Below are positions 1 to 44,427 of a DNA stretch of 44,427 nt, piece after piece. This stretch comes from Symbiobacterium sp. Its GTDB lineage: Bacteria; Bacillota; Sulfobacillia; UBA995; UBA9673. Position 1 is the first letter of the stretch; each line of letters starts with the position of its first letter. Where the stretch lies: the NCBI GenBank assembly GCA_020725405.1, contig DYFB01000039.1, positions 1 through 44,427 on the forward strand, in the 5' to 3' direction. Under the pieces are notes generated by a model. The model saw only the letters and a list, made by a program, of their open reading frames with translations. It made no database searches and was not told where the DNA came from. Both the position numbers and the translations under genes were made by a program.

Positions 1-81
1 AAGCCAGTCTCTCGGGGACGGCGGAAGCAGCATGATCTGATCGGCCGGGTTGTAGTCTCTGAACTTCTTCGTCTTGGTCAT
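1..81 (-). CDS. Insertion-sequence transposase, N-terminal fragment (cut by window edge)
   Basis: The minus strand opens with ATG at 81 and stays open to the window edge for 27 codons. The peptide contains FRDYNPADQIMLLPPSPRDW. This closely resembles the N-terminus of IS1182/IS5-group transposases (DUF772 type), which typically begin with a Y-N-x-D-Q-x-x-L-L-P-P-S-x-x-D-W-L pattern. The rest of the element, including the catalytic DDE domain, lies outside the window, so intactness cannot be judged. The 54 bases between this start and the DinB gene probably contain the element's terminal inverted repeat, but I cannot define it without the other end. Confidence 0.75.
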   Translation of the reverse strand, partial: MTKTKKFRDYNPADQIMLLPPSPRDWL

Positions 82-135
82 GACCAAGGATTCTACGCCC
101 GGAATCGAAGTCCTGTACCTTAGTCACACAAGCTG

Positions 136-624
136 CTAGGCGTCCGTCTCCCACAGCCCCTGGAGCCGGCGGAGGAGGATTATCTGGCCACCGTGATACG
201 AGTAGTGGTTGGCGCAGCCGATGATCATGGCCGCTCGCGGAGCCCCCTTCGAGGAGGGCTGGGCCAGGTTCTCGTCGGTGAGCCCTGCTACGGTCTTGAC
301 AAGCCCCTCGTGGGCCGCTCTCAGCTTGTCCACAGCCGCCTGCCAGGCCCCATCTCCCCCCGCCTCGCCCGGAGGGGGCCAACCGGGCTCGAGCGAGCTG
401 TAGAGCTCGGGTCGACGAGGGCGGCCGGTGAGGGTTCGCGAGAGCTCCTCAGCCCAGACGGTGACATGGTTGACGTGGTCCCAGATGCAGTGCTGGCCCT
501 CGGCCGGCCGCCAGAGAGCCTGAGAGGAGCTGATTCCCTCGAGGGCCTGCCCGAGACCGGTGTGCCATCCGGCCGTGTCGAAGGTCTTCAGAACCGCCAA
601 CACCGTGTCGCGCAGGTCTCCCAT
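136..624 (-). CDS. DinB-family (DinB/YfiT-like four-helix) protein
   Basis: The 162-aa product has the size and motifs of the DinB/YfiT superfamily, small four-helix-bundle proteins that bind a metal through three histidines and often act as thiol-dependent transferases. Visible are the first histidine region (WDHVNHVTVWAEEL, about residues 48-61) and the C-terminal HYSYHGGQIILLRRLQG, which supplies the HxxxH pair. A GGGAGG ribosome binding site precedes ATG 624. The substrate cannot be predicted. The gene ends close to the insertion-sequence fragment and is transcribed toward it. Confidence 0.8.
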   Translation of the reverse strand: MGDLRDTVLAVLKTFDTAGWHTGLGQALEGISSSQALWRPAEGQHCIWDHVNHVTVWAEELSRTLTGRPRRPELYSSLEPGWPPPGEAGGDGAWQAAVDKLRAAHEGLVKTVAGLTDENLAQPSSKGAPRAAMIIGCANHYSYHGGQIILLRRLQGLWETDA

Positions 625-706
625 CGTTCCGGTCCTCCCGTGCGTTGCTGGTCCGTGCCCGGTCGCGGAGGGTATGACCCGCCCTGGTCCGCTCCCTGAG
701 TACCGG

Positions 707-1576
707 TCACTCCGCGTAGCTGTACCAACCCTTCCCGGTCTTGCGTCCGAACTCGCCCCGGGTGATCTTCTCGACGACGAGCGGGCTCGGCTTATCCTCG
801 GCCCGACCGGTCTCCCGGTAGCGCTCCATGGCGATGTCGTAGTGGAGGTCGATGCCGGTGAGGTCCATCAGGCGGAAGGGGCCCATGGGGTGTCCCAGGG
901 CTTTGGTCACGGCCGTATCGATATCCTCGACGGAGGCCACCTCCATCTCGGCCAGCCACAGGGCTTCCTTGACCAGGGCGGCGAGGATGCGGTTGACGAG
1001 GAAACCGTAGACCTCCTTCCGGAGAAGAACCGGCGTCTTACCCATCTTCCGGGCGAGGTCCATGGTCAGCGCGGCTGTCTCGTCCGACGTGTGCGGCCCC
1101 TGGACGACCTCGACGAGCTCCATGACCAGGGCGGGATTGAAGAAGTGCATGTTAACGACCTTGTCCGGCCGGCCCGTGACCCCGGCGATTCGGGAGCTGA
1201 CGATGAAGGAGCTGTTGGTGGCCAGGACGGCGTGAGGCGGAGCGACGCGGTCGAGATTCCGGAAGACCTGTCGCTTGAGGTCGAGCCTCTCCAGGACGGC
1301 TTCGATGACGAAGTCGGCGTCCCCGGCGGCTTCGGCGAGGTCGGTGGTGAAGCTCAGGTTCCTGGCCGCCCCCTGAGCCTCGGCTTCAGTAAGGCGACCC
1401 TTGGCCACCCGGCCGGGCAGGTACTCGGCGGCGAAGGCCCTGGCCCTGGCCACCATCTCCTCCTTGATGTCCATGTTCTTGACGGCGAAGCCGTGGATGG
1501 CCGCGTTCAGGGCAATCTGGGAGCCCATGCTCCCGCAGCCGAGTACGCATATCTTCCGAATCTCGTCGACCCGCAC
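707..1576 (-). CDS. 3-hydroxyacyl-CoA (3-hydroxybutyryl-CoA) dehydrogenase, paralogue 1
   Basis: This NAD-dependent dehydrogenase of 289 aa should oxidise 3-hydroxyacyl-CoA, or reduce acetoacetyl-CoA, in the cytosol. It has the Rossmann motif near the N-terminus (CVLGCGSMGSQIA), the ATNSSFIVSS loop, the catalytic histidine in NMHFFNPALVMELVE, and the C-terminal dimer domain ending FGRKTGKGWYSYAE. The frame is open much further upstream, but that part has no family similarity and overlaps the NUDIX gene on the other strand. I place the start at GTG 1576, which follows AAGGAGGT at ideal spacing. A second paralogue lies at 3073-3924. They may differ in chain length or direction, but the sequence does not say which does what. 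Confidence 0.9.
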   Translation of the reverse strand: MRVDEIRKICVLGCGSMGSQIALNAAIHGFAVKNMDIKEEMVARARAFAAEYLPGRVAKGRLTEAEAQGAARNLSFTTDLAEAAGDADFVIEAVLERLDLKRQVFRNLDRVAPPHAVLATNSSFIVSSRIAGVTGRPDKVVNMHFFNPALVMELVEVVQGPHTSDETAALTMDLARKMGKTPVLLRKEVYGFLVNRILAALVKEALWLAEMEVASVEDIDTAVTKALGHPMGPFRLMDLTGIDLHYDIAMERYRETGRAEDKPSPLVVEKITRGEFGRKTGKGWYSYAE

Positions 1577-1736
1577 AGCCGCTACCTCCTTCCCGCCTCC
1601 GGCGAGGCCGTCTCCGCGGGAGGAGTTCCCCCGGAGCCGGGGCCACTCCTGCCTTCCTGGCTCCCGACAGCGGGAGCTGTTGAGGCGTCGCTGGACCGGA
1701 CGGCCGAGGCCCATCCCCCCTGGCCGGGGTTTGATG

Positions 1737-1742
1737 TATAAT
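1737..1742 (+). promoter_or_regulatory. Probable -10 element upstream of the NUDIX gene
   Basis: A perfect TATAAT stands in an otherwise very GC-rich divergent gap and is preceded directly by TG. No good -35 hexamer lies 16-18 bases upstream, so this would be a -10-driven promoter with a leader of about 65 bases to GTG 1814. The same AT-rich patch could serve the divergent dehydrogenase, because its complement reads ATTATA. Confidence 0.45.
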
Positions 1743-1813
1743 AGCGAAGTCGCCCCGGAGCCCGTCCGGCCGCCCGCCGCGCCACGGAGATACGAGAGGA
1801 GACCTAACCCACC

Positions 1814-2311
1814 GTGATTCGCCTTGAGACCGGGGACGCCGTCTTCGTCTACCGCGTCGCCGGCGTGGCCCTCGCCGGCGACCGGGTCCTTCTTCACCGG
1901 GCCGAACCCGATGACTTCTGGTCGCTTCCCGGCGGCCGGGTCGAGCTCATGGAGTTCGCCCGGGACGCGCTCCGCCGGGAGATGCTCGAGGAATCCGGCG
2001 AGGAGGTCCGGGTGGAGCGCCTTCTCTGGGTCGTCGAGGAGTTCTTCGAGTGGAACGGCCGGCCCCACCATGAGCTAGCCCTCTACTTCCTCATGACCTT
2101 CCCGCCCGGCTCGCGGGCTCTCTCCAGTGACACCTTCGTCGGGGCCGAGCAGGACCTCCCGCTGGTCTTCCGCTGGCACCGCCTGGCCGACCTTGACGGT
2201 CTCACCGTCTATCCGGTCTTCCTCAAGGAGCGGCTCCAGCGACTCTCGCCAGCCCCCGAGCACGTAGTCGACTGCCGCCTCCCCACCGCAGGCCCGGAAA
2301 GGTCTGAATAG
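1814..2311 (+). CDS. NUDIX hydrolase
   Basis: The 165-aa protein carries a NUDIX box (GGRVELMEFARDALRREM followed by LEESGE, about residues 40-63) matching G-x5-E-x7-R-E-x-x-x-E-E-x-G. Family members hydrolyse nucleoside diphosphates linked to another moiety, using the box glutamates to bind magnesium. The specific substrate is not evident. The start is GTG 1814 behind AGGAGA. The gene diverges from the dehydrogenase at 707-1576. Its last codons overlap the region of TetR-like homology that follows in another frame. Confidence 0.88.
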   Translation: MIRLETGDAVFVYRVAGVALAGDRVLLHRAEPDDFWSLPGGRVELMEFARDALRREMLEESGEEVRVERLLWVVEEFFEWNGRPHHELALYFLMTFPPGSRALSSDTFVGAEQDLPLVFRWHRLADLDGLTVYPVFLKERLQRLSPAPEHVVDCRLPTAGPERSE

Positions 2312-2830
2312 GCCTTCGGCCGGGACGCGCGCCCGGATAACCGAAGCCGCCGGGGTCGCCGTGGGCACCATCTACAACTACTTCGACCGTAAGGAGGACA
2401 TCCTCCGCTACATCTTCCAGGTCGAACGCGACAAGCGAGCTGCCTTCTTCCAGCGGCTGAGGTCCCGGGGCACCCATCCTCTGGGCAGGATCGAGGCCAT
2501 CCTGCAATTCCACTTCGCCGAGCTCGAAGAGGAGCCGGACCTCGTGAAGGTTATCCTGCGGGAAGGCCGACTCGCTCACGCCCACCACCTCGGCCGGCCG
2601 GCCCAGGGCGGTCTCCGCGAGTTCCTGCAGGAGACTCTCGAGGAGGGTGTGGCCCAGGGCCACCTCCGGCCCTGCAACGCGGAAGCGGTGGCCACCATCA
2701 TCTTCGGGGCCATCGAGGCGATATGGCCCGGTCGCTGGAGGAACTGGAGAGCGGCGCCGCCCCGTCCCTCCTCGGGACAGCCGCAGCCGAGGTCACCTCC
2801 CTTCTCCGGCGCGGGCTGGCTTCCGGGTGA
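2268..2830 (+). pseudogene. TetR/AcrR-family regulator, start lost and frameshifted
   Basis: The frame read from 2268 gives a recognisable TetR helix-turn-helix: QARKGLNR, then ITEAAGVAVGTIYNYFDRKE. A TetR-type ligand domain follows to about 2720. Two lesions are visible. A TAG at 2265-2267 closes the frame just before the HTH, and no ATG, GTG or TTG lies between it and GTG 2361, which starts inside the recognition helix. At 2721-2723 one base appears to be missing: GAIEAI is continued in another frame by MARSLEELESGAAPSLLGTA and ends in a proper TGA at 2828-2830. Restoring one base gives a normal TetR C-terminus. It lies between two beta-oxidation-type genes, so it was plausibly their regulator. 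Sequencing error is the alternative explanation. Confidence 0.75.
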
Positions 2831-2986
2831 GCGGGGCGGCCTTCACCTGCCGCGGGCTTCCTGCGCAAGGGGGCCCGGGTGGCCAACGTCGTCGTCTTCC
2901 TGGGGGCCTGGGGAGCGGCGAAGCTTCCGCAGGTGATGATACGGGCCACGACCGGCCTCACGGTGCTGGCCCTGCAGTACGAGTAA
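2827..2986 (+). pseudogene. Small hydrophobic ORF downstream of the TetR remnant, apparently frameshifted
   Basis: A GTG at 2827 overlaps the TetR stop and starts VSGAAFTC. About 25 bases later another frame continues with a coherent hydrophobic peptide (AGFLRKGARVANVVVFLGAW, then AAKLPQVMIRATTGL) to TAA at 2984-2986. Joining the two needs a one-base shift near 2850 and would give a protein of about 52 aa with one probable membrane helix. I do not recognise the family. This would be the third lesion in 0.7 kb. A shorter intact version from an internal GTG is possible. Confidence 0.3.
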
Positions 2987-3011
2987 CCGACGCGGCGGGG
3001 GCAGCGGCGGG

Positions 3012-3042
3012 GGCGGGGGCGGGGAGGTTCCCCGCCCCCGCC
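3012..3042. terminator. Strong GC hairpin between convergent genes
   Basis: The 14-base arm at 3012-3025 is perfectly complementary to 3029-3042, with a 3-base loop. It lies between the end of the plus-strand TetR region and the end of the minus-strand dehydrogenase at 3073. No uridine tract follows on either strand, so it may act as an RNA-end stabiliser or a bidirectional terminator. Confidence 0.55.
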
Positions 3043-3072
3043 GCGGGCAGTCCTGCCGTCAGGAAGAAAAAC

Positions 3073-3924
3073 TCAGGAGTAGGCGTAGAACCCCCGACCC
3101 GTCTTCTTCCCGAGGTAACCGGCCCTGACCATCTTCCGGAGGAGCGGGCAGGCCCGGTACTTGGAATCCTGGAACTCCCGGTAGAGGACGTCGGCAATGT
3201 AGAGGACGGTGTCGAGCCCGATGAGGTCGGCCAGGGCCAGGGGACCCATGGGGTGGTTCATCCCCAGGCGCATGACCGTGTCGATGTCCTCAGCCGTGGC
3301 CAGACCCTCCTGAAGGCAGTAGACGGCCTCGTTGATCATCGGGATGAGGACGCGGTTGGAGACGAAACCCGGCGAGTCCTGGACGGTCACCGGCTCCTTC
3401 CCCATCCTGACCGCGAGCTCGCGGACGGTCTCGTAGGTCCCGTCGCTCGTGGCGAGGCCCCGGATGATCTCCACCAGCTTCATCAGGGGCACGGGATTCA
3501 TGAAGTGCATCCCGATGAAGCGGTCCGGGCGGCTCGTGGCCGCGGCCATCTGGGTGATGGGCAGGGAGGACGTGTTCGAGGCGAAGATGGTCCCGGGCGG
3601 GCAGATCCTGTCGAGCTCCCCGAAGACGGCCTCCTTCACCTTGAGGTCCTCAACGACCGCCTCGACGACGATGTCGCACCCGGCCGCCGGCCCGGGCTCG
3701 ACCGTCCCGGTGATGCGGCCGAGGATGGCCTCCCGCTCCTCGGGGGAGACCTTCCCCCGCTCGACCCCGCGATCGAGGAACTTCCGGATGCCGCCGAGCC
3801 CCTTGTCGACGAGGTCCTGACTTATGTCCCGGAGCCAGACTGCGAGGCCGGCCTGGGCCGCCACCTGGGCGATACCCGACCCCATCTGGCCGGCGCCGAC
3901 GACCATGACGCGTGAAACAGCCAT
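3073..3924 (-). CDS. hbd: 3-hydroxybutyryl-CoA dehydrogenase, paralogue 2
   Basis: The 283-aa product is a textbook 3-hydroxybutyryl-CoA dehydrogenase. It has the Rossmann GAGQMGSGIAQVAA, the SNTSSLPIT loop, the catalytic histidine in GMHFMNPVPLMKLVEI, the NHPMGPLALADLIGLD segment and the C-terminal GYLGKKTGRGFYAY. It converts acetoacetyl-CoA and 3-hydroxybutyryl-CoA with NAD(H) in the cytosol. ATG 3924 follows GGAGGG. The thiolase lies 48 bases upstream on the same strand, so the pair gives acetyl-CoA to acetoacetyl-CoA to 3-hydroxybutyryl-CoA, or the reverse degradative order. Crotonase and acyl-CoA dehydrogenase genes are not in the window. Confidence 0.93.
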   Translation of the reverse strand: MAVSRVMVVGAGQMGSGIAQVAAQAGLAVWLRDISQDLVDKGLGGIRKFLDRGVERGKVSPEEREAILGRITGTVEPGPAAGCDIVVEAVVEDLKVKEAVFGELDRICPPGTIFASNTSSLPITQMAAATSRPDRFIGMHFMNPVPLMKLVEIIRGLATSDGTYETVRELAVRMGKEPVTVQDSPGFVSNRVLIPMINEAVYCLQEGLATAEDIDTVMRLGMNHPMGPLALADLIGLDTVLYIADVLYREFQDSKYRACPLLRKMVRAGYLGKKTGRGFYAYS

Positions 3925-3972
3925 GTCAAACCCTCCGTCCTGCGTATCGACCGTTGTGCCCGCTTCCCCGGC

Positions 3973-5190
3973 CTAGCCGTCGACCCGGACGATGGTGGCC
4001 TCGCCCTGACCTCCGCCGCTGCAGATGGCCGCCGCCCCGTAGCGGAGGCCGCGCCGCCGCATCTCGTAGACGAGGGTCATCAGGATGCGGGCCCCGCTCG
4101 CCCCGATGGGGTGGCCGAGGGCCACGGCCCCTCCGTTGACGTTGACGATATCCTCAGGCCAGCCGCCGAGCCGGGTCGAGACGATGGCCACGACGGCGAA
4201 GGCCTCGTTGATCTCCACGAGCTCGAGGTCCTTGAGTTCCAGGCCGAGACGCTCGACGGCCCGCTTGGTGGAGAGGTAGGGGACGGTGGCGAGATAGGGT
4301 GCTTCCTGCGAGACCGCCCCCTGGGAGATGATGGTCGCCAGGGGCTCGAGACCGAGCTCCTCGGCCTTCTCCCGGGACATGACGACCAGGGCCGAGGCCC
4401 CGTCGTTGATGCTGGGGGCGTTCCCGGCCGTGACGACGCCGTCGGGGGCGAAGGCCGGTCGCAGGGCCGCGAGCTTCTCGAGGCTCGTATCCGGCCGCGG
4501 CGGCTCGTCCTTGTCGACGACCGCCGGCGGGCCCTTCCTCTGCGGAATCTCGACCGGCACTATCTCGTCGGCGAAGCGTCCCGCCTCCTGGGCGGCAACG
4601 GCCCGCATGTGGCTCCGGTAGGCCCAGCGGTCCTGCTCCTCGCGGGTCACCTCGAACTCCCGGGCCATCCGGTCACCGTAGTTTCCCATGTGGACGTCGC
4701 CGATGGCACACCAGAGGCCGTCGTGGACCGTCGCGTCGAGGAGCTTGCCGTGCCCGAGCCGGTGGCCCCAGCGTCCCTGAGGAACGAGGTACGGGCCCTG
4801 GCTCATGTTCTCCATGCCGCCGGCGACGACGATGTCGGCCTCTCCGAGGCGGATGAGAGAGTCGGCGATGTTGGCCGCCCGGAGGCTCGAGGCGCAGACC
4901 TTGTTGATGGTGTCCGTCGGGACCTCCACCGGAAGACCGGCCTTGAGGCAGGCCTGTCTCGACGGTATCTGGCCGCAACCGGCCTGGACCACCTGGCCCA
5001 TGTAGACGTAGTCGACCTCCGGCCCCCTGAGGCCGGCTTCGCCGACCACGGCCCGGATGACCTTGGCCCCGAGGTCGGTCGCCGGGACGTCTTTCAGTAG
5101 GCCGCCGAACGCTCCGAAGGGCGTCCTCTTCGCGCTGACGATGACCGCGTCCCTGGCCGTCTTGGTCTTGGGGTCTCTCCTGCTCGGCAC
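3973..5190 (-). CDS. Acetyl-CoA C-acetyltransferase (thiolase)
   Basis: This 405-aa thiolase has all catalytic elements: acyl-accepting Cys99 in TINKVCASSLRA, the NEAFAVV loop, His360 in GGAVALGHPIGASGARI and Cys390 in CSGGGQGEA. It should condense two acetyl-CoA or cleave acetoacetyl-CoA or longer 3-ketoacyl-CoA. Length and motifs fit the biosynthetic/PhaA-AtoB branch, but chain-length preference cannot be read. GTG 5190 follows a GGGAGGGGAA ribosome binding site. It is the first gene of a two-gene unit with hbd. Confidence 0.93.
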   Translation of the reverse strand: MPSRRDPKTKTARDAVIVSAKRTPFGAFGGLLKDVPATDLGAKVIRAVVGEAGLRGPEVDYVYMGQVVQAGCGQIPSRQACLKAGLPVEVPTDTINKVCASSLRAANIADSLIRLGEADIVVAGGMENMSQGPYLVPQGRWGHRLGHGKLLDATVHDGLWCAIGDVHMGNYGDRMAREFEVTREEQDRWAYRSHMRAVAAQEAGRFADEIVPVEIPQRKGPPAVVDKDEPPRPDTSLEKLAALRPAFAPDGVVTAGNAPSINDGASALVVMSREKAEELGLEPLATIISQGAVSQEAPYLATVPYLSTKRAVERLGLELKDLELVEINEAFAVVAIVSTRLGGWPEDIVNVNGGAVALGHPIGASGARILMTLVYEMRRRGLRYGAAAICSGGGQGEATIVRVDG

Positions 5191-5251
5191 TGTCTCTTCC
5201 CCTCCCGAAGGGTCTTGCGGAGCCCCGCGGGGCCGGTGAGCCTTTCCGGCC

Positions 5252-6292
5252 TCAGGGCTGGACCCGCTCGGACCCGCTGTAAACGTTCAGTCGGGCGCCG
5301 CGGGCGAAGCCGACCACAGTCAGGCCCAGGCTCCGGGCCATATCCACGGCCAGGCTCGTCGGCGCGCCCGGCGAGACGATGACCGGAAACCCGGCCCGAG
5401 CAGCCTTGGCGACGACGTCCGACCATACCCGCCCACTGGTGGCGAGAAGGTGGGGCTCGCCGAGCCGGCCGTCGAGCCACAGGCGTCCGATGACCTTGTC
5501 CACGGCGTTGTGCCGCCCGATGTCCTCCCGCCCGACGCCCACCTTGAGGGCTCCGTCGCCCGAGCCCGCGCCACCCTCCCGCTCCTCCCGGGCCGGCGCG
5601 GCCAGGGCCGAATGGAACCCCCCGGTCAGCCGGAAGAGAGGTGACTCGTCGAGGGCCGCGGCGAGCTCGGCCAGGCTCCTCGCCCTGACTCTCCCGGGCC
5701 AGGTCACCGCAGGCGGCGGGGACTCGACCTCCTCCGGTCCTCTGACCGCCGCCCCGCGGACCCTGGCCACCCGGAGGTCCGGGCTGAAGGAGCAGGTGAA
5801 ACCGGTACCAGCCGGGCCGGCCTCCGCCGGGAGCAGGCCCTGCCCGACGAGGAAGCCGGCGACCAGCTCCTCGAGCCCGTCCGGGGTGCAGGACAGCCTG
5901 GTCAGGGGCCGCCCGTTGAGCTCCACGGCGAGGGAGTGCTCGACGGCGACGGGGTCGGTCAGGACCACGGACCCGCCGGCGCCGGAAGAACCGGATCGGG
6001 GCGCGGACGCGGGCATGGAAGGACAACCCGGCCCGCCCGCGCCGGCCCGTTCGCCGCCCGGAGCGAGTTCGACCCTCAGCACCTTCACGTGAAGATACGA
6101 CGGTCGGTCGGTCCCCGTGTCGCTATCGACTCGCTCGCTCATAACCCGACTCGCTGGCTCACCACCTGCGGCTCCGGCGCCGGCCGGAAGTCGTTCTCGG
6201 GTCCCCCGCCCGGGCGTTCCGGTCCATAGTCTCTCCCCCGGTGGCCGGCCCGGAGCCGCGCCGCCTTGCGGGGTTGCCAGCCCATAGTTCAT
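5252..6292 (-). CDS. fdhD: FdhD-family protein, lacking the CxxC sulfur-transfer motif
   Basis: FdhD carries sulfur from IscS to the molybdenum/tungsten bis-PGD cofactor of formate dehydrogenases. Family blocks are clear: CTPDGLEELVAGFLVGQG, LTGGFHSAL, GREDIGRHNAVDKVIGRLWL, LLATSGRVWSDVV, and the C-terminal VGFARGARLNVYSG. The usual CGxCG pair, expected just before the SLAEL helix, is replaced by WPGRVRARS, so the known cysteine-dependent mechanism should not operate. The first about 50 residues are low-complexity. An internal ATG at 6142 would give a more typical N-terminus, but neither start has a strong ribosome binding site. No formate dehydrogenase gene is in the window. Confidence 0.85.
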   Translation of the reverse strand: MNYGLATPQGGAAPGRPPGERLWTGTPGRGTRERLPAGAGAAGGEPASRVMSERVDSDTGTDRPSYLHVKVLRVELAPGGERAGAGGPGCPSMPASAPRSGSSGAGGSVVLTDPVAVEHSLAVELNGRPLTRLSCTPDGLEELVAGFLVGQGLLPAEAGPAGTGFTCSFSPDLRVARVRGAAVRGPEEVESPPPAVTWPGRVRARSLAELAAALDESPLFRLTGGFHSALAAPAREEREGGAGSGDGALKVGVGREDIGRHNAVDKVIGRLWLDGRLGEPHLLATSGRVWSDVVAKAARAGFPVIVSPGAPTSLAVDMARSLGLTVVGFARGARLNVYSGSERVQP

Positions 6293-6434
6293 CGAACCGG
6301 ACGGCTTTCCCTTGCCGGGAAGCGGTCGCAGTTGTGGTTGTCCGCGGCGCCGGTAGCGTCGCAGGGGCGGCTCCGGCTGCGATCCCGCCGCGCCCGGCGA
6401 GGTCTTGCGGCCGCCCTCGGTGCTGATCGGGTAC

Positions 6435-7004
6435 TCAGTCTCCCTTCTTGATGAGGCTCTCGTTCCGCTCGATGGGCACCGTGAGGTCCGCGTGACCGAC
6501 CAGCGACTCGACGCGCTGACCCTCGATGAGGAACTGGACGGCGGTGATGCTCGGGTCCTCGGTCAGGCTGTTGACGATGGACATTATGGTGAACATCTCC
6601 CCCGTCGAGCCGCCCCAGTGGTTCGTGCGGATCTCCCGGCTGAAGTTCACGTATGCCACGCCCTCGGTGATCTCCAGCGACAGAAGGCGCACCCCGTCGG
6701 GGATGGTCCTACCGTGCCCCTCAAGCCTCGGTCCGGCCAGGAGCTCCCTGATGACCAGGGCGGCGTACGACTCGCCGCCGGCCGTGACAACCCTCGCCTC
6801 GGGGAGAAGGTGCATCGCATCCGCGTCGGCGAAGTAGAGGACGACGGTCACCTCGCCCTGACCCGGACCGGGCGTCACCGGATCCTCGCCGGGTCCGACC
6901 GAGGGGCGCCCGAAGGGAAGAAGCGAGCACCCCGAGACGGCGGACGCGGCCGTGAGCGCGACGAGGGCCAGCCCGGCGGCCCAGACCGCTCTGGGCCTTT
7001 TCAT
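6435..7004 (-). CDS. GerMN-domain lipoprotein
   Basis: The 189-aa product begins with a lipoprotein signal: MKRPRAVWAAGLALVAL, then a lipobox ending SGC (cysteine near residue 25). A low-complexity linker leads to a GerMN domain of about 130 residues (VTVVLYFADADAMHLLPEAR, LVIRELLAGP, AYVNFSREI). GerMN domains occur in the spore germination protein GerM and in many Gram-positive lipoproteins, and are thought to bind cell-surface ligands. Of the possible starts, ATG 7004 has an ideal AAGGAGGTGGCAAAG before it, so the 16-residue upstream extension is rejected. It is probably anchored on the outer face of the membrane. Confidence 0.87.
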   Translation of the reverse strand: MKRPRAVWAAGLALVALTAASAVSGCSLLPFGRPSVGPGEDPVTPGPGQGEVTVVLYFADADAMHLLPEARVVTAGGESYAALVIRELLAGPRLEGHGRTIPDGVRLLSLEITEGVAYVNFSREIRTNHWGGSTGEMFTIMSIVNSLTEDPSITAVQFLIEGQRVESLVGHADLTVPIERNESLIKKGD

Positions 7005-7050
7005 CTTTGCCACCTCCTTGTCCCTGAGGCTGCCGTACCGTTTCCCGGTC

Positions 7051-7092
7051 ACAGCCTCGTTCTGGGAAACATCATTCCGACAGCCTCATTCT
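7051..7092. repeat. Two direct repeats upstream of the GerMN lipoprotein gene
   Basis: ACAGCCTCGTTCT at 7051-7063 recurs as ACAGCCTCATTCT at 7080-7092, with a 29-base period. An inverted half copy (TGAGGCTG) lies at about 7024-7031. They sit 45-90 bases upstream of the gene start and are candidate operator sites. The rest of 7005-7223 shows only a short GC hairpin (7156-7171) near the end of the FAD oxidoreductase leader side. Confidence 0.4.
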
Positions 7093-7223
7093 AGGGACGA
7101 GGTGTTACAGGGTGATGACGGCTCGCTTAAGATGCTGTAACGTCTTGAGCCTGAGGGCGGCGGGAGCCGCCCCGACCGGGAGGGACTCACCACCCGGACT
7201 CCCGCCGCCAGCCGCCGCCGGCC

Positions 7224-9131
7224 TCAGGCACCTCCGCCCAGGAGCCACTGGTCGGCCTCGAGAAGCAGGGTGTAGACTTCCCCGCGACTGACGGGATCGT
7301 TCCAGCCAAGACGCCCGCCGACACCGCCGACCCAGAGCCCTTTCGAGCGCAGGGACTCGACCGCCGCCGCCTTCGTCTCGACGTCGCCCAGGCCCACGTG
7401 GAGAGCGTAGGCCAGGTCACCGAAGGTAAGGTCGTTTGCCTCCCAGAATACGGCCACGGGCCTTGCCAGGGGCCAGCGCCTGCGCTCGGCGAGAAGGGGC
7501 AGGAGGGACATGAGCTCGCTCTCCGGCATCTTCTCGTCCAGGCCGTACCGGTTGCGGTAGCCTGCGGCGACCAGGCCGAGTCCCCGCAGGAACCTCGTCC
7601 CTTCCGCGTGCGGATGACCGTCGAGCGGCCCCGGCAGGCTGAAGGGGTGAAGGTCGGCCCCCTGGGCGTTCAGCCAGGCCTGGAGTTCCTCCACGAGGTG
7701 CGGGCTGTAAGCCAGCTCGCGGAACCCGACCCCTTCCTGCAGGGCGAGGGCCGCCGCGGTGCCGGCCGCCTGTCCAAGGCACATGCCCACCGGGATGACC
7801 CGCGCACTCCCGTGGGCCAGAGAGTCGAAGCTGGCCGAGCGTCCCACCACGAGGAGGTTCTCCAGCCCGAGCGGGACGAGACACCGGAAGGGAACGGCGT
7901 ACTTCGCGGGAGCCCCGACGACCGTCCCCGGGTCGCCCGGCCGGACGGCCTGGATGTCGACCGGATAGGACCCGAAAGCGACCCGGTCGGCGAAGTCGCG
8001 ATTCTCGAGAACGTCGTCGATGGTGAGCCGGTACTCGCCGACAAGGTGACGCGACTCCCGGATGTAGAGCTCGGCCGCCGTACCGGCCAGTGTCGCCCGC
8101 TCGAGACCCGGAACGTGCCGACGCAGGTGTTCGACAACGTGGGGCAGCTCGGCCTCGGCCCGCCGCCTGGCCTCCTCGCGGGAGTCGACCGACGAGAAGT
8201 CCACCCCGAAGACCTGGAGCGCGTTTACCAGGACGGTCCCATCGTTCTGACGGCCGAGGTTCAGTCCCCGGAGCTGGAGACAGGGGTCGCGCGGCCGGTA
8301 ATCGACGAGGAGCTCGGGGAAGCCCCAAGCGCTTCGGGCGTTGGCCCAGCCCCGCCGGCCCCCCTGAAGGAGGAGAGAGACGCGGAGCTTGAGCCAGTGA
8401 TAGGAGGTCACGCCGGACAGCTCGAAGACGAGCGTGGCGGCCATGCCCTGCGCCGGCCCGCCGAAGTCCTCCTGGCCGAGAGTGAACGGCGCCCCCGCCG
8501 CATAGGCGAGATCGGCGTCCTGTGTAGCGTCGATGACCATGGGGGCCAAGACGCGCCGTTCGACTCCGTCCTTGACGTAGACGACTCCCGTGACCCGAAC
8601 CGCGCCCCCCGCCTCGGCGGGTTCGACCAGGGGACAGAAGCTGGTCACCCCCTGGACGACGGTGAGCCGGGGTTCGGCGTTGACAAGCCGGTGGAAGACG
8701 TCAGCGGCGGTGCGGGTGTCGAAGGAGTCTCCCTCGATCTGCCGGTAGAACTCCAGAAAGATGCCCCGGGTGAGAATCTCACCTCCAGGACCGTAGCTCA
8801 TGTCGAGGCTGTTCAGGCCGCCTGCGGTCATGAGGCCGCCCAAGGTGTCCCGTCCGTCGAGGAGGAGCGTCGAGAGCCCCTGGCGGGCGGCGGCCACAGC
8901 GGCCGCGACACCCTCCGGGTCGCCCCCAACCACGATGAGTTCGTAGCTTCCGGCGACCTCCCTGGCGACAACAGGCGTGACCGCGATCGGACCCGCGGGG
9001 CGACAGCCCACGCTACGCGAGGCGTAGGGCTGCGCGCGGCGGCAGGCCGCCGGCGCGGCGAGGCTTCCGCCCAGGAGGGCGACCGTCACGACCAGGACGG
9101 TGAGGGTCGCCCAGGGGCTCGCGCGACGCAT
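7224..9131 (-). CDS. Exported FAD-dependent oxidoreductase
   Basis: The 635-aa protein begins with a Sec-type signal (MRRASPWATLTVLVVTVALL, cleavage plausible after about residue 29). A FAD_oxidored-type (PF12831-like) domain follows: YELIVVGGDPEGVAAAVAAA, LLLDGRDTLGGLMTAGGLNS, an IDATQDADLAYAAG block, and the C-terminal FAD contact GHGSARVIPVGMCLGQAAG-like region (SARVIPVGMCLGQAAGTAAA). The dinucleotide motif is GGDPEG rather than GxGxxG, as in several members of this family. The last about 130 residues resemble surface-layer-type repeats (VSRGEVYTLLLEA) and may mediate wall binding. The substrate is unknown. It overlaps the end region of the small protein at 9142-9393 closely enough to be co-transcribed. 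Confidence 0.82.
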   Translation of the reverse strand: MRRASPWATLTVLVVTVALLGGSLAAPAACRRAQPYASRSVGCRPAGPIAVTPVVAREVAGSYELIVVGGDPEGVAAAVAAARQGLSTLLLDGRDTLGGLMTAGGLNSLDMSYGPGGEILTRGIFLEFYRQIEGDSFDTRTAADVFHRLVNAEPRLTVVQGVTSFCPLVEPAEAGGAVRVTGVVYVKDGVERRVLAPMVIDATQDADLAYAAGAPFTLGQEDFGGPAQGMAATLVFELSGVTSYHWLKLRVSLLLQGGRRGWANARSAWGFPELLVDYRPRDPCLQLRGLNLGRQNDGTVLVNALQVFGVDFSSVDSREEARRRAEAELPHVVEHLRRHVPGLERATLAGTAAELYIRESRHLVGEYRLTIDDVLENRDFADRVAFGSYPVDIQAVRPGDPGTVVGAPAKYAVPFRCLVPLGLENLLVVGRSASFDSLAHGSARVIPVGMCLGQAAGTAAALALQEGVGFRELAYSPHLVEELQAWLNAQGADLHPFSLPGPLDGHPHAEGTRFLRGLGLVAAGYRNRYGLDEKMPESELMSLLPLLAERRRWPLARPVAVFWEANDLTFGDLAYALHVGLGDVETKAAAVESLRSKGLWVGGVGGRLGWNDPVSRGEVYTLLLEADQWLLGGGA

Positions 9132-9141
9132 CAGGCCGGGG

Positions 9142-9393
9142 CTAGACGGCCTTCAAGCGGAAGATGACCGGATTCTCGCCGTCCGGGCAGGCGAGCTCCA
9201 GGCTCCCGTCCGGTTCGGCCCAGGGAAAGGTGCCCCCGGCGGCGAGGGCCCTGATGGTGGGGTAGAGGGCCGCGTAGGCCGCGGCGCACATTCCGGCCGG
9301 AGTCTTCCCCCCGCAGCGGAAGACGTCACCCACAGCGTGTCCGTGGCCGCAGGTGCCTTTCTGGGAGACAACCGATACCAGAACATCCTTCAT
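9142..9393 (-). CDS. TIGR04076-type small protein
   Basis: The 83-aa product matches the pattern of a small conserved family of unknown function (TIGR04076). It has an N-terminal VLVSVVSQKGTCGHGHAVGD, a central cysteine (FRCGGKTPAGMCAAAY), LYPTIRALAAGGTFPW and a terminal CPDGENPVIFRLK. The several conserved cysteines suggest metal or thiol chemistry, but this is inference. ATG 9393 follows GGAGGAGG. The 11-base gap to the FAD oxidoreductase start suggests coupled translation, so the two may work together. Confidence 0.75.
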   Translation of the reverse strand: MKDVLVSVVSQKGTCGHGHAVGDVFRCGGKTPAGMCAAAYAALYPTIRALAAGGTFPWAEPDGSLELACPDGENPVIFRLKAV

Positions 9394-9459
9394 ACGCTCG
9401 ACTCCTCCTCCATGCGCATCGTCCTCCTCGCGGTCGGCTCCCCGCGGGCCGCGGGCAGG

Positions 9460-10902
9460 CTACCCCGCGCCGCCGCCGGGGTGGGCCGGCAGGGAGACCT
9501 CGAAGACCGTCCCCTCACGCGGCCGGCTGCGGGCCGTTACGGTGCCCCCGTGAAGCTCCACGATTCTCTTGACGATAGCCAGACCGAGTCCGGTGCCCCC
9601 GCCCTGCCGGCTCCGTGAGCGGTCAACCCGGTAGAAGCGGTCGAAGATGTGGTCGAGGTGCTCGGCGGGGATGCCCGGCCCTGTGTCGGATACCATCGCC
9701 ACGGCCGTGTCTCCCGGGCGCTCAAGGTCCACGCGGACCCGACAGCCGGCACCGCCGTACTTCACGCCGTTCGTGATGAGGTTGACAAACACCTGCTCCA
9801 GCCTGAGACCGTCGGCCAGAAGGCTGACCCGGGCCAGGCTTCCGGTCTCAAGGATGACCCCGGCGGCCCGGGCCTGGGGCGTGAGACCGTGGACGACCCC
9901 CTCGATGAGGCCGGCGAGATCAACCTCCTCCAGACGCAGGGACACGGCCGGCGACTCCAGCCGGGCGAGGTCGAGGAGATCCCCGACGAGCCGGCCCAGT
10001 CGCTCCGCCTCGCTTTCCATCTCCCGGGCGAGGTCCCGGTAGGTCTCGACGTCGTAGTCGCGCCCCCCCTCCTCGCGCCCGGCGGCCAGGGGCTCGGACA
10101 TGGCTCGGATGGCGCTCACCGGGGTCTGGAGCTCGTGGGCCACGTCGGCCAGGAACTCGCGGCGACGCTCGTCCTCCTCCTGGAGGCGGGCGGCCATCTC
10201 GTTGAAAGCCCGGGACAGGGTGGCGACCTCGTCCCGCCCCCGGGTGGCGACGCGCTGCCCGAGGTCGCCGCGGCCCATCCGCTCCACGGCCCGCGTCAGG
10301 CGGGTGACCGGCCCGGTGATGGTCCGAGCGACGGCGGTGCCGGCCAGCGTGGCCACGACGAGGGCGACGCCGCTCATGATGAGCATGGTCCTGGCCACAC
10401 CGGCGAGCCCCTCGTAGACATCGTTGATGGAGCTCGACAGGAAGACCGCCCCAACCGGCTGCTTGCTCTGGAGGACGGGGGCCACCGTATAGAGGACCCA
10501 GCCGCTCCCCTCCAGCCAGCGCCGGCCGCTGGCCGACCTGCCGGCGAGAGCCTGCGCGACCTCCGGGTGGGTGAGAACCCGCCCGACGTAGCTCTCCGAC
10601 CAGTAGGAGTCGGCGACCACCCGCCCGGAGAGGTCCAGAGCCAGGACCCGAGCCCCCGACTGGACGGCGTAGCCGCGCACCGTATCGGGGAGATGTCCTT
10701 CGTGGGCGGGAGTGGGGTGACCGTCGCGGTAGAAAGGCTCGACCAGGTTGACCGCGATGTTCGTCGACGTGAAGGCGGCCACGGTCCGCTGATTCAGGGC
10801 GAAGGACTCGAGCGAGCCGAGGACGAGGAGGTTCAGGGCCGCCAGGGCCAGGAAGACGACGAGAAAGTAGGTCACGGCCAGGCGTCCGCTCAGGCTCCTC
10901 AA
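9460..10902 (-). CDS. Membrane sensor histidine kinase
   Basis: The 480-aa kinase has two membrane segments (about residues 9-30 and 170-192) flanking an extracytoplasmic sensor of roughly 140 residues, then a HAMP linker (ITGPVTRLTRAVERMGRGDL). The H-box has phosphoacceptor His256 (FLADVAHELQTPVSAIRAM; the usual HELRTP has Gln in place of Arg). The ATPase boxes are N (VFVNLITNGVKYG), G1 (VSDTGPGIP), F (IFDRFYRVDRSRS) and G2 (GGGTGLGLAIVKRI). The ATG overlaps the response regulator stop by four bases, so the pair is translationally coupled. The signal is not predictable. Confidence 0.93.
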   Translation of the reverse strand: MRSLSGRLAVTYFLVVFLALAALNLLVLGSLESFALNQRTVAAFTSTNIAVNLVEPFYRDGHPTPAHEGHLPDTVRGYAVQSGARVLALDLSGRVVADSYWSESYVGRVLTHPEVAQALAGRSASGRRWLEGSGWVLYTVAPVLQSKQPVGAVFLSSSINDVYEGLAGVARTMLIMSGVALVVATLAGTAVARTITGPVTRLTRAVERMGRGDLGQRVATRGRDEVATLSRAFNEMAARLQEEDERRREFLADVAHELQTPVSAIRAMSEPLAAGREEGGRDYDVETYRDLAREMESEAERLGRLVGDLLDLARLESPAVSLRLEEVDLAGLIEGVVHGLTPQARAAGVILETGSLARVSLLADGLRLEQVFVNLITNGVKYGGAGCRVRVDLERPGDTAVAMVSDTGPGIPAEHLDHIFDRFYRVDRSRSRQGGGTGLGLAIVKRIVELHGGTVTARSRPREGTVFEVSLPAHPGGGAG

Positions 10903-11720
10903 CGGTCCGCGCCCTCCAGGGCGTCGCTGAAGTAGTAGCCACGGCCCCAGGAGGTGAGGACGTAGACCGGACGCGGGGGGTCGGGCTCGAGCTTCTCCCT
11001 CAGACGCCGCACGTGAACGTCCACCGTCCGGTCCGCCCCGGCGAACTCGTAGCCCCAGACAGCCGTCAGGAGCTGTTCGCGGCTGTAGACCCGCCCCGGA
11101 GAGGCGGCCAGGAAAGCCAGGAGGTCGAATTCCCTCGCGGTGAGCGGTATCGGCCGTCCCCGGCGGCTGACGCGACGCCTCTCCGTGTCGATGACGAGCT
11201 CCCCGAAGACAAGGCGCCCCTCCGCCCGGTCGGACCCCGAAGCGGGCGCGCCTCCGGCCGCGCCCCGGGCCCCGCCGGCAGGCCCGGGGTCGCGGCCCGA
11301 AGCTGACTGCCGGTCGAGCTCGCGGCGGCGCAGGACAGCCCGCGCCCGGGCTACGAGCTCCCGGGAGTTGAACGGCTTGGTCACATAATCATCGGCCCCG
11401 ACCTCGAGACCGACGACCTTGTCGACATCGTCGTCCCGGGCGGTGAGCATGATGACCGGGACGCCTCTGACCGCGGGGTCGGTGTCGGCCCGCAGTCGCT
11501 GGCAAACGTCGAGCCCGCTGAGTCCGGGCAGCATCAGGTCGAGGATGACGACGTCGGGAGGGCCCGAGGCGATTAGGCGCAGGGCTTCCTGCCCGTCCCC
11601 GGCGCTCACGACCCGGAAGCCCTCCCGCTCGAAGGTTAAGGAGAGCCCCTTAACGAGACCCGCCTCGTCGTCGACGATGAGAATGGCGGGCGGGTTAGCC
11701 GCCTTCCGGTCCGCGGACAA
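10899..11720 (-). CDS. OmpR/PhoB-family response regulator
   Basis: The 273-aa regulator has a receiver domain with the acidic pair (IVDDEAG), phosphoacceptor Asp61 (VILDLMLPG) and the KPF lysine (YVTKPFNSRELVARARAVLR). An Ala/Gly/Pro-rich linker leads to a winged-helix effector domain (PLTAREFDLLAFLAA, VDVHVRRLREKLE, GRGYYF). I choose TTG 11720 because GAGGAGG lies at good spacing and the receiver begins 12 residues later. The upstream extension to 11771 lacks similarity and would overlap the preceding gene more. It overlaps the preceding membrane-protein gene by 26 bases and the kinase gene by four. Confidence 0.92.
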   Translation of the reverse strand: MSADRKAANPPAILIVDDEAGLVKGLSLTFEREGFRVVSAGDGQEALRLIASGPPDVVILDLMLPGLSGLDVCQRLRADTDPAVRGVPVIMLTARDDDVDKVVGLEVGADDYVTKPFNSRELVARARAVLRRRELDRQSASGRDPGPAGGARGAAGGAPASGSDRAEGRLVFGELVIDTERRRVSRRGRPIPLTAREFDLLAFLAASPGRVYSREQLLTAVWGYEFAGADRTVDVHVRRLREKLEPDPPRPVYVLTSWGRGYYFSDALEGADR

Positions 11721-12186
11721 CGGGCACCCCTCCTCGGCCGGCCCGGCGCTTCTCCTGGGCCCGCTCGACAAGCCAGCGGTTTACCAGGAAGAGGACTGTC
11801 GCCGGGATCGGGCTCAACCACAGAGGGAGGATCCCGGTCGAAACCCTCCCCGTGTTGAGGAGATAGGCCTGGGCGGCCGCCAGGGGAAAACCGAAGCGGA
11901 AGAAGGTGACGAAATCCTCCTGCAGATAGTCCGCGACGTGAACCCAGTCCCTCCGCCTCGGGAAGAGAAAAAAGTAGGCCGCGTCTCCGAGGAGTTTGGT
12001 CGCGGTCACGAGGACCATGAAATACGGGAAGGGGACCTGCATGAACGAAAGACCGCCAATGAGACGCAGGGCGGCCGCCGCCAGGATGCAGGTGGCGATC
12101 CCGAGCCCGAGAAAGCGGGTAAGGTCGACGGAGAGGCGGGAGCGGCCGGCGCCCCTCTCCGGACCGTGCCTCAGCGTTTCCGGCAT
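11695..12186 (-). CDS. Small integral membrane protein of unknown function
   Basis: The 163-aa product has about four hydrophobic segments: FLGLGIATCILAAAALRLIG, FPYFMVLVTATKLLGDAAYF, FVTFFRFGFPLAAAQAYLL and LPLWLSPIPATVLFLVNRW. It ends in a basic, charged tail. I do not recognise the family. ATG 12186 is preceded by GGAGGAGGG, so the 40-residue upstream extension is rejected. It lies first in a unit with the response regulator and kinase, so it may be an accessory or target of that signalling system. Confidence 0.65.
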   Translation of the reverse strand: MPETLRHGPERGAGRSRLSVDLTRFLGLGIATCILAAAALRLIGGLSFMQVPFPYFMVLVTATKLLGDAAYFFLFPRRRDWVHVADYLQEDFVTFFRFGFPLAAAQAYLLNTGRVSTGILPLWLSPIPATVLFLVNRWLVERAQEKRRAGRGGVPVVRGPEGG

Positions 12187-12233
12187 TGTCGTCCCTCCTC
12201 CCGGAGACGTCCACCGGTGTGGTCCAGCCACCC

Positions 12234-13346
12234 TTACTCCGGCAGACTCTCCCCGAGGTCCTTCTGGTATATCACGGCTTCCATAGCCTGCCCCCCGGGC
12301 GGCCACCCCGAGCGGGTCACGGCGGGAAGCCTCTTCGCTTGGGTTCCGGGAAGACTGAGGATGAGGACGCCTATTCTCCCGCAGGCCCGGATCTCGCGGA
12401 GGACCGCCGCGAGGAGGGCTCCTGTCGCGGGAGCGTCGCCCTCAAGGTAGAAGAGCGAAGCCCAGCCGGGGCCGCCGGGGACGAAAGAGCTCTTAGGGAA
12501 AAGACTTAGAAGGGCAAACCCGTCGACCGGGGTTCCGGCGCCGCCGGGGCGCTCCCGGCTGACGAAGAGCCGGCCGGCCCTGGCGTGACGGCTGAGGCGG
12601 GCCCGGGTGAGCTTCTCGAGCCTCCAGGGTGAGACCGCCTGACCCACGAGCCCTTCCGGCCGGACGAGACCGGCGGCTTTGCGGCCGTTCAGGAAGTCCC
12701 ACACCTCGGGGACGTCCTCCGGGGAGCCCCGGCTCACCCGGGCGGCGTCCGGGGCAGCGTCTGGACCGGCGCCGGGGGGCGCATCCGGGGCGGCGTCCGG
12801 GGCAGCGTCTGGACCGGCGCCGGGGGGCGCATCCGGGGCGGCGTCCGGGCCGAGCTCGGTCGAGAAGGCCTCGAAGTCGGAGATATCGTCGAACCAGACC
12901 CACCGCCCCATCTCCCTGAAGCCCAGTCTCCCCCCAATAAGCCGGTGGACCGGAGCGTTGGTGACCTCCGTGGCCAGACCCACCCACCGGCAGCCGTTCT
13001 CGCGGCACCTCTCCATCATCCACACGGTCAGGGCGGTGGCCACTCCACGACCGACAAAACCGGGGTCGACCCGCATGGCCTCCAGCCAGGCCTCATCACC
13101 CTTCACCGCCGCGTGGGCCACGGCCACGACCCGCCCGGGCCGGTCATCCTCACGCCACTCGGCCACGTAAAGGCCGCCGCGCCTGTCGCGCAGCACTCCG
13201 TCGATGACGTACGGAAGCCAGTTGTTCTCGTAGTGGGCCGAGATGGCGAGCACAGCGTCGCGGTCGGCGGGAGTCGCCCGCCTCATGGTCAGGGGCAACC
13301 CGGCGGGAGCCGTCATCGGGGGCAAGGTGTCGCTCTCCGGGAGCAA
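12234..13346 (-). CDS. GNAT acetyltransferase with repeat linker and second domain
   Basis: The 370-aa protein has an N-terminal GNAT domain (about residues 20-165) with the acetyl-CoA motif MRVDPGFVGRGVATALTVWM and a typical C-terminal GGRLGFREMGRWVWF strand. A 16-residue Pro-Asp-Ala-Gly linker unit then repeats about twice (PDAAPDAPPGAG). A C-terminal domain of about 160 residues follows, which may be a degenerate second GNAT fold. The acceptor is unknown. TTG 13346 follows AAGGAGAGAGACACC. A second TTG and an ATG (13316) just downstream also have ribosome-binding-site-like sequence, so the start could be 30 bases later. Confidence 0.82.
   Translation of the reverse strand: MLPESDTLPPMTAPAGLPLTMRRATPADRDAVLAISAHYENNWLPYVIDGVLRDRRGGLYVAEWREDDRPGRVVAVAHAAVKGDEAWLEAMRVDPGFVGRGVATALTVWMMERCRENGCRWVGLATEVTNAPVHRLIGGRLGFREMGRWVWFDDISDFEAFSTELGPDAAPDAPPGAGPDAAPDAAPDAPPGAGPDAAPDAARVSRGSPEDVPEVWDFLNGRKAAGLVRPEGLVGQAVSPWRLEKLTRARLSRHARAGRLFVSRERPGGAGTPVDGFALLSLFPKSSFVPGGPGWASLFYLEGDAPATGALLAAVLREIRACGRIGVLILSLPGTQAKRLPAVTRSGWPPGGQAMEAVIYQKDLGESLPE
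12741..12848. repeat. 48-bp tandem repeat inside the acetyltransferase gene
   Basis: A 48-base unit starting GGCGGCGTCCGGGGCAGCGT is present at 12741-12788 and again, identical, at 12789-12836, followed by the start of a third copy. The period is a multiple of three, so it encodes a 16-residue repeat in the interdomain linker. Identity at DNA level suggests recent slippage or unequal exchange. Confidence 0.9.
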
Positions 13347-13521
13347 GGTGTCTCTCTCCTTCGGAAATCCACCTTCGTCTCTAAGACGTTTCGCGGTCGC
13401 CGGCGGTTTCAGAGGACGGAGCCGCTCCGGCGGCTGACCGCGCGGCCCGGACGGATAGCCAGCCGGGGTAGGACACCCGCCGTGCCCGTAGAAGACTAGG
13501 CCTTAGAAGACTGACGAGACC

Positions 13522-13543
13522 GCCGGCGGGGGAGGCCGCCGGC
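13522..13543. promoter_or_regulatory. Leader hairpin and direct repeats before tldD
   Basis: An 8-base-pair GC stem (13522-13529 with 13536-13543) lies 60 bases upstream of the chosen tldD start. Upstream of it TAGAAGACT occurs twice, at 13489-13497 and 13504-13512. Both lie in the divergent gap between the acetyltransferase and tldD, and may be regulatory. Confidence 0.3.
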
Positions 13544-13602
13544 CGCTCTCGGCCGTGACCGACGTCCCGAGCCAGAAAAGGTCGCGAAAAGGGGGGTATC
13601 GG

Positions 13603-14982
13603 TTGGAAGCTTACCTGGAACAGCTGGTCTCCGGCCAGCCGGCCGATTACGTCGAGATCCGGCTCGAGGAGACCGAGACGACGACCATCCAGTTCCGCGG
13701 ACCCGCTCTCGACAACCTCGCTGAGTCGGCCGTCCTGGGGGGCTGCGTCAGGGCCCTGGTGAAAGGGGGATGGGGCTTCGTCAGCTTCAACCGCCTGGAG
13801 GACCTCGAGAAGAAGGTGGCCCTGGCCATCGAGCAGGCGAGACTCGTCGCGGACAGACAGCCCGGCGAGAGCCGTCTCGCCCCGGCCCCGGTCGTCCGGG
13901 ACAAGGTTGCCGCCGTCCTGGACGAGGACCCCCGCCGGTTGACCCTGGCGGCCAAGAAGGAAGTCCTCGAAGGCTACAACCGCCGCGTCCTGGAGTTCGG
14001 CCCGCCCATCGTCAGCTCTCGGGTGGTCTACTTCGACAAGTTCACCCGCCTTCGCTTCGCCAACTCCGAGGGCACCTACATTGAGCAGGAGAAGATGGAC
14101 CTCGGCGGGGCCGTGGTCGCTATCGCCCACCGGGCCGGCGACACGCAGATGCTGTCGAGGGGGTTCGGCTCGTCGAACGGTTTCAGGGTCGTCCGCGGCC
14201 TGGAGGCGGACATCGACGACGCCTGCCGCCGGGCCGCGGCCCTCATCGACGCGCCTGTCGTCGAGGCCGGGGAGTACACGGTAGTCGTCGACCCCCTGCT
14301 GGCCGGGGTCTTCGTCCATGAGGCCTTCGGTCACCTCAGCGAGGCCGACAACGTCTACGAGAACCCGAGCCTCCAGCAGGTCATGACCCTCGGTCGCGAG
14401 TTCGGCGGCCCACACCTCAACATCTTCGACTCCGGCGACCTTCCGGGGGTCCGGGGCTACCTCAAATATGACGACGAGGGTGTCCCGACGGGGAAGACCT
14501 ACCTCATCAAGGAAGGAAAGCTGGTCGGGCGCCTCCACTCCCGCGAGACGGCCGGAAGGATGGGCGAGGGTGTCACGGGTAACGCCCGGGCCATCGACTA
14601 CCGCTTCCCGCCCATCTGCCGGATGAGGACGACCGGCATCGAGCCCGGTGAGGCCCCCTTCGAGGAGATGATCAAGGACATAAAGCTCGGAGTGTACGCC
14701 CGCTCGAGCTACGGCGGCGAAACCGCCGGTGAGATGTTCACCTTCACCGCCGGCGACGCAGTGATGATCCGCGACGGTAAGCTCGCCGAGGTCGTCCGGA
14801 ACGTCACCCTCACCGGGAACGTCTTCGAGACCCTGAAGAACATCGACATGATCGGGAGCGACTTCTCAACCCGCGACTCGGCCGGAGGCTGCGGCAAAGC
14901 ACGCCAAGCTCCTCTGGCGACGAGCATGGTCAGCCCCCACATCCGGATACGGAAGGTCGTCATGGGAGGGAAGGCCCGATGA
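13603..14982 (+). CDS. tldD: TldD metalloprotease subunit
   Basis: TldD is the catalytic subunit of the TldD/TldE zinc protease, a cytosolic heterodimer that degrades unfolded peptides and processes some modified peptides. The zinc motif HEAFGHLSE is present (His239 and His244), with GVPTGKTYLIKEGKLVGRLH, ETAGRMGEGVTGNARA, and the C-terminal SYGGETAGEMFTFTAGDAVM. I place the start at TTG 13603, behind AAGGGGGG. A GTG at 13555 is in frame but has no ribosome binding site. The stop overlaps the tldE ATG by four bases. Confidence 0.92.
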   Translation: MEAYLEQLVSGQPADYVEIRLEETETTTIQFRGPALDNLAESAVLGGCVRALVKGGWGFVSFNRLEDLEKKVALAIEQARLVADRQPGESRLAPAPVVRDKVAAVLDEDPRRLTLAAKKEVLEGYNRRVLEFGPPIVSSRVVYFDKFTRLRFANSEGTYIEQEKMDLGGAVVAIAHRAGDTQMLSRGFGSSNGFRVVRGLEADIDDACRRAAALIDAPVVEAGEYTVVVDPLLAGVFVHEAFGHLSEADNVYENPSLQQVMTLGREFGGPHLNIFDSGDLPGVRGYLKYDDEGVPTGKTYLIKEGKLVGRLHSRETAGRMGEGVTGNARAIDYRFPPICRMRTTGIEPGEAPFEEMIKDIKLGVYARSSYGGETAGEMFTFTAGDAVMIRDGKLAEVVRNVTLTGNVFETLKNIDMIGSDFSTRDSAGGCGKARQAPLATSMVSPHIRIRKVVMGGKAR

Positions 14983-16334
14983 CCGCGTCCATCACCCGAG
15001 GCAGGACAGCGTTCGCTTTCGACTCCGGAGCGCTGCTCGCCAAAGCCAGGAAGCTCGGCTGCGACCAGGCCGAGGTCTACGAGACCGGAGTCGTCACGAC
15101 TCCGGTGAACTTCGAGAACAACCACCTGAAGTCCGTCGAGACGGCCGAGACGGCCGTGGTGGCCGTCCGGGTCCTGAAGGACGGGCGGGTCGGTTTCGCC
15201 ACGTCCTCGCGGGCCGGTGACGAAGGCGTGGTGGACATGGCCGTGCGGGCGTCCGAGTTCGGCCCCGAAGCGACCTTCGAGTTCGCCGCGCCGAGCCCGG
15301 TACCCGAGGGCCTTGCCCTCTACGACGAGACCGTCGCCGACTGGCCCCAGGAGAAGATGCTGGCCGTCGGCCAGGAGATAGTGGACCACGTTCGCTCGTT
15401 GGAGGACGGCGTCCTCGGCGGGGCCATGGTCGAGAAATACATCGGCTACACCCGTGTGGCCACGTCGAGCGGGCAGGAGGTCTGCGCCGACGGGACGGCC
15501 TATCTGGCCCTGGCCTCGGCCGAGCTCGTCGAGCCGGACAACATGATTCAGGTGTGGCGGTACAGCGCCTCGCGCCGGCTCGATCTCGACGTCGGAGCCA
15601 TGAAGGCCGACCTCACCCGCCTCTACCGCCACTCCCGGCACAACGTACCCTTCCGGGGCGGACGCTACCCCGTCATCTTCGCGCCGCTGGCCGGCGCGGA
15701 CCTGATCAGCCCCATGATGGCCTGCGTGGACGGCATGGCCGTCGTCAAGGGCGAGTCCCCCTGGCGGGAGAGGACCGGGGAGAAGCTCTTCGCCGACCAC
15801 TTCTCGCTCTACGATGATCCCAGCCTGCCTTGGGGAATCCGGACAACTCCCTTTGACGACGAGGGGACCCCGACCACCCGCCGGCCGGTCATCGAGAAGG
15901 GCGTTCTCCGGGGCTTCCTCCTCGACCTCCGCTCCGGGAAGGCTCTGGGTCAGGCCAGCACGGGGAACGGCTACCGCCAGGTGCCGCAGTCGCTTCCGGC
16001 ACCGCGGGCGTCGAACGTCGTCGCCGAACCGGGGGCGACCCCGCTGGCCGACCTTATCGGAGGCATCAAGGAGGGCGTCTTTGTCGAGCGGCTGATGGGG
16101 GCCTGGGCCGGCAACCCCTACGCCGGGCAGGTCTCCGGCAACGTCCACATCGGGTTCAAGATAGAGAACGGGGAGATAGTGGGCCGGGTCAAGGACTGCA
16201 TGGTGACGGTCAACGTCTTCGAGGCCTTCCGCGACAGTCTCCTGGCTCTCAGCCGAGAAACGCAGTCGGCCCCGCCGGCCGCGGTCCTCCCCTACATCCC
16301 CCTCGACGCCGTCAGCGTCAGCACGAAGGCTTGA
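14979..16334 (+). CDS. tldE: TldE/PmbA subunit
   Basis: The 451-aa partner of TldD lacks the zinc motif, as expected for TldE/PmbA, and shapes the internal cleft of the heterodimer. Diagnostic stretches are DQAEVYETGVVTTPVNFENN, the central VIFAPLAGADLISPMMAC, and GVFVERLMGAWAGNPYAGQV near the C-terminus, followed by the SGNVHIGFKIENGEIVGRVK end seen in PmbA proteins. ATGA overlap with tldD indicates coupled translation. No peptide-precursor gene is visible next to the pair, so a role in general peptide turnover is as likely as maturation of a modified peptide. Confidence 0.92.
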   Translation: MTASITRGRTAFAFDSGALLAKARKLGCDQAEVYETGVVTTPVNFENNHLKSVETAETAVVAVRVLKDGRVGFATSSRAGDEGVVDMAVRASEFGPEATFEFAAPSPVPEGLALYDETVADWPQEKMLAVGQEIVDHVRSLEDGVLGGAMVEKYIGYTRVATSSGQEVCADGTAYLALASAELVEPDNMIQVWRYSASRRLDLDVGAMKADLTRLYRHSRHNVPFRGGRYPVIFAPLAGADLISPMMACVDGMAVVKGESPWRERTGEKLFADHFSLYDDPSLPWGIRTTPFDDEGTPTTRRPVIEKGVLRGFLLDLRSGKALGQASTGNGYRQVPQSLPAPRASNVVAEPGATPLADLIGGIKEGVFVERLMGAWAGNPYAGQVSGNVHIGFKIENGEIVGRVKDCMVTVNVFEAFRDSLLALSRETQSAPPAAVLPYIPLDAVSVSTKA

Positions 16335-16340
16335 GGATCC

Positions 16341-16377
16341 GAAGCCGGCGCCGGACTTCGTCTCCGGCGCCGGCTTC
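16341..16377 (+). terminator. Terminator-like hairpin after tldE
   Basis: The 15-base arm GAAGCCGGCGCCGGA (16341-16355) pairs perfectly with 16363-16377 across a 7-base loop, starting six bases after the tldE stop. No T-run follows, as is common for hairpins in this window. Confidence 0.7.
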
Positions 16378-16427
16378 GCGTGCCCGGCTTCGTGTCCGCC
16401 GCTGGCCTCCCGGCCGGGCGGTCGTCG

Positions 16428-16473
16428 CCCCGGCGCCCCTTCGCCTGCCTCGGCAGGTGACGGGGCGCCGGGG
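16428..16473 (-). terminator. Terminator-like hairpin after the ArsR-type regulator
   Basis: The 12-base arm 16428-16439 pairs with 16462-16473. Inside it a second stem (CCTGCC/GGCAGG) extends the structure. It abuts the stop of the minus-strand regulator gene at 16476, so it probably terminates that transcript. Together with the previous hairpin it insulates the convergent genes. Confidence 0.65.
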
Positions 16474-16475
16474 GT

Positions 16476-17600
16476 TCAGTTACGCAGGAAGTCGAGTATC
16501 TTCATGTGCAGCTCGGCGATCTTCTCCAGCCGGAGGTTATAGTATATGTAGTTGCCCTCCTTCTCGCCGGAGATGAGGTCGGCCTCCCTCAGGAGCTTGA
16601 GGTGGCGCGAGATGGTCGGCTCTGCCAGCCCGAGCTCGACGGCCAGGCCCTGGGTGCACTGCCGGTCCTGCATCATGAGCTTCATGATCTTGAGCCGGGT
16701 CTCGTCGGCCAGGGTCTTGAGCAGACGCGAAAGGTGTTCGGGCGGGACGAGAGTGTCACGCCTGAGGTAGACCCCCGGCGGGATGGAATAGGACATCAGG
16801 AGCCGTCCCCCGGAGAGCTCGAAGATGCTCTGCGGGGCGACGAACAGCGACGGGAAGAGGACTATTTCTTCGAGGTCGGCCAGGGCTATCTCAATCGGAC
16901 CGGCCACATTCTCGATGATCACGTGGTCGGCATGGGCCCGGCGGACCTTCTTGTCCCGGGTGATGAGTCCCCCGCTGATGCGGGTGAGGAAGCGGGGGAG
17001 AGATTCCTCCTCGAGTCTCTTGGCCTCGTCCTTAATCCCCTTCACCAGGAGGAGCTCGACCCAGTGGAACTCCTCCTCGAAGTGCTGGTCCCAGTAGGAA
17101 ACGAGGAACCGGCAGAGCTCCCTCTGGACCTCCGCGGGAGACTCGAAGAGCCGGCTCATCTCGCTCTTGCGGCGCGGGTTGGTGATGCCGAGCCTCCGGT
17201 AGATGACCTCAGCGTTGGCCGGGTTCTCGAACACGGCCTGAATCTCCATGGGGGGGACCTGCTCGCCGAGAAGCCGGAAGACGAAGTCGACCGTGGGGAG
17301 AGAAGCGATGTGGTCCACCACCTCGCCGAAGCTCATCCGCCCGAGGTCGGGAAGGTCGAGGGCGAGGTCGAGGAGGTACAGCCACTCCCGGATGTTGTCG
17401 CCGAAGTAGCGGATCTCCCGGTAGGTTTCGGGGGAGATGTGCTCCCTGAACCGGATGACCCAGGGGAGCAGGGCGCCGTGGTGGTACTGGTCGTACAGGA
17501 CCTGAAGGCTGAGGACCGCCTCGATGTAGGGGGAATACATGAACCTTACTCGGTTCTTCGGGTTCGGCTGCACGGCTATCGTCAAGCGACAGCTCACCAC
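16476..17600 (-). CDS. ArsR-type regulator with long N-terminal domain (DUF5937-like)
   Basis: The 374-aa protein has about 270 residues resembling the DUF5937-type sensor region (MYSPYIEAVLSLQVLYDQYH near the start). A C-terminal ArsR winged helix follows (about residues 280-370): LLKTLADETRLKIMKLMM, CTQGLAVELGLAEPTISRHL, GEKEGNYIYYNL. No metal-binding cysteine motif of classical ArsR proteins is present, so the sensed ligand is probably not arsenite or cadmium. The start is uncertain: GTG 17600 is used, but ATG 17540 (MYSPYIE) is closer to where family similarity begins. Confidence 0.8.
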   Translation of the reverse strand: MVSCRLTIAVQPNPKNRVRFMYSPYIEAVLSLQVLYDQYHHGALLPWVIRFREHISPETYREIRYFGDNIREWLYLLDLALDLPDLGRMSFGEVVDHIASLPTVDFVFRLLGEQVPPMEIQAVFENPANAEVIYRRLGITNPRRKSEMSRLFESPAEVQRELCRFLVSYWDQHFEEEFHWVELLLVKGIKDEAKRLEEESLPRFLTRISGGLITRDKKVRRAHADHVIIENVAGPIEIALADLEEIVLFPSLFVAPQSIFELSGGRLLMSYSIPPGVYLRRDTLVPPEHLSRLLKTLADETRLKIMKLMMQDRQCTQGLAVELGLAEPTISRHLKLLREADLISGEKEGNYIYYNLRLEKIAELHMKILDFLRN

Positions 17601-17677
17601 CAGTGAACGGGTGACCTCACCAAACGCCCGCGAGGAGGCCGGCGCGGCCGACCGGGCCTAGACGCCGCCCGAGCAGC

Positions 17678-19258
<1,581 letters not shown>

Positions 19259-19273
19259 CTATGTATTTTCGCT

Positions 19274-19302
19274 AGGATAACACCGGGGCCGCGGGGGGTC
19301 AA
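19274..19302 (-). promoter_or_regulatory. Sigma-A-type promoter of guaB
   Basis: Read on the minus strand, TTGACC (19302-19297) is followed after exactly 17 bases by TATCCT (19279-19274). These match the -35 and -10 consensus at five and four of six positions. Transcription would start near 19267, giving a leader of about 78 bases to guaB. Confidence 0.6.
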
Positions 19303-19451
19303 GACGGGTCGCCAGCTTTTTCGGGGATGGGCGCATGGGCCTGCGGCGGATGCGATCACCTGGACCGGACGGGACCGAAGGTGACCGGAGGGTTCACCTG
19401 AAGGTTATCCCCGCCCACGGGGAGAAGACTAGCCGGGAAGGAGGGGTCGCC

Positions 19452-20402
19452 GTGCCGGAGAGCGGCTACGAGAGCGTCGTTCGCGACGTCCTGGAGGGCC
19501 GGCTCGACGCCCGCCTCACCCTCGAGTGCCTCCTCCTCGTCGCCCTCGGGGTGCGCCGCCTGGCCATTGTCGCCGTCCCCGCCGAGCTTCCCGACGGCGA
19601 GGTCCTTGGGGCCGCGGTCGACTACGAATTCCGGTCGCGCCTCGCCGGAGGGGCGAGCGACCTCCGGACCCGCTTTAACGACGCGATAGAGCGCCGCCGG
19701 CTCAGCCCGGTGGCCTTCAAGACCCACCTCCTGCGTTCGAGCTTCGCCAACAACGTCCTGACGAGCGACTCCTACCGCGCCCACCGGGCGGCGGCCAGGG
19801 GGCTCGACCTCGAGACCCTCGAGTCCGAAGTCAGGCCGACCATCCGGGAGTGGTACGTCTGCCGCCGCGAGGACGAGCCGGCCGTGAAGGCCCTTCTCGC
19901 GCGTCGGCACGAGCTCCAGAAAGAGCTCCGGACGAAGTACCGGCCGGAGGACCCCGTCACCTACTACATCTACCCCGAGGAGCGCGACCCGGAGCACGTC
20001 AGCGCTCTGGGCGCGTTCCTGGGCTACCCCGGGTGCTGCGTCGCCGCGTACCGCCGCGGCCGCGAGACCGGGAGCGGCGAGACGCAGGAGATGCCCGAGG
20101 AGCGGGCCGCGCGGCAGATCCGCGAGGCTGAGGAAAGAGCCGCGGAGGGAGCGGCCGGGCCTGGCCCCCCGGGGAGGCGCGGAGGCCCGACGCCCACGGC
20201 GTACTGGCTCAAGGACTTCTTCCCCTGTCGCCCGGACTGTCCCGAGGCCGTGGCCCGGGGTGAGGCGGCCCTGGCCGCCCTGGCCGGGCTTGACGCACGG
20301 CTGGGCCTTCTCTACGAGGACCTCCTCGCCCGCAACCTCGCCCGGGTCAGGACCGGCCCCGAAAGCATCCGGGAGCACGAGAACTGGCTCACCCGCCGCT
20401 GA
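19452..20402 (+). CDS. Conserved protein with GYPxCC motif (DUF483-like)
   Basis: The 316-aa protein has a cysteine motif GAFLGYPGCCVAAYRRG in its centre and a second cysteine region near the C-terminus, AYWLKDFFPCRPDCPEAVARG. This pattern resembles DUF483 proteins, best known from archaea and sparsely in bacteria. I recognise no enzyme motif. The four cysteines could bind a metal or form disulfides. GTG 19452 is preceded by AAGGAGGGGTCGCC. An in-frame ATG 117 bases upstream is less likely because that region is unconserved-looking. Confidence 0.55.
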   Translation: MPESGYESVVRDVLEGRLDARLTLECLLLVALGVRRLAIVAVPAELPDGEVLGAAVDYEFRSRLAGGASDLRTRFNDAIERRRLSPVAFKTHLLRSSFANNVLTSDSYRAHRAAARGLDLETLESEVRPTIREWYVCRREDEPAVKALLARRHELQKELRTKYRPEDPVTYYIYPEERDPEHVSALGAFLGYPGCCVAAYRRGRETGSGETQEMPEERAARQIREAEERAAEGAAGPGPPGRRGGPTPTAYWLKDFFPCRPDCPEAVARGEAALAALAGLDARLGLLYEDLLARNLARVRTGPESIREHENWLTRR

Positions 20403-20407
20403 CCCGA

Positions 20408-20426
20408 CGGAGGCTGGACGCCTCCG
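20408..20426. terminator. Short hairpin between convergent genes
   Basis: CGGAGGC and GCCTCCG (7 bp, 5-base loop) lie just after the DUF483-like stop and before the end of the radical SAM gene at 20471. It is a modest structure, possibly a shared terminator. Confidence 0.35.
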
Positions 20427-20470
20427 GCGGGGCCCCCGCTCTCCTCGCCCTGCCCGGCCGGTAACGATGG

Positions 20471-21877
20471 TCAGACCCGGAGAAGACCCGGGACGACAAG
20501 CCGGGTTCCCGGGGGAAGCAGGGCTCGGAGCTCGGCCGGCGACCGCCCGACGAGATCGACGCCGCTCCGGTCGAAGGCAATGCGGGGAAGAAGGACGACC
20601 TCGCCGGCGGCCGGCCCCCGGCCGGTGGCGAGAAGGCCCGCGAGGGTCCGTTCGACGTCCGCCACGGTGAGAAGACCGGCGCAACCGATGGACCCCCCGA
20701 AGGTGGTCGAAGGGACCGGCGTCACCCGGCAGGCCGGTTGAGGTCCAAAGCCCGGCGACGCGAGGGCCAAGCCCAGGGGGCCGGCGGCCAGGGTCGAGGT
20801 GAGAATGAGGACCCGGCCGGACCCCTCGGCCGCAGCCACCCGCCGGACGGCGCCCGCGTCGGCCGGATCGACGTCGCGGTCCATCACCAGACCGGTCCGG
20901 ACCGGTCTCCCCGGCCCCGCGCTCAAGACCACCAGCCCTCGGCCGGCCACCTCGAGCCGGCACCGCCCGCGACGCGCAAGAGCCTCTCGGCTCCGGCGGA
21001 AGGCGTCGACCCGGCAGACGGGAGACGTGCCCTCCACGTCTGTCAGAACGTCCCCGGCGCGTAGCCCGGCCCGGTCGGCGGGGGAGCCGGGGATCACTCC
21101 GGCTAGACGGGCCGCCAGGTCGGTGATCTCGGGGGGATCCAGAGTGAGCGGCAGTCGCGTCGACCCGCGGGCCTCCTCGACCAGGGCCGCCACCTCGGCC
21201 CGGCCCGGTAGGAGGACGGCCGTCTCCCGGGGCGTCAGCGAGGTGTGCCCGGGCACGAAGACCCGACAGGAGAGGGCGCCCCAGGCCTCGAGTCGCCTCA
21301 CGGTCTCGGTGAGGTCTTTGCGACCGGCCAGGGCGGGCACGGCAACGACGCTCCCGTGGAAGGGGATTCCGGCCCGCCGGAGGAGCCCCGGGGCCCGGGC
21401 CGGGTCGGCCTCGATGCCGTGGAGCCGGCGGTAGGCCTCCGGGGAAGCGGTGTTGAGGGACAGGGTCACTTCGACCGGGCCGAGATCGGCCAGGAGACCG
21501 GCCAGGCCGGCGTCGAGAAGCAGACCGTTGGTCGTGACCTTGATCACGGCCTGAGGAACCAGGCGGCGGGCGACCCGGAGGATGGCGCCGAAGTCCGGAT
21601 GGGTCAGCGGCTCTCCCTCCAAGACCCGGGAGGCCGACTCGCCGATGACCACCTCGTCGAGGTGGCTCATTCCGGCCAAGGCAGCCTCGACCTCCGCGAG
21701 GGAACGGGGCGGCAACCTGAAGACCCGGAGGCCCGGGGGATTCCAGCGATTGCTGCAGAAGACACAGGACATGTTGCAGGTCGACGTTAGGGGTAGGACG
21801 CCCGCAGCCTCCGCTTCGGCCAGGGCTCCGGCCAGGCCGCGCTTTCCGCCCCGCCTAGTGACACCTACGTCGACCAC
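20471..21877 (-). CDS. Radical SAM protein fused to a PDZ and DUF512-like domain
   Basis: The protein (468 aa from GTG 21877) starts with a radical SAM domain. The cluster ligands are Cys34, Cys38 and Cys41 (STCNMSCVFC), followed by VIGESASRVLEGEPLTHPDF, VIKVTTNGLLLD and VEVTLSLNTASPEAYRRLHG. Next comes a PDZ segment (GVIPGSPADRAGLRAGDVLT). The C-terminal region has a GGSIGCAGLLTVADVERTLA block and VVLLPRIAFDRSGVDLVG, resembling the C-terminus of DUF512 proteins. DUF512 proteins normally have the PDZ first, so this order is unusual. The reaction is unknown. The true start is uncertain, because the frame extends to 22045, beyond the divergent MFS start. Confidence 0.75.
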   Translation of the reverse strand: MVDVGVTRRGGKRGLAGALAEAEAAGVLPLTSTCNMSCVFCSNRWNPPGLRVFRLPPRSLAEVEAALAGMSHLDEVVIGESASRVLEGEPLTHPDFGAILRVARRLVPQAVIKVTTNGLLLDAGLAGLLADLGPVEVTLSLNTASPEAYRRLHGIEADPARAPGLLRRAGIPFHGSVVAVPALAGRKDLTETVRRLEAWGALSCRVFVPGHTSLTPRETAVLLPGRAEVAALVEEARGSTRLPLTLDPPEITDLAARLAGVIPGSPADRAGLRAGDVLTDVEGTSPVCRVDAFRRSREALARRGRCRLEVAGRGLVVLSAGPGRPVRTGLVMDRDVDPADAGAVRRVAAAEGSGRVLILTSTLAAGPLGLALASPGFGPQPACRVTPVPSTTFGGSIGCAGLLTVADVERTLAGLLATGRGPAAGEVVLLPRIAFDRSGVDLVGRSPAELRALLPPGTRLVVPGLLRV

Positions 21878-22022
21878 CCCACCCCACCGGCCCGGCTCCG
21901 GGGCAGGACATCCCGCCTCCGGCTCAGAATGTGCCCCGGGCGGAGCCGACCGCGCGGCGGCCGCACAGGCTCGGAGTCCTCTTCCGCCCCCGGGCGGGGT
22001 TGCCTCCAGGGAGCGTCGTCGT

Positions 22023-23291
22023 TTGACCATTCGAACGCGTCTCATTGTCTACGTGTCTCTCTTCCTGGCTATGGTCGGCTTCGGTATAACCGTGCCCGTC
22101 CTCCCGTTCCTTGCCCGGGAGCTCGGGGCCGGACCGATCGAGGTCTCCCTGCTGGTCAGCCTGTTCGCCCTGGCCCAGTTCGTGTCCGGGCCGGTCTGGG
22201 GGAGTCTCTCAGACCGGTTCGGCCGGAAGAAGCTCCTCGTCGCCGGGCTTCTCGGCTACTCCCTGTCCTTCTTCCTGAGCGGGTTATCGCGCACGGTAGT
22301 CGCCCTCGTCATGTCCCGAACCTTGGGGGGCCTCCTCTCGGCCTCCATCTTCCCCTCGAGCCAGGCCCTCATCGCCGACCTTACCGATTTGCGGGCCCGC
22401 GGTCCGGCCATGGCGGCGATGGGAGCCTGGATAAACCTCGGCTTTCTCTTCGGCCCCGCCCTAGGCGGCCTCCTCTCGCCCCTGGGCTACGAGTTCACCC
22501 TGTTCTCGGCCGGAGCCGTGGTGGTTGCCACCGCGGCCATAGCCGCCGCTTGTCTGCCGGACGCCGGGGCCGCCGCCCTCACCGGCCGAGCGGAAGCGGG
22601 ATCCCGTGACGCCGGGCCCGGCCCGGAGCTCGTCCCGGGCCGGGCCTCCGCCTGGCCCCGTCTCTCCGATCTCATCCGGGTGGCGAGAAGCCCGATAGCC
22701 CCATATCTGTCACTGACCTTCGCCGTCAGTCTGACCGGCTCCGGCCTGACGGCCCTCCTGGTCTACTTCGTCATCGACCGCTTCGGCGGGACTCCCAGCG
22801 ACGCCGGGCTGATCTTCGCCACCATCGGGCTGACGGGGGCCCTGGTGCAGGGCTTCCTCACCGGCCGGCTCATCACCGGCCTGGGCGAGCGTCGGGTGGT
22901 CCTCGCCGGCGCCCTGGCGACGACCGCAGGTCTTCTGGCCCTCGTGCCGGCCGCCTCGCTGGGGCCCGTGATCGCGGCGACGGTCCTCATCGGGCTGGGG
23001 ATGAGCACGACGCGCCCCGCGCTCACCTCAGCCGTCTCCTGCCTGACCCCCCTGCCCCAGGGGCTCACGATGGGTGTCCAGTCCTCCCTTGACAGCCTGG
23101 GACGCACGACCGGCCCCGTGCTCTGCGGATGGGTCTACGGGTTCGGGCTGACCCTGCCCTTCTGGATGTCGGCCGCCACCATGGTCGTCTTCACCGCTGT
23201 CGCTGGCCGCTGGTCGGCCCCCCGGCGGGAAGTCGACGCTCCCCCCACCAGGCCGGCCCCCGGCTCGAACGGCGCTCTCCTGCGGCGGTGA
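22023..23291 (+). CDS. Major facilitator superfamily transporter (drug-efflux-like)
   Basis: The 422-aa membrane protein has about 12 hydrophobic segments. Loop 2-3 carries the MFS motif A (GSLSDRFGRKKLLVAGLLGY), and the first helix is VYVSLFLAMVGFGITVPVLP. A Gly/Ala/Pro-rich central loop (about residues 175-215) separates the two halves, and a second-half motif-A-like GRLITGLGERRVVL is present. The family pattern is closest to tetracycline/multidrug proton antiporters, but substrate specificity cannot be read. I use TTG 22023, where the membrane protein begins. The frame is open for 147 codons upstream without similarity. It diverges from the radical SAM gene. Confidence 0.87.
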   Translation: MTIRTRLIVYVSLFLAMVGFGITVPVLPFLARELGAGPIEVSLLVSLFALAQFVSGPVWGSLSDRFGRKKLLVAGLLGYSLSFFLSGLSRTVVALVMSRTLGGLLSASIFPSSQALIADLTDLRARGPAMAAMGAWINLGFLFGPALGGLLSPLGYEFTLFSAGAVVVATAAIAAACLPDAGAAALTGRAEAGSRDAGPGPELVPGRASAWPRLSDLIRVARSPIAPYLSLTFAVSLTGSGLTALLVYFVIDRFGGTPSDAGLIFATIGLTGALVQGFLTGRLITGLGERRVVLAGALATTAGLLALVPAASLGPVIAATVLIGLGMSTTRPALTSAVSCLTPLPQGLTMGVQSSLDSLGRTTGPVLCGWVYGFGLTLPFWMSAATMVVFTAVAGRWSAPRREVDAPPTRPAPGSNGALLRR

Positions 23292-23384
23292 GGTCCGGGC
23301 CTCGAACGGTGGCGGGGCAGGAGCCCTGATTCCGGCCGAATCTGACCACAGGGCCGGATTGCGTCTAGCAGGGGCTAAGCCAAG

Positions 23385-23423
23385 TTATCCACAGTATCCA
23401 CAGGATAATCCACATAATCCATT
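23385..23423. promoter_or_regulatory. Cluster of DnaA-box-like 9-mers
   Basis: Four 9-mers lie in the same orientation: TTATCCACA (23385-23393, a perfect consensus), GTATCCACA (23394-23402), TAATCCACA (23406-23414) and TAATCCATT (23415-23423). They form the most AT-rich patch of a 260-base gap between the converging MFS and tsaD genes. The remaining gap, 23292-23384 and 23424-23552, shows a weak 7-bp hairpin (23331-23337 with 23352-23358) and a TTGACA at 23422-23427 without a clear -10. No gene is supported there. Confidence 0.65.
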
Positions 23424-23552
23424 GACACCGGCTTTATCCCTTGAACCCCATGCCTTGTCGGGCCGGGTGGCGAACGGTCGTTCCTTGGGAGGTGGTTCCA
23501 ACATGCTTCGACCTGCGTCTTGCTTCGTCCGGCTTCCCGCCCGGTTCGGTCG

Positions 23553-24629
23553 TCACCGGCCCCTCCGGCCGCGGCGTCGCTCCCGGCCGCCCAGTCCAAG
23601 TGACGGGTTCACCCGGACGGGCTCGGTCCCGGCCCACCCTGCCGCCAGGAGGAAGTGTCCCAGGCCGGCGACCATAGCCGCGTTGTCGGTGCACAGCTCC
23701 GGCGGGGGAACGAGGAGCTCGACTCCCTCCCGCTCGGCCCTGGCCTCGAGGGCCCGCCTGAGCCCCCGGTTGGCGGCTACCCCGCCGACGACGGCCAGCC
23801 GGTGGTGCCCCGTTACCTCCAGAGCCCGGAAGGACTTCTCGACGAGGACGTCGACCACGGCCGCCTGGAACGAAGCGGCGAGATCAGGGAGGTTGACGGT
23901 CCGGCCGGCCGCCTCGGCCTGGCGCACGTGGTAGATGACAGCGGTCTTGAGACCGCTGAAGGAGAAGTCGAGACTGCCGGGCTGGAGGTAGGCCCGGGGC
24001 AGGGCGACGGCCCCGGGGTCGCCGGCGTCGGCCAGCCGGTCGATCACGGGTCCTCCCGGGTATCCGAGCCCGAGATGGCGGGCCACCTTATCGAAGGCCT
24101 CCCCGGCCGCGTCGTCCCGGGTCTCGCCGAGGGGCCTGAACCTCACGTGCCCGCTCAGCTCGGCCAAACTGGTGTGCCCGCCTGAGACGATGAGGACAAC
24201 CATGGGCGGCTCCGGCGGCCGGAGACCTCTCCCGTCCGGCCCACCGCGGTCCGGGCCGGGTTCCAGGAACACCGCGTAAGCGTGGGCTTCGAGATGGTTG
24301 ACCGCCATAAGTCGCGTCCCCCAGGCCAGGGCGAGGGACGAAGCGCCGGCGAGACCGACGACGAGCGCCCCGACCAGGCCCGGGCCGGTGGTCACGGCCA
24401 CCGCGTCCAGGCCACGCGGGGCCACGTCAGCCTCACGTAGGGCCTGGTCCACAACCGGGAGGAACGCCTCGAGGTGACGTCTTGAAGCGAGCTCGGGTAC
24501 CACCCCGCCGTAGCGGCGGTGCAGGGCGACCTGAGAGGCGATGACGTTGGAGAGCACGTGCCTCCCGTCGCGGACGACGGCGGCCGCGGTTTCGTCGCAA
24601 GAGGTCTCGAGGCCGAGGACGAGGCTCAA
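23553..24629 (-). CDS. tsaD: tRNA N6-threonylcarbamoyladenosine transferase TsaD
   Basis: TsaD transfers threonylcarbamoyl from TC-AMP to A37 of ANN-decoding tRNAs, in complex with TsaB and TsaE. The 358-aa protein has GLETSCDETAAAVV, GPGLVGALVVGL, the metal ligands His112 and His116 (VNHLEAHAYAV), VSGGHTSLAEL, and DDAAGEAFDKVARHLGLGYPGG. The start is TTG 24629, overlapping the rimI TGA as TTGA, so translation is coupled. The 134-residue in-frame extension upstream lies inside rimI and is not real. The C-terminus ends in a basic tail. Confidence 0.95.
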   Translation of the reverse strand: MSLVLGLETSCDETAAAVVRDGRHVLSNVIASQVALHRRYGGVVPELASRRHLEAFLPVVDQALREADVAPRGLDAVAVTTGPGLVGALVVGLAGASSLALAWGTRLMAVNHLEAHAYAVFLEPGPDRGGPDGRGLRPPEPPMVVLIVSGGHTSLAELSGHVRFRPLGETRDDAAGEAFDKVARHLGLGYPGGPVIDRLADAGDPGAVALPRAYLQPGSLDFSFSGLKTAVIYHVRQAEAAGRTVNLPDLAASFQAAVVDVLVEKSFRALEVTGHHRLAVVGGVAANRGLRRALEARAEREGVELLVPPPELCTDNAAMVAGLGHFLLAAGWAGTEPVRVNPSLGLGGRERRRGRRGR

Positions 24630-25153
24630 GGCCCGCCGCCGGCCGGGGACAGGCCGGTTTCCCGCGGAGAGAGGTCCTTCCACATGACGATGGCATCCTC
24701 GCGGGTGTCGCTGTAGTAGTTCCGCCTGATGCCGGTGCTCCGGTAGCCCAGGCCTTCGTAGAGGCGCCGGGCCTCGGCGTTGGAGACCCGGACCTCGAGG
24801 GTCATCCGGGAGGCCCCGAGCTCGCGGGCTCGCGCCTCGAGGGCGGCCATCGTCAGGCGCCCGACCCCGTGTCCCCGGTACTCCGGCCGGACGGCGATGT
24901 TCGTGACGTGGGCCTCGTCCAGGACGACCCACATTCCTCCGTAGGAGACGACGACCCCGTCGAGCCGGCCGACGATGTAGCACGCGTAGTCGTTGACGAT
25001 AAGCTCCCGGTGGTAGGCCTCCCGCGACCACGGGGTCGGGAAGGAGATGCGCTCGATGGCCAGGACCTCATCCAGATCCCGGACGCGCATAGGCTCGAAC
25101 TTGACGCGCTCGAGGAACGCCGACTCTCCCGGGGCGCTTTCGCACTCGCTCAA
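24626..25153 (-). CDS. rimI: Ribosomal protein S18 alanine N-acetyltransferase-like GNAT
   Basis: The 175-aa GNAT protein has the acetyl-CoA motif VRPEYRGHGVGRLTMAAL and the RimI-typical VSNAEARRLYEGLGY followed by RRNYYSDTREDAIVMWKD. RimI acetylates the N-terminus of S18, and its gene commonly sits with tsaB and tsaD, as here. TTG 25153 lies eight bases after the end of the tsaE-tsaB gene, and the stop overlaps tsaD. The N-terminal 15 residues are variable. A close alternative is a more general protein N-terminal acetylase. Confidence 0.9.
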   Translation of the reverse strand: MSECESAPGESAFLERVKFEPMRVRDLDEVLAIERISFPTPWSREAYHRELIVNDYACYIVGRLDGVVVSYGGMWVVLDEAHVTNIAVRPEYRGHGVGRLTMAALEARARELGASRMTLEVRVSNAEARRLYEGLGYRSTGIRRNYYSDTREDAIVMWKDLSPRETGLSPAGGGP

Positions 25154-25160
25154 GGGTCCG

Positions 25161-26510
25161 TCACCCCCCGGCCGGCCGCCGCTTCGGCTCCGAGATTCCC
25201 GGCTCTCTAAGGTAGAGAGGTTGCAGGGTGAAGGGGTCTTCTCCTGCCCGCCCGTGAAGGAAACGGTCGCGGGCCAGAAGGACCAGGTCGACGGCTGACG
25301 GGTGCTCGGGGCCGGGTTCGAGGAGCGCGAGGTCCCTCGTGGCGAGGGCCGCGGCGAGTTCGGCCCGGTAGACGACGGCGCCGCTCCCGGCGGGAGCCAC
25401 GGCGGCGGGCCCGTCCCGCGCTGCGGCCCGGAGCGCGCCGGCCAAGGCCCCGGCCACTTCCTCCACCGGTCCGGCGGCGTAGCGGGTGGCGGTGGCGGCC
25501 GCGACCGGCGGCGGGCTGAGGGGCAAGGGGTCGGGCGTCCCGAGGTAGACCGCCCCGTAGACCTCCCCGCGCCTGGCGTCGATGAGAGCCACCGCCGCTT
25601 CCGAGCGTCGGAGGGCGCTCCGGGCGAGAAGGTCGAGGGTGGAGACCCCGACCAGAGGCCGCCCGAGGGCGTAGGCCAGGGCCTTCGCCGAGGCCAGGCC
25701 GATCTTTACGCCGGTGAAGGACCCCGGACCGGTGGCCGCCGCGATGAGCTGGAGGTCCCCGGGGTTCATCCCGGCCGTCCTGAGCAAGTCCCGGAGGCTG
25801 TCAGTCAGATTCTCGGCCAGGAGCTCGCCCTCCGCGGGGCTCCAGAAGAGCTCGTGAACCGCGTCGCCGGCCATCACCGCCAGGCTCCGGGCCAGAGTGG
25901 ACGTGTCCAGGCCCAGGACCCGGTTGGGATAGCTCTGGCCGGAAGGAAGATCGAGAGCGCGGTACAGGTCCTCGTGTCGGTCTTCGGGCGCCCGAGCCCG
26001 CCGGGGGGGCGGGTCCTCGCGGTCGGCGGGAGGTCTGAGACCGGTGACGGAGATGAGCCGGGTTCCGGCGTCCGCAGCGCTGGGGACGGTTATCTTCACC
26101 TCGTAGCGGTGAGCGGGAAGAAATGGGTCCGCTTTTTCGGCCCACTCCACAATGGCCACGGCCGGCCCGAAGAAGAGGTCGCGCCAGTCCAGGTCGGCGA
26201 CCTCCTCCGGTCCCAGGCGGTAGAGGTCGACATGGCGCACCGGCAGGCGACCCCGGTACTCGCGGACAAGGGTGAAGGTGGGGCTGCCGATCTGGTCCTC
26301 GACCCCGAGACCCCGCGCGAGACCCCGGGCGAATACCGTCTTTCCCGCTCCGAGGGGTCCGCTCAAGGCGACGACGTCGCCCGGCCCGATACGCGCACCA
26401 AGGGACTCGCCGAGGGCCTCCGTCTCAGCCTCGCAGTGGGTCAGGACCGTCAGGGGCAACCTGATCGGCGGGGACGGCCCGCCTCTGGCCGGGGACAACG
26501 TCGAGGGCAC
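25161..26510 (-). CDS. TsaE-TsaB fusion protein of the t6A pathway
   Basis: One uninterrupted frame of 449 aa encodes two proteins that are usually separate. Residues about 20-155 are TsaE, an ATPase with Walker A GPLGAGKT (51-58), IGSPTFTLVREY and VDLYRLGPEEVADLDWRDLF. Residues about 197-449 are TsaB (VLGLDTSTLARSLAVMAG, AATGPGSFTGVKIGLASAKA), the inactive ASKHA partner that dimerises with TsaD. A proline- and charge-rich linker of about 40 residues joins them. TsaB, TsaD and TsaE assemble into one complex, so fixing stoichiometry by fusion is plausible. The start (GTG 26510) lacks a clear ribosome binding site, and internal TTG codons are alternatives. Confidence 0.88.
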   Translation of the reverse strand: MPSTLSPARGGPSPPIRLPLTVLTHCEAETEALGESLGARIGPGDVVALSGPLGAGKTVFARGLARGLGVEDQIGSPTFTLVREYRGRLPVRHVDLYRLGPEEVADLDWRDLFFGPAVAIVEWAEKADPFLPAHRYEVKITVPSAADAGTRLISVTGLRPPADREDPPPRRARAPEDRHEDLYRALDLPSGQSYPNRVLGLDTSTLARSLAVMAGDAVHELFWSPAEGELLAENLTDSLRDLLRTAGMNPGDLQLIAAATGPGSFTGVKIGLASAKALAYALGRPLVGVSTLDLLARSALRRSEAAVALIDARRGEVYGAVYLGTPDPLPLSPPPVAAATATRYAAGPVEEVAGALAGALRAAARDGPAAVAPAGSGAVVYRAELAAALATRDLALLEPGPEHPSAVDLVLLARDRFLHGRAGEDPFTLQPLYLREPGISEPKRRPAGG

Positions 26511-26614
26511 CTCCGCGTTGGAGTGCGTTCCGGCGTGGACTACGTGCTAGCGTGGCCCTGTCCGGCGGGAACAATTCGCAGGTTGGATGAGGTTCCCTTC
26601 CTCAGCCGGGCCGG

Positions 26615-27400
26615 CTACCGCGCAGGGTCGAGCCGCCTGTCGCGCAGGGTCTCCCACTCCGCCCTCACGGCCTTCATGTCCTGCCAGACGTCCCGCTTCT
26701 TCGACGGGTCGCGGAGCAGGGCCGCCGGATGGAAAGTCGGCATGACCTTGGCCCTCCCGAACATGTACCAGCGCCCGCGGTCACGGGTGATACGGAGGTC
26801 CCTCCCAAGCAGGGACTGGGCGGCTGAGGCCCCGAGACAGACGATGATGGCCGGGTCGATGAGGGCCAGCCGCCGGTCGAGCCAGACGCGACAGGCAGCG
26901 ACCTCGTCGGGGAAAGGCGGCCGGTTGTCCGGGGGCCGGCAGAGGACCGTGTTTGTGATATAGACCTCCTCTCGCCGGAAACCGACGGCGAGAAGTATCT
27001 TGTCGAGAAGCTGTCCCGCAGGACCGACGAAAGGACGACCCAGCTCGTCTTCGACCGCGCCGGGACCCTCGCCGAGAAAGAGGATGTCAGCCCGGGGGTC
27101 TCCCTCGCCGAAGACCACTCCGCGGCACCCGAGGCGGAGGCCGCAGCGCCGGCACTGCCGGGCCAGTCCGGCCAGGTCCTCGAGAGAGCCGACCCCGCCT
27201 CCCGGGTCCGGCGGGTCGGTCCCGCCGTCAGGGGCGCCCGTCCCCTCCCGGCGTTCCCACTGCAGGCCGGGCGTCTGGGTGACCCCTGACACGGCCTGTC
27301 CGTCCTCGGCGCCAGCCGCGGCGGTCCCTGCCTTGTCCCCGGCGTCCGGGGCGGTCTCAAAGAGGGATAGCTGCTCCGTCCGGTCCATCCGGCCGGTCAC
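26615..27400 (-). CDS. Type-4 (Fe-S) uracil-DNA glycosylase
   Basis: The 261-aa enzyme excises uracil from DNA and belongs to the family 4/5 UDG branch with a 4Fe-4S cluster. The cluster ligands are visible as Cys83, Cys86, Cys154 and Cys170. Active-site motifs are FLGEGPGAVEDELGRPFVG and MPTFHPAALLRDP. The first 70 residues are a low-complexity extension absent from most members, though RTEQLSLFE resembles a sliding-clamp-binding QLxLF motif at the N-terminus. GTG 27400 (or ATG 27388) starts 12 bases after the upstream gene ends, so it is part of the long operon. Such enzymes are common in thermophiles. Confidence 0.92.
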   Translation of the reverse strand: MTGRMDRTEQLSLFETAPDAGDKAGTAAAGAEDGQAVSGVTQTPGLQWERREGTGAPDGGTDPPDPGGGVGSLEDLAGLARQCRRCGLRLGCRGVVFGEGDPRADILFLGEGPGAVEDELGRPFVGPAGQLLDKILLAVGFRREEVYITNTVLCRPPDNRPPFPDEVAACRVWLDRRLALIDPAIIVCLGASAAQSLLGRDLRITRDRGRWYMFGRAKVMPTFHPAALLRDPSKKRDVWQDMKAVRAEWETLRDRRLDPAR

Positions 27401-27411
27401 AGGCCTCAGCC

Positions 27412-28533
27412 CTAGCCCTCGATGATCTCCACGTTCGCCCGCGGGACCGTGACCGTCTCGCCCGAGGCGAGCCTGGCCTTGAGGATGCGGACCCTGGCCT
27501 CGGTCTCGATCACGGTGAGCTCCAGCGGAAGCTCGGTCACCGTCCCGAGCTGCCCGAAATACGGCTCCCGGATGAGGCGGATGGGGGTTCCCGGCACTAG
27601 CCCCTGCACGGCCTCTTCCTTGTCTGCCGGGCGGGTCGACCGGTAGCCGGAGACGATGATCTCCGGCCGCATGACCCCGGCGCGGATCTGCGTCGCGCCG
27701 GTCACCGAGGCCTCGTAGCCGTCAAGACTCTTGAGGATTTCAAAGGTCTTGTCGGCCATGCGCATCGGCCCGAAACCCTCGGTAACGATAAGAGTCGTGG
27801 GGACGTCCTCATGACCGGTGATGGCGACCCCGATATCGTAGCCGAGGTACTCGACAAGGTCGGTATCGATGATCCCCCCGGCCACGAGAGCCTTCACCCC
27901 GCTCGCCGCCGCCTTGGCGATGGCTTCACCGGTGAGGAGCGAACCGCCGACAACGATGGCCCCGCGACACTCGCCGTCGATGTCCGCCGCCGTGAGAGGC
28001 TTCTCCGGACCCTTCGCCCGAACCCGGATGGGACCGAAGGTTTCGCCCCCCACGCCGAAGATGCCCTGGATGTAAGCCCCGGTCGTCTCGATGACGACGC
28101 CCTCACGCGGTAGGATTTCGACGACCTTGCCGCTGATATAGGCGGTCATCTCCAGGGGTATGGGGGGTTCCCTCAGGGTGACCTGGCCGGAGATGTCCGA
28201 TATGCGCTCGATGGTCCCGTCGCAGGGGGCCTTGACCTGTCTCCTCAGGAGCCCGAAGAAGCTGGCCGACCGGGCGATGACCTCTCCTTCGCTGACCCAG
28301 TCACCTTCCTTCTTGAGCATGGCCTCCGGCACCTCGGCCGGGATAAGGGAGAGGCTGTTGGCCACGTTCAGGGTCTGGGGGTCGCCTGGAAGCTCGGTGC
28401 GGGCGACGACCGTGTCCGGCTTGACTTCGTCGCCGAGCTTGACCAGAACGTCCCCGAGGATGGGCAGCCGGCGCTGCCTTCTCAGAACCTCTCGATCGGT
28501 GACCTTGAGACCCGGCGTGTAGGCGTGAGCCAT
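27412..28533 (-). CDS. Barrel-sandwich/KOW-like partner protein, copy A
   Basis: I know no experimental role for this family. The 373-aa protein begins with two biotinyl/lipoyl-like barrel-sandwich stretches (LPILGDVLVKLGDEVKPDTV and VKAPCDGTIERISDISGQV). A conserved middle follows: IEGE-type CRGAIVVGGSLLTGEAIA, GVAITGHEDVPTTLIVTEGF and GATQIRAGVMRPEIIV. It ends in a KOW-like SH3 barrel (YFGQLGTVTELPLELTVIET, VPRANVEII). No lysine in a biotin/lipoyl MKM-type motif is visible. ATG 28533 follows GGAGGAGA, 14 bases after the MutL-like gene. Paralogue B at 31689-33041 shares the same order of motifs next to a second MutL-like ATPase. Confidence 0.75.
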   Translation of the reverse strand: MAHAYTPGLKVTDREVLRRQRRLPILGDVLVKLGDEVKPDTVVARTELPGDPQTLNVANSLSLIPAEVPEAMLKKEGDWVSEGEVIARSASFFGLLRRQVKAPCDGTIERISDISGQVTLREPPIPLEMTAYISGKVVEILPREGVVIETTGAYIQGIFGVGGETFGPIRVRAKGPEKPLTAADIDGECRGAIVVGGSLLTGEAIAKAAASGVKALVAGGIIDTDLVEYLGYDIGVAITGHEDVPTTLIVTEGFGPMRMADKTFEILKSLDGYEASVTGATQIRAGVMRPEIIVSGYRSTRPADKEEAVQGLVPGTPIRLIREPYFGQLGTVTELPLELTVIETEARVRILKARLASGETVTVPRANVEIIEG

Positions 28534-28547
28534 CTGGTCTCCTCCCC

Positions 28548-30398
28548 CTATCTCGCTACGAGTCGGTTCAGGGGCTCCTCCGGATAGACATCCAGAGCCC
28601 GGAACCACTCGATGAGCTTCTTGGCCCGTTCGTCCGGCTGGTCGCTGAGAACGAGCGGGCGACCGCGTCCGTCGAGGATGAGCCCGCATGTCCCGCCCTC
28701 CACGTTCGTCTCGAGGCGGTGCCCGGGTCCGGCCCCGACATCGTAGCCGCGGGCCGGCTGCACGGTTATGGTCACCGTCTCGTTCTCAGGCAGGCTGATG
28801 CGCTTCATCTCCCCGTAGTTGACGGCCTCGTCGAACGAGCCGCCGCCGGGCAGGGTGCCCTTCACCCTGACGACCTCTGTCGCGGTCCGACCCGAAGCCG
28901 GACCCACGGGGGCAATGGCTGTGCCCAGGCGGATGAGGCAGTCGCGCTCGAAGACCTGAGCCGAGGCCTCGGGGTGGACAGTAGCCAAGACACCGAGCTG
29001 CGGCATCATGAAGATGCTGTCCACCGCAAGCCTGGTCACACCCTCAACCTGGAACCCGTCGATGAGCATGAGCGCGGCCTGGACCCGGCGCGGGGCGTGG
29101 GAAAGGACCCCGCCGCTCCCGATAAGTAGGCCGAGGTTCATCATATCGATCAGGCTCGACGCCCCGACGTGCCGCTGCTCCATGAACCGGTCGAAGGTGC
29201 CGCCGCGCGCGACGCCCTTGAGGCCGGTGGCCAATGTCTTGTGGTGTTCGAAGGCCAGGGAGAGAGCCTCGCGGGAGATGGCCTGCTCGATAAGAAGCTC
29301 CTCCAGAGTCTGGGGGATGGTCGTGGGGCGGATCATCTTGTTCCGGATGCGGTTCCGCAGGTCGCCCTCGTCGATGGCGAACGGGAGCCAGCGCTTGATG
29401 CGCTCGAGCCCCGCCTCGAGGAGAACGTTGCAGATGCTGTAGCTCATCCCGAGGTTGGCGCTGACGGTCCGGTTGAAGGTCTCCGCGAAGTAGGAGAAGA
29501 CGTCTGTCGTGGCTCCGCCGATGTCCACCCCGATGACGGTGATGCCCCGCTCCTTGCCGACCGTCTCGACGAGGCTGCCGACGGCCGCTGGCGTAGGCAT
29601 GATGGGGACCGGGGTCCACTTCATGAGCTTGTCGTACCCGGGCGCCTGGGCCATGACGTGCTCCATGAAAAGATTGTGGATTTCCTCACGGGCCGGGCCG
29701 AGCACCTCGACTTCGAGGACCGGCCTCAGGTTGGAGACGACCCGGAGGTCCATGGCCTCGCCGAGCGTCTCGGCGATGTGGGAGGTGGCATCCTTGTTCC
29801 CCGCGTAAATGATAGGCAGCTTGAAGCCTATGCCCAGCCTGGGCTTGGGCTCGGCGGCCGCGATAAGCTCGGCGATCTCGACAACGTGCTTCTTCGTCCC
29901 ACCGTCGATGCCACCGGAGAGCAGTATCATGTCCGGGCGAAGGTGACGGATGCGCTGGATCTTATGGTGCGGCTTACGGCCGTCGTTCACGGCGATGACG
30001 TCCATGACGATGGCCCCGGCACCAAGGGCGGCGCGTTCGGCGCTCTCGGCCGTCATGGTCTTGACGACGCCGGCGACCATCATCTGGAGCCCGCCGCCTG
30101 CACTGGACGTGGAGAGATAGACGTCCACGCCCGCCTCGCCCTTCTGCGGGGTGATGACCCCGTTCTCACTCAGGAGCTTCCTGCCGGTAAGCTCCTCGAT
30201 CTCCCTGATGGCGTTGCGGGCGCCCATGGTCACGTCCTCGAAGGGCTTCTCGACCGTGGTCGGGGCCTCGCCCCGGACCACCAACCGGTAGGCTCCGTCG
30301 CGCTTCTCGATGAGGATGGCCTTCGTCGTGGTGCTCCCGCAGTCGGTCGCCAGGATGGAATCGATCCGCCTACCGAGCTCGAACTTGGCCCGAGCCAT
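28548..30398 (-). CDS. MutL/GlmL-like ASKHA ATPase, copy A
   Basis: The 616-aa protein is an actin/hexokinase-fold ATPase of the GlmL/MutL type (PF13941-like). Nucleotide motifs are phosphate-1 TDCGSTTTKAILIE (residues 18-31), phosphate-2 GVDIGGATTDVFS (290-302) and adenosine motif GSGGVLSH (427-434). Classical GlmL proteins reactivate B12-dependent glutamate mutase and are about 460 aa. This one has an added C-terminal beta-rich domain of about 120 residues ending GGTCGLILDGRGRPL. No mutase gene is present, so the classical role is unlikely. ATG 30398 follows GAGAGGGGGAA; the 118-residue in-frame extension is rejected. The copy at 33013-34929 is closely similar throughout. Confidence 0.85.
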   Translation of the reverse strand: MARAKFELGRRIDSILATDCGSTTTKAILIEKRDGAYRLVVRGEAPTTVEKPFEDVTMGARNAIREIEELTGRKLLSENGVITPQKGEAGVDVYLSTSSAGGGLQMMVAGVVKTMTAESAERAALGAGAIVMDVIAVNDGRKPHHKIQRIRHLRPDMILLSGGIDGGTKKHVVEIAELIAAAEPKPRLGIGFKLPIIYAGNKDATSHIAETLGEAMDLRVVSNLRPVLEVEVLGPAREEIHNLFMEHVMAQAPGYDKLMKWTPVPIMPTPAAVGSLVETVGKERGITVIGVDIGGATTDVFSYFAETFNRTVSANLGMSYSICNVLLEAGLERIKRWLPFAIDEGDLRNRIRNKMIRPTTIPQTLEELLIEQAISREALSLAFEHHKTLATGLKGVARGGTFDRFMEQRHVGASSLIDMMNLGLLIGSGGVLSHAPRRVQAALMLIDGFQVEGVTRLAVDSIFMMPQLGVLATVHPEASAQVFERDCLIRLGTAIAPVGPASGRTATEVVRVKGTLPGGGSFDEAVNYGEMKRISLPENETVTITVQPARGYDVGAGPGHRLETNVEGGTCGLILDGRGRPLVLSDQPDERAKKLIEWFRALDVYPEEPLNRLVAR

Positions 30399-30495
30399 CT
30401 GCTTCCCCCTCTCGGTTTCTCCCCTTAGACCGGGCGCTGAGCCGGGACCGGCGCGGGCGCCCGCCGCCCCGCTCCGCGGCGGGGTTTGGGTCAGG

Positions 30496-31005
30496 TTATC
30501 TCTCGTTTGGCTCCCCGCCGGAACCGCGGTCAGAGCCTGCCGTGCTCTCCGGACCGGCGGAACCCCGGTCAGCGGTGGCCGCTCCTTCCGGGCCGCCGGG
30601 GGCTTCCCCGCCTCCGGCGCCCGCATCCGGGCCGGGTTCGGGGTCGAGCCCCAAGGCCCGGCGCTTCCGGGCCAGAGCCCGTGCCCTCCGCTCCTGTCGG
30701 AGGGCCCTCTCCTGCCTGACGCGCTCCTCCTCCAGCTCCTGAAGGCGCTCAACCAGAATCATGACCGCGTCCTTGTCCTGGAGAATCTGGCCGTAGTGGT
30801 CGACCATGGGGAAGAGGACTCCGAGCCCGGGAGAGAGCACATGCAGGGTGTTGCCGGCGATGCGACCGAGGTGCTTGTGCCCCTCGAGGAAGAGCATGGC
30901 CGGTGTCGCCATCCCTAGCTTGAAAATCCTCTGGGCCACGCTCTCGATAATCTGGTCCCGCTGCTCGGGGGTCATGTCGAACAGCGGAGGCATACCCTCG
31001 TGCAT
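30496..31005 (-). CDS. Small helical module protein, copy A
   Basis: The 169-aa product has a conserved helical core of about 80 residues (IIESVAQRIFKLGMATPAML, EGHKHLGRIAGNTLHVLSP). A coiled-coil-like basic stretch follows (ERLQELEEERVRQERALRQE) and an acidic, Gly/Pro-rich tail. No family is recognised. The core aligns with the neighbouring gene product at 31012-31539 (for example TPAMLFLEGHKHL against TAGIFMAESAKPL), so the two are paralogues. The hydrophobic face could bind membrane or a partner. ATG 31005 follows AGGTGAGAAGCG, seven bases after copy B ends. Confidence 0.7.
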   Translation of the reverse strand: MHEGMPPLFDMTPEQRDQIIESVAQRIFKLGMATPAMLFLEGHKHLGRIAGNTLHVLSPGLGVLFPMVDHYGQILQDKDAVMILVERLQELEEERVRQERALRQERRARALARKRRALGLDPEPGPDAGAGGGEAPGGPEGAATADRGSAGPESTAGSDRGSGGEPNER

Positions 31006-31011
31006 CGCTTC

Positions 31012-31539
31012 TCACCTCGCACTCGAATTCGGTCCCGCCGGCCCGGTCTCCTCTTGTCCCGCCCGTCCGGTCTCCTCTTGTCCGGACCGCCCCGTCGCCG
31101 TCTGTCCGGCCGGCGCGCCGCGAGCCTCCAGAACCTCTATGCGCCTGATGAAGCGCTCGAGATTCCGGCGGTTCTCGAGGAGGGAGGCCGCGTTCGCCAC
31201 TCGCTGCTCGCCCAGGATAAAGCCGAAGTGAGGAGTTAGGAAGTGAAGACCCTGAGCGAACAGGTAGGACAGCGGCTTCGCGCTCTCGGCCATGAAGATT
31301 CCCGCCGTGCCGAAACCCTGTCGGGACACCATTTCAGCGAAGGAGTCGATAATGTCCTCCTCTTTCTCCCGCCGGTCCGTCTCGCTGGAGTCCTGAAGGG
31401 AGCCGGCTCTCTCCAGGAGAATCCCGAGGGCCCGCCACAGGCCCCTAGCGGACCGCAATCCGGCACGCTCCCCGAGGAGTCCGCCAGTGCCGCCGGACCC
31501 AACTGCGCCCAAGCGATCGCGGGCGGCGTGTTTCCGCAC
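31012..31539 (-). CDS. Small helical module protein, copy B
   Basis: The product (175 aa from GTG 31539) has a variable N-terminus and the paired-family core (IIDSFAEMVSRQGFGTAGIF, SYLFAQGLHFLTPHFGFILG). A helix follows (LLENRRNLERFIRRIEVLEA) and a low-complexity tail with a short Gln/Glu/Thr/Gly repeat (RSGQEETGRAGQEETGPAG). Function is unknown. An in-frame TTG at 31569 is an alternative start, but its GGAGGG touches the codon. It is preceded, after a 149-base gap, by barrel-sandwich copy B. That gap holds a perfect 14-bp palindrome CCTTCCCGGGAAGG (31597-31610). Confidence 0.65.
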   Translation of the reverse strand: MRKHAARDRLGAVGSGGTGGLLGERAGLRSARGLWRALGILLERAGSLQDSSETDRREKEEDIIDSFAEMVSRQGFGTAGIFMAESAKPLSYLFAQGLHFLTPHFGFILGEQRVANAASLLENRRNLERFIRRIEVLEARGAPAGQTATGRSGQEETGRAGQEETGPAGPNSSAR

Positions 31540-31688
31540 ATGGCTTTCCCCGCTGCCGCTGTCCGTCAACCCTCCGCACCTCCCGGAAGCTGAACTCCTT
31601 CCCGGGAAGGGTGCGCAGACGGCCTTCCGCTTATTAGGGAGCCGGCGCTCGACGGAGTCGTCAGGCGCGGCCGCGGACCCGCCCGCCC

Positions 31689-33041
31689 TCAGAGAAGCTC
31701 AATGTTCGCCCTCGGCACAAGCACCCTGGCCCCGTCCTGCAGCTCGACCACGGCCACCGGCACCTTGGCCTCGGACTCGATAACCTCGGGCTGGCGAGGG
31801 AGCTCGACGACCGTCCCCTTGGCGCCGAAGTAGGGCTCGTTGATGATTCTGACCGGCAGACCCGGCTCGAGGTCCTCCCCGACCTCCCGCTCGACGGCGA
31901 ACTCCCCGCTGTAGTCGGGAAACGGGATGATGACTTCGGGCCTGATGGCCCCGGCCCGGATCTGGGTCGCCCCGTTGATGCAGGCGAGCCGCCCCTGGAC
32001 GGCCTTGAGGGTATAGAAGACGTCGGCCCGCATCTCCAGGCGGCCGAAGCCCTCCATGAGAATGAGGGTCATGTCGATGTCTTCCTGGCCGGTAATGCCC
32101 ACACCGAGCTTCACGCCGAGGGACTGGACGACATTGAGGTAGCTGGCGGTGCCGGTGATGACTCCGCGGGCTCCCACGTCGATAGCCTTCTTAAGGGCCT
32201 GGTTGGTGGCCATGGCCCCGCCGACGACGATCTTGCCCTCGCACTCCGGGGTGATCCGGTCCTCGGTGAGATCGTCGCCGGGGCCGTCGACCACGATCAG
32301 AAGCTCCCCGTGCCGCTCCTTGCCGACACCGAATATGCCGGTGAGTCGGATTCCCGGGGTCTCGACGACCGCACCGCGCTGCGGGATGACCGACGCGACC
32401 CGGCCCTGGAGGTAGGCGTCGACAACAACTTCCTTAAAGGGGCGGGCGATGGTTACAAAGCCGGTCTGATAGTTGACGTTGGTCACGACCCCCGAAACCG
32501 GAGCCTTGGCGGTGCGGGTATAGTAGGCGGCCATGTCGCCCTTCTTGGCGATGATCTCGCCCCTCTTCACCTCGTCCCCGACCTTGGCCAGCATGAAACG
32601 CTCGAGGTCTCTCGGCCGGCAGCCGAGGTCGAAGGCGACGTCGAAGTCCACCGGCGGCTCCTCTTTCCCGAAGAGCTCGCGGATAACGACCCGGCCCGAC
32701 CGGTCGGAGATGTCCTCGATGACCCCGTCGGTCGGACACTCGAGCTCCTTCGCCCCGTAGATACCACCGGCCTTCCCCCGGGCGATAACCTCCTTGACCT
32801 TGACGCTGTCGCCGACCTTCTTGAGCATGCAGCTCGACAGCTCGGAGTCGGGGACGCCGAGAAGCCGCGCGACAGGAACAACCCACGGGATGCCGGGCCG
32901 GAGGCTGATCTTGGCCACGTGGGAGGTCGGGCTGACCTCCTGTCCCGGCTCGACCAGGACCTCCCCCGGGAGCGGCAGGAGACGCGATTTCTTGATCAGC
33001 GAGATGTGGGTCTTAACGACGGAATCGAGCGAGTAGTCCAT
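31689..33041 (-). CDS. Barrel-sandwich/KOW-like partner protein, copy B
   Basis: This 450-aa paralogue of the protein at 27412-28533 is longer because it carries an extra barrel-sandwich unit: LPLPGEVLVEPGQEVSPTSH, ECPTDGVIEDISDRSGRVV and KAPVSGVVTNVNYQTGFVTI. It shares the middle block (CEGKIVVGGAMATNQALKKA, GVGITGQEDIDMTLILMEGF, GATQIRAGAIRPEVII) and ends with a KOW-like YFGAKGTVVELPRQPEVIES and VPRANIELL. ATG 33041 lies behind AAAGGAGGG. It overlaps the end of the MutL-like B gene by 29 bases, so the pair is probably co-translated and the proteins likely interact. Function is unknown. Confidence 0.75.
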   Translation of the reverse strand: MDYSLDSVVKTHISLIKKSRLLPLPGEVLVEPGQEVSPTSHVAKISLRPGIPWVVPVARLLGVPDSELSSCMLKKVGDSVKVKEVIARGKAGGIYGAKELECPTDGVIEDISDRSGRVVIRELFGKEEPPVDFDVAFDLGCRPRDLERFMLAKVGDEVKRGEIIAKKGDMAAYYTRTAKAPVSGVVTNVNYQTGFVTIARPFKEVVVDAYLQGRVASVIPQRGAVVETPGIRLTGIFGVGKERHGELLIVVDGPGDDLTEDRITPECEGKIVVGGAMATNQALKKAIDVGARGVITGTASYLNVVQSLGVKLGVGITGQEDIDMTLILMEGFGRLEMRADVFYTLKAVQGRLACINGATQIRAGAIRPEVIIPFPDYSGEFAVEREVGEDLEPGLPVRIINEPYFGAKGTVVELPRQPEVIESEAKVPVAVVELQDGARVLVPRANIELL

Positions 33042-34929
33042 CCCGCTTCCCTCCTTTCTCCTGGCGGGCCGAGGCGCCCTGGGCGCCGGCGATGGGGCTC
33101 TCCTCCTGGTACCTCCGGACGACCTCGATGGGGTAGGCGTCCATTGCCTCGATCCAGGCCGTGAGCTTCTCGACCCGCTTGCGGTCGTCGGTCGGCAGGG
33201 CCAGCGGCCGGCCGCGGCAGTCGAGGATGAGCCCGACCTGACCACCCTGGACCTCGGCGGTGACCTTCTTCCCGCGGCCTTCGCCCAGGTCGAGACCTGA
33301 AAGAGGCTCGGCTTCGACCGTAGCCCTCTCTCCGACCCCGAGGGGCACCCGCCTGATGTCTCCGAAGGCGACGGTCTCCTCGACGACACTGCCGTCGGGC
33401 ATGGTCACCTTGACCTTCAGGGCCGGGCGGCCCTCGCGTCCCGGACCGCTCGGAGCGACACACGTCCCGAGACGGACCAGGCAGTCCTTGTCGAAGACCT
33501 CGGCCGCTATCTCGGGATGGGTACTTGCCAGAACGCCGAGATGGGGCATCATGAAGATGCTGTCGACGGCGAGCTGACAGAAGGCCTCGGGCTGGAAGGC
33601 ATCAAGGAGCATCAGCGCCGCCTGGTTCCGGCGCGGGGCGTGGGAGAGGACCCCGCCGCTGCCGACCAGGATGTCGAGCTTCTTGAGGTCGATGATCTCC
33701 GTCCCGTAGGAAGACTTCATGACATCCTTCCGACTCCGCCAAACGACGGACACCTCCTCCTGCTCGACCTTGCGGGCGAGCTGGCGGTGGTGCTCGAAGG
33801 ACAGGCGGAGAGCCTCCCGGGCCAGAGCCTGCTCGAGGATGAGGTTGGCCAGGGTCTGGGGGATGGTCGTCGGCCGGACCATCTTGTTGGAAAGCCAGTC
33901 CGAGAGACCCTCCTGGTCGATCTCGAAGGGGACCCAGCGCCGGATGTTCTCATAGCCGGCCTGCTCGTAGACGTTGCAGATGCTATAGCTCATCCCGAGG
34001 TTGGCGCTGACGGTCCGGGTGAAAGTCCCGGAAAACTCGGAGAAGACGTCGGTCGTCGCTCCCCCGATGTCGACCCCGATGATGGAGGCGTTGTACTCCC
34101 GGGCCATGACCTGGATGATGTGGCCCACCGCGCCCGGGGTTGGCATGATGGTCGTGTCGACCCACTTCATTAGCTCCCCGTAGCCGGGGGCCTGGGCCAT
34201 GACGTGGTTCATGAAAAGGTCGTGGATGGCCTCCCGCGCCGGGCCCAGGTTCTCGACGTCCGACCTGGGGCGGACGTTCTCAACCACGTGCACGTCCATG
34301 GTCGCGGCGCAGACCGAGTCGACGATGTCGGCGGCGTCCTTGTTCCCGGCGTAGACCAGCGGCAGCTTATAGGTGGCCCCGAAACGCGGCTGGGGGTTGG
34401 CCTGGACGATGGTCTCGGCCATCGCGGCGAGGTAGGATACCGAGCCCCCGTCCACTCCGCCCGACATCAGGATGATGTCCGGCCGGAGCTGGGTGATGCG
34501 GGTTATCTGTTCGGAGGTCGAGCGCCCGTCGTCGACGGCGATGACGTCCAGGACGACCGCCCCGGCGCCGAGCGCCGCCCGGTGGGCGCTATCGGCGCTT
34601 ATGTGGGTGACCAGACCGGCGACCATCATCTGCAAGCCGCCGCCGGCGCTGGAGGTTGACACGTAGTAATCGACGCCGCGGTCGCCTTTCCTCGGTCGGA
34701 TCAAACGGCCCTGGTCGTCAAGAATTGAGCGCTGGATGAGCTCCTCCACCCGCTTGATGGATTTCCTCACGCCGATCATGACGTTCTCCCAGGGCGCTTC
34801 GACCGTGGTGGGCATCTCGCCGCGGGTGACGAGCCGGTACTCGTCGCCGCGTTTCTCAATCAGAATGGCCTTCGTGGTCGTGCTGCCTACGTCCGTGGCC
34901 AGGATGGATTCAGGTTGACTGGCGGCCAC
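33013..34929 (-). CDS. MutL/GlmL-like ASKHA ATPase, copy B
   Basis: The 638-aa ATPase has TDVGSTTTKAILIEK near the N-terminus, GVDIGGATTDVFSEFSG in the middle and VGSGGVLSHAPRRNQAAL in the last third. It also carries the same extra C-terminal domain as copy A (GGQVGLILDCRGRPLAL) and a further basic tail ending FRR. An insertion with basic and acidic residues (VEQEEVSVVWRSRKDVMKSS) distinguishes it from copy A. GTG 34929 follows GAGGAGGGGACCAT. It is the first gene of the long run to tsaD. With all ATP motifs intact in both copies, both are probably active, perhaps as a heterodimer. Confidence 0.85.
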   Translation of the reverse strand: MAASQPESILATDVGSTTTKAILIEKRGDEYRLVTRGEMPTTVEAPWENVMIGVRKSIKRVEELIQRSILDDQGRLIRPRKGDRGVDYYVSTSSAGGGLQMMVAGLVTHISADSAHRAALGAGAVVLDVIAVDDGRSTSEQITRITQLRPDIILMSGGVDGGSVSYLAAMAETIVQANPQPRFGATYKLPLVYAGNKDAADIVDSVCAATMDVHVVENVRPRSDVENLGPAREAIHDLFMNHVMAQAPGYGELMKWVDTTIMPTPGAVGHIIQVMAREYNASIIGVDIGGATTDVFSEFSGTFTRTVSANLGMSYSICNVYEQAGYENIRRWVPFEIDQEGLSDWLSNKMVRPTTIPQTLANLILEQALAREALRLSFEHHRQLARKVEQEEVSVVWRSRKDVMKSSYGTEIIDLKKLDILVGSGGVLSHAPRRNQAALMLLDAFQPEAFCQLAVDSIFMMPHLGVLASTHPEIAAEVFDKDCLVRLGTCVAPSGPGREGRPALKVKVTMPDGSVVEETVAFGDIRRVPLGVGERATVEAEPLSGLDLGEGRGKKVTAEVQGGQVGLILDCRGRPLALPTDDRKRVEKLTAWIEAMDAYPIEVVRRYQEESPIAGAQGASARQEKGGKRDGLLARFRR

Positions 34930-34963
34930 ATGGTCCCCTCCTCTACTCTGAAGTCGCACCCCT

Positions 34964-35000
34964 CCGCTGCGTCCCGGCCTCGCCGGACTCTCCGCAGCGG
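34964..35000 (-). promoter_or_regulatory. Leader hairpin upstream of MutL-like B
   Basis: CCGCTGCG (34964-34971) pairs with CGCAGCGG (34993-35000) and encloses a second short stem (CCGG/CCGG). It lies 35-70 bases upstream of GTG 34929, inside the likely 5' leader of the long operon. It could be a structural stabiliser or an attenuator. Confidence 0.4.
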
Positions 35001-35003
35001 ACC

Positions 35004-35033
35004 CTCGCGTACAGCGAGCTTATGCGAACATAA
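35004..35033. promoter_or_regulatory. Paired inverted repeats in the MutL-like operon promoter region
   Basis: Two inverted repeats stand side by side. CTCGC-gtaca-GCGAG is at 35004-35018 and TTATG-cgaa-CATAA at 35020-35033. The second is an AT-rich island in GC-rich DNA and overlaps the only plausible -10 sequences for the minus-strand operon. It may be a repressor site. The rest of the gap 34930-35189 holds the hairpins listed separately. Confidence 0.4.
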
Positions 35034-35114
35034 TCCGGTTTCGCCTGATGAACCACGCCGCGGAAGGGAGGGCCGCGGGCGCCTTTCGGGAGGCGAAGGG
35101 TTTCGGTGAAAGCC

Positions 35115-35158
35115 CCGTGGGGGGGGCCCCTCCTCGGGGGACAGGCCCACCCCCACGG
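35115..35158 (-). terminator. Terminator of the DUF6754-type membrane gene cluster
   Basis: CCGTGGGGG (35115-35123) pairs with CCCCCACGG (35150-35158). Five more pairs follow inward past one bulged A. On the minus strand it follows the end of the membrane gene at 35190 and is succeeded by GGGGCTTTCACC. A smaller stem (35173-35179 with 35188-35194) overlaps that gene's stop codon. The cluster upstream therefore probably ends here. Confidence 0.6.
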
Positions 35159-35189
35159 ATGCACGCCTAGCTCCTAGCCGCACTACAGG

Positions 35190-35798
35190 CTAGGGGGTCA
35201 CTCCCAGCCAGTCCACGATGATGGTGTTGGCGCGCGAGAGGAACAGGTTCCACCTGTATAGGACCGTGTTCCCGAACGCGGAGCCGAGAGCGATCATGAT
35301 GTACCATTTGCCCACCTCGGCGATGCCTCCGACGACCGGGTTCTCCTTCGCTATCGTGAAGAAGAAGTAGGTCAGGGTCGCGAGGATACCGATGACTATG
35401 AGGACGTTCTCCACCGAATTCAGGGCGATGAACGAGGTCCTCACCTGCGTCAGCCAGACGGCCGGGGCGAAGCCGAGAACGTACCCGGTGCCGAAGCCTA
35501 CCCAGAACGACATCGGGTACCGGGCCAGCCAGGCCAGCGACGGCACGTACCGGAAGAAGATCATGAGACCGAGGATGATGGCCAGGATGTAGTGCCATTC
35601 CCCGTTCTGCATGACGTTGTCCTTCACGAACACGACGATGTAGTTGTGGAAGTAGAACACGAACCAGTAGGCCGTCGCGAGCCCGAGGTACGTCGTCTCG
35701 GCGAACCGCCAGATGGGGTTATCCTTGTAGAGATAGGTGTAGACTGCCAGGATGCAGATGGCCTGCGCCCATATCCCTGGGTTGGTCGAGAGGTTCAT
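35190..35798 (-). CDS. Multi-spanning membrane protein, DUF6754 cluster, copy B
   Basis: The 202-aa protein has about five or six membrane helices (AQAICILAVYTYLYK, YLGLATAYWFVFYFHNYIVV, YILAIILGLMIFFRYVPSLA, NVLIVIGILATLTYFFFTI, WYIMIALGSAFGNTVLY). No transporter signature is recognised. Its C-terminal helix motif resembles that of the multi-TM protein at 36766-37392 (IALGSAFGNTVLYRWNLFLS against LLGASIGAFATALRIMLGLE), so they may be distant paralogues. ATG 35798 follows GAGGAGGTGAAAACCGG. It is last in the four-gene cluster. Confidence 0.7.
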   Translation of the reverse strand: MNLSTNPGIWAQAICILAVYTYLYKDNPIWRFAETTYLGLATAYWFVFYFHNYIVVFVKDNVMQNGEWHYILAIILGLMIFFRYVPSLAWLARYPMSFWVGFGTGYVLGFAPAVWLTQVRTSFIALNSVENVLIVIGILATLTYFFFTIAKENPVVGGIAEVGKWYIMIALGSAFGNTVLYRWNLFLSRANTIIVDWLGVTP

Positions 35799-35874
35799 CC
35801 GGTTTTCACCTCCTCGTCAGTCTCGTAGAGACCGCCTGCCATGAAGGGCGCCCTGCCCGAAGGCGGAGGCACCG

Positions 35875-36693
35875 TTACTTCTTCTTCGTCGTCAGATAGC
35901 CGATGTTGCCGAGGACGATGAACAGCGTGATCAGCAGGGCGATGGAGGACATGGTGTCCTGGGCCTTGATGGCCTTGCCCGGCCGACCGACGAGCAGCTC
36001 ATACTCGGCGCATCCGCGGCTGCCGGCGATCATGCCCTTGTACTGGCCGGAGGCCACGTAGGGCATGTTCTCCGGAACGGACATCTGGATCTCACCGACG
36101 ATGAGCGGGATGTTCTCCGGCTCGTTGACGTAGGTGAGCCAGGTCGGAGCACCCGGCGTCCCGCAGTCGAGAACGAGGCACGCGTTCACGAACTCCGCGG
36201 TGATCTTCGGGACGCGGTTCATGATCGGGAACGACGCGATGGGACGGTTGGTGTAGTCGGTCAGAGCGGCACCCCACAGGTCGGTGACGGCCGCCTGCAG
36301 GAAGACGCTCCCGCCGGGCTTGGAGCCGAGGTTGATCCAGTCCTCACCGTAGACCAGCCCGAACTCCTTCGCTATCTCCTCGGCGATGGGATGGACCAGC
36401 TGCGGGCCCTGCACCCAGCTCGTGTTCACGACGACGATCTTGTACCCGCGCTTGGCCGCGTGGTAGAAGAACACCGTGAACATCGGGTGGAGCTCACCCA
36501 TGGCCCCCGCGTCGTACATCGGGGAGATGATGACCAGCGACCCGTCCGGAAGGTTCTCAACGGCGGCGTAGGTCTGCCTGGCGAGGTCGGAGATCTTGAC
36601 CGGGAGACCTATCGGGTAGAGCATCGTGAAGACCACGACGCAGACACCGATGATGTAGATTATCCGGCGGTCGATCTTCATCAGCTTCTCCAC
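35875..36693 (-). CDS. Membrane-anchored protein, possible remote DUF6754 relative
   Basis: The 272-aa protein has one N-terminal helix (residues 9-28), a domain of about 215 residues, and one C-terminal helix (249-266) followed by TTKKK. The domain starts GSLVIISPMYDAGAMGELHP. It has HAAKRGYKIVVVNTSWVQGP, IAEEIAKEFGLVYGEDWINL and a late SGQYKGMIAGSRGCAEYEL. This layout (TM, domain, TM; an H-A-K helix; a G-x-x-x-G-M-I block before a cysteine/aromatic patch) parallels the DUF6754 protein two genes upstream (HVAKQCARYDTRFLAL, TGSFQGMIQIGG). GTG 36693 follows GAAGGAGGTG. Function is unknown. Confidence 0.65.
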   Translation of the reverse strand: MEKLMKIDRRIIYIIGVCVVVFTMLYPIGLPVKISDLARQTYAAVENLPDGSLVIISPMYDAGAMGELHPMFTVFFYHAAKRGYKIVVVNTSWVQGPQLVHPIAEEIAKEFGLVYGEDWINLGSKPGGSVFLQAAVTDLWGAALTDYTNRPIASFPIMNRVPKITAEFVNACLVLDCGTPGAPTWLTYVNEPENIPLIVGEIQMSVPENMPYVASGQYKGMIAGSRGCAEYELLVGRPGKAIKAQDTMSSIALLITLFIVLGNIGYLTTKKK

Positions 36694-36765
36694 TTAAAGG
36701 CACCTCCTTCCGGAGATGGACTTTCCAATCGTATCGCAGTAGACCGTCATGAGCAGCCTTACCCC

Positions 36766-37392
36766 TTACTGAGTCCCGGTGCCGCCGAGATGAGCGCGCT
36801 CCAGACCCAGCATGATGCGCAGCGCCGTGGCAAAGGCACCGATGGAGGCGCCGAGCAGGATGCCGCGCATACCGGCCATGTTCGGCACGGCCATGATCTT
36901 ATTGACCCAGTACGACCACTGGCCCCAGATGGCGTCGCCGATCGGGGCCCGCCCGAGCATGACGAAGACGGCGAAGATCATCAAGACGGTCGCTTCCTTC
37001 GTCCGGATGCGGAACGCCCGGTAGGCGGCGGACGAGATGAAGAACGCGACCAACGAGAAGACGGCCGAGCTCAACGCCGCCTGGATGTTCTGGTATATCC
37101 AGTTGAACTGGGTCCCCGTGTGCGACTGGATGAGGCCAAGCACGGCGTAGCCGTACATGACGATCATCAGCCAGACGCTGAAGATCCAGCCTTCCCTCTT
37201 CCGCTGGATGGCTTTCCAGTGGATGGCCGTCAGGTTCACGAACCCGAGAGCGAGGGCGATGCAGATGCTGATCAGGAACCACCCGTCAAGGGCGTCCTTG
37301 ATCCCGAGCTGCTTCCCCAGGTGGAAGTGGGCCGAGAACACGACGATGAGCGAGGAAAGGACGGTTACTATCATCGGACCTTCTTTACGCAT
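36766..37392 (-). CDS. Multi-spanning membrane protein, DUF6754 cluster, copy A
   Basis: The 208-aa protein has about five or six hydrophobic segments (MIVTVLSSLIVVFSAHF, GWFLISICIALALGFVNL, FSVWLMIVMYGYAVLGLI, SSAVFSLVAFFISSAAYRAF, ATVLMIFAVFVMLG, GILLGASIGAFATALRIML). No known transporter motif is seen. ATG 37392 follows TGAGGGGGGTG, 91 bases after the DUF6754 gene. Its partner-like position (after a DUF6754-type gene) is repeated by the gene at 35190-35798. Confidence 0.7.
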   Translation of the reverse strand: MRKEGPMIVTVLSSLIVVFSAHFHLGKQLGIKDALDGWFLISICIALALGFVNLTAIHWKAIQRKREGWIFSVWLMIVMYGYAVLGLIQSHTGTQFNWIYQNIQAALSSAVFSLVAFFISSAAYRAFRIRTKEATVLMIFAVFVMLGRAPIGDAIWGQWSYWVNKIMAVPNMAGMRGILLGASIGAFATALRIMLGLERAHLGGTGTQ

Positions 37393-37483
37393 GTAGACAC
37401 CCCCTCACTGCTCAGAGTGCCCTTCCGTCGAGAGACTTCCGGCCGTCCGGCTCACAGACACTCCGACCAAGGCCTCCCACCGC

Positions 37484-38296
37484 CTAGAGCTGCAGGAGGT
37501 CCTTGAGCCAGGTGTTGTCCGGAGCGACGGTGGCCATAACCGAACCGACCAGGATGATCAGCCAAACGAGCATCTTCAGCCAGTCCTGGCCAACAACCGT
37601 CCCGTAGAGCACCGGCTCCTTGGACAGGTACGCGCTGGCGGCGTAGATCTCCTCACCGATCAGAGCGTAGTCGCAGGCGGCGACGAAGAACGGGAGCTGG
37701 TGGGTGTTGGCCGTCCCGCCGATCTGGATCATGCCCTGGAAGGATCCGGTCTCGGCCAGGATCATCGACTCGGCGTAGAACGAGCCGACCATGATGTTGG
37801 CGGCCGGACGCTCACGCTCGAAGATGCCGATGACCGAGCTCGTGAAAGCGAACTGCTCGGCCGAAAGGAAGCGGACGTCGTCCGGGTTGAAGGCGTCCGG
37901 ACGGCCCTCCTCCAGGTAGGCCTGGCGGGTGATCTCCTCGATGACCGCGTACGGAAGCGGGTCGCACGTCAGAGCGAGGAACCTGGTGTCGTAACGCGCG
38001 CACTGCTTCGCGACATGGCTGATCATGCCGAGAGCGGCCAGGGTCTGCGGCTCGTCGATGCTCTGGATGCCCGGGATGAAGTCAACCGGGCGCCCCATCT
38101 CCGTGGCGCGACCGATGGCCTCGTCGACGGCCTCCAGCCCGGCGATCTTCTTGATCTCCGGGATCTTCCGGCCCGTGCGGGCGCGGCTGATAAGAACCCA
38201 GATGAAGATGCCGAGAAGAAGAACGACCACGAAGTCAGCGACCTGACCCTGCGCGAGAACCCCGAGTACGGGCTTGGCCTCTTGCGCTAGCAACAT
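37484..38296 (-). CDS. DUF6754 domain membrane protein
   Basis: The 270-aa protein matches my knowledge of DUF6754, an uncharacterised domain of about 260 residues found in bacteria and some archaea. It has an N-terminal helix (residues 19-38) followed by EMGRPVDFIPGIQSIDEPQT, GMISHVAKQCARYDTRFLAL and NPDDVRFLSAEQFAFTSSV. The hallmark AESMILAETGSFQGMIQIGG and LPFFVAACDYALIGEEIYAA come next, and a C-terminal helix (about 240-258). ATG 38296 follows CCAGGAGGTGAG. It leads the four-gene membrane cluster next to the two MutL-like modules. Confidence 0.8.
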   Translation of the reverse strand: MLLAQEAKPVLGVLAQGQVADFVVVLLLGIFIWVLISRARTGRKIPEIKKIAGLEAVDEAIGRATEMGRPVDFIPGIQSIDEPQTLAALGMISHVAKQCARYDTRFLALTCDPLPYAVIEEITRQAYLEEGRPDAFNPDDVRFLSAEQFAFTSSVIGIFERERPAANIMVGSFYAESMILAETGSFQGMIQIGGTANTHQLPFFVAACDYALIGEEIYAASAYLSKEPVLYGTVVGQDWLKMLVWLIILVGSVMATVAPDNTWLKDLLQL

Positions 38297-38355
38297 GGAT
38301 TATCTCACCTCCTGGACCTAGGATTGGCTATCGCCTCACTCGCCGGGAGCCGGAA

Positions 38356-38367
38356 GGGAGTACTCCC
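38356..38367. promoter_or_regulatory. Perfect 12-bp palindrome in the DUF6754 leader
   Basis: GGGAGTACTCCC stands 60 bases upstream of the DUF6754 ATG, in a 169-base gap that is AT-rich near 38400-38470. It is a candidate dimer operator. No confident -35/-10 pair could be picked in this gap. Confidence 0.4.
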
Positions 38368-38465
38368 GCCGAGGTCTGGCCTCCAGTTGGGGCGCGGCGC
38401 GCCAGGAAATCTGACAATTCAACGCGCTACATTCGCTAAGACCGCACTCAATCCTTCTCGGGAAC

Positions 38466-38990
38466 CTAGTTTTTTGAAGGCGGCCCAGCCTCGTCACGGT
38501 CTCCGGCCTTCTCCTGGCCCAGGTAGCGGCGGACCAGTCCAAGGACTTCGTCGCGGTTGGCCGGGCTGAAATAGAGGGTCAGCCCCTTCAGGTAGCGGTT
38601 GCGGAGGTCGGTCGGGCGCAGGCGAAGGAAGACGCCGTCGTCGAAGACGCGGTACTCGTCGAAGTCCCGCCACCTGTGGCCGTCCTCGGAGAAGAAAATC
38701 CTCTGATAGACCCTCTTGTTGGTCAGGCGGAAGCGCACCGGAAAGTAGAGGGGCCCGAGGGCTCCGCCCATCATGACCAGCGCGATGAGGAGGAAGCCCG
38801 GCTGAGAGGGAAAGGCGATCCAGACCAGGGCCAGGATGAGGAGGGTCGCCAGAATGCCGACGGCGAAGGTCTTCGGCCGTCGGCTCCGGAGCGAGGAGGT
38901 CCAGGTGAGGAGAGTAGTCTCCGGGGCCCGCACATCGGATTCAGGCGCAGCCTGGGCCTCAGCTTGCCGTCCGCGCTGACGCTGGTTCAC
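38466..38990 (-). CDS. Membrane protein with PH-like cytosolic domain
   Basis: The 174-aa protein has a polar N-terminus and two closely spaced membrane helices (about residues 42-80: FAVGILATLLILALVWIAF, FLLIALVMMGGALGPL). A small beta-rich domain follows (VRFRLTNKRVYQRIFFSEDG, GVFLRLRPTDLRNRYLKGLT) that resembles bacterial PH-like (YdbS/bPH2) domains. It ends in a helix (REEV-type RDEVLGLVRRYLGQ). GTG 38990 follows GGGAGGACAGCC. It lies upstream of the DUF6754 cluster on the same strand, with a 169-base gap, so membership is possible but not certain. Confidence 0.55.
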   Translation of the reverse strand: MNQRQRGRQAEAQAAPESDVRAPETTLLTWTSSLRSRRPKTFAVGILATLLILALVWIAFPSQPGFLLIALVMMGGALGPLYFPVRFRLTNKRVYQRIFFSEDGHRWRDFDEYRVFDDGVFLRLRPTDLRNRYLKGLTLYFSPANRDEVLGLVRRYLGQEKAGDRDEAGPPSKN

Positions 38991-39030
38991 GGCTGTCCTC
39001 CCGTTGGTCGTAGCTGTCGAGCGGTCTTCG

Positions 39031-39060
39031 CCCCGCCCGACGGTCGCCGGCCGGGCGGGG
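39031..39060 (-). terminator. GC hairpin after the DUF4438 gene
   Basis: CCCCGCCCG (39031-39039) pairs with CGGGCGGGG (39052-39060) in the short gap after the DUF4438 stop at 39110. It probably separates that gene from the PH-like gene downstream. No T-run is seen. Confidence 0.45.
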
Positions 39061-39109
39061 GCTTGTCACAGGTCTTCCCAAAGTGAACGAGTATTTCGCC
39101 CCGCCCGAT

Positions 39110-40015
39110 TTATTCCCTCCCGGAGGGGGCGACGGCTTCCCTGAGGCCCAAGAGAAGGGCCAGGTTGGCCCGCGGGTCGAGTCGTGGGGCTATCTCTCCG
39201 TCGTTGGCGGTGAGGAGAGTGGTCACTCCCGGACCGTGTCCAGCGATCATGGAATCGCTGTGGACGACCACGCCGATGATGACGGCCCCTCGGCGGTAGC
39301 GCCACCCGAAGAAGGCCGACGCGTCGCGGATGGCCACAATGTCGCCGAAGCGGAGCTTGTCCAGCCCGTGCTCGGCGAGAGCCGCCGGCTCCTGGGTGGT
39401 TATGTCATAGTCGCCGCTGTGGGCCGTCGAAGCGCCAAGCCCCGAACCCATCAGCACCGCCGGCACCTCGGCGGCGACGGGAACGGACAGCCGCTTGCCC
39501 TGCGGGCCGGTCTCGACGGCCAGGCCCATTCGCTCGAGAAGGTCGGGGTCGAGGTTCATGACCTTCACCGAGGGGAACCCCTCTATCTCGAGGCCCTGCC
39601 CGAAGGCCCGGACCATGATCTTGTCGCCGATGACGAGTTTCTCCAGGTCCTCCGGCGGGAAGTCCAGGATGACGTGCTCGATTCCCCCGTGCTTCCCGGT
39701 AACGATCCCGGTAAGTCCCTTGGCCCTGTCCGACCCCACTACCATGGCCCGGTTCCCGACACAGGCGAGGGTGTTCAGGGCCATGTTGACCTTCTCGTCC
39801 TTGTCCTTGACGCTCACACCCGGCTCGACATGGTCGCCCGCCCAGCCGTAGACCGGGTCACCCACCCTGACGTTGTAGACTATCCCTCCCGTGGCCGGGC
39901 CCACCCGGGCCACGCCGTCATGACCGACGCGGTACGAGGTGCGCATGATAGGGGCGCACACCTCACCCATCACCGATATGGCCACGAGCCGGTCCCGGTT
40001 CGTCCTGATCGGCAA
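39110..40015 (-). CDS. DUF4438 protein
   Basis: The 301-aa protein matches the DUF4438 pattern: an N-terminal MGEVCAPIMRTSYRVGHDGV, then GPATGGIVYNVRVGDPVYGW and AGDHVEPGVSVKDKDEKVNM. Later come GLTGIVTGKHGGIEHVILDF and a C-terminal GVVVHSDSMIAGHGPGVTTL. Function is unknown. Conserved Asp/His-Glu residues and glycine turns suggest an enzyme or ligand-binding beta fold. TTG 40015 is used. Family similarity begins 12-15 residues later, so a downstream GTG is possible. The upstream gap carries an 18-bp repeat array (40053-40098). Confidence 0.8.
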   Translation of the reverse strand: MPIRTNRDRLVAISVMGEVCAPIMRTSYRVGHDGVARVGPATGGIVYNVRVGDPVYGWAGDHVEPGVSVKDKDEKVNMALNTLACVGNRAMVVGSDRAKGLTGIVTGKHGGIEHVILDFPPEDLEKLVIGDKIMVRAFGQGLEIEGFPSVKVMNLDPDLLERMGLAVETGPQGKRLSVPVAAEVPAVLMGSGLGASTAHSGDYDITTQEPAALAEHGLDKLRFGDIVAIRDASAFFGWRYRRGAVIIGVVVHSDSMIAGHGPGVTTLLTANDGEIAPRLDPRANLALLLGLREAVAPSGRE

Positions 40016-40052
40016 GAGCCCATCATCCTCTCATCTGTGGTGTTTACGGAAC

Positions 40053-40098
40053 CCGTGTCGTTCAGGTAATCCGTGTCGTTTATCTAATCCGCGTCGCT
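40053..40098. repeat. Three imperfect 18-bp direct repeats
   Basis: CCGTGTCGTT begins units at 40053 and 40071, and a degenerate CCGCGTCGCT begins a third at 40089, with exact 18-base spacing. The second halves (CAGGTAAT, TATCTAAT) are AT-richer. The array lies 38-83 bases upstream of the DUF4438 start and may be a tandem regulator site. Confidence 0.6.
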
Positions 40099-40133
40099 CC
40101 GCCCCCGCGGGCCGGCCCCAACGAGGGGGACCT

Positions 40134-41621
40134 TCACCCGTCGCCGGGGGCTTCCCCGTAGATCACCCCCTCGGGGGTGACGATAAGGTCGGCCCCTCGG
40201 GCGTCCGGCCCGGCCCGCCGGGCCATAGCCGAACGAAGGGACTCGTCGCACGGCACGAAGACGAAGGAGAAGCCGTCGGCACTGAAGGAGACGACGTGGT
40301 AGACGTCGACCCCCTCGCCCGTCCGGCCGTAGTACAGGACGCTCCCCGGGTAGAGGTAGGGCAGGTAGGGGTGGGCCGTGAACGGGGAGATGACCGCCAC
40401 GAACCTGAGGTCCCAGGTCCGGCGGACCCAGATGTCCATGGTCTCGGGCGAGACACCCGTCCTGTCGTAGAGAGAGGACCAGTGGACGGTCCCCTCCCGG
40501 TCCAGGGATGGGTAGGTCCCGGTCTGGGTGCGGTACTCGAGGAAGAGCCGCCGGAGCTCGAACCCGAGCTCCTCGATGGCCAGGGCCCAGTGGTCGGCGG
40601 CCGCCTGCTCGAGAACCGGGGCGAGCTCGGCCAGTCCGGGAGTCGACACGTCGCGCCCTTCAAGAAGAAGCCCCGCGTGTCCCAGGAGGACCCGGGCTCT
40701 CTCGCTCCCGGGCGCGACGATGACCGTGACCCGGTCGGGCTTGGCGTACTCCAGGTAGACGAAGTCGTCCCCCGCGGTGAGCGGCCATCCGCCGCGCACG
40801 GCTTCGACCACCCAGCGCAGCATGGTCCTCCGCGGCAGGAACTCGGGGCGCGGGACTCCGGGAGTGGCGTCGCAGGTGAACTCCATGACCTCGGGTCCGA
40901 AGAAGCCGGGCGTCCCGGGTCCGTAGCCGAGCGCCTCCCAGTCCAGGCGTCCGCTCCGCGCCGGGTAGGAGCCGGTCCGGTCCCGATGCTCCTCGAGGAC
41001 GGCGGCGAGGGCCGGCAGGGCGGCCCGCAGCTCCGTCGCCGCCTCGACCAGCCGGGCGGCCTCGGCCTCGGCCGCTTCCCGCCTGACCCGGGCGTCGTGG
41101 ACCGCGGCGACGCCGACGGCCAGGGCGACGACGACCGCCCAGACGGCGAGAGCCGTCAGGGCGGCCCCGTGCGCCGCCCGCCGCCAGGCCGACCGCCGCT
41201 CGAGCCGGGCATCCACCCGCAGGCCGGCGAGGAGGAGGAGAACGGCGAGCCCCCAGACGACCGGGGCGGCCCGGGCCAGTGACGGAGGGAGGAGGGAGAC
41301 CACGACCATGAAAAGGACGAGCCACGGTCCGGCCAGGTGGTCGAGGAGGCTGAGGGGAGCGTAGTAGATCTCGAGCGGTTCCCAGGGCCGGAAGACCGGG
41401 CTCTCGGCCAGGGCCCTGAAGGTGCCCACCGGCCCGCTCTCCGGGGTGACATACTCGAGCCATTCCCCGGTCACAAGGCGGGCCAGGGGGAAGAACCCCA
41501 CCGGCCCGCCGGCGACGGTCACGACGACCAGCCAGACGGCCAGGAACCAGAAGAGCCGGGGACCCGCGCGGCCTCCACCCGCCCCGGCGCCCGCCTCAGC
41601 CCGTCGAGTCTCTCCGCTCAC
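40134..41621 (-). CDS. Large membrane protein with two pilin-like segments
   Basis: The 495-aa protein is not recognised as a known family. The first about 180 residues hold roughly four hydrophobic helices (FLAVWLVVVTVAGGPVGFF, LVLFMVVVSLLPPSLARAA, VVWGLAVLLLLAGL, LTALAVWAVVVALAVGVAAV). An extracytoplasmic part has two similar units, each a helix ending in a pseudopilin-like turn (LEEHRDRTGSYPA and FLEYRTQTGTYPSL) followed by a beta region. Type II pseudopilins use the same TGxYP turn. GTG 41621 follows GGAAGGAGGGGG. It is transcribed away from the peptidase operon. Confidence 0.6.
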   Translation of the reverse strand: MSGETRRAEAGAGAGGGRAGPRLFWFLAVWLVVVTVAGGPVGFFPLARLVTGEWLEYVTPESGPVGTFRALAESPVFRPWEPLEIYYAPLSLLDHLAGPWLVLFMVVVSLLPPSLARAAPVVWGLAVLLLLAGLRVDARLERRSAWRRAAHGAALTALAVWAVVVALAVGVAAVHDARVRREAAEAEAARLVEAATELRAALPALAAVLEEHRDRTGSYPARSGRLDWEALGYGPGTPGFFGPEVMEFTCDATPGVPRPEFLPRRTMLRWVVEAVRGGWPLTAGDDFVYLEYAKPDRVTVIVAPGSERARVLLGHAGLLLEGRDVSTPGLAELAPVLEQAAADHWALAIEELGFELRRLFLEYRTQTGTYPSLDREGTVHWSSLYDRTGVSPETMDIWVRRTWDLRFVAVISPFTAHPYLPYLYPGSVLYYGRTGEGVDVYHVVSFSADGFSFVFVPCDESLRSAMARRAGPDARGADLIVTPEGVIYGEAPGDG

Positions 41622-41669
41622 GTCCGCCCCCCTCCTTCCGGCTTCCGGGCCCGCTTGAGACGAGACGAA

Positions 41670-42509
41670 TCAGTAGGAATCAACGGACCCGGCCACGGTC
41701 ATCATCACCCGGGCGGCCTGGAAAGCCGTCACGTAGTCCTCGTCAGTGAAGGCCACGACGAGAGGGCCGAGCCGCTCGCTTCCGGGGACCATGCTCGCCG
41801 CGTCGGCCTGGGCGGTGTTCATGAAACGGAGCTCGAAGCGGGCCGGGCTCGGGGGCCGGTAGGGTTCCGGTCGACCCGCCGGGCCGAGAGCGTCCCTCAC
41901 GGCGTCGCGGGCCGCCTCGCGGATGAGGGCGTCGGCCTCCTTCAGGGGAAGGCAGACAGCCGCGTAGCGTCCCACCGCCTCCTTGACGGCCACCGTCCTG
42001 ACGCCGTGGAGGATCGCGGCGGCCTCGGCCGCCACGCCGGAGTCCCCGGTGACCAGGACCACCGGGACCCCGTAGTAGCCAGCCAGGCCGGCGTTGACCA
42101 GGGTCTCGCCGGCCGGCTGCCCCGAGATGCGCAGCTCGTGGACCGTGCGGCTGGAGTAGGTGTGGCCGAGGACCCCCGGGGTACCGGCCATGGTGTGGTA
42201 GCCGAGGAAGAAGGCCAGGTCGCAGCCTTCCACCCCCTGCATCATGCTGAGGGGTTTGGGTGAGCCGGTTATGAGGCGGGCCCCGGGGTCGAGCTCCTCG
42301 ATCAGGATGTTGCGCATGCCCCCGTGGCTGTCGTTGACGATGACGAGACGGGCCCCGCCCTCCAAGGCTCCGGACACGGCGGCGTTGACCTGCCGGGTCA
42401 TCAGACGCCTGGCCCGCCCATACTCCTCACCCTGCCCCGGTCCGGCGTGGTCGTTGTGGACGACGCCGCTGATACCCTCGATGTCGGCCGAGATGAACAC
42501 GGTGGTCAT
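41670..42509 (-). CDS. D-aminopeptidase, M55 (DppA) family
   Basis: The 279-aa protein is a zinc peptidase of the DppA type. It has the N-terminal metal motif ISADIEGISG (Asp9, Glu11), His62 in VNDSHGGMRNILIEELDP, and a second histidine in FFLGYHTMAGTPGVLGHTY. DppA of Bacillus releases D-alanine from D-Ala peptides. The start ATG 42509 overlaps the stop of the asparaginase gene (ATGA), so the long open frame upstream is antisense-like noise. Its operon partners suggest scavenging of peptides or wall fragments. Confidence 0.9.
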   Translation of the reverse strand: MTTVFISADIEGISGVVHNDHAGPGQGEEYGRARRLMTRQVNAAVSGALEGGARLVIVNDSHGGMRNILIEELDPGARLITGSPKPLSMMQGVEGCDLAFFLGYHTMAGTPGVLGHTYSSRTVHELRISGQPAGETLVNAGLAGYYGVPVVLVTGDSGVAAEAAAILHGVRTVAVKEAVGRYAAVCLPLKEADALIREAARDAVRDALGPAGRPEPYRPPSPARFELRFMNTAQADAASMVPGSERLGPLVVAFTDEDYVTAFQAARVMMTVAGSVDSY

Positions 42510-43534
42510 GTTCCCAAGCCCCTTTCCGACGACAGTTCGAACACCGCCTCCAGGCTCACGGTCGGCTCGCCCCGATGGTTCTTCCCCACCAGCGCCCGGA
42601 TGTCCTCGAAGACCGCGCCAGCCTCGGGAGTCAGGCACCCCAGCCGTCCGAGAACCCGCTCGACGACGGGGGCCACTGCCCGGGAGTTTCCGTCCTCTAT
42701 CTTCACGGCGAGTCCAAGGCCGCGGCCGGGCAGGCCGAGGCAGTACACGCCTTCCGCCCCGCTCTTGGCCACGACCGGCATAGCCCGCATGAGGGCCGTG
42801 CACAGCCGCCCCGTCCCGGCCACCATCTCGGGGTGCCCCCGCATGGCCCGGACGATGAGGGCGGCCGCCCGCCGACGCTCCGGCCCGAGGGCAGCGGTGG
42901 GGTCGTCCGGATCGGCCAATCGGGCGAAGCCCTGAGCCATCCGCCGAAGGGGTAGCCCGACCACAGTCGCCCCGCACCCGTCGACGGCGAGCCACATGCG
43001 GGCGGCGGGGTACGACGTAACAGCGGCCACGGTCTCCACGTAGAGCCTCTGGACGGGGTGATCCATCCGGAAGTAGCCCTCGACCGGCCACCCCATGTGC
43101 CTGGCCACGGCCAGCATCCCGGCGTGCTTCCCGGAGCAGTTGCAGTGGAGGCTGGTGGGGCGGCGGCCCTGGCGAGCCAGCTCGAAGGCTGACGGCTGGT
43201 GTGACGGCCAGTGGGTCCCGCACTCCAGCCCGGTCTCGCCGAGGCCGAGCTTCTCCAGGATGCCGAGCACGACCTCCACGTGATGGGGCTCTGAGCCGTG
43301 AGAGGCGCAAATGACGGCCAGCTCCCGCTCGTCGAGGCCGAAGGCCTCGTAAGCGCCTGTCTCGACCACGGCCAGGGCCTGCAGGGGCTTGGCCGCGCTC
43401 CGCATGAAGGTGACCGTCTCGGGGTCGCCGGCCCACGCCAGGAGAGCCCCGGAGGCGTCGGCCACGGCAAGGTTCCCCCGGTGGACGGATTCCGCGAAGC
43501 CCCCGCGCCTGACCTCCACAAGGATTTCGGACAT
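42506..43534 (-). CDS. Asparaginase II-family protein
   Basis: The 342-aa protein fits the asparaginase II-like family (PF06089 type), distinct from the classical AnsA/AnsB fold. It has FMRSAAKPLQALAVVETGA, VICASHGSEPHHVEVVLGIL, LHCNCSGKHAGMLAVARHM, WLAVDGCGATVVGLPLRRMA and AGTGRLCTALM. It probably hydrolyses L-asparagine or a related amide to the acid and ammonia. ATG 43534 follows GAGGAGACGAGAGC. It overlaps the D-aminopeptidase gene by four bases. Confidence 0.88.
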   Translation of the reverse strand: MSEILVEVRRGGFAESVHRGNLAVADASGALLAWAGDPETVTFMRSAAKPLQALAVVETGAYEAFGLDERELAVICASHGSEPHHVEVVLGILEKLGLGETGLECGTHWPSHQPSAFELARQGRRPTSLHCNCSGKHAGMLAVARHMGWPVEGYFRMDHPVQRLYVETVAAVTSYPAARMWLAVDGCGATVVGLPLRRMAQGFARLADPDDPTAALGPERRRAAALIVRAMRGHPEMVAGTGRLCTALMRAMPVVAKSGAEGVYCLGLPGRGLGLAVKIEDGNSRAVAPVVERVLGRLGCLTPEAGAVFEDIRALVGKNHRGEPTVSLEAVFELSSERGLGT

Positions 43535-43582
43535 GCTCTCGTCTCCTCTACGGTTGTCCCGGGCCGGTCAAAACCAGGCCGC

Positions 43583-44427
43583 CTAACGGAGGCGACCGTG
43601 CCGGCGGAGAATATCCAGGGTCTCGGAGATCGGCAGGGCGTGCCGGATGTGGCCCTCCCGGCCGGTCATCGTCTCGGCCGCGAACAGGGAGTTGACGATG
43701 GCTTCCTCCGTGACCTCGACGGCGGCCTGGAAGAGAGGTCCGAAGTGTCGGTCGTCCTCGGCGAGAACCCGCCGGGTCAAGACGGGGGTGCCGGGGAAGG
43801 CCGGCTCCGGGTCGGCCACGCTGAAGGCCAGAACGAAGTCGCCGCTGCCGTGAGCTCCGCTCGAGCCCACCCGGGCGAGACCCAGAGCGGCCCGGCGGGA
43901 GAGCCGCGTGAGTTGACGGCTCGTCAGCGGAGCGTCGGTGGCCAGGACGATCATGATCGAACCACCCGGGGGTTCAGCGGGCCCCTCACCGGGCTCTCCC
44001 CGGTCGAGCCTCCGGCCCGGCGCCTGCTCGTCAGCCGTCGCCGCCGGTCCGGGCCGGCGCCCCCACCCGGCCGCCTCCAGCTCGAGCCCCACCGGGACGC
44101 CGTCGAGGCGGAGGTCGGCCAGGCGGCCGAAGTTCGAGACGACGAGACCCCCGACGATGAAGCCGTCCGTCGAGGTCGGGAAGGAGACCAGGCGGGAGGC
44201 GGTTCCGACGCCGCCCTTGAAGCCCAGGCAGCACATGCCGGTCCCCGCGCCGACGTTGCCCTCGGTCACCGGACCGCCGACCGCCCGCTCGAGGGCCTCG
44301 AGGCAGTCCGCCTCGGTGACGTGGCGGCCGCGGAGGTCGTTGAGATAGGAGTCGGCGCACTCGCCGACGACCGGGTTGACCGTCCCTCCGGACCGTCCTA
44401 TCTCCGGGTTCGCGGCGAGGGCCGCGC
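43583..44427 (-). CDS. P1/DmpA-family (S58) aminopeptidase, 5' end outside window
   Basis: The frame stays open to the window edge. Before the first GTG (44269) it still reads conserved sequence (PVVGECADSYLNDLRG, then GPVTEGNVGAGTGMCCLGFK), so the gene begins outside and only the C-terminal 280 or so residues are seen. DmpA-type enzymes self-cleave before a serine. The expected Gly-Ser junction is present in PPGGSIMIVLATDAPL, followed by LTRLSRRAALGLARVGSSGA and GSGDFVLAFS. They release N-terminal D- or L-amino acids from small peptides. It lies 48 bases upstream of the asparaginase gene and is probably the first gene visible in the peptide operon. Confidence 0.88.
   Translation of the reverse strand, partial: AALAANPEIGRSGGTVNPVVGECADSYLNDLRGRHVTEADCLEALERAVGGPVTEGNVGAGTGMCCLGFKGGVGTASRLVSFPTSTDGFIVGGLVVSNFGRLADLRLDGVPVGLELEAAGWGRRPGPAATADEQAPGRRLDRGEPGEGPAEPPGGSIMIVLATDAPLTSRQLTRLSRRAALGLARVGSSGAHGSGDFVLAFSVADPEPAFPGTPVLTRRVLAEDDRHFGPLFQAAVEVTEEAIVNSLFAAETMTGREGHIRHALPISETLDILRRHGRLR

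Follow-up and report, generated by a model that had tools for sequence, protein, structure and literature searches.

In Bacillus subtilis, a cluster of DnaA boxes is flanked by gcp, which is tsaD, and ydiF, which encodes an ABC ATPase. This cluster occupies the gap between the two genes, directly 3' of gcp (PMC4447404). B. subtilis DnaA, in the ATP form, binds this 3' gap with a Kd of 0.15 μM, like oriC, and a 16-fold preference for ATP-DnaA was reported for the site (PMC4447404). Deletion of all six origin-external clusters of B. subtilis leads to early initiation, an effect that is strong only with all of them removed (PMC5295017; restated in PMC13220808). In Escherichia coli, datA depends on IHF and stimulates the hydrolysis of ATP, while DARS reactivates DnaA-ADP, DARS2 doing so with IHF and Fis (PMC5295017). 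According to a 2026 review, B. subtilis has neither datA nor DARS, and its regulators of ATP/ADP interconversion are unknown (PMC13220808).

The window, i.e. the whole stretch of 44,427 nucleotides from Symbiobacterium sp. analysed here, contains a DnaA-box cluster outside oriC, in non-coding DNA directly 3' of tsaD. The gap that holds it extends from the 3' end of an MFS transporter gene (22068..23291, + strand) at 23291 to the 3' end of tsaD (23553..24746, − strand; PF00814, E 5e-89; start codon provisional) at 23553. Positions 23385-23423 read, on the + strand, TTATCCACA GTATCCACA gga TAATCCACA TAATCCATT, and the sequence matches the description given in the initial annotation, i.e. four related 9-mers in the same orientation, arranged in two abutting pairs, in an AT-rich spot of GC-rich DNA (36% GC at 23383-23418, versus about 70% for the surrounding DNA). 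All the boxes are on the − strand. Box B (23385..23393; TGTGGATAA, which is TTATCCACA on the + strand) is a 9/9 match, and box A (23394..23402; TGTGGATAC, GTATCCACA on +), which abuts B, matches at 8/9 positions. An additional box, box 0 (23406..23414; TGTGGATTA, TAATCCACA on +; 8/9), lies 3 nt from A and is kept in the family. The 9-mer that abuts box 0 (23415..23423; AATGGATTA, TAATCCATT on +) is only weakly box-like and the poorest of the four (6/9), its GGATTA being largely kept in the family. In the tsaD orientation, the strong triple reads TGTGGATTA-TCC-TGTGGATAC-TGTGGATAA. It is followed by a 34-nt spacer (23351..23384, − strand) containing TGCTAGACGC (23361-23370), with CC(C/T)(A/T)GCTA kept in 4/4 family genomes, and by a degenerate box C (23342..23350, − strand; TGTGGTCAG; 6/9) at the spacing that is conserved in the phylum. 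A box-like AAGGGATAA is also present at 23434..23442 (− strand), of which GATAA is kept in 3/4 family genomes and ATAA in 4/4.

The closest known system is the B. subtilis gcp/ydiF cluster, rather than E. coli datA. In B. subtilis and in the window alike, the DnaA boxes are separate from oriC and occupy the gap immediately 3' of tsaD, with a convergent neighbour, and high-affinity boxes are present in both, as predicted from their sequence in the case of the window. The two differ in that the B. subtilis cluster has 10 predicted sites and the window three strong ones, with the MFS gene as the following gene, and the likeness rests on position, not on alignment. One sampled relative, G159, shows the arrangement described for B. 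subtilis, with the element between tsaD and a convergently oriented ABC ATPase gene. E. coli datA resembles the window as a non-coding DnaA-box cluster off oriC with a likely negative effect on initiation, but it is known for its IHF requirement and for promoting ATP hydrolysis, and is not located at tsaD. DARS1 and DARS2 of E. coli are also non-coding DnaA-box clusters away from oriC; they differ in their reactivating function, and the boxes of the window are all in one orientation. Nothing in the analysis supports the reactivating, DARS-type site that the initial annotation had considered.

The genome, a 97-contig draft of 2.23 Mb, was scanned by pattern searches. The strict pattern TTATCCACAN{0,20}TATCCACA misses the genome's own origin because the boxes there are TGTGGACAA, and the relaxed TGTGGAY pattern recovers both the tsaD cluster and the dnaA origin. 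With TGTGGAYN{0,25}TGTGGAY, four matches were obtained in the 2.23 Mb, two at the tsaD cluster and the other two immediately upstream of dnaA, on contig C16. The cluster is therefore the only tandem cluster found besides the origin, and the genome scan, which might have returned many equal clusters, did not. That origin is an ordinary rpmH-dnaA-dnaN origin, on a contig other than the window's. Its boxes upstream of dnaA (L092 3174-3315) are of the TGTGGACAA type, versus the TGTGGATAA type at tsaD, so that the better consensus is found at the off-origin site. No YabA was detected in this draft, and one HU-family gene is present (HU and IHF not told apart).

The cluster was found 3' of tsaD in all three other genomes of the same family (G001-G003), which represent three genera, and conservation in close relatives is thereby borne out. 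In the alignment of the four genomes, the core around TGTGGATTATCCTGTGGATACTGTGGATAA is near-invariant and most of the surrounding DNA has diverged; in all four, the pattern TGTGGATN{0,14}TGTGGAT matches only at the tsaD cluster. Members of the order and class also have clusters 3' of tsaD, with a spacing that is recognisably alike. In three relatives of the class (G015, G030 and G035), a DnaA-box pair was in addition observed upstream of a ribosome hibernation factor (hpf)-like gene, named by eye (L072 928-943; L077 1501-1516; L080 1501-1516), which is possibly another conserved DnaA site.

A sequence-only model was then built from 13 elements, excluding the window's family, and 299 genomes of the phylum were searched with it, the tsaD coordinates being taken from an independent search. 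The best 150 matches were considered, of which 75 are in genomes with a listed tsaD. Among these 75, 40 lie 3-522 bp 3' of tsaD, 40/40 on the tsaD strand (39 genomes), and this set includes all of the 16 best-scoring matches. Six more are located 1.6-2.8 kb 3' of tsaD (G292, G220, G195, G046, G315 and G165); in G292 (L245), the one examined, a 472-aa ORF separates tsaD and the element. When 20 further tsaD 3' flanks were inspected, from genomes without an adjacent listed match, at least three same-direction boxes were present in 10. Among 80 named tsaD loci, the model matched nine, six of which belonged to its training set; all nine are from Bacillota, on the tsaD strand and in the 3' flank, and no match was obtained in the tsaD loci of Actinomycetota, Chloroflexota, Deltaproteobacteria, Nitrospiraceae and Planctomycetota included in these 80. 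The named Bacillota with the element comprise Sporomusa malonica, a Negativicutes MAG, Clostridiaceae MAGs, Alkaliphilus peptidifermentans and Thermovorax subterraneus, and much of the phylum lacks it, including the Lachnospiraceae that were sampled.

The only constant neighbour of these elements is tsaD. The gene after the element varies and can be lgt, murC, nrdG-like, or a gene for 5-FTHF cyclo-ligase, UPF0029, an ABC ATPase, a PDZ/radical-SAM protein, an MFS transporter or another product; in G002 and G003, a PDZ/radical-SAM gene comes directly after, in place of the MFS gene. The convergent gap pointed out in the initial annotation does exist, the 3' ends of the MFS gene and tsaD facing each other, but as a feature it is incidental, since the next gene is co-directional with tsaD in most relatives. 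In ten genomes that are complete or nearly so and carry a tsaD-linked cluster, the distance from dnaA is about 8-28% of the chromosome length, so replication would reach the cluster relatively early in each round. This origin-proximal place gives weak support, because tsaD may simply sit there.

In the tsaD orientation, the common element consists of abutting boxes A and B, 33-35 nt, box C, 3 nt, and abutting boxes D and E. The B-C gap measures 33-35 nt in 49/53 elements, a geometry partly favoured by the model used for finding them. Since the model itself includes A and B, 25 loci matched only downstream of A-B were rechecked, and the A-B pair was still found at 33-35 nt in 14/25. The distance from the start of B to the start of C is 42-44 bp, about four helical turns, and the step from C to E measures 21 bp (about two turns). 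Phylum-wide, A is abundant in the 5' part of the spacer and T in its 3' part; a motif common to the phylum was sought in it, and AGCTA-like letters recur in the window's class only. In L209 and other elements, the stretch between B and C can resemble an intrinsic tsaD terminator placed inside the element (e.g. AAAAAGCCTGTATATCAGGCTTTTTTC).

An SOS/LexA-like palindrome, CGAACGGTCGTTCC, was noticed between tsaD and the cluster of the window (23471-23484, + strand), and all four family genomes retain its core, GGAAC..GTTCG when read in the tsaD orientation. A LexA-like palindrome (8/10 positions of CGAACN4GTTCG) was also detected no more than 40 bases beyond box E in 18/53 elements, often in front of lgt, and 17 of these 18 are within 0-2 nt of box E, compared with 0.9% in control stretches (palindromes directly after box E: L179, L182, L185, L190, L193, L200, L204, L233, L234, L236, L242 and others). 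A genome-wide SOS link is unsupported, as CGAACN4GTTC gave 18 matches versus 12 for the reversed control, without clear enrichment.

Concerning the version of the element present in the window, we prefer to read its triple as an added box followed by A and B, a reading for which the sequence provides good but not conclusive evidence. Alternatively, the triple would correspond to C-D-E, with A-B lost, and both MAFFT and the model do align it with boxes C-D-E. The first assignment is preferred because degenerate C/D boxes are found 33-34 nt beyond B in all four family genomes, namely TGTGGTCAG in the window, TGTGAATGC GGC TGTGGACGG in G002, TGTGGGTGG in G003 and a weaker pair in G001; none of 20000 draws of other offsets at the same loci attained the combined C/D score, an argument to be read with the relatedness of the four genomes in mind. 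The family, with a strong A-B side, a degenerate C-D and fewer strong boxes than usual, thus seems to have moved its strength to the A-B side while C-D decayed.

Several explanations of the cluster were weighed. The window contains 6 boxes with at most one mismatch, three of them inside 40 bases, and dinucleotide shuffles of the window gave two boxes within 40 bases in 1/400 cases and three in 0/400. A chance arrangement of box-like 9-mers, in favour of which one of the four is a poor match (6/9), can practically be dismissed on these grounds and is already refuted by conservation, the core being almost unchanged over four genera with diverged flanks and the phylum survey placing the element 3' of tsaD. 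It is also very improbable that the cluster is a relic of a replicon, as the initial annotation had suggested, or a second origin. DnaA boxes inside AT-rich DNA would suit such a site, but the element recurs in the same position adjoining tsaD over the phylum, which effectively refutes it, and the genome has its ordinary dnaA origin on another contig. Moreover, the locus has no replication gene nearby, as had been noted before, with neither an adjacent initiator gene nor a clear skew step at the cluster.

A DnaA-controlled promoter or terminator for the adjacent genes, comparable to B. subtilis sda, appears improbable, since the following gene differs by lineage and is sometimes convergent (in the window and in G159), and since the element is 1.6-2.8 kb away from tsaD in six genomes; in its favour, the element lies between tsaD and a co-directional gene in many relatives, and the terminator-like spacers would fit. 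A gene-specific promoter was rejected, the following gene being lineage-dependent and tsaD alone constant. Somewhat less doubtful, yet still unlikely in our opinion, is a site that actively processes DnaA, the Bacillota equivalent of datA (ATP hydrolysis) or DARS (nucleotide exchange), in which the fixed geometry would build a specific DnaA complex that changes the nucleotide state beyond holding DnaA. The strict phylum-wide spacing exceeds the need of a plain sink and makes such an effect worth asking about; the ATP-DnaA preference of the B. subtilis site and the HU-family gene, whose product is a possible bending partner, are consistent with it. However, cooperative binding alone could explain a fixed spacing, and the absence of datA and DARS from B. 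subtilis (PMC13220808) argues against it. With the same limited likelihood, the tsaD-linked element might be an ancestral five-box control site of Bacillota (A-B, 33-35 nt, C-3-D-E) on which one defined DnaA-ATP complex would change DnaA activity, i.e. a Gram-positive counterpart of datA/DARS.

We consider it likely that the element is an origin-external DnaA-box cluster which sequesters DnaA and postpones initiation, corresponding in position to the B. subtilis gcp (tsaD)/ydiF cluster. The DnaA-titrating site outside the origin proposed in the initial annotation is well supported by position, by conservation and by this characterised counterpart. Across Bacillota, the predicted boxes stand on the same strand at fixed spacing, 3' of tsaD, while the following gene changes; from these sequences we infer that DnaA would bind in this organism, assemble cooperatively on one face and delay initiation. 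DnaA, preferably DnaA-ATP, would bind cooperatively in two groups separated by roughly four helical turns, and the 42-44 bp between the starts of B and C would place both groups on one face of the DNA. The site would then keep DnaA away from oriC. We propose that, being origin-proximal, it would be duplicated soon after the start of each round, delaying the next initiation.

The kind of element described here is already known, and its Bacillota-wide link to tsaD and its five-box geometry appear to be unreported, no report of them having been found in the literature searched; conservation may have been addressed by Okumura 2012 and Ishikawa 2007. If the same gene and the same spacing are so kept across the phylum, selection has maintained the site for a very long time. 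Such phylum-wide upkeep of one cluster would contrast with a review in which the B. subtilis DnaA-box clusters are considered to be without a significant role in initiation control (PMC5295017), and would raise the question of how important the spacing is, and whether the site merely holds DnaA or also acts on it. The sequence model can be used for finding the site in uncultured Bacillota. The tsaD-linked patch probably acts as an ancient check on replication initiation that many Bacillota have in common.
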